Assembly: GCA_024696945.1 (NCBI GenBank)
Contig: JAILGF010000101.1
Location: forward strand, 1-36,479
Source of the DNA: Lachnospiraceae bacterium
GTDB lineage: Bacteria > Bacillota > Clostridia > Lachnospirales > Lachnospiraceae
Length of the DNA stretch: 36,479 nucleotides
Reading direction: 5' to 3'
In this document: piece by piece, positions 1 to 36,479 of the stretch
Position numbering within the stretch: position 1 is the stretch's first letter
Layout: each line of letters starts with the position of its first letter
The notes under the pieces: model-generated
Told to the model about the DNA's origin: nothing
Database searches by the model: none
The model's input: only the letters and a program-made list of their open reading frames with translations
Made by a program: the position numbers and the translations under genes

Positions 1-832
1 TCGGCTTACTGGTATCCCAAAGAATTTTGCCATCATACCCAACCACCTTAGCCACAAGCTCGGTCAATTCTTTAATGGTCAACTCCTTCCCCGTCCCCAC
101 ATTCACGGTTTCTGACCCACTGTAATTATTCATGAGGAACACACAGAAGTTGGCGAGATCATCAACATACAGAAATTCTCGCAATGGACTGCCATCGCCC
201 CAACAGGTAACAGAATTAACTCTGGACTCCTTCGCCTCATGAAACCGTCGAATAAGTGCCGGGAGGACATGTGAATGCTCTGGATGGTAATTATCGTTCG
301 GACCATATAAATTTGTGGGTATCACAGAGATATAGTCCATTCCGTACTGCCGATTAAGATACTCACAGTACTTAAGTCCACTAATTTTCGCCAACGCATA
401 GCCTTCATTGGTAGGTTCAAGAGAACTAGTGAGAAGGCATGACTCAGGCATCGGCTGCGGAGCAAACTTCGGATAGATGCAGGAGGATCCCAAGAACTCC
501 AACTTTTTCACGCCAGTCTTGAATGCGGAGTGAATCACATTCATCTCCATCATCATGTTCTCATAGAGGAAGTCTGCAATATGTCTCTGATTGGCGATAA
601 TCCCGCCTACCTTCCCAGCTGGCATGAAGACATATTCAGGCATTTCCGCTTCGAAGAACTCCTCAACATCACTTTGTCTCAATAAATCCAGTTCTTTGTG
701 TGTGCGGAATACCAGATTGTTATATCCCTGTCTCTGAAGTTCACGTGTGATTGCAGATCCGACCATGCCCTGGTGACCAGCCACATATATCTTTGCACAT
801 TTATCCATAGGTTTTACCTTACTATCGCTCAT
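1..832 (-). CDS. fcl: GDP-L-fucose synthase, 3' end beyond the window
   Basis: It converts GDP-4-keto-6-deoxymannose to GDP-L-fucose (epimerase/reductase, SDR family, cytosolic). About 277 codons are visible from ATG at 832; the C-terminus lies outside. Near the N-terminus the Rossmann motif reads [11 protein letters not shown], followed by the family's GSSCIYP segment and a YALAK (YxxxK) catalytic pair, then NLYGPNDN and a LREFLYVDD segment, all typical of Fcl/WcaG. The start codon overlaps the stop of the upstream gmd gene as ATGA, so the two are translationally coupled. Together they make GDP-fucose for a glycosyltransferase of this locus. Identification is firm; only completeness is unknown. 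Confidence 0.93.
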
Positions 833-1916
833 TTCACCACGCCCTTCTCCAGATATTCAGCAAGGTTGGGCATGATATGCTCTTCGGCACATTCTACTGC
901 AACCTTCTCCATGTCATGCTCCACCATAAGCCTAACAAGTTCCTCGAAAGAAGTTTTAGTCGGATTCCATCCCAGCTCACGTTTTGCCTTTGACGGGTCA
1001 CCCCAAAGATTGACTACATCTGTGGGACGGTAATAGTCAGGAGAGACCACTACAATGGTGCGACCTGTGGCCTTGTCGATTCCTACTTCATCCATTCCTT
1101 CGCCCTTCCACTCCAACTCGATACCTGCGTGATGGAAAGCGAGGGTAGCGAATTCACGAACGGAATGTTGAACGCTGGTAGCAATAACAAAGTCTTCCGG
1201 CTTGTCATTCTGTAATATCAACCACATGCACTCTACATAGTCCTTTGCATAACCCCAATCCCGGAGCGAAGATAGGTTGCCGAGAAACAGCTTGTCCTGC
1301 TTACCCTGAGCGATTCGGCTTGCAGCCAGTGTGATTTTACGAGTTACGAAAGTCTCTCCCCTGCGTTCGCTCTCATGATTAAAAAGAATGCCGGAACAGC
1401 AGAACATGTTGTAAGCCTCGCGGTATTCTTTTATGATCCAAAAGCCGTACTGCTTGGCAACGGCATATGGAGAATAAGGATGAAACGGTGTCGTTTCAGA
1501 CTGCGGTACCTCTTCAACTTTACCGTAGAGTTCGCTTGTACTCGCCTGGTAGATACGGCAGGTATCAGCTAAACCGGTGATTCTCACGGCTTCAAGAACG
1601 CGCAAAACACCCGTTGCATCAACATCAGCCGTGAATTCGGGAGAATCAAAGCTGACCTGAACATGGCTCTGTGCCGCAAGATTATAAATCTCATCAGGTT
1701 TCACAGTTTCTATCACCTTCACAAGGGAACTAGTGTCGGATAAATCTCCATAATGAAGATGGAACTGTGGATTTACTTCCAGATGAGCAATTCGCTCACG
1801 ATAGTCCACACTGGACATCCTTATGATTCCGTGAACATCATAACCTTTTTCAATGAGGAACTCGGATAGATACGATCCATCCTGTCCTGTTACGCCAGTG
1901 ATTAAGCCCTTTTCAT
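829..1916 (-). CDS. gmd: GDP-mannose 4,6-dehydratase with apparent 5' frameshift
   Basis: It catalyses GDP-D-mannose to GDP-4-keto-6-deoxymannose, the first step to GDP-L-fucose. The body (M at 1818 to stop at 829, 329 aa) has the [26 protein letters not shown] and [12 protein letters not shown] segments of Gmd. The cofactor motif GVTGQDG is encoded upstream of 1818 in the same frame, but no start codon precedes it: the frame runs straight back into the ABC-transporter stop. A well-placed ATG at 1916, behind AAAGAGGTTGA, reads M-K-R-A and then hits TAA. One extra T at about 1904 would give [14 protein letters not shown], the usual Gmd N-terminus. I infer a one-base deletion or a sequencing error. 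Translation from 1818 would lack the NADP-binding motif. Confidence 0.9.
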
Positions 1917-1920
1917 AGTT

Positions 1921-3666
1921 TCAACCTCTTTCCTTCAATATTTTTCCGTTTTCTACTCTATATACAACGTCACAGTTATCTATCGTTGTCAATCTGTGAG
2001 CTATGATGATCAACGTCTTTCGACCCTTAAGATGATTGATTGATTCCATTATGGCTGCCTCAGTCTCATTATCCAAAGCTGATGTAGCTTCATCAAAAAA
2101 AAGAACATCAGGATTGTTATAAAGAGCTCTTGCAATGCCGATTCGCTGCCTCTGCCCACCAGAAAGCCTGACTCCTTGTTCGCCAACTGTAGTGTTGATT
2201 CCATTAGGCAGATCCTTTATAAAATCTCCCAACTGTGCTTCTTTCAACGCCTCCATCACTTTTTTGTCAGAGACTTCTTTCTCTTCAATTCCAAAGGCAA
2301 CATTAGCTCTTATAGTGTCATCCATAAGGAATATGGATTGCGGGATATATGCCAAATGTGAAAGCCATGCAGAAAGGTTCCTGCGAATATCAATGCCATC
2401 AACCGTTACTCTTCCATTTGTCGGATCCAACAACCCCAGAATAATATCTACAGTTGTGGTTTTCCCAGATCCAGACGGACCGATAATTCCGACGGATTCC
2501 CCGACGCTGATTTTCATTTCAGCTTTATCAAGCACATTCTTATCACTGTTCGGATAGTGATAGGAAATCTTTTCAAAATTAATTCCACCATGAAATGATA
2601 TATTGGCAATGTCATGAGTATGCTGTTCGTTTCCATCCGTAGCTGCTGTAACATCCAAGTTCTTAATGACAACGATGATTGCGTCCACACCACCTTCATA
2701 AAAGGGAACTTGATTTATCGATGTACTCATTCTGTTAACACTGGGAAGAAGTCGAATTGCCGCAACAATAAATGCAGAAAGCTGGGGCACCAGGCTCTCT
2801 AATTCTGAACCAAATAAAACAAGGATTAGCATGATAAGAAGAATGCCTGCTATTGTAAACGCCTCTATAAGTAATCGAGGCAGATTTGTATACGTCTGAT
2901 ATTTTGCAATTAACCTTGAATTCTGCTTTGCATGAGTTTTGTAGTTTTCTTCAAAATATACTTCTTTGTTCGATACTTTAATACTCTTTATGCCATTTAA
3001 GGACTGCAACAGCCACTTATTTGCTATTGCCGCCTGTTCCCTGTGATTGTCACCAGTTCTTCTCATGAAAGGTTTGACGACTTTTGTAATCAGGAGAAGC
3101 TCAAGCAGTAATATGATGATCATTCCACCCGCCATCATAGGACTCATGATCGTTATCGTAATTCCGAGTATTACACTTACAATTATCTCTGTATAAAATG
3201 ACAGAACATTTGTCAAAAGATTAAATGCACCGGTAACGTCACTGTCAATGATTCTAACGATTTCTCCGTGATCAGCAGTCAAGTAAAATGGATAAGGCTT
3301 TCTAATATATGAGTGAATCAGTTCAGATTGCATCAGGTAACGGCAACCGCCGATAAAGTTGTATTGGATTCTATATTCCCATATCAGATATAAATTCTTT
3401 AATATAAAGATTGCCATCAACAGACCAAGTAATATGACAACATACCGTCTCTGATCAGAAACATGGAACAGATTGCATATTATCTGTGCATACCACTTGT
3501 CTCCCCAACTGTCTGCATCCATAATCGCAGTAACAAGAGGCAACATTAATGATACACTTAACGATTCCATAATTCCGCCAAACAACATCATCAGAACAAG
3601 TATAAACACAAATTTCCTTTGGCTTTCTTTAAGAATTGAAAAAAGTTTTTTTGTCACTCTAAGCAT
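1921..3666 (-). CDS. ABC exporter, PglK/MsbA-like polysaccharide or lipid flippase
   Basis: A 581-residue half-transporter with an N-terminal six-helix membrane domain (about residues 18-320) and a C-terminal ATPase. Walker A GPSGSGKTT begins at about residue 396, the Q-loop is in YIPQ, the signature LSGGQRQR starts at 501, Walker B VLFFDE is at 521 and the H-loop IIAHR is near 556; all key residues are present. Homodimeric exporters of this type move lipid-linked glycans (PglK), lipid A (MsbA) or peptides. In a polysaccharide locus with no complete Wzx, a flippase role for the lipid-linked repeat unit is the best inference. Its stop lies 4 bases before the presumed gmd start, so it is probably cotranscribed with gmd-fcl. 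IS66 debris lies just upstream and may have separated it from the rest of the operon. Confidence 0.9.
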   Translation of the reverse strand: MLRVTKKLFSILKESQRKFVFILVLMMLFGGIMESLSVSLMLPLVTAIMDADSWGDKWYAQIICNLFHVSDQRRYVVILLGLLMAIFILKNLYLIWEYRIQYNFIGGCRYLMQSELIHSYIRKPYPFYLTADHGEIVRIIDSDVTGAFNLLTNVLSFYTEIIVSVILGITITIMSPMMAGGMIIILLLELLLITKVVKPFMRRTGDNHREQAAIANKWLLQSLNGIKSIKVSNKEVYFEENYKTHAKQNSRLIAKYQTYTNLPRLLIEAFTIAGILLIMLILVLFGSELESLVPQLSAFIVAAIRLLPSVNRMSTSINQVPFYEGGVDAIIVVIKNLDVTAATDGNEQHTHDIANISFHGGINFEKISYHYPNSDKNVLDKAEMKISVGESVGIIGPSGSGKTTTVDIILGLLDPTNGRVTVDGIDIRRNLSAWLSHLAYIPQSIFLMDDTIRANVAFGIEEKEVSDKKVMEALKEAQLGDFIKDLPNGINTTVGEQGVRLSGGQRQRIGIARALYNNPDVLFFDEATSALDNETEAAIMESINHLKGRKTLIIIAHRLTTIDNCDVVYRVENGKILKERG

Positions 3667-3681
3667 AGTATTCTTTACCCT

Positions 3682-3780
3682 TCAAGATTTATCTAGCTCA
3701 CGAACACTCCTCCCCTTAGATTGAAAACTTACCATCACACTACTGGAGTATGTATCCGTTTGATTGTATAATCTCAACCA
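3682..3780 (-). pseudogene. Possible C-terminal stump of a lost gene upstream of the ABC exporter
   Basis: An open frame of about 32 residues ends at a TGA 15 bases before the ABC exporter start, the spacing expected of a preceding operon gene. It is cut on its 5' side by a TGA and then by IS66 debris. No family is recognised; the end reads SFQSKGRSVRELDKS. It may be chance. The position between an operon gene and an insertion element is the only support. Confidence 0.2.
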
Positions 3781-3808
3781 TCAGTACCTACTAACGATAC
3801 CATTTTTC

Positions 3809-3864
3809 TGAGATAATTATATTATAAAACTAGTCAATTCCGGCCGCTACAAGAGGTTATCTCA
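3809..3864 (+). repeat. Inverted pair TGAGATAA/TTATCTCA before tnpA of remnant A
   Basis: TGAGATAA at 3809-3816 is matched by its reverse complement at 3857-3864, which overlaps the decayed tnpA start. The same arrangement occurs at 4639-4683 before tnpA of remnant B, with a different spacer (29 rather than 40 bases). Conservation of the arms but not the spacer suggests an element-specific hairpin or protein-binding site at the left end. Confidence 0.55.
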
Positions 3865-4382
3865 TATCTGCAAAATCATTGATTAATCAAGCCAAACTTA
3901 ACAAATAAACATCCAGTCTCTCGGATCAGAAAGCAAGCGGTCTTTCTGTTGCAGAATAGTGTGAACATAACAATATCTCACAATACCACTCCTTTTACTG
4001 GAAACGACTGATCAAGAAAGTAATTGTTGATCAAATGCTTCCCGACATCGTTTTTCTTCCAAAACCTTCTGTACCCACGAAACCTAATACTTCTGAAACT
4101 ACTTGTACAACTCGCGCATGTAGTACAAGTTTTGCAAGCAACTTTAAGACATTTTTCATTGTTTGATTCTTTTAACGAAGCAGAACGCCTTCGCTAGTCG
4201 CATTGCTTATAAATTGAAAGTATGTGAATGCCCTTCCTATTGAAAGACAGTCAAATGCATTAAGGAATCCGAAGGCCGAATATCGATGACTTTTCACCTG
4301 AATAACCAGCTATGTGGCTTTCAGCCACAGATTAATCGACGACGAAACATCGGCATCAAGTCAAAGTCAATGACTTCTTTGC

Positions 4383-4571
4383 GTGGGCAAAAGACTTATC
4401 GATACAGGTACTGTCCGTAGCCAAGACGTCAAGCCTTTACAGTATTGCCTTAATCAGGAAAAGTATTTAAGAGTTGTTCTGAAAGACAGCAATGTTCCGA
4501 TGGATAACAACACCGCCGAGAGGGCTATAAGACCATTCACTTTAGGTCGAAAAATTTTGGGGAGGCATTGA
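4383..4571 (+). pseudogene. IS66 transposase TnpC, C-terminal fragment (remnant A)
   Basis: About 62 residues remain from the end of the IS66 DDE transposase. They include YCLNQEKYLRVVLKDS and MDNNTAERAIRPFTLGRK, which correspond to the family's C-terminal region with the last catalytic Glu. The frame breaks after GRK, where a one-base shift would continue into the usual tail. Upstream traces of the same domain, such as VNDFFAWAKD near 4365-4395, lie in other frames. Confidence 0.75.
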
Positions 4572-4638
4572 CTTTGCAAATCGAGCCAAAATTAGGTAAG
4601 TCCTCAATCATAAGTACCTTTTTATCTTACTCCATCCT

Positions 4639-4683
4639 TGAGATAATATCATCATTTCATTAATCTCAAGAAGGGTTATCTCA
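4639..4683 (+). repeat. Inverted pair TGAGATAA/TTATCTCA before tnpA of remnant B
   Basis: TGAGATAA at 4639-4646 pairs with TTATCTCA at 4676-4683; the last A is the first base of the tnpA ATG, and AAGGG lies just before it as a possible RBS. It is the counterpart of the 3809-3864 repeat. Folding would occlude the start codon, which would fit low transposase expression. Confidence 0.55.
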
Positions 4684-5411
4684 TGTCATCACAGTCAATC
4701 ATTCACCAAACCAAATTAAACGACTAGATCTCTAAGTTCGCTTATCAAAAAGCCAGCGGATTGTCGATCACTGAATGGTGTCTACGAAACAACTTATCCA
4801 GGTACAAGTTTTTCTACTGGAAACGCCAGTTAAAAAACGAACTGGTCACTCATTCCTTGCCGGATATCGTGCCCTTACCATTACCCACCACACAGTCACC
4901 GACTGTGTCTGATCTTGCAACTACTCCATCACTTAATAGCACAACTCGCGCAAGTTGTGCAACTTTTGCAACCGGGTCATGTGCAAGAATCTATATCAAC
5001 GACATTACCATTGATCTTGAGTCTTCAGCATCAGAACTCTTCATCCGGACTCTTATAAAGGCGCTAATCCCAGTTTCTTTGCGGGTATCCATATCGTATG
5101 TGGCTAACACAGATCTTCGTCTCGGAATTGATTCATTGGCGACCATCATAGAACAGCGCTATAAGATGATTCTCTTTATTCCCAGTACCCTGTTTCTGTT
5201 TTGTGGACATTCATCCACTAGGATCAAAGGCCTTCTATGGGAATGAGACAGTTTCCTTCTTTTGTATAAGTGTGTCGAATGCGGAAGAATTACATGGCCG
5301 AGAACTTCTTCCGAACTTAAGAACCTTTCGCCAGAAAAGTTTAGATGGCTGATGCAGGGATTTGCCATTGAACCGCTAATACACAACATCAATTCCTCCA
5401 GGTCTGCTTAA
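4683..5411 (+). pseudogene. IS66 tnpA and tnpB remnants fused into one broken frame
   Basis: The frame begins MSSQSIIHQTKLND, then TAG in place of an expected Trp, then KASGLSITEWCLRNN and FFYWKRQL, typical of IS66 accessory protein TnpA. It runs into TnpB sequence (TDLRLGIDSLATIIEQRY, then LFLFCG and IKGLLWE), stops at TGA 5244-5246 where a Gly codon is expected, and continues in frame as DSFLLLYK and WPRT to TAA at 5411. Just before TDLR, another frame reads FAGIHIVCG, so one extra A near 5108 has shifted the tnpB start region into the tnpA frame. TnpA and TnpB are accessory proteins of IS66 transposition; neither is functional here. Confidence 0.78.
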
Positions 5412-5612
5412 ATATTTATGTGCAAAACGCTGATTTTTTTCAGGCTTTCCTTGGTTATTACATTCGGTGCTATACACAGCTTTTAACGGCTTTCCTCGTA
5501 TTGTCTGTACATCGCTTAAAAGCGTAGTCATTTTCACGAATCCTCGCATCTTCTGAATTCGCTATTTTACTGCATTTTTGCTATGATCATTATGGTTTGA
5601 GAGGATTATTAT

Positions 5613-6155
5613 ATAAAGGTTCATTTATCTGACGAACAACTTAATAATTTGGGTAAAGATGCGCTCATCATTCTCGTATCTTCTCTGCAGTCTCAGTTCG
5701 AATCCGCTAATGCCATGCTCGCTGACAACATAAAGCAGATTAACCTTTTAACGGAACAGATCCGCATATTGAATCAGCGTCATTTCGGTAAGAAATCCGA
5801 AAGTAATCTAAGCAGTATGAACGGACAGCTTTCAATGTTTGATTCCTTTAATGAGGCCGAAAACCTTAAGGATCCTAACCTTCCGGAACCTGAGATCACC
5901 GAAGTTATCATCTCATCTTACAAGCGTTCAAAAACTAAAGGCAAACGTGATGAAGATCTTGACGGTCTTCCCGCTCGTATAATCGAACATAAACTCTCGG
6001 AAGAAGAACTTAACGAAAAGTTCCTTGAAGGCTACAGAGATCTTCCTGCCGAGATCTACAAACGGCTTCATATCATACCTGAAACATTTATAGTTGATGA
6101 ACATCATATACATGTCTATGCATCTAAGAGCGAAGTTCCAAAACACTACACATAA
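5613..6155 (+). pseudogene. IS66 transposase TnpC, N-terminal fragment (remnant B)
   Basis: This is the N-terminal part of the IS66 transposase: a helical/coiled-coil lead (KQINLLTEQIRILNQRHFGKK) and the GQLSMFDSFNEAE segment, followed by basic linker and the IIEHKLSEEEL/LPAEIYKRL region. The natural start appears to be ATA at 5613, an ATG altered at its third base, behind GAGAGGA; a TTG at 5649 is the first usable start now. The frame stops at 6155 before the zinc-binding and DDE domains, so roughly two thirds of the transposase is gone. Confidence 0.8.
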
Positions 6156-6340
6156 AAATCCAAGTAATAATATTCAATGAACCAAAATTTATAATCCACT
6201 TAGGTTCGCTCAACCAATCAGATTTCTTAATGTGGCAGTAACCATGTTTGAGTATTTGCCAAACAAACTCCGTGATTTGCTGAAATCTCTGCGATGACAT
6301 AAACTTGATTCTTATTGTTTTTCTCATATAAATGGTGCAT
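6156..6340 (-). pseudogene. N-terminal stump of a NeuB-family (nonulosonate) synthase
   Basis: A frame starting ATG at 6340, behind AGAGGAG at ideal spacing and 10 bases after the aminotransferase stop, reads MHHLYEKNNKNQ and then VYVIAEISANHG. IAEISANHG is the N-terminal signature of the NeuB/PseI/LegI synthases, which condense phosphoenolpyruvate with a 6-carbon sugar to form 9-carbon nonulosonic acids. After 37 codons it meets TAA at 6227-6229; downstream frames show at best weak traces, and by 6155 the sequence is IS66 debris. About 90% of the roughly 340-residue enzyme is missing. Which subfamily it belonged to cannot be told. The operon position beside cytidylyltransferases supports the assignment. 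Confidence 0.72.
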
Positions 6341-6350
6341 TTATGCTCCT

Positions 6351-7640
6351 CTACTTTATATTTCTCTTAAACACCGGGTTAACCTTACCACCAATAAGAA
6401 TTCCTTCCAATGAGTCACTATCAATAGCCTTTCTGATTAACGAAAACGCTTCATCAGTGGCATCTAGATACACTTTTGCTTCTTTCTCAGTATGATGAGC
6501 ATTTAAGAAATAAATAGCAAATTGTATAATACCATGCTGAAGTATGGTCTGTGAATAAATAGACTGTACATCCAAATAGGACAGCGATCCGTGCCCGTCA
6601 AAAGCAACTCCACAATGTTGCGGCATTCCTGTAACCGCAAGAACATCATTCAACTCATACTTATCAATTCTTTCCTGAATTCCGCTTCTGAGTATTGTGC
6701 CAATCTTATTAATGTGTTCATAAAAACCAGGCTGTTCAAGAATCTTCAGCGTAGCAAGAGAAGCCGCCATCGCAATGCTTTCTCCGCCAAATGTTGTGGA
6801 AACAAATACACCTTCTTCTATTTGCTTAAGTAAATCCTTACGCCCGGCAACAGCTGAAATCGGGTAACCGTTACCCATACCTTTGCCAAATGCTACAAGA
6901 TCAGGAGATACGCCAAACACCTCCTGAGCACCACCAAGCGCATAGTGAAAGCCTGATACAACTTCATCGAAAACAAGTATTGCACCATATTTATATGTCA
7001 GTTCTTTAACTCTTTTCAAATAACCTTCTTTAGGACCGCTACTCTGTATTGGCTCAAGAATGACAGCAGCGACTTTATGCTCTTGGAGTTTCTTTTCAAG
7101 ATCATCTAAATCATTGTATGTAAAATTCGTTGTCAAAGCACGAACAGCGTCAGGAACTCCTTTGTGATTATTTGATGCGCCAATTGACCAATCTTGCATT
7201 CCATGATAACCTGACATCAGTACATGGTCTCTTCCAGTGTATGCGCGGGCTAATCTTATTGCAGCGGTTGTTGCATCGCCTCCGTTTTTCACAAATCGAA
7301 CCATTTCAGCACAAGGAATTATCTCACAAATCTTCTCCGCTAACTCAACTTCAAGTTCAGACTGAAGTGATCCACTTGCGAACTTATTTACTTGTTTAAT
7401 AACTGCTTCATTCACAGCAGGTTCATTGTAACCAACAGTAATTGGGCCAAGCGCACACATAAAGTCAATAAACTTATTGCCATCGACATCATAAATGTAA
7501 CATCCCTCACCATGGTCCATGTAACTAGGGGCAAATCCTTTGCTAAAATAGCGGTACGATTTGCTATAAGTCTGCGCTGCTAAGGGCGACACCTTCAATT
7601 CTCTCTCCAAAAGCGCATTGGATTTTTCAAATGTTTTCAT
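6351..7640 (-). CDS. Class III PLP aminotransferase, glutamate-1-semialdehyde aminomutase-like
   Basis: This 429-residue fold-type I aminotransferase of the HemL-like class III family has a KNGGDATTAAIRLARAYTGR segment in the cofactor phosphate region. PLP contact Asp225 is in LVFDEVVSG and Schiff-base Lys253 in FGKGMGNGYP. Because it sits in a sugar locus between a cytidylyltransferase and a NeuB-family stump, it probably aminates a keto-sugar rather than serving tetrapyrrole synthesis; this is inference. The next gene downstream is the truncated synthase, 10 bases away, and SpsF-like 1 lies 26 bases upstream. The length is normal and no defect is seen. Confidence 0.88.
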   Translation of the reverse strand: MKTFEKSNALLERELKVSPLAAQTYSKSYRYFSKGFAPSYMDHGEGCYIYDVDGNKFIDFMCALGPITVGYNEPAVNEAVIKQVNKFASGSLQSELEVELAEKICEIIPCAEMVRFVKNGGDATTAAIRLARAYTGRDHVLMSGYHGMQDWSIGASNNHKGVPDAVRALTTNFTYNDLDDLEKKLQEHKVAAVILEPIQSSGPKEGYLKRVKELTYKYGAILVFDEVVSGFHYALGGAQEVFGVSPDLVAFGKGMGNGYPISAVAGRKDLLKQIEEGVFVSTTFGGESIAMAASLATLKILEQPGFYEHINKIGTILRSGIQERIDKYELNDVLAVTGMPQHCGVAFDGHGSLSYLDVQSIYSQTILQHGIIQFAIYFLNAHHTEKEAKVYLDATDEAFSLIRKAIDSDSLEGILIGGKVNPVFKRNIK

Positions 7641-7666
7641 GATTATGTTTTGCCTCCCTGTTTGAA

Positions 7667-8443
7667 TTACATATCCGAAACATCTATAAGTCGATCTTCT
7701 TTTATCGATTTGTTCAATCCTTCATTCCTTGCATACTTTTTGTTTAATTCCATTATTTCTGGTTTTGATTCAAGAAACTCTATTATGTCACGATAACCGA
7801 AATCATCTTTACTTAATTCTTCCTCGAAATGTTCATATACCCTCTTTACAAGTTCGAAATCTTCTGGCTCATCAACAGTCCATCTGTGGTTTCCGAAGTT
7901 ACCATCAGATGATTCAAAGTCCTGAAGTTTAAAAATCTCCGGATGCCGAATTATGTACTGAGTGACATGTTCTCTCTCAAATGAATGATTTGCTTCTCTC
8001 CATGCCTTTTCTAAAGCAGAATACTTCACTATTTCAAGATCCAGCCCATCTGCGAACGTCTCACTTATCATCGCACGATAGTCTGCATCAGGTTCCATGC
8101 TAGCAATTGCCATATCTAGCAGTTCAGCATCAAAACAAGGACAATCAGCTGTGAGTCTAATCACATACTCAGGCTTCAGCAGTTTTGATGTCTGGTAGAA
8201 ACGATCCAACACATCATCTTCGGATCCTACACCGACTCGAATCCCAAGTTCAGAACAAAGTTTTAGAATAGGTAGATTGTTCTTCTCAATTGATGTGACA
8301 ACCATCACTTCATCAACTAGCTTGCTTCTTTGAACCCTTTCAATCATTCTCTGTAGTGCAGGTTTACCACACAGATCTATAAGAACTTTGTTCGGAAATC
8401 TTGTCGATCCACACCTGGCTTGAATCATTGCTAAGTATTTCAT
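7667..8443 (-). CDS. SpsF-like cytidylyltransferase 1 (CMP-sugar synthetase family)
   Basis: A 258-residue nucleotidyltransferase of the SpsF/CMP-KDO synthetase-like family. The N-terminal IQARCGSTRFPNKVL segment is the CTP-binding signature, followed by GKPALQRMIERV, a GSEDDVLDRFY segment and RLTADCPCFD, which carries the metal-binding Asp. It is expected to transfer CMP from CTP to an acidic or modified sugar. The frame opens with GTG at 8452 directly after the aldo/keto reductase stop, but ATG at 8443 has AGGTGG at better spacing and gives the usual family start. A paralogue lies at 10027-10761; two such enzymes in one cluster suggest two activated sugars or divergent roles. Confidence 0.85.
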   Translation of the reverse strand: MKYLAMIQARCGSTRFPNKVLIDLCGKPALQRMIERVQRSKLVDEVMVVTSIEKNNLPILKLCSELGIRVGVGSEDDVLDRFYQTSKLLKPEYVIRLTADCPCFDAELLDMAIASMEPDADYRAMISETFADGLDLEIVKYSALEKAWREANHSFEREHVTQYIIRHPEIFKLQDFESSDGNFGNHRWTVDEPEDFELVKRVYEHFEEELSKDDFGYRDIIEFLESKPEIMELNKKYARNEGLNKSIKEDRLIDVSDM

Positions 8444-8452
8444 ATTCTCCAC

Positions 8453-9346
8453 CTACTTCACCCATAAACTAGGAACAACCAAATCCGCATCGAAGCCTGA
8501 AAACTCTCTATCAATCTCATCAAAAATAATGTCTGGAATGTCTTTATCGAACGCTACCATATCTTCTTTCAACTGTTCCAAGGATCTTACCCCAAAAACG
8601 AGATGATTTACAGCTGTCTCTCTTTTTACATATCCTATAGCCAACTCGATACGAGAGTGTCCTGTTTCTTTACATAAGGCGTCAAGTTTCCTTAGAATCG
8701 GTTTTGCTTTTGATAAATGATCAGGGACTTCAGATTCTTCAAGGCGTATAAGACCTTTTATAAACGCAGTTCTTACATCTATATTGAACCCCGCATGCTT
8801 TCCTCTCGACAAAACGCCATTTTCCTTCATTCGATGATCAAAAATGCTATATGGAGCTTGAATACAATTGATATTAGTATTGTCAAAACATGCAAAAGCT
8901 TCATCCGGATAGTATACTGACACTCCTACCATTTTAGCCAATCCTTCTTTTTGCATTGCGCTCATTGCATCAAGTAACTCTGGTTTAAATGCATACCGAG
9001 AGCTATGAAAGTAATAAGCATCCACATAATCCGTATGTAATGTTTCCAATGATTTGTGAAGATTCTTTCGTATCACGTCGACATATTCTTCAGGTTTAAC
9101 TTCGTCCATTATATTTGGCAACATCTTTGTGCTGATATATAATTTATCACGTGGCACAGTTTTCATTGATAGAAACTTGCCTGTTATTTCTTCTGCTATC
9201 CCATATGCAGTTGCTGTATCAATTGCATCGATTCCGTTCTGAGTGGCATAATCTAAACAACCAATACAGTACTGTGGGTCTTTCTTCGGTGTATTAAAAA
9301 CACCGTAATCCATTCCAAACTGGACTGTTCCAAGACATAATTTCAC
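8453..9346 (-). CDS. Aldo/keto reductase
   Basis: A 297-residue NAD(P)H-dependent aldo/keto reductase (TIM barrel). The catalytic tetrad is visible: Asp43 and Tyr48 in AIDTATAYG, Lys74 in STKM and His114 in YFHSS. The GTG start at 9346 is preceded by CAGGAG at 8-base spacing and gives KLCLGTVQFGMDYG, the family's strand-1 motif. It ends directly before SpsF-like 1. It probably reduces a keto or aldehyde group of a sugar intermediate of the CMP-sugar module; the substrate cannot be deduced. IS66 remnant C separates it from the upstream SpsF-like 2, so any promoter for 9346-6351 would have to lie in or pass through that debris. Confidence 0.88.
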   Translation of the reverse strand: MKLCLGTVQFGMDYGVFNTPKKDPQYCIGCLDYATQNGIDAIDTATAYGIAEEITGKFLSMKTVPRDKLYISTKMLPNIMDEVKPEEYVDVIRKNLHKSLETLHTDYVDAYYFHSSRYAFKPELLDAMSAMQKEGLAKMVGVSVYYPDEAFACFDNTNINCIQAPYSIFDHRMKENGVLSRGKHAGFNIDVRTAFIKGLIRLEESEVPDHLSKAKPILRKLDALCKETGHSRIELAIGYVKRETAVNHLVFGVRSLEQLKEDMVAFDKDIPDIIFDEIDREFSGFDADLVVPSLWVK

Positions 9347-9509
9347 TTTTCTTCTCCTGTCATTTTAAAATATTATAATAAAAAGCTTTATCATCCAGAC
9401 TAACAATAACCGCAAGACTTTATACGCAAGTAGATGTCTAGGATACCAACTTATGAGATATTTTCTTTTGCATTCAAAATAATCTATGTGTTTAATGAGG
9501 TATTATTCA

Positions 9510-10026
9510 TGAGTGCAAATCAAAATCCACAATGCGAACCTAGTCAAATGGCTGGTACTATTTAAAGAGCATAAATCCAATGAGTGTACCATTTGCGATT
9601 GGTGCAAAAGAAATAATTACTTTACCCTCACTTTTTCTGTTGGAACAGCAAGGCAAAAAACATATGTAAATTCTACTCTATCCTATCGAGCAAAATCGTT
9701 CCTTTGCAACAGACAATTGTCCAGTCACAAAACTATAACCTATTTCACAACTAGTATCACACCAATGACATTTCTCTTACAATTGGAGATATTATTGTCC
9801 ATTTTAGCGAAAACGCATCAGACAAACGTTTTATCCCGATTATAGGCACACTCCGTAATGCTTAGGGATACATATCCGTAGTCATTTAAGGCCATTTACA
9901 TTGTCTAAGGATACGCCAATATGTGATACGGAATAGATTTCTTAGCCGCCGTCATTGAACGCAAATACAATGTCAATCTTTTCATGCCAAGCTGAAACAG
10001 CAATTATTTCTTCTTCCTTATTTTCT
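9510..10026 (+). mobile_element. IS66-family remnant C (tnpA-tnpB)
   Basis: A third IS66-type remnant. TnpA starts MSANQNPQCEPSQ at 9510, shifts frame near 9548 and continues WLVLFKEHKSN and ICDWCKRNN. Its end is seen near 9757-9850 as ISLTIGDIIVHFSENASD and IIGTLRNA. TnpB follows from about 9849: MLRDTYP, stop, SFKAIYIV, stop, GYANM, stop, YGIDFLAAVIERKYNVN, matching the TnpB N-terminus (YTDMRxGIDxLAA). At least five stops or frameshifts are present. It is cut off at 10026, exactly where the opposite-strand SpsF-like 2 gene ends, and tnpC is absent. The leader differs from remnants A and B, so it is probably a different lineage. The 163 bases to its left (9347-9509) show nothing recognisable. 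Confidence 0.75.
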
Positions 10027-10761
10027 TCACGATATCCCTTTACGCTTAATTCCTTCTACATATTCTTTAAGTTCAGGATTTTCATCAATATATTCAATTA
10101 CATCCCTACAACTAAAGTCTGGGTTAATTGTTGATAATCCGCAAATAATAGAATCAAGAAGCTTAAAGTCACCTATTTCATCGAGTGTTACTTCAATATC
10201 GGGTCGGTTCTCATATGATTCCGCTAACAAATTATAGCATTTGAATTCTTGTGGGTGTTGCGGAAAATAGATAGAAACATGCTCTCTATCAAGTATTGTC
10301 AAATCCTTCTTTGATATAATATCAAGTGCATCTGTTGAGAAAATTCTAATATCGAATCCATCAGGATATGTCCGTTCTGTAGAATTAGACACGTAATCGT
10401 AGTCATTCTCCTTATATATGTCAATCAACTCATCAATCTGTCTCCAGTCAATTAACGGGCAGTCGCCTGTTGTTTCTACAATAACATCTGCATCGAATCT
10501 TTTAGCAGCTTTTAGGACTCTATCTAACACATCATCTTCACTACCACGATAATAATGACATTGCAGTTTTTCGCAAAGTGTTACGATGAGATTGTCTTCA
10601 GAGTTTGTTGTAGTTGCAACCACAATATCATCAAGTCTCTTGCTTCGTCTCAATCTCTCTATCATATGTTCCAGCATTGGTTTGCCGCAAGACTCCATTA
10701 AAACTTTTCCTGGTAATCTGGAGGATGTCATCCGGGCTTCAATAGTTGCTATTATCTTCAT
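10027..10761 (-). CDS. SpsF-like cytidylyltransferase 2
   Basis: A 244-residue paralogue of the 7667-8443 protein, with IEARMTSSRLPGKVL at the N-terminus, GKPMLEHMIERL, GSEDDVLDRVL and ETTGDCPLID. The frame could extend to 10797, but ATG at 10761 follows TTGGAGAAAAAAGC and overlaps the stop of the upstream transferase-like gene as ATGA, so it is the likely start. It would make a CMP- (or similar) activated sugar. The only evidence of function is the family plus a neighbourhood of PseB/PseC-like and NeuB-like genes. The 3' end abuts IS66 debris, but the protein length looks normal for the family, so it may be intact. Confidence 0.85.
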   Translation of the reverse strand: MKIIATIEARMTSSRLPGKVLMESCGKPMLEHMIERLRRSKRLDDIVVATTTNSEDNLIVTLCEKLQCHYYRGSEDDVLDRVLKAAKRFDADVIVETTGDCPLIDWRQIDELIDIYKENDYDYVSNSTERTYPDGFDIRIFSTDALDIISKKDLTILDREHVSIYFPQHPQEFKCYNLLAESYENRPDIEVTLDEIGDFKLLDSIICGLSTINPDFSCRDVIEYIDENPELKEYVEGIKRKGIS

Positions 10762-11882
10762 GCTTTTTTCTCCAATTCTCTCTTGACTATTCCGCAAATA
10801 TTTTTAATTGCATTATTCTGAAACCGCAATCTTCTTGTCCCAAAATCCAAATCCATAAAATAAGATTTCATATTTCTTTCCAAATCCTCTTCAGTATAGC
10901 AAGGCAATAACAATCCTTTATCTGCCGCATAAAATGATTCTTTCTTTTTACTATTGATTTGAATAGATATCACCTTTTTTCCGGCAATCAATGCTTCATT
11001 AAGCAACATTGTAAAACTTCCAACCACCAAATCAGAGGACATTATTTCTATGATACTGCTACTATCCGAATCAACAACAGCTTCTATTGGCAATTGTGCA
11101 TTCTTAAGTCTTGCATTCCAATAGTTACGATCTTCCTTTGGGTGCGGTCGGATGATCAGAAAATAATCATAATATGAGTTGCAAGTCATAAGAACACTTT
11201 TTTCGAGCATATCAAATGTTGAACGCTCATCAAATCCCCAGGGGGGTATACCATTCTCGCTGTATTGACTCAGATTGTCCGATGCATATAGGATGATTTT
11301 TCTATTTCCCGCTCCTATGTTACACTTATATTTTTCTATACTTTCAGATTCAATCTGATCATAGTTCTGACGCAAAAACTCAAGATAAGGGTGGCCAGCC
11401 GCTTCTATTCTTTTTGATTCAACCCCAAGCTCCAGTAATTCATTCTTTGCAGAATCATCAGGCACAACAATATAGTCTGGAAGGATAGTAATATCATCCT
11501 TCGTAAACTTATGATGTGATAACATAGTGTAATCCGAAAACCTCACAATATAACCACACCATGCATCCAGAATACAAATTGTTTTTATGCCTTTTTCTCT
11601 TGCTATTCTCCATGTCAATCGCTCAACGAAGTCATCAGAAGATGTCCCTGTGATAATCAAATCAGGTTCCTCTGTTTGAATGACTTTTTTGATTTCGTAT
11701 TCCTCATTATCAATCGATTCAGAGGAATGTAACTGTCTGAACGATATCCCTTTCTCAAACAATAGATGTACCGATGGTCCTTTTGAATAATATGAGCAGG
11801 AGTACGTATCGCATAACTGCATATAAATAGGAATCAAACAGTTTGTTCCACCAGGGTCACAAGAAACAAATATTACCTTCAT
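10758..11882 (-). CDS. GT-B-like transferase with HP motif, possible CMP-sugar user
   Basis: A 374-residue soluble protein with a two-domain GT-B look. The N-terminal segment MKVIFVSCDPGGTN resembles NeuC/epimerase-like or capsular transferase starts. LIIRPHPKE (residues 242-250) and SDLVVGSFTMLLNEAL (283-298) resemble the HP and S/T motifs of bacterial sialyl-, poly-sialyl- and CDP-glycerol transferases. I do not recognise a named family. It may be a glycosyltransferase for the CMP-sugar made here, or a GT-B-fold hydrolase/epimerase standing in for PseG/NeuC. ATGA overlaps with genes on both sides show strict translational coupling in the module. Confidence 0.65.
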   Translation of the reverse strand: MKVIFVSCDPGGTNCLIPIYMQLCDTYSCSYYSKGPSVHLLFEKGISFRQLHSSESIDNEEYEIKKVIQTEEPDLIITGTSSDDFVERLTWRIAREKGIKTICILDAWCGYIVRFSDYTMLSHHKFTKDDITILPDYIVVPDDSAKNELLELGVESKRIEAAGHPYLEFLRQNYDQIESESIEKYKCNIGAGNRKIILYASDNLSQYSENGIPPWGFDERSTFDMLEKSVLMTCNSYYDYFLIIRPHPKEDRNYWNARLKNAQLPIEAVVDSDSSSIIEIMSSDLVVGSFTMLLNEALIAGKKVISIQINSKKKESFYAADKGLLLPCYTEEDLERNMKSYFMDLDFGTRRLRFQNNAIKNICGIVKRELEKKA

Positions 11883-12847
11883 AATACATTTTTAGCCAAG
11901 CAAGTATCTCTTATTTCGCAGCATATCTCGACAGTTTTTGCCGCATCATGGATACCACTTACTATTTCTCCATTTCCATTCAATACATCACATACGTTTT
12001 TATACAGCCCCCTCATGGCGCTGCTTCCATCTATCTGAACTTCTATATTTTTGATGTAATTTGTCTCGTCTCTATAAACTACAGAACTTCCTTTTTTATA
12101 ATATACTATCACATTTTTCTCTCCATCACAGTGTATTTTCCCGTTCTCAAAGAATAAATCAAAATCAAAAACAGTGATTTCTGTACATGGAATTGGGAAA
12201 AAGGCTACTGTAGCTTCGTCAATTTTCATTAAAAACTCAGCACTGGGATCATCCTTACTGTAATCCACTATGTTTCTCGTTACCGCTAATGGTTTCACTT
12301 CTTCAAACAAATAAAGAAAAAGGTTTATTAAATGAGAGCAGTTATGAAGCACACCTTTTCCGTAATAGCATGCACCGCATATTAATTTTCCTGCATCATG
12401 ATTAATCCAAGTTTTAAGATGTTGAAATTCGCTTATGAAACGCCTCGAATAATTTACAAAATATAACTTGGTATCTCTCTCGCAACGCTCTTCAAGCTCT
12501 CCTACTTTCTCCAAGCAGTCTGTTAAAGGCTTTTCTATTATCACCGCTTTAACATTGTTTTTCCCTGTAAACCTCTTCAAATAATCATAATGAAAAGCAT
12601 CCGGAACAGCAATGCAAATAACATCAGCATTTTCTTCAATATATTCTATTGATTCAATAACAACTGTACCCCATTTTTGTGCCGCTTCCAGCGCCTTATT
12701 CTTATCGTTGTCATAAAAGCCCAATAATTCCAATGATTCATTGTGTTTGATTGCTTTTGCATGGGTAAGAATGTTTTTATCTTTTACAATATCATATCCG
12801 CTTGCAATCTGTCCTGCTCCAATAACTGCTACTTTTAGTTTTTTCAT
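11879..12847 (-). CDS. Gfo/Idh/MocA-family sugar oxidoreductase
   Basis: A 322-residue NAD(P)-dependent oxidoreductase. The N-terminal Rossmann motif is VAVIGAGQIASG, and IIEKPLTDC carries the EKP motif with the catalytic/cofactor-contact Lys. It probably oxidises or reduces a sugar hydroxyl/keto group in the same pathway as the adjacent aminotransferases, since oxidation then transamination is a common way to install an amino group. Start ATG 12847 follows AGGTG; the stop overlaps the next gene as ATGA. The 42-base gap to the upstream DegT aminotransferase is the widest between intact neighbours from PseB to SpsF-like 2. Confidence 0.85.
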   Translation of the reverse strand: MKKLKVAVIGAGQIASGYDIVKDKNILTHAKAIKHNESLELLGFYDNDKNKALEAAQKWGTVVIESIEYIEENADVICIAVPDAFHYDYLKRFTGKNNVKAVIIEKPLTDCLEKVGELEERCERDTKLYFVNYSRRFISEFQHLKTWINHDAGKLICGACYYGKGVLHNCSHLINLFLYLFEEVKPLAVTRNIVDYSKDDPSAEFLMKIDEATVAFFPIPCTEITVFDFDLFFENGKIHCDGEKNVIVYYKKGSSVVYRDETNYIKNIEVQIDGSSAMRGLYKNVCDVLNGNGEIVSGIHDAAKTVEICCEIRDTCLAKNVL

Positions 12848-12889
12848 TGATTCAACACCTGCTATTGACTTTTCCTAAACCACCGTGGT

Positions 12890-14173
12890 TCATTCCTTTA
12901 TAGTTAGACCAATATCTTTTCTTTCCTCCCATATCTTATCTATTGCAGTAAAGAAATCATCAATATCATTTTCTTTAAAGGGATATCTGCATATATCTGC
13001 TGTCAGTAGTTTTTCATAGTGCATCGCTTCAACAACTGGGCACAATCCTTTCTTATAATCCTGAGTGGGCTTTTCGATAAACTTAAAAGGATATGTGGTC
13101 TGATTAAACACCCTCTTATGTTTGTAAAGATTCATCAAATATATTGGCTTCACATATCCAACTCCAAGCGGAAATCCTTCTTTCTCCATTGCCCGTGCAA
13201 AAGCGCCTCTACTTATTCCCCATTTTTCTGCATCAAATTGAATAGGATATACATAATAAGAATGGGTGTATCCTTTCGGAACATATGCAGCTTTTAATCC
13301 TATTCTTTCATTTAATCCCTTATCAATTTTTTGAGCAAGAATACGTCTTTCCGATAAAAAATGATCCAATTTCTTAAGTTGTTCAATTCCCACAGCTGCA
13401 TGCAGTTCACTCATTCTAATATTATTGCCAAGTACAACTGCTTCCATGTCATTTTCTTCGTCTAATGCTACTTCACCATGATTTCTTATAAGTTGACACA
13501 TTCTTGCCAACTCATCATTATTTGTGAGAATAATTCCCCCTTCTCCGCTGTGAATTATTTTATGATAATTCAGGCTGAATACACCGATATCAGCAATTGT
13601 TCCAGCTTCGGAACCGTTTATTGTAGCTCCCGGAGATTGAGCATTATCCTCAATCACGAAAAGGTTGTGTTTCTTTGCAATATCCATTATCCTTGGTAAG
13701 TTGCTTGGCAAGCCAAAGATGTTGACTGTCAGAATTGCCTTTGTATGGGGAGTAATCCATTTTTCGATTTCATCTGGATTTATCGTATATGTATCAGGAT
13801 CAATATCAACAAAAATCGGAACTGCACAATTCATCAATATGGCACTTGCTGATGCCACCATAGTATATGGCGAAACCAGCACTTCATCTCCGGGGCCAAT
13901 TCCACACGCAGCCACAGCTGTATGAAGCGCGGTTGTTGCAGAATTCACTGAGATAGCATGTTTTGAACCAAATCGCTTGCAAAAATCTTCCTCTATTTGT
14001 CTGACTCTTGGGCCTCCAAGAAATTGATCACCTGAATTAGCTAGAAAAGAAGACAAAACCCCTGATTTCATAACATCCAGAACCGCTTCACTTTCTTCTT
14101 TCCCCATTGTACTCATCCACGGGATAGGTTCCTCTCGTACAGGTTTCCCCCCTAATATTGCACATTTATTCAT
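12890..14173 (-). CDS. DegT/DnrJ/EryC1 sugar aminotransferase
   Basis: A 427-residue PLP-dependent sugar aminotransferase. PLP contacts are visible at Asp176 in VIEDNAQSPGA, with Schiff-base Lys205 in SLNYHKIIHSGEGG; the N-terminal half contains NSATTALHTAV. It aminates a keto-sugar nucleotide or related sugar. Start ATG 14173 is preceded by GGAGG and lies 8 bases inside the end of the PseC-like gene. A second DegT aminotransferase right after PseC, plus the class III enzyme, means three aminotransferases in one module, consistent with a multiply aminated product. Substrate is not deducible. Confidence 0.87.
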   Translation of the reverse strand: MNKCAILGGKPVREEPIPWMSTMGKEESEAVLDVMKSGVLSSFLANSGDQFLGGPRVRQIEEDFCKRFGSKHAISVNSATTALHTAVAACGIGPGDEVLVSPYTMVASASAILMNCAVPIFVDIDPDTYTINPDEIEKWITPHTKAILTVNIFGLPSNLPRIMDIAKKHNLFVIEDNAQSPGATINGSEAGTIADIGVFSLNYHKIIHSGEGGIILTNNDELARMCQLIRNHGEVALDEENDMEAVVLGNNIRMSELHAAVGIEQLKKLDHFLSERRILAQKIDKGLNERIGLKAAYVPKGYTHSYYVYPIQFDAEKWGISRGAFARAMEKEGFPLGVGYVKPIYLMNLYKHKRVFNQTTYPFKFIEKPTQDYKKGLCPVVEAMHYEKLLTADICRYPFKENDIDDFFTAIDKIWEERKDIGLTIKE

Positions 14174-15377
14174 TAGTATTTTCCTCCTTGATAGAGTAAT
14201 AATCTACAACTCTCTTCACAGCACAAATGACATCCTCCACATCCTGATCGCTCATTTTGGGATACAACGGGATGCTCATAATACCTTTATACATCTCCTC
14301 AGCATTTGGGCACAACCCCTTCTCATATCCAAGAAACTTATAATATGGGAACCAATAAACAGGAATATAGTGAATCTGGCACTGAATATTTTCAGCACTC
14401 ATGGCATCGAAGAATTCACGACGTGTACATTTCAATTTCTCGAGGTTAAGTTGAATGATATACAGATGACGACATGTATCAGATTCTGGGATTTCCTTCT
14501 GTACAATCAGTTCCGGAATCTGTAAAAAAGCCTCGTTATACCTTTTAACAATCTCCTGCCGACGACTTCTGAATTTATCAATCTTTCCAAGTTGAGAAGT
14601 AATTAAAGCTGCCTGAAAATCCGTAAGACGGTAGTTGTAGCCAAGACTGATTTGCTCATAATACCAAGGTCCCTCATGAGGTGCACCTTCCATCAAGTCT
14701 TCATCATGAGTAATACCGTGAGTGTGGGCAAGTACCAACTTCTTATACAGTTCTTCATCATTTGTAAGAATCGCTCCGCCCTCACCGCCAGTAACCGTCT
14801 TTACCGGATGAAAAGAGAAACAAGTCATATCTGCCAACGAGCCTACCTGCTGTCCGTTATACTTGGTAGCGATAGAATGAGCAGCATCCTCAATAAGTAT
14901 AAGACTATGCTCTTTGCAGATTTCACGAATCTTATCGATCTCAACAGCTTGTCCTGTAAAGTCCACAGCTATAACAGCCTTTGTATGCTCTGTGATATGA
15001 GAACGTATAGACTCTGGATCAATGTTGTAGGTTTCAGGATTGATATCTGCAAACACAGGTTTTGCACCGCAGTAAAGGACACAGTTCGCAGATGCCGCAA
15101 ATGTAATCGGTGTGGTTATCACTTCATCCCCAGGCCCAACTCCCGCTGCTATTGCCGCGCAATGAAGAGCTGATGTGCCAGAGTTTACCGCCACAGCATA
15201 CTTTGCTCCAGTAAACTCACAAAGGGTACGCTCAAGTTCATCCACTTTTGGACCACAGGTAAGATAATCCGAATGCAGTACATCAACGACAGCTTGAATA
15301 TCCGAATCGTCAATCCACTGACGTCCATAAAATATCCTTTTCTCTCTAACTGGCATTTTAGTAATGTAAGGCTCCAT
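14166..15377 (-). CDS. pseC: PseC-like UDP-4-keto-6-deoxy-sugar C4 aminotransferase
   Basis: A 403-residue DegT-family aminotransferase of the PseC type. It starts close to RIFYGRQWIDDSDI and contains SGTSALHCAA, TTPITFAASANC, Asp164 in LILIEDAAHS and PLP Lys193 in CFSFHPVKTVTGGEGG, all hallmarks of PseC. It converts the PseB product UDP-2-acetamido-2,6-dideoxy-L-arabino-hex-4-ulose to the 4-amino altrosamine. Immediate pairing with a PseB-like gene 14 bases upstream makes this assignment strong. In the textbook pathway PseH, PseG, PseI and PseF follow; none is clearly present, apart from SpsF-like enzymes and a NeuB-family stump further along. Confidence 0.87.
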   Translation of the reverse strand: MEPYITKMPVREKRIFYGRQWIDDSDIQAVVDVLHSDYLTCGPKVDELERTLCEFTGAKYAVAVNSGTSALHCAAIAAGVGPGDEVITTPITFAASANCVLYCGAKPVFADINPETYNIDPESIRSHITEHTKAVIAVDFTGQAVEIDKIREICKEHSLILIEDAAHSIATKYNGQQVGSLADMTCFSFHPVKTVTGGEGGAILTNDEELYKKLVLAHTHGITHDEDLMEGAPHEGPWYYEQISLGYNYRLTDFQAALITSQLGKIDKFRSRRQEIVKRYNEAFLQIPELIVQKEIPESDTCRHLYIIQLNLEKLKCTRREFFDAMSAENIQCQIHYIPVYWFPYYKFLGYEKGLCPNAEEMYKGIMSIPLYPKMSDQDVEDVICAVKRVVDYYSIKEENTNE

Positions 15378-15391
15378 ACGTTCACCTTTCC

Positions 15392-16390
15392 TTATTCATG
15401 ATGATCGAGGTCTGTCTTCAGTTTTGTTTTTATATCTTCAATACTCATCCATTCTTTATTTGTCCCTGAACTGTAAATGAACCCCGGTTCTACTAAGTGT
15501 CCACCCGGAATGATATAATCCTGATTCCACCAATTGTAATTTGGATAGATGATGTAATGCTTGTCATACTCATATGTTCTCATTGAATCCTCAGCTGGCA
15601 CCATAACCTCATGCAGTTTTTCACCTTCCCTTATTCCTACCTCCGGCATATCACACCCTGGTAGCATCGCCTGGGCAAGGTCCGTGATTTTAAAGCTTGG
15701 AATCTTTGAAATAAATGTTTCACCCCCTCGAGATTCTCCGAGGGCCTTTATTACAAGTTGTACACCTTCCTCTAAGCTGATCCAAAAACGTGTCATCCTA
15801 TAGTCGGTTATCGGAAGTTCCTTTCCGCCCTGATCAATGATGTTCTGAAAAAATGGAATAACTGATCCTCGGCTTCCTGCCACATTTCCATATCTTACAA
15901 CAGAAAATTTCGTTCCATTATCGCTAGAGTACGAATTTGCTGCCGCAAATAGTTTATCTGATACCATCTTAGTCGAACCATACAAATTAATTGGGCTTAC
16001 TGACTTGTCCGTACTCAATGCGACTACTTTTTCCACACCTGCATTGAGACAAGCATCAATTACATTACATGCACCGTTAATATTTGTCTTGATTGCTTCG
16101 ATTGGATTATATTCGCATGCTGGAACCTGCTTTAATGCAGCAGCATGAATTACATAATCCACCCCATTTAGAGCTCTCTGTAAACGATCTTTGTCTCTAA
16201 CATCACCGATGAAGAAGCGCAAAACATCGTCATGCTCTTTATATGCATTTTGCATATTGAACTGTTTGAATTCATCTCTAGAAAAAATTATTATTTTCTT
16301 GGCCCGATAATGTTGGAGAACATAATCCACAAAATGATGTCCAAATGAACCTGTTCCTCCAGTTATAAGAATCGACTTGTTGTTAAGCAT
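15392..16390 (-). CDS. pseB: PseB-like UDP-GlcNAc 4,6-dehydratase (inverting)
   Basis: A 332-residue soluble SDR with ILITGGTGSFG at the N-terminus, the AALKQVPACEYNP segment, Asp128-Lys129 in STDKS and Tyr137-x3-Lys141 in YGSTK. The DK pair with SFG and the lack of membrane helices mark the inverting PseB/FlaA1 type rather than the membrane PglF/CapD type. It makes UDP-2-acetamido-2,6-dideoxy-beta-L-arabino-4-hexulose from UDP-GlcNAc. Start ATG 16390 follows GGAGGAAGAAAACA and lies 28 bases inside the preceding gene. It begins the nucleotide-sugar module. Confidence 0.9.
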   Translation of the reverse strand: MLNNKSILITGGTGSFGHHFVDYVLQHYRAKKIIIFSRDEFKQFNMQNAYKEHDDVLRFFIGDVRDKDRLQRALNGVDYVIHAAALKQVPACEYNPIEAIKTNINGACNVIDACLNAGVEKVVALSTDKSVSPINLYGSTKMVSDKLFAAANSYSSDNGTKFSVVRYGNVAGSRGSVIPFFQNIIDQGGKELPITDYRMTRFWISLEEGVQLVIKALGESRGGETFISKIPSFKITDLAQAMLPGCDMPEVGIREGEKLHEVMVPAEDSMRTYEYDKHYIIYPNYNWWNQDYIIPGGHLVEPGFIYSSGTNKEWMSIEDIKTKLKTDLDHHE

Positions 16391-17931
16391 TGTTTTCTTC
16401 CTCCTTTATATTCTTTACCAATTTTGTAGAAAATTGATTTTTTTAGAGTCTTATTCTCTGCATAATACTTTAGTAATCCTGAAACAGTATCATCATTTCC
16501 ATCTGAAAACTTTGGATAATCATATGCCTTTCTCATCAAGCTATCCGACTCATCTCCTGGATTTCTTAAGGAAAAATATGCACATGATACCTTATGGGCT
16601 AAATCAACTTGCTCCTCATCCAATTTTTCTAACGATTTCATCTTATTCAGGACATCAACATACTCATCAATAGTTTTAGGTTCTATGCATACGCCAAGCT
16701 CTCCATAAGCTGAAAATCCGGCACACACCGCAGGGATACCGTGTGATGGAAATTCCAATCCACATGTACCCGTAACAGTAATGACTCCATCAGCAATATC
16801 ATATAGGGATTCCGTACTTACATTATCATTCAATATATACATACATTTCTTGTTACTATATCGTTCGAAAATGTCATACACTCCATCGCCCTCATTGTAT
16901 ACTTTTCTTCCTGGATGCGCTTTCAACAACCAATTTACCGTTTCGATTTTACTTATTATCTTAAGGGTTTCAACTAACCACATATAATAATCTCGGTATA
17001 GCGACTTATTTGTAGTTGTGTTTGCATCATCTGAAAAGCAATGAGCCATAACAACTACATTCTTCTTGTTTATATCCGCACCGCTTTCCCTTACCCATTC
17101 TTCCTTTGTTATAACCCTTTTGTTGGCGTAAGCATCCTCAGCATCAACATCAGTTAATCCTTTTAATCTGTGGTCATAGTACGAAGCTGCCCATTTCTTG
17201 TAATCGATATTATCATGATCAATTGTTGCCATTGCGTTCCTGAGTTCGTAATTCCACAATTCACACGGAGTAATGCCAAGACCAACCTTATCGCCGAATT
17301 CGATTATCCTATTGCCATTTGTACACTGTATAAGCTCTGCACCATATTTTTCTGCCATAATAATTACTGGACCATACCAATATCCAGTCTCATGAACAAT
17401 AAAGTACTTTGGTTTATTCCTTTTAAATTGTATTGCAATGCTATTGTAAGCCCACAAAAAAGCTATCACCTTCTTCATATCCGAACTTCTAATCTTATTA
17501 ATTGTATAAACTTCACCTTGTGTTCGTATTATGAAATCAGCTAAATACTTTCCCATTTTTATTCCGTTAATAGTGAACTCATACAACTTACTCTCCGTAT
17601 TATGAAATACAAAAAGTTCTACCGCCATGAATAGTGTTTTTAATAACACACCTCTATTTTTGATTGATATAACATTCGCGCCAAATGCTTTACATATATC
17701 AGAGAAGTTTTCGTCTAAATTAGGAGATAACACAAAAATGTTATCTGCATTACCTTTATCTACAAGTCCGTTTGCAAATAACAACTTTGGCAGACTTGTA
17801 CTCCAGTATTCCTGTGAATAAGCATCTACATACACATTACCTGCATTTTCAGATATCATATCATCTTTCTTAAAATCTAGCGAGATTTTTCCCAACAGTT
17901 CCTTTAACATTGGTATATTTCCAAAATCCAC
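16363..17931 (-). CDS. Large capsule-type glycosyltransferase with HP motif
   Basis: A 522-residue protein not assigned to a named family. Its C-terminal half resembles capsular KDO/sialic-type GT-B transferases: NWLLKAHPGRK (HP at 339-340), then an ADGVITVTGTCGLEFPSHG segment (380-398) like the S/T nucleotide-binding motif, then IPAVCAG. Such transferases often use CMP-activated acidic sugars, which fits the downstream CMP-sugar module; this is inference. The start is taken as GTG 17931 with GGAGGAAA upstream; Met8 (17910) is an alternative. It overlaps the pseB start by 28 bases. Confidence 0.65.
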   Translation of the reverse strand: MDFGNIPMLKELLGKISLDFKKDDMISENAGNVYVDAYSQEYWSTSLPKLLFANGLVDKGNADNIFVLSPNLDENFSDICKAFGANVISIKNRGVLLKTLFMAVELFVFHNTESKLYEFTINGIKMGKYLADFIIRTQGEVYTINKIRSSDMKKVIAFLWAYNSIAIQFKRNKPKYFIVHETGYWYGPVIIMAEKYGAELIQCTNGNRIIEFGDKVGLGITPCELWNYELRNAMATIDHDNIDYKKWAASYYDHRLKGLTDVDAEDAYANKRVITKEEWVRESGADINKKNVVVMAHCFSDDANTTTNKSLYRDYYMWLVETLKIISKIETVNWLLKAHPGRKVYNEGDGVYDIFERYSNKKCMYILNDNVSTESLYDIADGVITVTGTCGLEFPSHGIPAVCAGFSAYGELGVCIEPKTIDEYVDVLNKMKSLEKLDEEQVDLAHKVSCAYFSLRNPGDESDSLMRKAYDYPKFSDGNDDTVSGLLKYYAENKTLKKSIFYKIGKEYKGGRKQCLTTSRFL

Positions 17932-17954
17932 TTATCCATTTCCTCCGCAAATTA

Positions 17955-18557
17955 TTAGTGTTCGATTCTCTTGACAATCTTCGCAGGGTTTCCCGCAACA
18001 ACAGTAAACGGCTCGACATCATGTGTGACAACGCTCTTTGCCCCAACTATTGCTCCTCTGCCAATAGTTACACCTTTTAGGATAGAAGCTCCAAAACCAA
18101 TCCACACATCATCTTCTATGACGATATCTTTAGATACAATTTTAGACCAATCAATATTTCTAGAACTATTAACACCACGTAAATAGTACAGTGTGTTATA
18201 TAAATCATTATGCCTTTCCTCAATATCATAGGAGTGCGAATTTGTTGTATAAATTGTTACATCAAAAGATATTACAACATGGTTTCCTATAAATATACCA
18301 GAATCCGCAGCTACCATCATCGATCCAGCACCAAATGTCGTTGCATTTCCAATTTCTATTATTCCATTACTATTTTCAATTATAAGAGAACCACCAATAA
18401 TACAGTCTTCTCCAATAGATATACAAGGTAATCTGTCTGTTCCCTCACGGATGTCCCATCGAAAGTCGTTACGGAGAATCGTCCCTTTCGCGATATTTAT
18501 CCTATTATCTCGCTTTAATCTCCAACTCGTTTTTATCCGTTTAATCTTTGATAGCAT
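17955..18557 (-). CDS. Left-handed beta-helix (hexapeptide) sugar O- or N-acyltransferase
   Basis: A 200-residue acyltransferase of the WcaF/Maa type. Hexapeptide repeats begin near residue 40, and the long segment around YTTNSHSYDIEERHND resembles the active-site loop carrying the catalytic His. The C-terminus has IEDDVWIGFGASILKGVTIG and VVAGNPAKIVK, the family's coil and acetyl-CoA-binding end. It probably acetylates a repeat-unit sugar or a glycan side group. The gene starts inside the last 17 bases of the pyruvyltransferase gene. Confidence 0.85.
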   Translation of the reverse strand: MLSKIKRIKTSWRLKRDNRINIAKGTILRNDFRWDIREGTDRLPCISIGEDCIIGGSLIIENSNGIIEIGNATTFGAGSMMVAADSGIFIGNHVVISFDVTIYTTNSHSYDIEERHNDLYNTLYYLRGVNSSRNIDWSKIVSKDIVIEDDVWIGFGASILKGVTIGRGAIVGAKSVVTHDVEPFTVVAGNPAKIVKRIEH

Positions 18558-19605
18558 GACTAAGTTCCTCTTTCAACAACTTTATAGATTGTGCTCTTTG
18601 TGTCTGAATAGTATGTGTTATATACTCGTAACTTAGCCTTTTTTGAAGAACTAATGATAAGTCATTTTTTCCATTTACTAAGAGTCTGTCCTTATACTCG
18701 ATACCAAATTGTTCCAGAAGGTTTGATATCTTAGTAACCTTATCATCCATCAAAATATTTATAAATGGTTTCTGATTCTTAATTGCAAATATTGTACCGT
18801 GGAATGAATTCGTGATAACAATATCTGCATGCTCAAATGCAGCATACCATTGATACTGACTTGGGTATTGGATGTTCACATCTGCCCATGCGAAAGCGTT
18901 TCCTATACAGACAATCTTCTTTCCTTGCTCCTTCGCATACGATACTATCTGATCTTTGTTTGCCTCTATAAAACCAAATGTATAGATTAGGATATAATCC
19001 CTGTAAAGCCAATTCTTATCAGAAAGATTTTTGAAATCATATAACAAAGTCGGATCAAGCACCAGTTCCGCTTCTCTTCCTGTATTTGATCTGACAATCC
19101 TTTGTGAATTACTATCTCGGACGGACAGAGCCTTTATCCTGTCCACTGATTCAACAACCTCATCCGGCCATTTGATATCGGAATCTGATTGACCACAACT
19201 TACCGCATATGTGATCATCGGTGTTTTTTCAATCCCAACGCCAAAGTAGGTATAATCTTTGGAAGTTATGAGGTGATTGATATTAAAAATTTCATCACTG
19301 CCAAGGATTATCAGATCATACCCAAGTCCATCGATTTCTTTTGCAGTATGTACCTTTTTGCTTAAGAATTCATAGTCCCTCTCCGTCTTTTTGAAACTCA
19401 TCCTATAATGAATTCTTTTGACCATAAAGGGGATGTTTTTCGAGACAACCCAATAAGGCTCCACATCCCAGTAACTGTGCCATGACTGATAGGCTATGAT
19501 TTCCGCATTATATCCCATACTTCTTAGAGTGTGTACTAAAGCATAAGTATGAGCTCTTGCTCCATGGTTCATGGCATAATACCATGTAAGAATTCCTATT
19601 TTCAC
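18541..19605 (-). CDS. Polysaccharide pyruvyl transferase family protein (CsaB/WcaK-like)
   Basis: A 354-residue protein with the family's start, KIGILTWYYAMNHGARAHTYAL. It also has a GSDEIFNIN segment and the C-terminal NSFHGTIFAIKNQKPF motif that carries the conserved Ser-Phe-His. These enzymes transfer pyruvate from PEP to a sugar as a ketal, adding negative charge to surface glycans. The GTG start at 19605 overlaps the TGA of the preceding truncated frame as GTGA. An F420-hydrogenase-beta-like gene lies on the other side of the IS110 element; these two families often sit together in EPS loci, so the IS and a broken gene have probably been inserted between partners. Confidence 0.87.
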   Translation of the reverse strand: MKIGILTWYYAMNHGARAHTYALVHTLRSMGYNAEIIAYQSWHSYWDVEPYWVVSKNIPFMVKRIHYRMSFKKTERDYEFLSKKVHTAKEIDGLGYDLIILGSDEIFNINHLITSKDYTYFGVGIEKTPMITYAVSCGQSDSDIKWPDEVVESVDRIKALSVRDSNSQRIVRSNTGREAELVLDPTLLYDFKNLSDKNWLYRDYILIYTFGFIEANKDQIVSYAKEQGKKIVCIGNAFAWADVNIQYPSQYQWYAAFEHADIVITNSFHGTIFAIKNQKPFINILMDDKVTKISNLLEQFGIEYKDRLLVNGKNDLSLVLQKRLSYEYITHTIQTQRAQSIKLLKEELSHAIKD

Positions 19606-19787
19606 TTGACCTCAACATCCTCCAAAAGCATACTGGTTTTTCTTTCAAGTTTCATCAATATCCGGTCTCTAAGCTTATGATTAAGATATCTCATAATTAT
19701 CCTTGTTTGATATTTACGAAGCAGTAAATCATACATTCCTTTCATTCTCATATACTGTGCCATAATACATTCAGATGCCGTGGACTT
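19602..19787 (-). pseudogene. C-terminal stump of an unidentified operon gene cut near the IS110 element
   Basis: An open frame of 61 residues, with the first ATG at 19763 giving 53 residues (MAQYMRMKGMYDLL to LLEDVEVK), runs to a TGA that overlaps the pyruvyltransferase GTG start. Overlapping GTGA coupling argues that this was the real end of an operon gene. Its 5' side is blocked by TAA at 19788-19790, about 65 bases before the IS110 left end. It is basic, rich in Arg/Lys/Met/Leu and probably helical; no family is recognised. A flippase, a glycosyltransferase or another F420-type protein are all possible. It could also be a small intact gene from 19763. Confidence 0.4.
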
Positions 19788-19958
19788 TTAATTGTTTCCT
19801 GTATCTTCGACTACTGGTAGAAGTGTATTGCCGCTACATTATCTGAATTGTTTATAGCTGGATGTGACAGATAGTTTAGAGCACTTATTTCAATCAAGGA
19901 TACGATGATAATCGTTGGTGGATATCACAGTATCAATCATAATTAAAGGAGAACGTTC

Positions 19959-21120
19959 ATACTCTACGTTGGCATTGACATCGCCAAACTCAATCACTGC
20001 GTCTGTGCCATCTCTTCAAACGGCGAAGTGCTACTCGAGCCATTTAAATTTACGAATGACAATGATGGCTTCCACACCTTGGTCTCTAAGCTCAATCAAT
20101 TTGAGAAAGACAAGGTCATCATTGGTCTTGAATCAACGGCTCACTACGACAACAACCTGTGGCCTTCTGATTCCTAAAGGCTACCATGTTTGCCTTATCA
20201 GCCCTATTGAGACTTGTACCATGCGTAAGAACAACATACGCAAAACAAAGACTGATAGGGTTGATACCTACATTATTTGTAAAACTTAAATGATGCAGCC
20301 TCACCGGTTCATCACGCTGTACGACATCGGTCTTATGCAGCTCAATAACCTGGGACGGTTCAGACAGAAGACCGTGAAGCAGCGAACACGATTAAAGATC
20401 CAGCTGACTTCTTACGTTGATCAGTTTTTCCCTGAACTGCAGTATTTCTTCAAGTCAGGAATACATCAAAAGGGCTGCTATGCGCTTCTTAAAGAAGCAC
20501 CATCGCCGGAAGCCATTGCTTCTATGCACCTGACTCATCTCACAAATGTCTTGAAATCGTCCTCACACGGCCATTTCAAGAAAGAAACCGCTGTAGAATT
20601 AAGAGTTCTGGCACAGAAGTCTATCGACACTAGCGACAAATCTTTATCTATTCAGATAACTCAGTCCATTGAGCAGATCGAGTTATTGGATAGGCAATTG
20701 GAACTGATCGAATCAGAGATGGCAGATACCTTCAAATCTCTGGATTCTGTAATAATGACCATTCCAGGTATTGGCTATACCAACGGTGGGATGATCCTCG
20801 GTGAAATCGGTGACATCACCAGATTCTCTAATCAAAGCAAACTGCTTGCTTTCGTAGGGCTGGATCCGTCTGTATATCAGTTTGGAAACTTTGAAGCCAA
20901 GCGGACGCGTATGTCTAAACGCGGCTCAAGAGCCTTGCGCTTTGCGCTTATCAATGCGGCACATAACGTAGTGGAGAATAACCCAACATTTGCTGCTTAC
21001 TATGATCAGAAGCGGTCAGAAGGTCGTAATCACTACAGTACTCTGGAGCATTGTGCTGGAAAGCTGGTAAGAATCATAAACAAGATGCTTACCGATAACG
21101 TTGCCTTTAACCTAGACTGA
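19959..21120 (+). pseudogene. IS110-family transposase, start lost, one frameshift and one stop
   Basis: IS110 recombinases pair a RuvC-like DEDD domain with a C-terminal serine-containing domain. The first frame reads LYVGIDIAKLNHC (first Asp) and IIGLESTAHYDNN (Glu) and ends at TAA 20175. A frameshift near 20160-20175 leads to LLIPKGYHVCLISP and KTDRVDTYII (last acidic cluster), broken by TAA at 20287-20289 where a Leu is expected. The rest (20290-21120, 276 aa) is intact, with [30 protein letters not shown] and the [15 protein letters not shown] segment of the Tnp_20-like domain. The initiation codon looks like ATA at 19959 behind AAAGGAG. Three defects make it inactive. Confidence 0.85.
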
Positions 21121-21173
21121 GCAGATGTCTTTCATACTTTTTTGAAGGCCTCTGCCGGAGGTCTTGTTAGAGT
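21121..21173 (+). terminator. Hairpin after the IS110 transposase
   Basis: About 25 bases after the transposase stop, GGCCTC and GAGGTC flank a five-base loop (21147-21163), followed by CTTGTTAG rather than a clear T-run. It could be a weak terminator or part of a structured noncoding right end. Confidence 0.3.
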
Positions 21174-21383
21174 TATGCTTTTATAGATCAGCTACAAAAC
21201 AAAAATCTCAAAAATTTATTCTTGACTTTTCATAGCTGGTCTTTAGCCTGTTTACAGGACAGACCTTGTCGCACAAACCTCAGTCAATACACTTCATTTT
21301 TCACCTCATGAAAATTATGCATAATGGAAACACGTACATGAAGCGAAAAAAATACGACAATACAGTGACCCAACTATACGACA

Positions 21384-22523
21384 TTATCGTAGTTGATCCT
21401 TTACTTTTTCAGTATCTGCACCCAGTTTATCTAAAAGTTTTCCGCGCAATCTGCAAGAGACTCTGAAAAGCAACGGATTATCATTTAATTTGCGCAAACA
21501 TCTGATTTTGTCCAACCTTCTGACAATGCTTTCATTATGAAATTGTTTCAAGCCAGTTCCGTACCTTTGGGAGCTCGCTAGCTCATATGCTCCATTAGTT
21601 ACATACTCAAGCTGCAAACTCTCTCGGAGAGTGCCAAGTAACACTTCCCCGTATTTGGTATTTGCGCTGATAATTGCCCTCTTTTGTTTCACTCCATTTT
21701 CCTCATTAACTTTGTGCCAGGCATCTCCTACAGAGATATCTGCTGACAATCCATACATTTTTCTGCACTCCAGACAAGTCCTATTCGCCGAGAAAAAATC
21801 CATCGTAAACTTATATTTTTCATCCGGGCATTCATATACATTTCCTTTGTCATCTTCGATATGAATCAGTTTCCTATCTCCGATTCTACTCTGATAATCT
21901 CTTACCTCGCCTTTCGCTACATCAAATCCGGTTTCGTGCTTAATGAATCTTCTAAAGCCCTCATATGTCCTACCAATAGTACAAAACAAGCTGATTGTGA
22001 TTACCTTATCCATCTGCCCTGTAAGCTTGCAGTAATTTTTGATTCCATCGATATGGCATGGTAGCCCAACAACAGCAAGTTTATTATACTGTTTTATCTT
22101 TTTTACATTTATTAACTGATTTGATGTGTGATAATAAGATCCGGAATGCTTTAGAACATCTCCTTCGTTCTCTATCACATCGCCATATATGTTAGCATGA
22201 TGATCAAAGAAAGCTACTATTGCAGCATCAATCTGGCCTGTTCTGAACAGGTGCATCAAGGTTTCAGACACGATTCCGCCGGAAGCAGAATTTGTAACCA
22301 CATGTTCATCCTTGCTCCTTCCAATCGCAACCGTATCAACCTGACTTAATTCTTCCTTTTCTTTCAACTGCTCAACCGGGCAAAGCTTAGAGCATACACC
22401 GCAGTTATCACAGAGTTCCGTATTACGGTCACAGAAACTGCCATCTTTGTCCTCTATTATTCTGATAGCTTTCTTATGACACATTGCCTCGCACAGCCCA
22501 CATCCTATGCATTCTTTATCCAC
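21384..22523 (-). CDS. Coenzyme F420 hydrogenase/dehydrogenase beta-subunit-like iron-sulfur protein
   Basis: This 379-residue protein opens with two 4Fe-4S motifs (CIGCGLCEAMC from residue 5 and CDNCGVCSKLCP from about 38). The FrhB-type C-terminal domain follows, with SGGIVSETL, GLPCHIDGIKNYC, CTIGRTYEGFRRF, CLECRKMYGLSADISVGD. It is probably a flavin/Fe-S reductase. Members in EPS loci, often beside pyruvyltransferases, are thought to act in glycan modification, but the reaction is not established. The start is GTG at 22523; no earlier in-frame start exists because it lies within the upstream glycosyltransferase end (8-base overlap). About 140 bases downstream of its stop is the IS110 end. 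Confidence 0.87.
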   Translation of the reverse strand: MDKECIGCGLCEAMCHKKAIRIIEDKDGSFCDRNTELCDNCGVCSKLCPVEQLKEKEELSQVDTVAIGRSKDEHVVTNSASGGIVSETLMHLFRTGQIDAAIVAFFDHHANIYGDVIENEGDVLKHSGSYYHTSNQLINVKKIKQYNKLAVVGLPCHIDGIKNYCKLTGQMDKVITISLFCTIGRTYEGFRRFIKHETGFDVAKGEVRDYQSRIGDRKLIHIEDDKGNVYECPDEKYKFTMDFFSANRTCLECRKMYGLSADISVGDAWHKVNEENGVKQKRAIISANTKYGEVLLGTLRESLQLEYVTNGAYELASSQRYGTGLKQFHNESIVRRLDKIRCLRKLNDNPLLFRVSCRLRGKLLDKLGADTEKVKDQLR

Positions 22524-23631
22524 TAGCTGTCACCTTCTTGTAGACATCCACCGTCTGTTTTGCTATCTCATCCCACGAAAACAGCTTCAGCCTCTCTTTG
22601 CCCTTTCTAATCATATCCGTTCTCAATTCCGAATCGTTTAGAAGCTTCTTTATCTGCTCTCTCATATCATTTTCATTCTCTGGATTGAAGTAGAGAACCG
22701 CATCCCCACCAACTTCAGGCATTGAACTGGTATTGCTGATTACCGCAGGGCAACCACATGTAAATGCTTCTAGCGTTGGAATGCCAAACCCCTCGTAAAG
22801 GGACGGAAATACAAAAGCTAATGCGTTTGTATACGCTGCGATAAGCGCGTCATCATTCGCGTTCATCTGCACAACCTGATCATTAACTTCTTTGATCCTA
22901 TTCACTTCATCTTCAGTAAATTTTCCTCCACCTACGCAAAGCAGATAGAGTGATTTATCATTTGCAAGCAGAGGCTTGACCGCATTTACAAAACCATTGA
23001 AATTTTTATATCCGCCACGCTGCCCAACAAAGAGGATATATTTTTCAGGAAAGTTAACTGTTTTACCGCTTGTGATATTCTTTGAACTTCCTTTCATGCT
23101 CGTTCCGATATAGATCACGCTAATCTTGTTCTCGGGAACGTCGGGATACAGTTTGAGTATGTCATGCTTTGTACTTTCGGATATTGCTATCACATGATCG
23201 GCTTTATATATGCACTCTTTCTTGTTTGCAATCACCCTGTCAAGACTCGAATCCTTTTTTTTGACCTCTTCAATCATATCATATACGGTCACGACTTTTT
23301 TCACATCAGGGATTGTCAAAGCATAAGGGGCATAATATGTAAGATGTAGGATATCAGCCCCCCTTGCTTTTCTTTTCGTAATAGTTTGATTCAGCATATG
23401 ACCGCAAAGCCTCAGCGGTCTGCGAATCATGGACGACTTGATATCAAGAAAGGCAGAGCCCTCATTAATACCGTTGTATCCATTGAAATAATGATTCGTG
23501 CTGAATTTACAGTTTATGTCAGTATGAGCCAAATTCAACCTCTCAATGGTATTTATAAGTTCATAATAATATCTTGATATTCCGCCGTATTTTTGATTAT
23601 AGAGAACTTGATAATCGTAGTAGATGTTCAT
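22516..23631 (-). CDS. GT4-family glycosyltransferase 1
   Basis: A 371-residue GT-B retaining glycosyltransferase. The N-terminus MNIYYDYQVLYNQKYGGISRYYYEL carries the acceptor-domain Gly-rich loop. YILFVGQRGGYKNFNGF opens the donor domain and SLYEGFGIPTLEAFTCGCPAV holds the E-x7-E nucleotide-sugar-binding motif. It extends the lipid-linked repeat unit on the cytoplasmic face; the sugar is unknown. ATGA overlaps with the Wzy-like gene upstream and an 8-base overlap with the F420-like gene downstream show tight coupling. Confidence 0.9.
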   Translation of the reverse strand: MNIYYDYQVLYNQKYGGISRYYYELINTIERLNLAHTDINCKFSTNHYFNGYNGINEGSAFLDIKSSMIRRPLRLCGHMLNQTITKRKARGADILHLTYYAPYALTIPDVKKVVTVYDMIEEVKKKDSSLDRVIANKKECIYKADHVIAISESTKHDILKLYPDVPENKISVIYIGTSMKGSSKNITSGKTVNFPEKYILFVGQRGGYKNFNGFVNAVKPLLANDKSLYLLCVGGGKFTEDEVNRIKEVNDQVVQMNANDDALIAAYTNALAFVFPSLYEGFGIPTLEAFTCGCPAVISNTSSMPEVGGDAVLYFNPENENDMREQIKKLLNDSELRTDMIRKGKERLKLFSWDEIAKQTVDVYKKVTASG

Positions 23632-24878
23632 CTAGCATCTCCTTCCGAAATTAATAGTTTCCCTTCCACCGCAACCTGCTTCAACGCGCCATTATCCGAT
23701 CGTTTTGCTCCGCTTTCATCTATCATTCCATATACGAACGGCATCAGGAAAATAAGATAGGCACCGTTAAAAATAGTATGAACAGCGCCAAGAACTATTA
23801 TTGATAATATTAGCATCTTTGTAACGAAATCATTTGATCTTTTCCACATTCTAATTATTATTATTGACGTTATGATAAATCCAAATAAACCTGTACCATA
23901 TGCTATAAAGGCCCAACTTGGAAAATATGTAACTGTGTCTGATGCGAAATAGTATACAGTATGTGAACCATACCCCTTCCCAAACAAAAAATTAATTCCC
24001 TGCAAATCTCCAAGGGTAAAATATCCACCTACCCTTCCAAGAAAAGCATTTCCTCCCACATACGATTTATTGAAAACTCGTTCCATTGTGCTGTATCCTA
24101 TTGGGCTAAATAAGAACAATCCTACTGCAGCCATTCCAATGAGCATAAGAATAAGATAATTAGCTTTATTCTTTTTCAGCAAAATGCCTCGTATTATATA
24201 GATTCCCCAAAATGAAAAAGTCAAACCAACTCCCATCCCAGAAGTAGAGCATACAACACCAAAAGAATATATAAGCGCTCTTTTGATATCCTTTTTCTCA
24301 CTAAATAATGCAATTAATATTCCAACAAATATAAAAGAGAAATATGCCGAAGGTTCTCTAAATATCGATGTCGATCTAAGAAAACGTTCTGCCAACATAT
24401 AATGGTCATTAGCGGGTATCAGCATCCATGATTTTATATAACCAAGAATCAGTATTTTGAATCCATAAAATAATATACCTTGAATTACTACAAAGACCAC
24501 AGACAAATCACATAACACAGTATAATATGTACAAATCGACTTATAATCTATCAATCTGTAACCATATAATAAGATTATTAAGGATACATATATCACATTC
24601 TTCATCACTATAGGAAAGCATGCAGAAAAAGCCGTCCCGCTGAACAATAGAGAAACCATTAATGATAGGGCATATAATCCCCATAACATAATTTCATTAT
24701 CTATCAATAATCCTTTTCCATTAGTGAATCCAGCATTTACAAATAAAAAATGTATAATGATAAAACATATTACAATGAATAAACCTATATCCATAACAGG
24801 TATAGGACTCTTATACATTGTTAATAATGGGAAAAAAGCTATCAAAAAACCGCTGATCTGCTTTGCGTTGACTCGCAT
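23628..24878 (-). CDS. Wzy-like O-antigen/capsule polymerase, polytopic membrane protein
   Basis: A very hydrophobic protein of 416 residues with about eleven predicted membrane spans and a larger extracytoplasmic loop around residues 260-310 (VGGNAFLGRVGGYFTLGDLQG to FFGKGYGSHT-like). A pattern of R-x-GG-Y-F followed by GKGYGS after a long loop is typical of Wzy/O-antigen polymerases, which link lipid-carried repeat units. The frame opens with GTG at 24893, but ATG 24878 follows GAGAGGATTGGAA and is preferred. The gene ends by an ATGA overlap with the GT4 gene. Sequence identity in this family is low, so the call rests on topology and context. Confidence 0.8.
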   Translation of the reverse strand: MRVNAKQISGFLIAFFPLLTMYKSPIPVMDIGLFIVICFIIIHFLFVNAGFTNGKGLLIDNEIMLWGLYALSLMVSLLFSGTAFSACFPIVMKNVIYVSLIILLYGYRLIDYKSICTYYTVLCDLSVVFVVIQGILFYGFKILILGYIKSWMLIPANDHYMLAERFLRSTSIFREPSAYFSFIFVGILIALFSEKKDIKRALIYSFGVVCSTSGMGVGLTFSFWGIYIIRGILLKKNKANYLILMLIGMAAVGLFLFSPIGYSTMERVFNKSYVGGNAFLGRVGGYFTLGDLQGINFLFGKGYGSHTVYYFASDTVTYFPSWAFIAYGTGLFGFIITSIIIIRMWKRSNDFVTKMLILSIIVLGAVHTIFNGAYLIFLMPFVYGMIDESGAKRSDNGALKQVAVEGKLLISEGDAR

Positions 24879-24907
24879 TTCCAATCCTCTCACTTACACA
24901 ACCGTGC

Positions 24908-25669
24908 TTAAACTATCTTTTTAATTAAACCCTCCAAGACACACTTCACATAACTCAAAGATAAAATCAAACCATTTCCTACATGATGTTTCTTTCGAAC
25001 TAGCAAACCTTCCATCATAGCCTTATTAGAGGTCTGTGACACTCCGAGCAACGAGAAATTTGAAATGACAGATTCAAGCATTAGAAACTCGACACCACAT
25101 TTCTTCATTCTCAATATATAATCATAATCAGATGCATATCTATACGATAGGTCATACAACCCCTTTTCCATATATATTTCTCTTCTGATAAAGCAAGTTG
25201 GATGAGCTATCATTTTTTGTGGAAGCATAGAAGCACTATACCCCGAATATCCGACCGTTCCATGTTCGTTAAACTCTCTAATTATTCCATAAAAAATCCC
25301 AATCTGCGGATTTGAATCCGCCGCTTCTTTCATATCAGCAAGCGCATGATTAGTATAATAGTCATCACTATTTACAATACCAATCAATTTACCTCTTGAC
25401 ATGCGAATCCCTTTGTTCATTGCATCATATATGCCTCTATCCGGTTCACTTATGTATTTATACTCTGCTCCAATTTCTTCAAAAAGCAAATCATAGCTTT
25501 TGACAATATCCATCGTCCTGTCTGATGAAGCCCCATCAACTATTATGTACTCAAAATCCTGACATTTCTGATTTAGTACACCTTCAATAGTTTTGTCTAT
25601 GGTTTTTTCGCTATTATAGCAAACCGTTATGATTGAAAAATAAGGCCTTCTCTTCGCTATTTCTGTCAT
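24908..25669 (-). CDS. GT2-family glycosyltransferase
   Basis: A 253-residue GT-A inverting glycosyltransferase: FSIITVCYNSEKTI at the N-terminus, VDGASSDRT with the nucleotide-binding Asp, SEPDRGIYDAMNKGI, and NSDDYY as the metal-binding DxD region. A short C-terminal extension ends at LIKKIV. Members with EPDRGIYDAMNKG belong to a WcaA/WbbD-like clade that adds sugars to exopolysaccharide repeat units. The gene starts by ATGA overlap with the preceding acetyltransferase. Confidence 0.9.
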   Translation of the reverse strand: MTEIAKRRPYFSIITVCYNSEKTIDKTIEGVLNQKCQDFEYIIVDGASSDRTMDIVKSYDLLFEEIGAEYKYISEPDRGIYDAMNKGIRMSRGKLIGIVNSDDYYTNHALADMKEAADSNPQIGIFYGIIREFNEHGTVGYSGYSASMLPQKMIAHPTCFIRREIYMEKGLYDLSYRYASDYDYILRMKKCGVEFLMLESVISNFSLLGVSQTSNKAMMEGLLVRKKHHVGNGLILSLSYVKCVLEGLIKKIV

Positions 25670-26217
25670 ACATCTATTTCCCTTCTTATCGATTGGGCGG
25701 GTAAGCCAGCAACAACATCATTCGGCATCACATTTTTATGGACATATGCATTTGCACCTATCACAGCATTATCTCCAATCGTTATATTACCTACTACGAC
25801 AGCATTGGGATATATCGTAACGCCATTTCCGATTGTAGGCACTCCCCCATTCTTGTCAACACCAAGTGTCACACCTTGATAAACGGTAAAGTAATCACCA
25901 ATCGATTTTACATTCAAGAAGACTCCATCACCGTGAACTATATTTAAACCTTTACCTACAGATACATTTGCATTTGCATGAACTCCTAGTTTAAACTCAT
26001 AATGCCGCATAATAATATAGGGGATAGCAGATAATATCTTTCCTCCTTTATAACATCTCAAATACTGTACTATTCTGAACCAAAAAATAAGTCGGAATGT
26101 GCTTCCCTGTGGCAGAAAATACCATCTAAAAAAATCTCTTGCCTTAGCAGAATGTCCAGGTAACTGAAGCAAGTCTTCTCTTATACATTCTCTGAAAGCT
26201 ATTCTACTTTCTTGCAT
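25666..26217 (-). CDS. Serine-acetyltransferase-like capsule acyltransferase
   Basis: About 183 residues. The N-terminal helical part with FRLIFWFRIVQYL is followed by CysE-like hexapeptide repeats: GLNIVHGDGVFLNVKSIGDYFTVYQGVTLG, with the active-site His in IVHGDG, and GVTIYPNAVVVGNITIGDNAVIGANAYV. VVAGLPAQSIRR is the CoA-binding end. The loop of true CysE is reduced and the locus is glycan-related, so a sugar O-acetyltransferase is more likely than serine acetyltransferase. TTG at 26226 opens the frame, but it lies only 2 bases from GGGAG; ATG 26217 has a better distance. Confidence 0.83.
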   Translation of the reverse strand: MQESRIAFRECIREDLLQLPGHSAKARDFFRWYFLPQGSTFRLIFWFRIVQYLRCYKGGKILSAIPYIIMRHYEFKLGVHANANVSVGKGLNIVHGDGVFLNVKSIGDYFTVYQGVTLGVDKNGGVPTIGNGVTIYPNAVVVGNITIGDNAVIGANAYVHKNVMPNDVVAGLPAQSIRREIDV

Positions 26218-26254
26218 ATTTAACAATTCTCCCTAGTTACATTTCGAATATATT

Positions 26255-27367
26255 TCATAGCATTTCATCTAAAAGGCGCTTCCAATCTTCATAATATGGG
26301 GCATCATACTGTTTGGTTCTGATGTTCTCTACCGCAATACAATTAGTAATTGCATCATTCATAAGATGAGCCAAATCCTTCGCACTGAAAGGATCAAAAA
26401 AAGCAACATTTGAATAAGGTTCTACTGTTTCGTAAGCATATGGCAAATCCGCTAATATCATTAGCTTTCCAGTAGTTTTGTACTCGGAAATAGGCAGACC
26501 CCATGTTTCTATTATCGAAGGGAATATCAGAGCATCAGACTGAGCATAAATCTCCATCATCTTTTCTCTACTTACAATTCCCTCCCATATTATGTTATTC
26601 ACATGCCGGTATTTTCTATATAGCTCTTTTGAATACTTATTTTCCTTTCCATTAATGGTAAATAGCACCTTATAATCTTTTTCCAAATTCCTTTCATTCA
26701 GTAGTTTAACAGCCTCCGCTATAACCTCATAGTTTTTAAAGAATCGCGGATAAGCTGAATATACAAATAGAAACAAATTCTTAGACTCTCTATCAGTAAA
26801 TTGTGATACCACTGGCTGCGCCAATACCGGTCTACATACCGCAATTTTATTATTTTCAATTCCAAACTTCCTACTAAATTCACTTCTAAGCCAGTCTTGT
26901 TGAACAATTATGCAATCGTTTTTCGCTACATTAATTTTGTAAGCAAAATAATATAATTTCTTCATCAATGCCACCAACGGGTATTTTAGCGACTGTCTAA
27001 ATCCTATTGAAAAAAAAGGCAGGGGATTATGGCAATACACGATTCTCTTTTCTGCCACAACATTCGGGGTCATATCGTGAAGTGATATCCACATATATAT
27101 TTTTTTATTCTTTGAATAATGATAAAAGTATACATATTCATAAAAAATCCTATTCAGATAACTCTTTCTGGACTTTGGTAACTCAATGAATCTTACCATA
27201 CTATCCTTGAAAGACTCAAACAATTCTTTCTTGTGGACAAATGCAATAATGTTATATTTTTTATCATATTCACTCTTTATAATCAAAGACAAAAAATCAA
27301 TATAGATAGATAGTGGACCGCCAGAAAACAAGTTTATTCCTGAAACAACTATGGTCTTTTTTTTCAT
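26255..27367 (-). CDS. GT4-family glycosyltransferase 2
   Basis: A 370-residue GT-B glycosyltransferase. It has IVVSGINLFSGGPLSIYIDFL at the N-terminus, FLFVYSAYPRFFKNYEVIAEA opening the donor domain, and SDALIFPSIIETWGLPISEY carrying the E-x-x-GLPxxE nucleotide-sugar site. It is likely cytoplasmic, on the inner membrane face, and retaining. The start ATG 27367 is preceded by GGAG. The pseudogene 27386-27954 is its immediate upstream neighbour, 18 bases away, so expression continues through a broken gene. Confidence 0.88.
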   Translation of the reverse strand: MKKKTIVVSGINLFSGGPLSIYIDFLSLIIKSEYDKKYNIIAFVHKKELFESFKDSMVRFIELPKSRKSYLNRIFYEYVYFYHYSKNKKIYMWISLHDMTPNVVAEKRIVYCHNPLPFFSIGFRQSLKYPLVALMKKLYYFAYKINVAKNDCIIVQQDWLRSEFSRKFGIENNKIAVCRPVLAQPVVSQFTDRESKNLFLFVYSAYPRFFKNYEVIAEAVKLLNERNLEKDYKVLFTINGKENKYSKELYRKYRHVNNIIWEGIVSREKMMEIYAQSDALIFPSIIETWGLPISEYKTTGKLMILADLPYAYETVEPYSNVAFFDPFSAKDLAHLMNDAITNCIAVENIRTKQYDAPYYEDWKRLLDEML

Positions 27368-27385
27368 AATATCAATACTCCAAAA

Positions 27386-27954
27386 TTATACTTGGTTCCA
27401 TCTGCATATATTATAGCCATACACTTTTATCACTTTTGTAGGACTCCTACAAGCAATACTGTTCTCCAGAATGCTTGTCGTTACAACAAAAATCGCACCT
27501 ATTACAACACCGTTACCTATAGAACCCACTCCAAGATATTAGCGGCATTTCCTATTCACGCATTGTTGCCAAATAAAATTGATTCTAAATAATCCATTTC
27601 TTGATTGGATCACCCTCAGGAGATGTCTGCAAATCGCCCTTGTAAATACTGTGTGAAGCCTCACCAACATAAACCTTGGATGCTAAAAGAACATCATCCC
27701 CTATTGTTACATTCGTCATCTCCTCGATTTGGCATTAATCTCCCATCGCAATTTTTTTCAATAATGATTCGACCACTATTTTCAGGATTCATTCTGCAAT
27801 TCTAGCCACATGTAAAGCCTTTTGCAATCTCAATATTATTTCTACTCCTCGCTAATATTTGGGATTTAGCAAGTCTTGCATTCTTCCAAAACATCTTGTT
27901 ATAGAAAAGACAAAATGCATTCTTAATGGTATATCGAACTCCATAGCCCTTCAT
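27386..27954 (-). pseudogene. Decayed WcaF-type hexapeptide acetyltransferase
   Basis: A broken reading frame starts at ATG 27954, overlapping the upstream GT4 stop as ATGA. It reads MKGYGVRYTIKNAF and later NNIEIAKGF, stops at TAG, then continues NPENSGRIIIEKN. After a frameshift it reads NVTIGDDVLLASKVYVGEASHSIYKGD-like (family NVxIGDNVLMASKVYI), stops again at KKWII, and after another shift ends GSIGNGVVIGA and IKVYGYNICRW with TAA at 27386. These match the order of WcaF-family O-acetyltransferases of about 190 residues. At least two stops and two or three frameshifts mean the acetylation step is lost. Decay is internal with no IS beside it. Confidence 0.75.
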
Positions 27955-29072
27955 ACTATATCCTCATATAATACTCTGTTGACAGAATTTATATATGCTT
28001 CAAGTGAAAAGCGTTTCCTATAAATATCTACGACATGCTTTCTGTCCACCTGATACATATTCGCTTCAGCACTTTCCGTGTTAATTCCTATATTCTCCTT
28101 CTCAACCAACTCCCATGTATCACCCTTAATATTATTTATTAGTGGCAACCCATAGGATAAGTAATCAATACTCTTAATAGTTAGGCCAACTGTTATATCA
28201 TTTTTCATAATATTGAAAGCATAGTCACAAACTGCCAGTGTCTTTATCTTCTCTAACTCATCAAAAATCAAACCATAGAAGTGAGTTTGACACCCCGTCT
28301 TTCTCACAGCTCCCTCAAATTTTTCCCTACTCTCTCCATCACCAATTGCGTGAAGCTCACATAAATTACCAGCAGCTACGAAAGACTGTATCACAGCACA
28401 AATACCACCTATATCAATGATATTATTCATTGAACCAAGATAGGCAAATCTAGTAACATCATCCGTCTTCTCTTTACTTATAATCTCTTGTACCAACCGC
28501 CTCTCTTCTTCGCTCTGTTCCTTATACAGATAAAGCGTTGTAGTCTTCAGGGAATCCAACACGCCTTTCAACTTTTCTTGATATAGATCACATTCCGTAA
28601 AAACATAATCTGCAACCTTTATCGCTTTATCTCTCCATCTCCTCCACGTATTTGCTGGAGAAGTGTTAACAAATTTACCTAATGGCATTGACTCTGGCCA
28701 AAGGTCTATTATATCTATGATGAACTTAATCTCCGAATGGTGTCTCTTATAATCAGCACAGTAGTCCACTACTTTATTCGGTGGCACCTCGCAGTAAACA
28801 AGGTCGGGGCTATTGGCGGCTATCCACTTTTTTACCTTCTTAGCAAACATCAAATGTGATCTAATCCTCTGCATTGATATATTTGACATATATCTCGGCA
28901 CATCTAAGTAGGTACACTCTGCATACTTACAACTTATCGATGTTTTTTTTATATGATCAAAATCGGCTATTAATACTGATACCTCATAACCCTTCTCAAT
29001 CAATATTTCTCTAATAGGTTTAAGCCTTTTCTCGTACCAATTAAAACAACTGATTAGAACAGCTTTTTTCAT
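27951..29072 (-). CDS. GT4-like glycosyltransferase 3
   Basis: A 373-residue GT-B protein with the start KKAVLISCFNWYEKRLKPI, then VYCEVPPNKVVDYCADYKR and IIDIIDLWPESMPLGKF, a pattern of the WcaI/FnlA-neighbour GT4 class. FAYLGSMNNIIDIGG opens the donor domain and YAFNIMKNDITVGLTIKSIDYLSYGLPLIN forms the nucleotide-sugar site, with Lys in place of the usual first Glu. Start ATG 29072 has GCGAGGA upstream. It is coupled to the following acetyltransferase pseudogene by ATGA. Sugar specificity is unknown. Confidence 0.85.
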   Translation of the reverse strand: MKKAVLISCFNWYEKRLKPIREILIEKGYEVSVLIADFDHIKKTSISCKYAECTYLDVPRYMSNISMQRIRSHLMFAKKVKKWIAANSPDLVYCEVPPNKVVDYCADYKRHHSEIKFIIDIIDLWPESMPLGKFVNTSPANTWRRWRDKAIKVADYVFTECDLYQEKLKGVLDSLKTTTLYLYKEQSEEERRLVQEIISKEKTDDVTRFAYLGSMNNIIDIGGICAVIQSFVAAGNLCELHAIGDGESREKFEGAVRKTGCQTHFYGLIFDELEKIKTLAVCDYAFNIMKNDITVGLTIKSIDYLSYGLPLINNIKGDTWELVEKENIGINTESAEANMYQVDRKHVVDIYRKRFSLEAYINSVNRVLYEDIV

Positions 29073-29158
29073 TCATAATCCTCGCATATTGGTTTGTCAT
29101 TTTAACCTATGTTACCATCACTTTTTCCATGCAAAATCTTCCAACCCATCCACAGCTC

Positions 29159-29329
29159 CTACAAATCGTCCCTGTAAAAAATAATAGCCTCGTAATACAC
29201 TCTTTTCCCGGTATCAACCTTATCCCTGTGAATAACGTTATAAACTTCTCTCCCATCTGTGGTAATCAACTCAGCATTTTCAGCACACACTTTTTCAGGC
29301 CCAAAAGAACCAATCAAAACTAATCTCAT
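29159..29329 (-). CDS. Small protein of 56 residues, unknown
   Basis: The 314-base gap between the PglD-like and GT4 genes holds one minus-strand frame. It starts with ATG 29329 and reads MRLVLIGSFGPEKVC to EAIIFYRDDL before TAG. The composition looks protein-like (charged, no low complexity) and the frame lies in operon orientation, but the upstream AGAAG is a weak RBS and no family is recognised. It could be a small real protein or the remains of a larger gene. Nothing else is evident in the gap. Confidence 0.35.
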   Translation of the reverse strand: MRLVLIGSFGPEKVCAENAELITTDGREVYNVIHRDKVDTGKRVYYEAIIFYRDDL

Positions 29330-29386
29330 GTTATTCTTCTGTTCTGATATACAAATGGTTTTGTGGAGAGTAAATCATTTAATTGC

Positions 29387-30061
29387 TTAGGGCAATGTCC
29401 CCTGAACGGATTCGGGAACTGATTTTATTATCTTCGCAGGACAACCAACCGCAGTGCAGTTGGCAGGGATATCTTTTACCACCACAGCTCCCGCACCGAT
29501 TATTGAATACTCTCCAATCTTCTTACCTTGAATAATCTGAGATCCTGTTCCCATTTCCACATTTCGGCGGATGGTTGTTATGCCAGATACATTTACGCTT
29601 GGGTAAAGCGTCACAAAGTCCTCAATTACTGCATCATGACCGATAGTACAATCCAGATTAATAATCACATGTTCACCCATATCTATATTTACGGTAATAA
29701 TTGTATGCGCACAGATGATAGTGCCCCGACCAATCTTTACAAGATCTGAAATCACAACGGAGGGATCAATTAACGTAGCAAACATGACTTCGGAATTAAT
29801 CTCCGTTATTCTGCCAATCATCTTCTCTCGTACTCTAGAATTCCCAATAGCACATACAAAATAAGCTTCCCTGAATTTTTCAACATCTTCGGATGTTCCC
29901 AAAACAGAATATCCATTAATATCTTTACCAACTATATCTTTATTGTCATCAAGAAATCCTAGTAAATTCCACGTAGGATTCCTATGATTAATTCTCTCCA
30001 CCAACCAAGCTGCTTCTCGTCCAAATCCGCTGGCTCCTATTATAATCAGATCTTTTAGCAC
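29387..30061 (-). CDS. PglD/NeuD-like sugar acetyltransferase
   Basis: A 224-residue protein with an N-terminal Rossmann-like sugar-nucleotide domain (LIIIGASGFGREAAWLVE) and C-terminal hexapeptide helix. The pattern NLDCTIGHDAVIEDF carries the catalytic His, and VVVKDIPANCTAVGCPAKIIK binds acetyl-CoA. PglD acetylates the 4-amino group of UDP-4-amino sugars made by a PglE-type aminotransferase. The longer frame to 30151 overlaps the sugar transferase; GTG 30061 lies 4 bases after that gene's TAA with AAGGA upstream and gives the normal family start. With its two upstream neighbours it forms a PglE-C-D-like set for a bacillosamine-type first sugar. Confidence 0.87.
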   Translation of the reverse strand: MLKDLIIIGASGFGREAAWLVERINHRNPTWNLLGFLDDNKDIVGKDINGYSVLGTSEDVEKFREAYFVCAIGNSRVREKMIGRITEINSEVMFATLIDPSVVISDLVKIGRGTIICAHTIITVNIDMGEHVIINLDCTIGHDAVIEDFVTLYPSVNVSGITTIRRNVEMGTGSQIIQGKKIGEYSIIGAGAVVVKDIPANCTAVGCPAKIIKSVPESVQGTLP

Positions 30062-30065
30062 TTCT

Positions 30066-30725
30066 TTAATTATCCTTATCTTTTTTCGTTCCAGCAAATA
30101 CTTCCATCGTCGCACAGGAATCTGAACTAATTCCCTCCCGCTGGAACACAACCGCTATCGTCTTAAAGAATATCTTTACATCCAACAAAAAAGACAAATG
30201 GTCTACGTACCATACATCATCCTCAAATTTTTCTTCCCAACTGATGGAATTTCTGCCACTCACCTGAGCGTATCCGGTAAGTCCCGGCAAGACCTCGTGA
30301 CGACGTCTTTGCTCCTTATTGTATCTTGGCAGGTATTCCACCAAAAGCGGTCTTGGACCTATCAAGGACATATCGCCTTTCATAATATTGAACATCTCAG
30401 GTATCTCATCAAGGCTTGTCTGGCGAAGCCATTTACCAAATGATGTCAAACGAACTTCATCAGATAAAAGATTGCCGTTTTCATCTTTTTCATCTGTCAT
30501 TGTTCTAAACTTGTATAAACGGAATATTTTTTCTTTCCCTGTCTTCGGGTCAATCCTTCCCGGACGATCCTGTTTAAAAAGAACAGGAGACCCCAATTTT
30601 AATCTTACCATTACCGCAACTATAATATAGAGCCAGAAGAAGAGTATGATAATCATTGCAGAAATTATGGCATCGAAAAAGCGTTTTATGAAATCCGCAT
30701 ATAGTTTAAATCTTCTTTGATTCAT
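30066..30725 (-). CDS. Initiating undecaprenyl-phosphate phosphoglycosyl transferase (PglC/WcaJ type)
   Basis: A 219-residue monotopic phosphoglycosyl transferase. One re-entrant hydrophobic segment lies at about residues 15-40 (FFDAIISAMIIILFF-like). It is followed by RLYKFRTMT, TSLDEIPEMFNIMKGDMSLIGPRP with the catalytic Asp-Glu pair, and PGLTGYAQVSGRNS. It transfers a sugar phosphate from a UDP-sugar to undecaprenyl phosphate, starting the repeat unit. ATG 30725 with GAGGAAC directly upstream is preferred over the longer frame to 30764, which overlaps the aminotransferase. Short size and position beside PglE/PglD-like genes favour UDP-di-N-acetylbacillosamine-type or UDP-4-amino-sugar donors. 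Confidence 0.92.
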   Translation of the reverse strand: MNQRRFKLYADFIKRFFDAIISAMIIILFFWLYIIVAVMVRLKLGSPVLFKQDRPGRIDPKTGKEKIFRLYKFRTMTDEKDENGNLLSDEVRLTSFGKWLRQTSLDEIPEMFNIMKGDMSLIGPRPLLVEYLPRYNKEQRRRHEVLPGLTGYAQVSGRNSISWEEKFEDDVWYVDHLSFLLDVKIFFKTIAVVFQREGISSDSCATMEVFAGTKKDKDN

Positions 30726-30732
30726 TTGTTCC

Positions 30733-32052
30733 TCATTTAATAAAACATCTTCGAATAATATCAATAATGATATTCTGCTCTTCCTCAGTCATCTTAATAT
30801 CCGAAGGTAAGCACAGGCCTCTGGCAAAAATATCGGCACCGATATCAATTCCGTTTCCAACTATGTAGGCATTAGTCCTTCCTCGGCCATTACCTTCAGA
30901 TGTGATGAAAGGATGCGTCCTGTATATAGGCTGCATATGCATGGGTTTCCAAATTGGACGACCCTCTGCGCCGAATAAAGCAAGAGCATCGAGTATTTCC
31001 TGAGGGCAAGATTTACCTTGCTCACATATGTAAAGATAATCTGATTCTCCGCGAACCTGCTTGCACATTGCGTCTTTGTCGATGATCATGCAGGAAAGCC
31101 AATAATTGGGAACACTCTTTTCTTCATCAAAAGGATTCATTGATACAGGAATACCTTCGAAACCTATCTTGTATCGCTCCCATATAGTTTTCTTCTTGTC
31201 TATATGTTCTTGTAAGTAAGGAAATTGACCGCGAACTATACCTGCTACTATATTGGACATTCTATAATTGTATCCGATCTCTTCATGCTGATACCAGGGT
31301 GCGGCCTCTCTGCTTTGAGTAGACCATTTACGCACTTTGTCAGCGTCTTCTTTGGAATCAGTAAGGAACATACCGCCTGATGATCCGGTGATTATCTTAT
31401 TTCCGTTGAATGAGATACAATTGTAATCTCCGAGCGAACCTGTCTCTACCCATTGACCATTAAGTTTATACTTTGCACCAAGAGATTCAGCTGCATCTTC
31501 AACTATCAAAGCGTCATAGTTGTCGGCAATACGCTTGATCTCCTCCATCTTTCCCGGAGTACCGTAAAGATGTGCAACTATAATAAGTTTTGTATCCGGA
31601 TATATCTCAAATGCTTTTTCCAAAGCAATCGGATCCATATTCCAGGTGTCATACTCTGTATCAATAAATATAGCTTCACCGTCTTCATATGCCACAGGAT
31701 TGATAGAAGCATCAAATGTAACATCCGAACAGAATACTCTTCTGCCTGCAAGAGTGCCTGCATTGGGTTTGGGTTGTCCATACAATTTTTCTCCTGCAAG
31801 TTTTGTTGCCAGATGAAGGCTTGCAGTACCGGCAGACAAAGCAACGGCATACTTAACTCCTATGTAAGCCGCTACTTCTTTTTCTATCTCGTTTATATTA
31901 GTTCCGGCTGTAGTCACCCAATTGGTGTCAAACGCTTCTCTAACATACTCCTGCTCTTTTCCGTGCATCATAGGAGATGCAAGCCAGACTTTATTCTTTA
32001 AAGGTTCAATTCCCGCAAAACGGGGATCTTTTGTGAAATCTTTTATCATCAT
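30733..32052 (-). CDS. PglE-like DegT sugar aminotransferase
   Basis: A 439-residue PLP aminotransferase that forms the 4-amino sugar later acetylated by PglD. It contains SAGTASLHLA, VEDAAESLGAKY (PLP-contact Asp) and Schiff-base Lys219 in ISFNGNKIITGSSGG, the distinctive PglE/WbpE-type motif. The start is ATG 32052, one codon before a second ATG; the RBS is weak (GAGATGAGCG). It is the first gene after the internal candidate promoter at 32099-32127. The 4,6-dehydratase that should feed it (PglF-type) is not in the window, unless the PseB-like enzyme provides the substrate, which has the other stereochemistry. Confidence 0.87.
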   Translation of the reverse strand: MMIKDFTKDPRFAGIEPLKNKVWLASPMMHGKEQEYVREAFDTNWVTTAGTNINEIEKEVAAYIGVKYAVALSAGTASLHLATKLAGEKLYGQPKPNAGTLAGRRVFCSDVTFDASINPVAYEDGEAIFIDTEYDTWNMDPIALEKAFEIYPDTKLIIVAHLYGTPGKMEEIKRIADNYDALIVEDAAESLGAKYKLNGQWVETGSLGDYNCISFNGNKIITGSSGGMFLTDSKEDADKVRKWSTQSREAAPWYQHEEIGYNYRMSNIVAGIVRGQFPYLQEHIDKKKTIWERYKIGFEGIPVSMNPFDEEKSVPNYWLSCMIIDKDAMCKQVRGESDYLYICEQGKSCPQEILDALALFGAEGRPIWKPMHMQPIYRTHPFITSEGNGRGRTNAYIVGNGIDIGADIFARGLCLPSDIKMTEEEQNIIIDIIRRCFIK

Positions 32053-32098
32053 CGCTCATCTCATTTTATTGCATTTTGCCACAAAAGGCTATCATGTC

Positions 32099-32127
32099 AT
32101 TTTAACAAAAATATGCAGTTTTAACAA
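32099..32127 (-). promoter_or_regulatory. Candidate sigma-A promoter before the pglE-C-D-like genes
   Basis: On the minus strand TTGTTA (32127-32122) and TAAAAT (32104-32099) are separated by exactly 17 bases, in an AT-rich stretch 46 bases before the aminotransferase start. It would give the glycan-assembly genes a transcript independent of the chain-length gene. The 122-base gap shows no terminator hairpin. Confidence 0.5.
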
Positions 32128-32174
32128 GTCAATAGCAATCCGCAATATTTAATACTTGATTAAGATTGGGAGTT

Positions 32175-33554
32175 TTATTCCGTTACAACTGCAGCGATCT
32201 TTTTGACATCCATCTGAGATAGGGTTCTGTTGGCTTCGTATAGTTTCTTAACTTTGCTGCCCTCGAGACGCTCAAACAATATCACGCTCCCGATATCGGC
32301 AAGATCGGTAAGGCCGCTCGGATTTTCGACAAGATCCTCAATGATCGAAGATTCGATGTTCTCTTTTGAAAGCAAAAGTTTGATATCGGCAGCCAGATTT
32401 CTCTCTTCCGTAGTAAGAGCTCCCGTGGTTGCAAGAAGCACCCAATGGATGTTCGCTTTTCTGCATGCTATAAGAAGATTGGTCGCAAGAAGCTGTTTTC
32501 TGCTGTTCCATTTGCTCTCTTTGCCCATTTCAATGATCGTTTGAATGCCGGTGATATGGCGGATGTCATCGGCGGTGTGGATCTTACCGCAAAAGATATA
32601 AACACATGCCCATATACCACATACGAAAATGATACCGAGAGCCGCGCCGATAACAAGATCACGCTTTGAAAGTGACCCAAAAGAAAAACTGCTTATCCTA
32701 TCCTTCCAGCTTAATACTGCCTTAGCCTCTTCTTCGACATCTTCTGTGTTGCTTTTTTCATAATAGTACTCGCGCTGCGCATCCGTGAATTTGCCGACCG
32801 TTTCTTTTATGTGCGCATCTCTTGCAACAATGGAATTGTTGGTTGCCGTGCGCTTTTCGACTATATCGGAGATGTATCCCTCTGACGAAAAAGTATCGAT
32901 GTATCGAAGTTCATGAACCGCGATGACGGTCGAATTTTCGGAGTCATACTTTTCCAAAGAAGAAACGACTATATTTGCGAGTCTCTCGGCATTTTCGATG
33001 CTGTCTGAAAGGACGCTCACTGTAAGAAGAGCGCCGTTCTCAAGATTTTTGAAGTCTTCTCCTGTAGATGAAGAAAGTTGTGATGTCACACTCACAAGTT
33101 CCTTAATGTACTCAGGTTTAATGTCTTTATATGGTGCTACACTAATATCGTCTATGTAATCGCCGCGTGTGATATACGATGACAGCATGCTTATTATCGC
33201 ACTAACATCACCTTTTGTTGATATGTAATAATACTTATGGCACTGGGGTGCTTCCATCGGATCGATGTTTACCAGGATAGATTCCTGCATGTATGTTGTG
33301 TCATGCGAAAGCAGCATTTCTTCAAGCAGCACGTTGTCTATCGTCGCCCTTTCTGCCTGAGATAGTGCGCCTTCTTCGCTTTCGGTAACGTTTACGGCTT
33401 CCGCTCCGGTTTGCGGTGTTTCCTGCTTAAGTGCGGTGCGTCCGATCAAAAACAATAAACCCACTGCACTTACGCCAAGAAGTATAACAGCCCAGGATCT
33501 GAGCATCTTCTTAAGCATGTCAAAAAGATCGATCTCCAATTCGTAATTATCCAA
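32175..33554 (-). CDS. Wzz/CpsC-like chain-length protein with degenerate kinase-like C-terminus
   Basis: A 459-residue polysaccharide co-polymerase. Membrane span 1 is at about residues 22-38 and span 2 at 300-322, with a largely alpha-helical extracytoplasmic part between. After span 2, ADDIRHITGIQTIIEMG is the usual link to a BY-kinase, and residues 370-459 look like that kinase fold. Where the P-loop should be, however, the sequence is LLATTGALTTEERN, without GKS/T or an Asp-rich Walker B, and there is no Tyr-rich tail. It likely controls chain length, with the cytosolic domain structural or regulatory. The TTG start 33554 is fixed by GGAGGGTG 6 bases before it. Confidence 0.82.
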   Translation of the reverse strand: MDNYELEIDLFDMLKKMLRSWAVILLGVSAVGLLFLIGRTALKQETPQTGAEAVNVTESEEGALSQAERATIDNVLLEEMLLSHDTTYMQESILVNIDPMEAPQCHKYYYISTKGDVSAIISMLSSYITRGDYIDDISVAPYKDIKPEYIKELVSVTSQLSSSTGEDFKNLENGALLTVSVLSDSIENAERLANIVVSSLEKYDSENSTVIAVHELRYIDTFSSEGYISDIVEKRTATNNSIVARDAHIKETVGKFTDAQREYYYEKSNTEDVEEEAKAVLSWKDRISSFSFGSLSKRDLVIGAALGIIFVCGIWACVYIFCGKIHTADDIRHITGIQTIIEMGKESKWNSRKQLLATNLLIACRKANIHWVLLATTGALTTEERNLAADIKLLLSKENIESSIIEDLVENPSGLTDLADIGSVILFERLEGSKVKKLYEANRTLSQMDVKKIAAVVTE

Positions 33555-33599
33555 CTCTTCACCCTCCGGTTCATCCCCATTCCAATGGCTATATATAAC

Positions 33600-33631
33600 A
33601 TATCATACTATTAATGTTTTGACATCAACAA
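33600..33631 (-). promoter_or_regulatory. Candidate promoter for the polysaccharide operon
   Basis: Minus strand: TTGTTG (33631-33626) with TATGAT (33607-33602) at 18-base spacing, or TTGATG with TGATAT at 17. It lies about 46 bases before the chain-length start and just after the thioredoxin terminator, the expected place for an operon promoter. No operator repeat is evident. Confidence 0.5.
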
Positions 33632-33632
33632 T

Positions 33633-33657
33633 AAAGCCCGGCAAAAAGCCGAGCTTT
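33633..33657 (-). terminator. Rho-independent terminator after the thioredoxin gene
   Basis: On the minus strand AAAGCTCGGC pairs with GCCGGGCTTT around a five-T loop, 8 bases after the thioredoxin stop, followed by ATTG. Only one G-U pair interrupts the 10-base stem. The T-tract after the stem is short, so termination may be partial, and the hairpin is nearly symmetrical. Confidence 0.75.
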
Positions 33658-33665
33658 TATATGGT

Positions 33666-33971
33666 CTATTTCATCATATCGATGAGATCCTGTTTTGAAG
33701 TAAGTCCGATCTTTCGAGCTGCTTCGGCGCCGCTTTCGAACTTAATGAGAGTCGGTACGGACATGACGCCGTATTTGTCACAAAGTGCTTCGGCATCGTC
33801 GATATCGATCTTTACTATATCAAAGGAATCGTCTGCTGAGGCGATCTCTTCGAGTATCGGTGCGATCATCTTGCACGGTCCGCACCAGGTGGCAAAGAAA
33901 TCAACAAGTACGGGTTTTGCGCTGTTTAATACTTCTTTTTCAAATTCCGGTTCTGTGATGTGTTTTAGCAT
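33666..33971 (-). CDS. trxA: Thioredoxin
   Basis: A 101-residue thioredoxin, full length and cytosolic, with active site WCGPC (Cys30, Cys33) in VDFFATWCGPCKM, cis-Pro in SVPTLIKF and the C-terminal helix. It reduces protein disulfides. The start ATG 33971 has AAAGGAGGT at 5-base spacing, a very strong RBS. It lies 18 bases after the histidine kinase stop, so it may be cotranscribed with the two-component system, and it is closed by the terminator at 33633-33657. Confidence 0.95.
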   Translation of the reverse strand: MLKHITEPEFEKEVLNSAKPVLVDFFATWCGPCKMIAPILEEIASADDSFDIVKIDIDDAEALCDKYGVMSVPTLIKFESGAEAARKIGLTSKQDLIDMMK

Positions 33972-33989
33972 AATGTACCTCCTTTGGGG

Positions 33990-35237
33990 TTACAGGTTGA
34001 TGCATATCCTTGTTCCGAGATCGGTTCTTGATATAACGGTGAAACTTCCTTTGTGCTTTTCGACTATCCACTTGGCGATCGATAAGCCAAGGCCGGTTCC
34101 TTCGCGGGTACGTGCTTCATCGGCTCTGTAGAAGCGGTCAAACATATGCTGTACATCTGCTTCTTTCATGCCTATGCCCGAATCCTGCACCATCAGATAA
34201 GGACGGCCCTTTTCGTTTACACCTGTCGCAAGAACTATCTCATCTCCATTTTCTGTATACTTGGCTGCGTTGTCAACAAGTATTCTAACAGCTTGTTTAA
34301 TGAGTGCGGGATCTGCCGATACATTAAGAGGCGCACCGTAAGTTCTTACCTTATAAGGGTGATTTTCATCTATCATTAACGATTCTTCATAGATTTCTTC
34401 CATGAGAGAATTAAGTTCGACATTTTCAAGTTTAAGTTCGGTCCTGCCGCTGTCACCTCTTGCAAGGAACAGAAGCTGCTCCACGAGGTGCTTCATGTTT
34501 GAAGCTTCGTTTTGGATCGCATTGATCGATTCGTCCAAAACTTTCTCGTCTTCTCGTCCCCATCTTGCGAGCATGTTCGCATAGCCTTCGATCACGGCTA
34601 TGGGGGTACGAAGCTCATGTGACGCGTCATTTACGAATCTCGCCTGCTGGCGGTAATTTTCCTTCATCCTGCCGATAAGATTGTTCATGGCTGTTTCAAT
34701 GCCCTGAAGCTCGGCGTCGTGAAGAAGTATCTCTTTATTGTCCTCGGGTTCTATCTTTGAGATGGCGTTCTCAAGTAACTGATATTTGTCCTCGTTGAAT
34801 TCAAAGTTGGCTATCTCATCTGCTCTTGCGGCGAGTGCATCGATCGGTGTCAGTATCTTATTTATCTTTGCGTGCTCGGAAGGGATCGAAAAAAGTGTTC
34901 CGAGAACGGATAGCACCAGGTTAATGCCCGCTACCCCGACTGCCATTACCATTATAAGAAAAGCATTCTCTGTAAATACGACCGTTCCCGAAGGCTCGGC
35001 TATCGTATAAGTCAGCGAAGAAATGCCGTTTTTTATGCTGAAAAAATGCCTGTTGGAAAGCACTATGCCTCCGCATAAGCTGATCTCATTATAAATTGCC
35101 CAAATTAACGGTATTAACAGAGAAAGCCCGAAAGAGCCTGATATTGCTCTGTCGAGCCTTCTTAAGGATATCATTGACTGGATCTTGCCTCTTATCGAGC
35201 GGATCCTCTTTTGTTCGTTATTCGGATTTGATGACAT
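33990..35237 (-). CDS. Sensor histidine kinase
   Basis: A 415-residue membrane sensor kinase. Spans lie at about residues 36-50 and 91-118 around a short extracytoplasmic loop of about 40 residues, too small for a typical ligand domain. A HAMP-like linker follows, then the H-box NDASHELRTPIAVIEG (phosphorylated His207), the N-box LVDNAAKYTENG, G1 VQDSGIGM, an F-box and G2 GTGLGLSIAKW. It pairs with the overlapping OmpR-type regulator (20-base overlap). The signal is unknown; cell-envelope sensing and control of the adjacent operon are guesses. Confidence 0.92.
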   Translation of the reverse strand: MSSNPNNEQKRIRSIRGKIQSMISLRRLDRAISGSFGLSLLIPLIWAIYNEISLCGGIVLSNRHFFSIKNGISSLTYTIAEPSGTVVFTENAFLIMVMAVGVAGINLVLSVLGTLFSIPSEHAKINKILTPIDALAARADEIANFEFNEDKYQLLENAISKIEPEDNKEILLHDAELQGIETAMNNLIGRMKENYRQQARFVNDASHELRTPIAVIEGYANMLARWGREDEKVLDESINAIQNEASNMKHLVEQLLFLARGDSGRTELKLENVELNSLMEEIYEESLMIDENHPYKVRTYGAPLNVSADPALIKQAVRILVDNAAKYTENGDEIVLATGVNEKGRPYLMVQDSGIGMKEADVQHMFDRFYRADEARTREGTGLGLSIAKWIVEKHKGSFTVISRTDLGTRICINL

Positions 35238-35934
35238 ATCCTACTCCTCGTACGGTCTGTATCATTTTAACGCCAAAAACATCATCTATTTTGGAACGAA
35301 GAAACCTTACATAAACATCAACGACGTTTGTCTCTCCGACATAATCGTAGCCGCATACTTTCTCCAAAAGTGTATCTCTTGAAAGAACGATGTCCATGTT
35401 CTGAAGCAAAGTCTCAAGCATTAAGAATTCTCTGTTCGTAAGCGATATCTCCTGATTGTTGTATGTAACTCTGCGCTTCTTTTCTTCGAGTTTGAGACCG
35501 TTCCATACATACACGCCGTCCTCAACCTTTCCGGTCGCAAGAGACTGCGTGTTGTCTACGGTTATCTGTTTGTTGTGCTGCTTAAGCGCCACACGGATCC
35601 TTGCAAGAAGTTCCTCTATGGCGAAAGGTTTTGTAATGTAATCTACCGCACCTGCGTCAAGCCCCGCAACTTTATCCATGACAGCGTCTCTTGCGGTAAG
35701 AAGAATTACGGGTACATCATAATCGGGGCCTAGCCTTCTTAAAACTTCAAGGCCGTTAAGCCCCGGAAGCATGATGTCCAATAGTATGAGGTCATATTCA
35801 CGTGTGGAAGCCATTTCAAGCGCTGTTCTGCCGTCCATGGCTTTCTCCACCGTGTATCCTTCATGTATGAGCTCAAGTTCGGTGAACCTGGCAAGTTTTT
35901 CCTCGTCTTCTACTACCAAAATGCGGGTACTCAA
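35218..35934 (-). CDS. OmpR/PhoB-family response regulator
   Basis: A 238-residue regulator. The receiver domain has acidic residues at VVEDEE, phospho-acceptor Asp53 in LILLDIMLPG, Thr80 in LLTARD and Lys102 in TKPFA. The C-terminal winged-helix domain (from about residue 145) ends IQTVRGVGYVIK. The start is TTG 35934; AAGGAGAAC at 5-base spacing decides it. It is cotranscribed with and overlaps its kinase. Targets are unknown. Confidence 0.94.
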   Translation of the reverse strand: MSTRILVVEDEEKLARFTELELIHEGYTVEKAMDGRTALEMASTREYDLILLDIMLPGLNGLEVLRRLGPDYDVPVILLTARDAVMDKVAGLDAGAVDYITKPFAIEELLARIRVALKQHNKQITVDNTQSLATGKVEDGVYVWNGLKLEEKKRRVTYNNQEISLTNREFLMLETLLQNMDIVLSRDTLLEKVCGYDYVGETNVVDVYVRFLRSKIDDVFGVKMIQTVRGVGYVIKSE

Positions 35935-35935
35935 T

Positions 35936-36457
35936 TTAGTTCTCCTTGTTGCCGTTAAATTCGTCCTTTATGTTGTCAACATATTCGCCGGCTTTGTCCA
36001 TTGCCTTGTTGACCGTTTCGAAATCTGCCTCACCCATGAAAGAGTATCTTACTCCGAAGAAGAGTGAAATGAGCATTACGGGAAGTGTTACGTGGAATGT
36101 GAAGATAAGTAATACGATCATTGCCCATACAGGGATCTTGATGATCACGTTTGACTTATGTGTTACCACGAAGAAGTTCTCGTTACCCTTTTTCCAGCTT
36201 GACTTGCAGAATTCTTTAAACTTTTCACCGTTCTCTGAAGAAGTCTTCTTGTTGCTTTTCTTTTCTTCGCCGTCAACCACTACAGATGAAACAACGATCT
36301 CGCCGTTACTCATTGTGTTTGCGGTCTTGCCTTCTTTTTCAAGATATATCATCGCATCGAGAAGATCACCGTTTGAAGCTTCAAGTGCCTTCTTGGCTTC
36401 TTCGTAACTAACGTTTGCTCTCTGTCTTAATTTTTCAACCTTTTCAAATTCATCCAT
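35936..36457 (-). CDS. DUF4342 protein with N-terminal UBA-like domain
   Basis: A 173-residue protein. Residues 1-45 (EFEKVEKLRQRANVSYEEAKKALE) form a UBA/TS-N-like three-helix domain, as in elongation factor Ts and other nascent-chain binders. After a charged Ser/Lys linker, residues about 85-155 match DUF4342, with a hydrophobic hairpin (NVIIKIPVWAMIVLLIFTF, VTLPVMLISLFFGV) that is probably membrane-associated. Function is unestablished; an envelope or stress role is suggested by its two-component neighbours. Start ATG 36457 has AAAGGAGAAAAC upstream, and the stop is 1 base before the regulator's start codon. Confidence 0.87.
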   Translation of the reverse strand: MDEFEKVEKLRQRANVSYEEAKKALEASNGDLLDAMIYLEKEGKTANTMSNGEIVVSSVVVDGEEKKSNKKTSSENGEKFKEFCKSSWKKGNENFFVVTHKSNVIIKIPVWAMIVLLIFTFHVTLPVMLISLFFGVRYSFMGEADFETVNKAMDKAGEYVDNIKDEFNGNKEN

Positions 36458-36479
36458 TTTTGTTTTCTCCTTTTGTGTA

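Follow-up and report, generated by a model that had tools for sequence, protein, structure and literature searches.

A pseudaminic acid synthase gene apparently cut short by mobile elements in a pse cluster of a Lachnospiraceae bacterium

The 36,479-nt stretch of Lachnospiraceae DNA analyzed here (the window) contains a 37-codon open reading frame (ORF) that, judged by its sequence, is a truncated pseudaminic acid synthase gene (pseI) within an otherwise recognizable pse cluster (table 1). We consider it highly probable that the locus belongs to the published kind of Pse cluster containing a class III aminotransferase together with a reductase, that its 3' end is broken, and that the synthase of the pathway has been lost. 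On the minus strand, the ORF starts with an ATG at 6340, extends over 37 codons to 6230 and ends with a stop codon at 6229-6227. Its N-terminus, MHHLYEKNNKNQVYVIAEISANHG, conforms to the PseI N-terminal motif Y-V/I-I-A-E-x-S-A-N-H-G that we derived from the orthologues in the present set. The ATG is located 10 bp 3' of the class III aminotransferase gene (AT3), which ends at 6351, and is preceded by AGAGGAG 5 nt upstream. A profile built from six intact PseI orthologues (L063-L067 and L113) was searched against the 1,026 stop-to-stop segments of at least 20 residues in the window, and the stump scored 30.4 bits (E 9.1e-9) with the runner-up segment at 4.0 bits; the top score in 100 dinucleotide-preserving shuffles of the window was 7.8 bits. 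The motif, the AGAGGAG and the profile match confirm the original prediction of an N-terminal NeuB/PseI/LegI signature behind a ribosome-binding site and the class III aminotransferase gene.

Table 1. Coordinates of the pse genes, the synthase stump and the mobile DNA around them
Feature	Position	Strand	Content	Basis
Second IS66-like remnant, more decayed	3773..4191	+	tnpC-end-like stretch to ~4560 by eye only	Sequence matches
Decayed IS66 element	4665..6131	+	tnpA and tnpB pieces, ~5' third of tnpC	TnpB_IS66 and LZ_Tnp_IS66 domain matches
One end of a repeated element other than IS66	6131..6259	-	~129 bp; terminus 6259 touches pseI codon 27	DNA match to two contig-end copies in G027
pseI stump	6227..6340	-	ORF of 37 codons, the first ~27 from a pseudaminic acid synthase gene, remainder a mobile-element end	Translation, DNA alignment to 8 orthologues, profile E 9.1e-9, protein alignment
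Class III aminotransferase (AT3)	6351..7640	-	Full length; 73-88% identity to 11 orthologues over almost whole length	Pfam Aminotran_3, 209 bits
Cytidylyltransferase SpsF2, pseF position	7667..8452	-		Domain search, gene order compared with relatives
Aldo/keto reductase	8453..9346	-		Domain search, gene order compared with relatives
Decayed IS66 tnpA/tnpB remnant	9522..9992	+	Between four-gene block and aldo/keto reductase	tblastx E 1e-20 to 1e-14 against L145, L144, L143
Four-gene block	10027..14173	-	Second cytidylyltransferase, glycosyltransferase-like protein, Gfo/Idh oxidoreductase, second DegT aminotransferase; between pseC and reductase	
pseC	14166..15377	-		475.8 bits, TIGR03588 cut-off 423.5
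pseB	15392..16390	-		528.6 bits, TIGR03589 cut-off 407.75

General domain models performed differently from the orthologue profile. In an hmmscan of the 37 residues no match to a Pfam or NCBIfam model was obtained, and the motif that the original prediction expected profile searches to recover was therefore found by the orthologue profile but missed by both collections. In relatives, the Pfam NeuB match starts only past the N-terminal motif (in L042 the motif is at 1453 and the match runs from 1501), and the stump retains few residues of the NCBIfam PseI model. A search of solved structures with the stump returned three weak matches (dTor 6xr1, E 0.16; pseudaminic acid synthase 8h2c, E 0.73; dTor 6xr2, E 1.4); because a dTor structure outranks the synthase and all matches are weak, this search alone proves nothing for the stump. 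With 37 codons and no Pfam or NCBIfam match, the ORF has neither a full-length NeuB domain nor a score above the curated TIGR03586 cut-off, and on sequence grounds we classify it as the remnant of a PseI family (TIGR03586) member, not as a working member.

The stump is joined to mobile DNA at a position that can be defined closely. A DNA alignment with eight orthologues followed pseI through codon 24, whereas codons 25-27 read V C L in the stump and G S L in the orthologues; these three codons are probably still pseI, and the boundary between pseI and the adjacent element is at 6259/6260. From 6257 down to 6132 the window is 76% identical to two places in the relative G027, both of which are at contig ends and which share 99% identity with one another across 165 bases. 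The two G027 copies diverge from each other directly past the same terminus as the window element, and the terminal sequence G(T/C)AAATACTCAAACATGG is common to all three. Because the copies are alike up to a shared terminus and different beyond it, we interpret 6131-6259 as the end of a repeated element. No full-length copy of this element was found in the genome itself, in 299 genomes of the family and 392 of the order, in G027 or among plasmids, phages and viral contigs; matches of 22-44 bp in the family and order genomes were discarded as chance, and apart from the window the element was seen only as its end, in G027. In the window this element is itself truncated after ~129 bp, and its other side adjoins an IS66 tnpC that resembles its relatives up to 6128-6131 and then ends, and the IS66 tnpB and tnpC domains are present as fragments only. 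At the pseI junction no IS66 terminus was detected, as ~129 bp of the other repeated element intervene.

The sequence thus supports a break of pseI by mobile elements with loss of DNA. An IS66-specific mechanism is not established because the DNA in contact with the stump comes from the end of another repeated element. Of the earlier proposal that about 37 codons remain before IS66 debris, the 37-codon ORF stands, but only ~27 codons come from pseI, 6131-6259 belong to another element and IS66 is found only beyond 6131. Likewise, the proposed IS66-associated deletion holds as a mobile-element break with DNA loss but not as to the agent, given the ~129 bp of a different element at the break and the truncated IS66 tnpC beyond it, and the mechanism is better described as disruption by mobile elements in which the 3' part of the operon was lost than as an IS66 deletion. 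Farther away, a split IS110-family transposase gene (two ORFs, 19915-21120) is located inside the polysaccharide cluster.

The genes preceding the stump are arranged in the order pseB, pseC, four-gene block, reductase, cytidylyltransferase, aminotransferase and pseI stump, and the reading frames of pseB, pseC, reductase, cytidylyltransferase and aminotransferase are all full length. The remnant beside the four-gene block and the pseI junction are two places at which the locus seems, from its sequence, to have been remodelled by mobile DNA. We examined decay in four remaining genes (PseC, reductase, SpsF2 and AT3) and found that the window departs from 33 of the 741 alignment columns that are invariant in eight orthologues. 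Departures in PseC (14 of 205) are somewhat above the maximum of any orthologue (11 of 216), and those in the reductase, SpsF2 and AT3 are inside the orthologue range. By this measure the four genes are without clear decay, as would be expected after a recent break but equally if they have kept another role. For the stump, departures number 4 of 15 invariant columns (Fisher p 0.005) and, without the three junction columns, 2 of 12 (p 0.10); its decay is suggestive only because the excess is not significant once those three columns are left out.

To place the stump in the context of related loci, we used a scan for AT3 in one genome per species, which covered 84,980 species and yielded 71 loci; 66 of these have at least 900 bases past the aminotransferase, and PseI was sought in them by tblastn with PseI of L067. 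A PseI relative starts at most 400 bases behind the aminotransferase in nine of the 66 loci; in L069 the contig breaks off within such a gene, so that only its start is present. Among the ten loci with an AT3 at least 75% identical to that of the window, an intact pseI, or its start at a contig end, is adjacent in eight (L063-L069 and L113), so that the NeuB-family gene expected behind the aminotransferase in related genomes is indeed present. PseI matches are several kilobases off in the remaining two (L070 and L071), and L072, which comes next below these ten with an AT3 identity of 73%, has no PseI match within its 21 kb. All three adjacent PseI sequences tested exceed the TIGR03586 cut-off of 340.25 bits (L063, 451.6; L064, 430.0; L067, 441.3), and the synthase type originally given as NeuB-type is correct at the level of the family and can be refined to PseI, not NeuB in general.

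The fullest relative, L113, has the order pseB-pseC-aldo/keto reductase-cytidylyltransferase-class III aminotransferase-pseI-pseH-like-pseG, of which the window keeps the first five genes and ~27 codons of pseI. PseG of L067 and L113 scores above its own cut-off. With the PseH model, the pseH candidates from L063, L064 and L067 stay under the cut-off, and some relatives are incomplete inside the fetched stretch, L063 and L064 for example having no PseG match there. The eight loci with adjacent pseI share with the window the gene order around AT3 (75-88% identical) and a pseI start with the same N-terminus; they differ from it in that pseI runs on (in L069 to the contig end) and in that none of the eight has, between pseC and the reductase, a four-gene block like the one in the window. 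According to their record titles, they come from Pseudobutyrivibrio, Lachnospiraceae, Clostridiales, Clostridia and Eubacterium, several of them from ruminants. In L077, relatives of the second cytidylyltransferase, the Gfo/Idh oxidoreductase and the glycosyltransferase-like protein come after pseI. Flagellin-like reading frames, judged by their first residues only, are found near the pse clusters of L064 (13160-13561) and L078 (938-2821), a hint that the sugar is placed on flagella in some relatives, whereas the window cluster sits among polysaccharide genes. More distant class III aminotransferases (34-46% identical; 20 regions, best of 99 genomes) were rejected as orthologues, as no NeuB-type motif is nearby; beyond the aminotransferase these regions gave only ABC-transporter matches, in two of the 20.

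We then asked whether the missing genes are encoded elsewhere in the assembly (3.9 Mb, 232 contigs, completeness 86.4%, contamination 3.2%). The NeuB and PseI models match one gene, which we named by eye from its sequence as a DAHP synthase gene; a prephenate dehydrogenase-like gene comes after it. Searching the genome with PseI of L067 returned the DAHP synthase gene, the stump (57% over residues 1-30) and two further sites with weak matches (E 0.0035 and 0.17). Neither the remainder of pseI nor a PseG match was found in this 86% complete assembly; the same model searches identified PseG above cut-off in 6 and PseI in 5 of 61 genomes. A PseH search gave weak acetyltransferase matches (E 0.03-0.07) with a query that is itself below the PseH cut-off. 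Two CTP_transf_3 cytidylyltransferases are encoded in the window (10027-10797 and 7667-8452), yet no NeuB-family synthase was found in the assembly. None of 23 genomes of the same genus has a gene above the PseI cut-off, a NeuB-family gene of G006 being just under it (325 versus 340.25 bits), and the top aminotransferase match among them is 40% identical. Given these two results, the pse cluster looks like an island within the genus.

Two statements of the original prediction are supported by these searches: the pathway is incomplete, pseI being cut after ~27 codons with its remainder and PseG not found in the assembly, and the strain should probably lack the sugar unless it has a second synthase, none having been found in the 86% complete assembly apart from the DAHP synthase. 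We propose that an element inserted into pseI and that mobile elements later recombined or underwent a deletion between them, which would have taken the rest of pseI together with pseH and pseG; the loss probably takes in pseH and pseG besides pseI. PseB and PseC together produce UDP-4-amino-4,6-dideoxy-L-AltNAc, the furthest point reachable by the remaining genes, and when PseI is absent the altrose derivative is not condensed with phosphoenolpyruvate and no CMP-Pse is formed. Judging from the gene content, CMP-pseudaminate is probably not made by this strain, unless the DNA missing from the assembly encodes a synthase.

Two other accounts of the locus were weighed. The largest remaining doubt about the loss of pseI is the incomplete assembly: the contig may be joined wrongly, or the DNA that is missing may include an intact synthase gene. 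A repeat could have linked a genuine pse locus to IS-rich DNA from elsewhere in a strain with an intact pseI; the junction does lie in repeated mobile DNA of a fragmented assembly (232 contigs, 86.4% complete), and G027 has two contigs ending in the same element, which marks it as a repeat that breaks assemblies. After a mis-join, however, the other half would usually be present on a different contig, and the rest of pseI and pseG were not found; moreover, by the coarse test of GC content in neighbouring 1-kb windows there is little change at the junction (0.405 to 0.382), and the departures of the stump from invariant columns are a weak hint of decay. We consider such an artefact unlikely. 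It is still somewhat less likely that the pathway is not dead and that pseB, the reductase, the cytidylyltransferase and the aminotransferase serve, with the added block, a PseI-independent sugar. The full-length open frames of the remaining genes are compatible with this, as are the second cytidylyltransferase in a genome where a synthase of the NeuB family was not found and locus L072, which has PseB, a cytidylyltransferase and an AT3 but no PseI match. The evidence from L072 covers its locus only, however, and pseI is adjacent in eight of the ten near relatives. NeuA/KdsB-type cytidylyltransferases use the product of a NeuB-family synthase, which we also count against this account. The stretch concerned in L072 (7240-11287; Butyrivibrio sp. 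YAB3001) encodes pseB, a reductase (29% identical), a cytidylyltransferase and AT3, with neither a PseI nor a PseC match in 21 kb.

A synthase-free pathway, in which the PseB/PseC product, the reductase, the class III aminotransferase, the two cytidylyltransferases and an imported Gfo/Idh-DegT block would make a CTP-activated sugar without NeuB-family condensation, seems to us very improbable. That non-coding DNA resembles the motif by chance could be argued from the missing Pfam and NCBIfam matches of the 37 residues and from structure matches that are weak and led by dTor, but a profile score of 30.4 bits (E 9e-9) against 7.8 for the best of 100 shuffles, in an ORF that adjoins the aminotransferase as pseI does in relatives, leaves this explanation next to no probability, and we count it as refuted already. 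A broken Pse cluster accounts for the position and reading direction of the stump, which are those of pseI in relatives, and for the precise three-piece junction of pseI, repeated element and IS66 tnpC.

Clusters of this type are known from Aeromonas. In a study on flagellin glycosylation islands, group I islands contain pseB-pseC, a reductase ("alpha/keto reductase"), pseF, a class III aminotransferase and, further on in one island, pseI, and two strains of subgroup ID have a transposase gene in the island (PMC7874193). The combination of pse genes with a class III aminotransferase and a reductase had therefore already been published. In subgroup IA as described there, pseG lies between the aminotransferase and pseI, whereas in the relatives identified in the present work pseI comes after the aminotransferase; compared with the group I islands, the window is without most of pseI, pseG and any clear pseH, and its cluster sits among polysaccharide genes (PMC7874193). 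The case in the window is a pseudogene in a known pathway, and gene decay of this kind is ordinary.

The reductase-pseF-aminotransferase type of Pse cluster thus also occurs in Clostridia, with pseI adjoining the aminotransferase. For the orphan cytidylyltransferases of the polysaccharide locus, a probable former role is now explained: what the original prediction suggested they served agrees with a pseudaminic acid cluster that has SpsF2 in the pseF position. A short motif of 12 residues can support a correct pathway call, and in this organism it leads to the prediction that a surface sugar would have been lost at the level of the strain.
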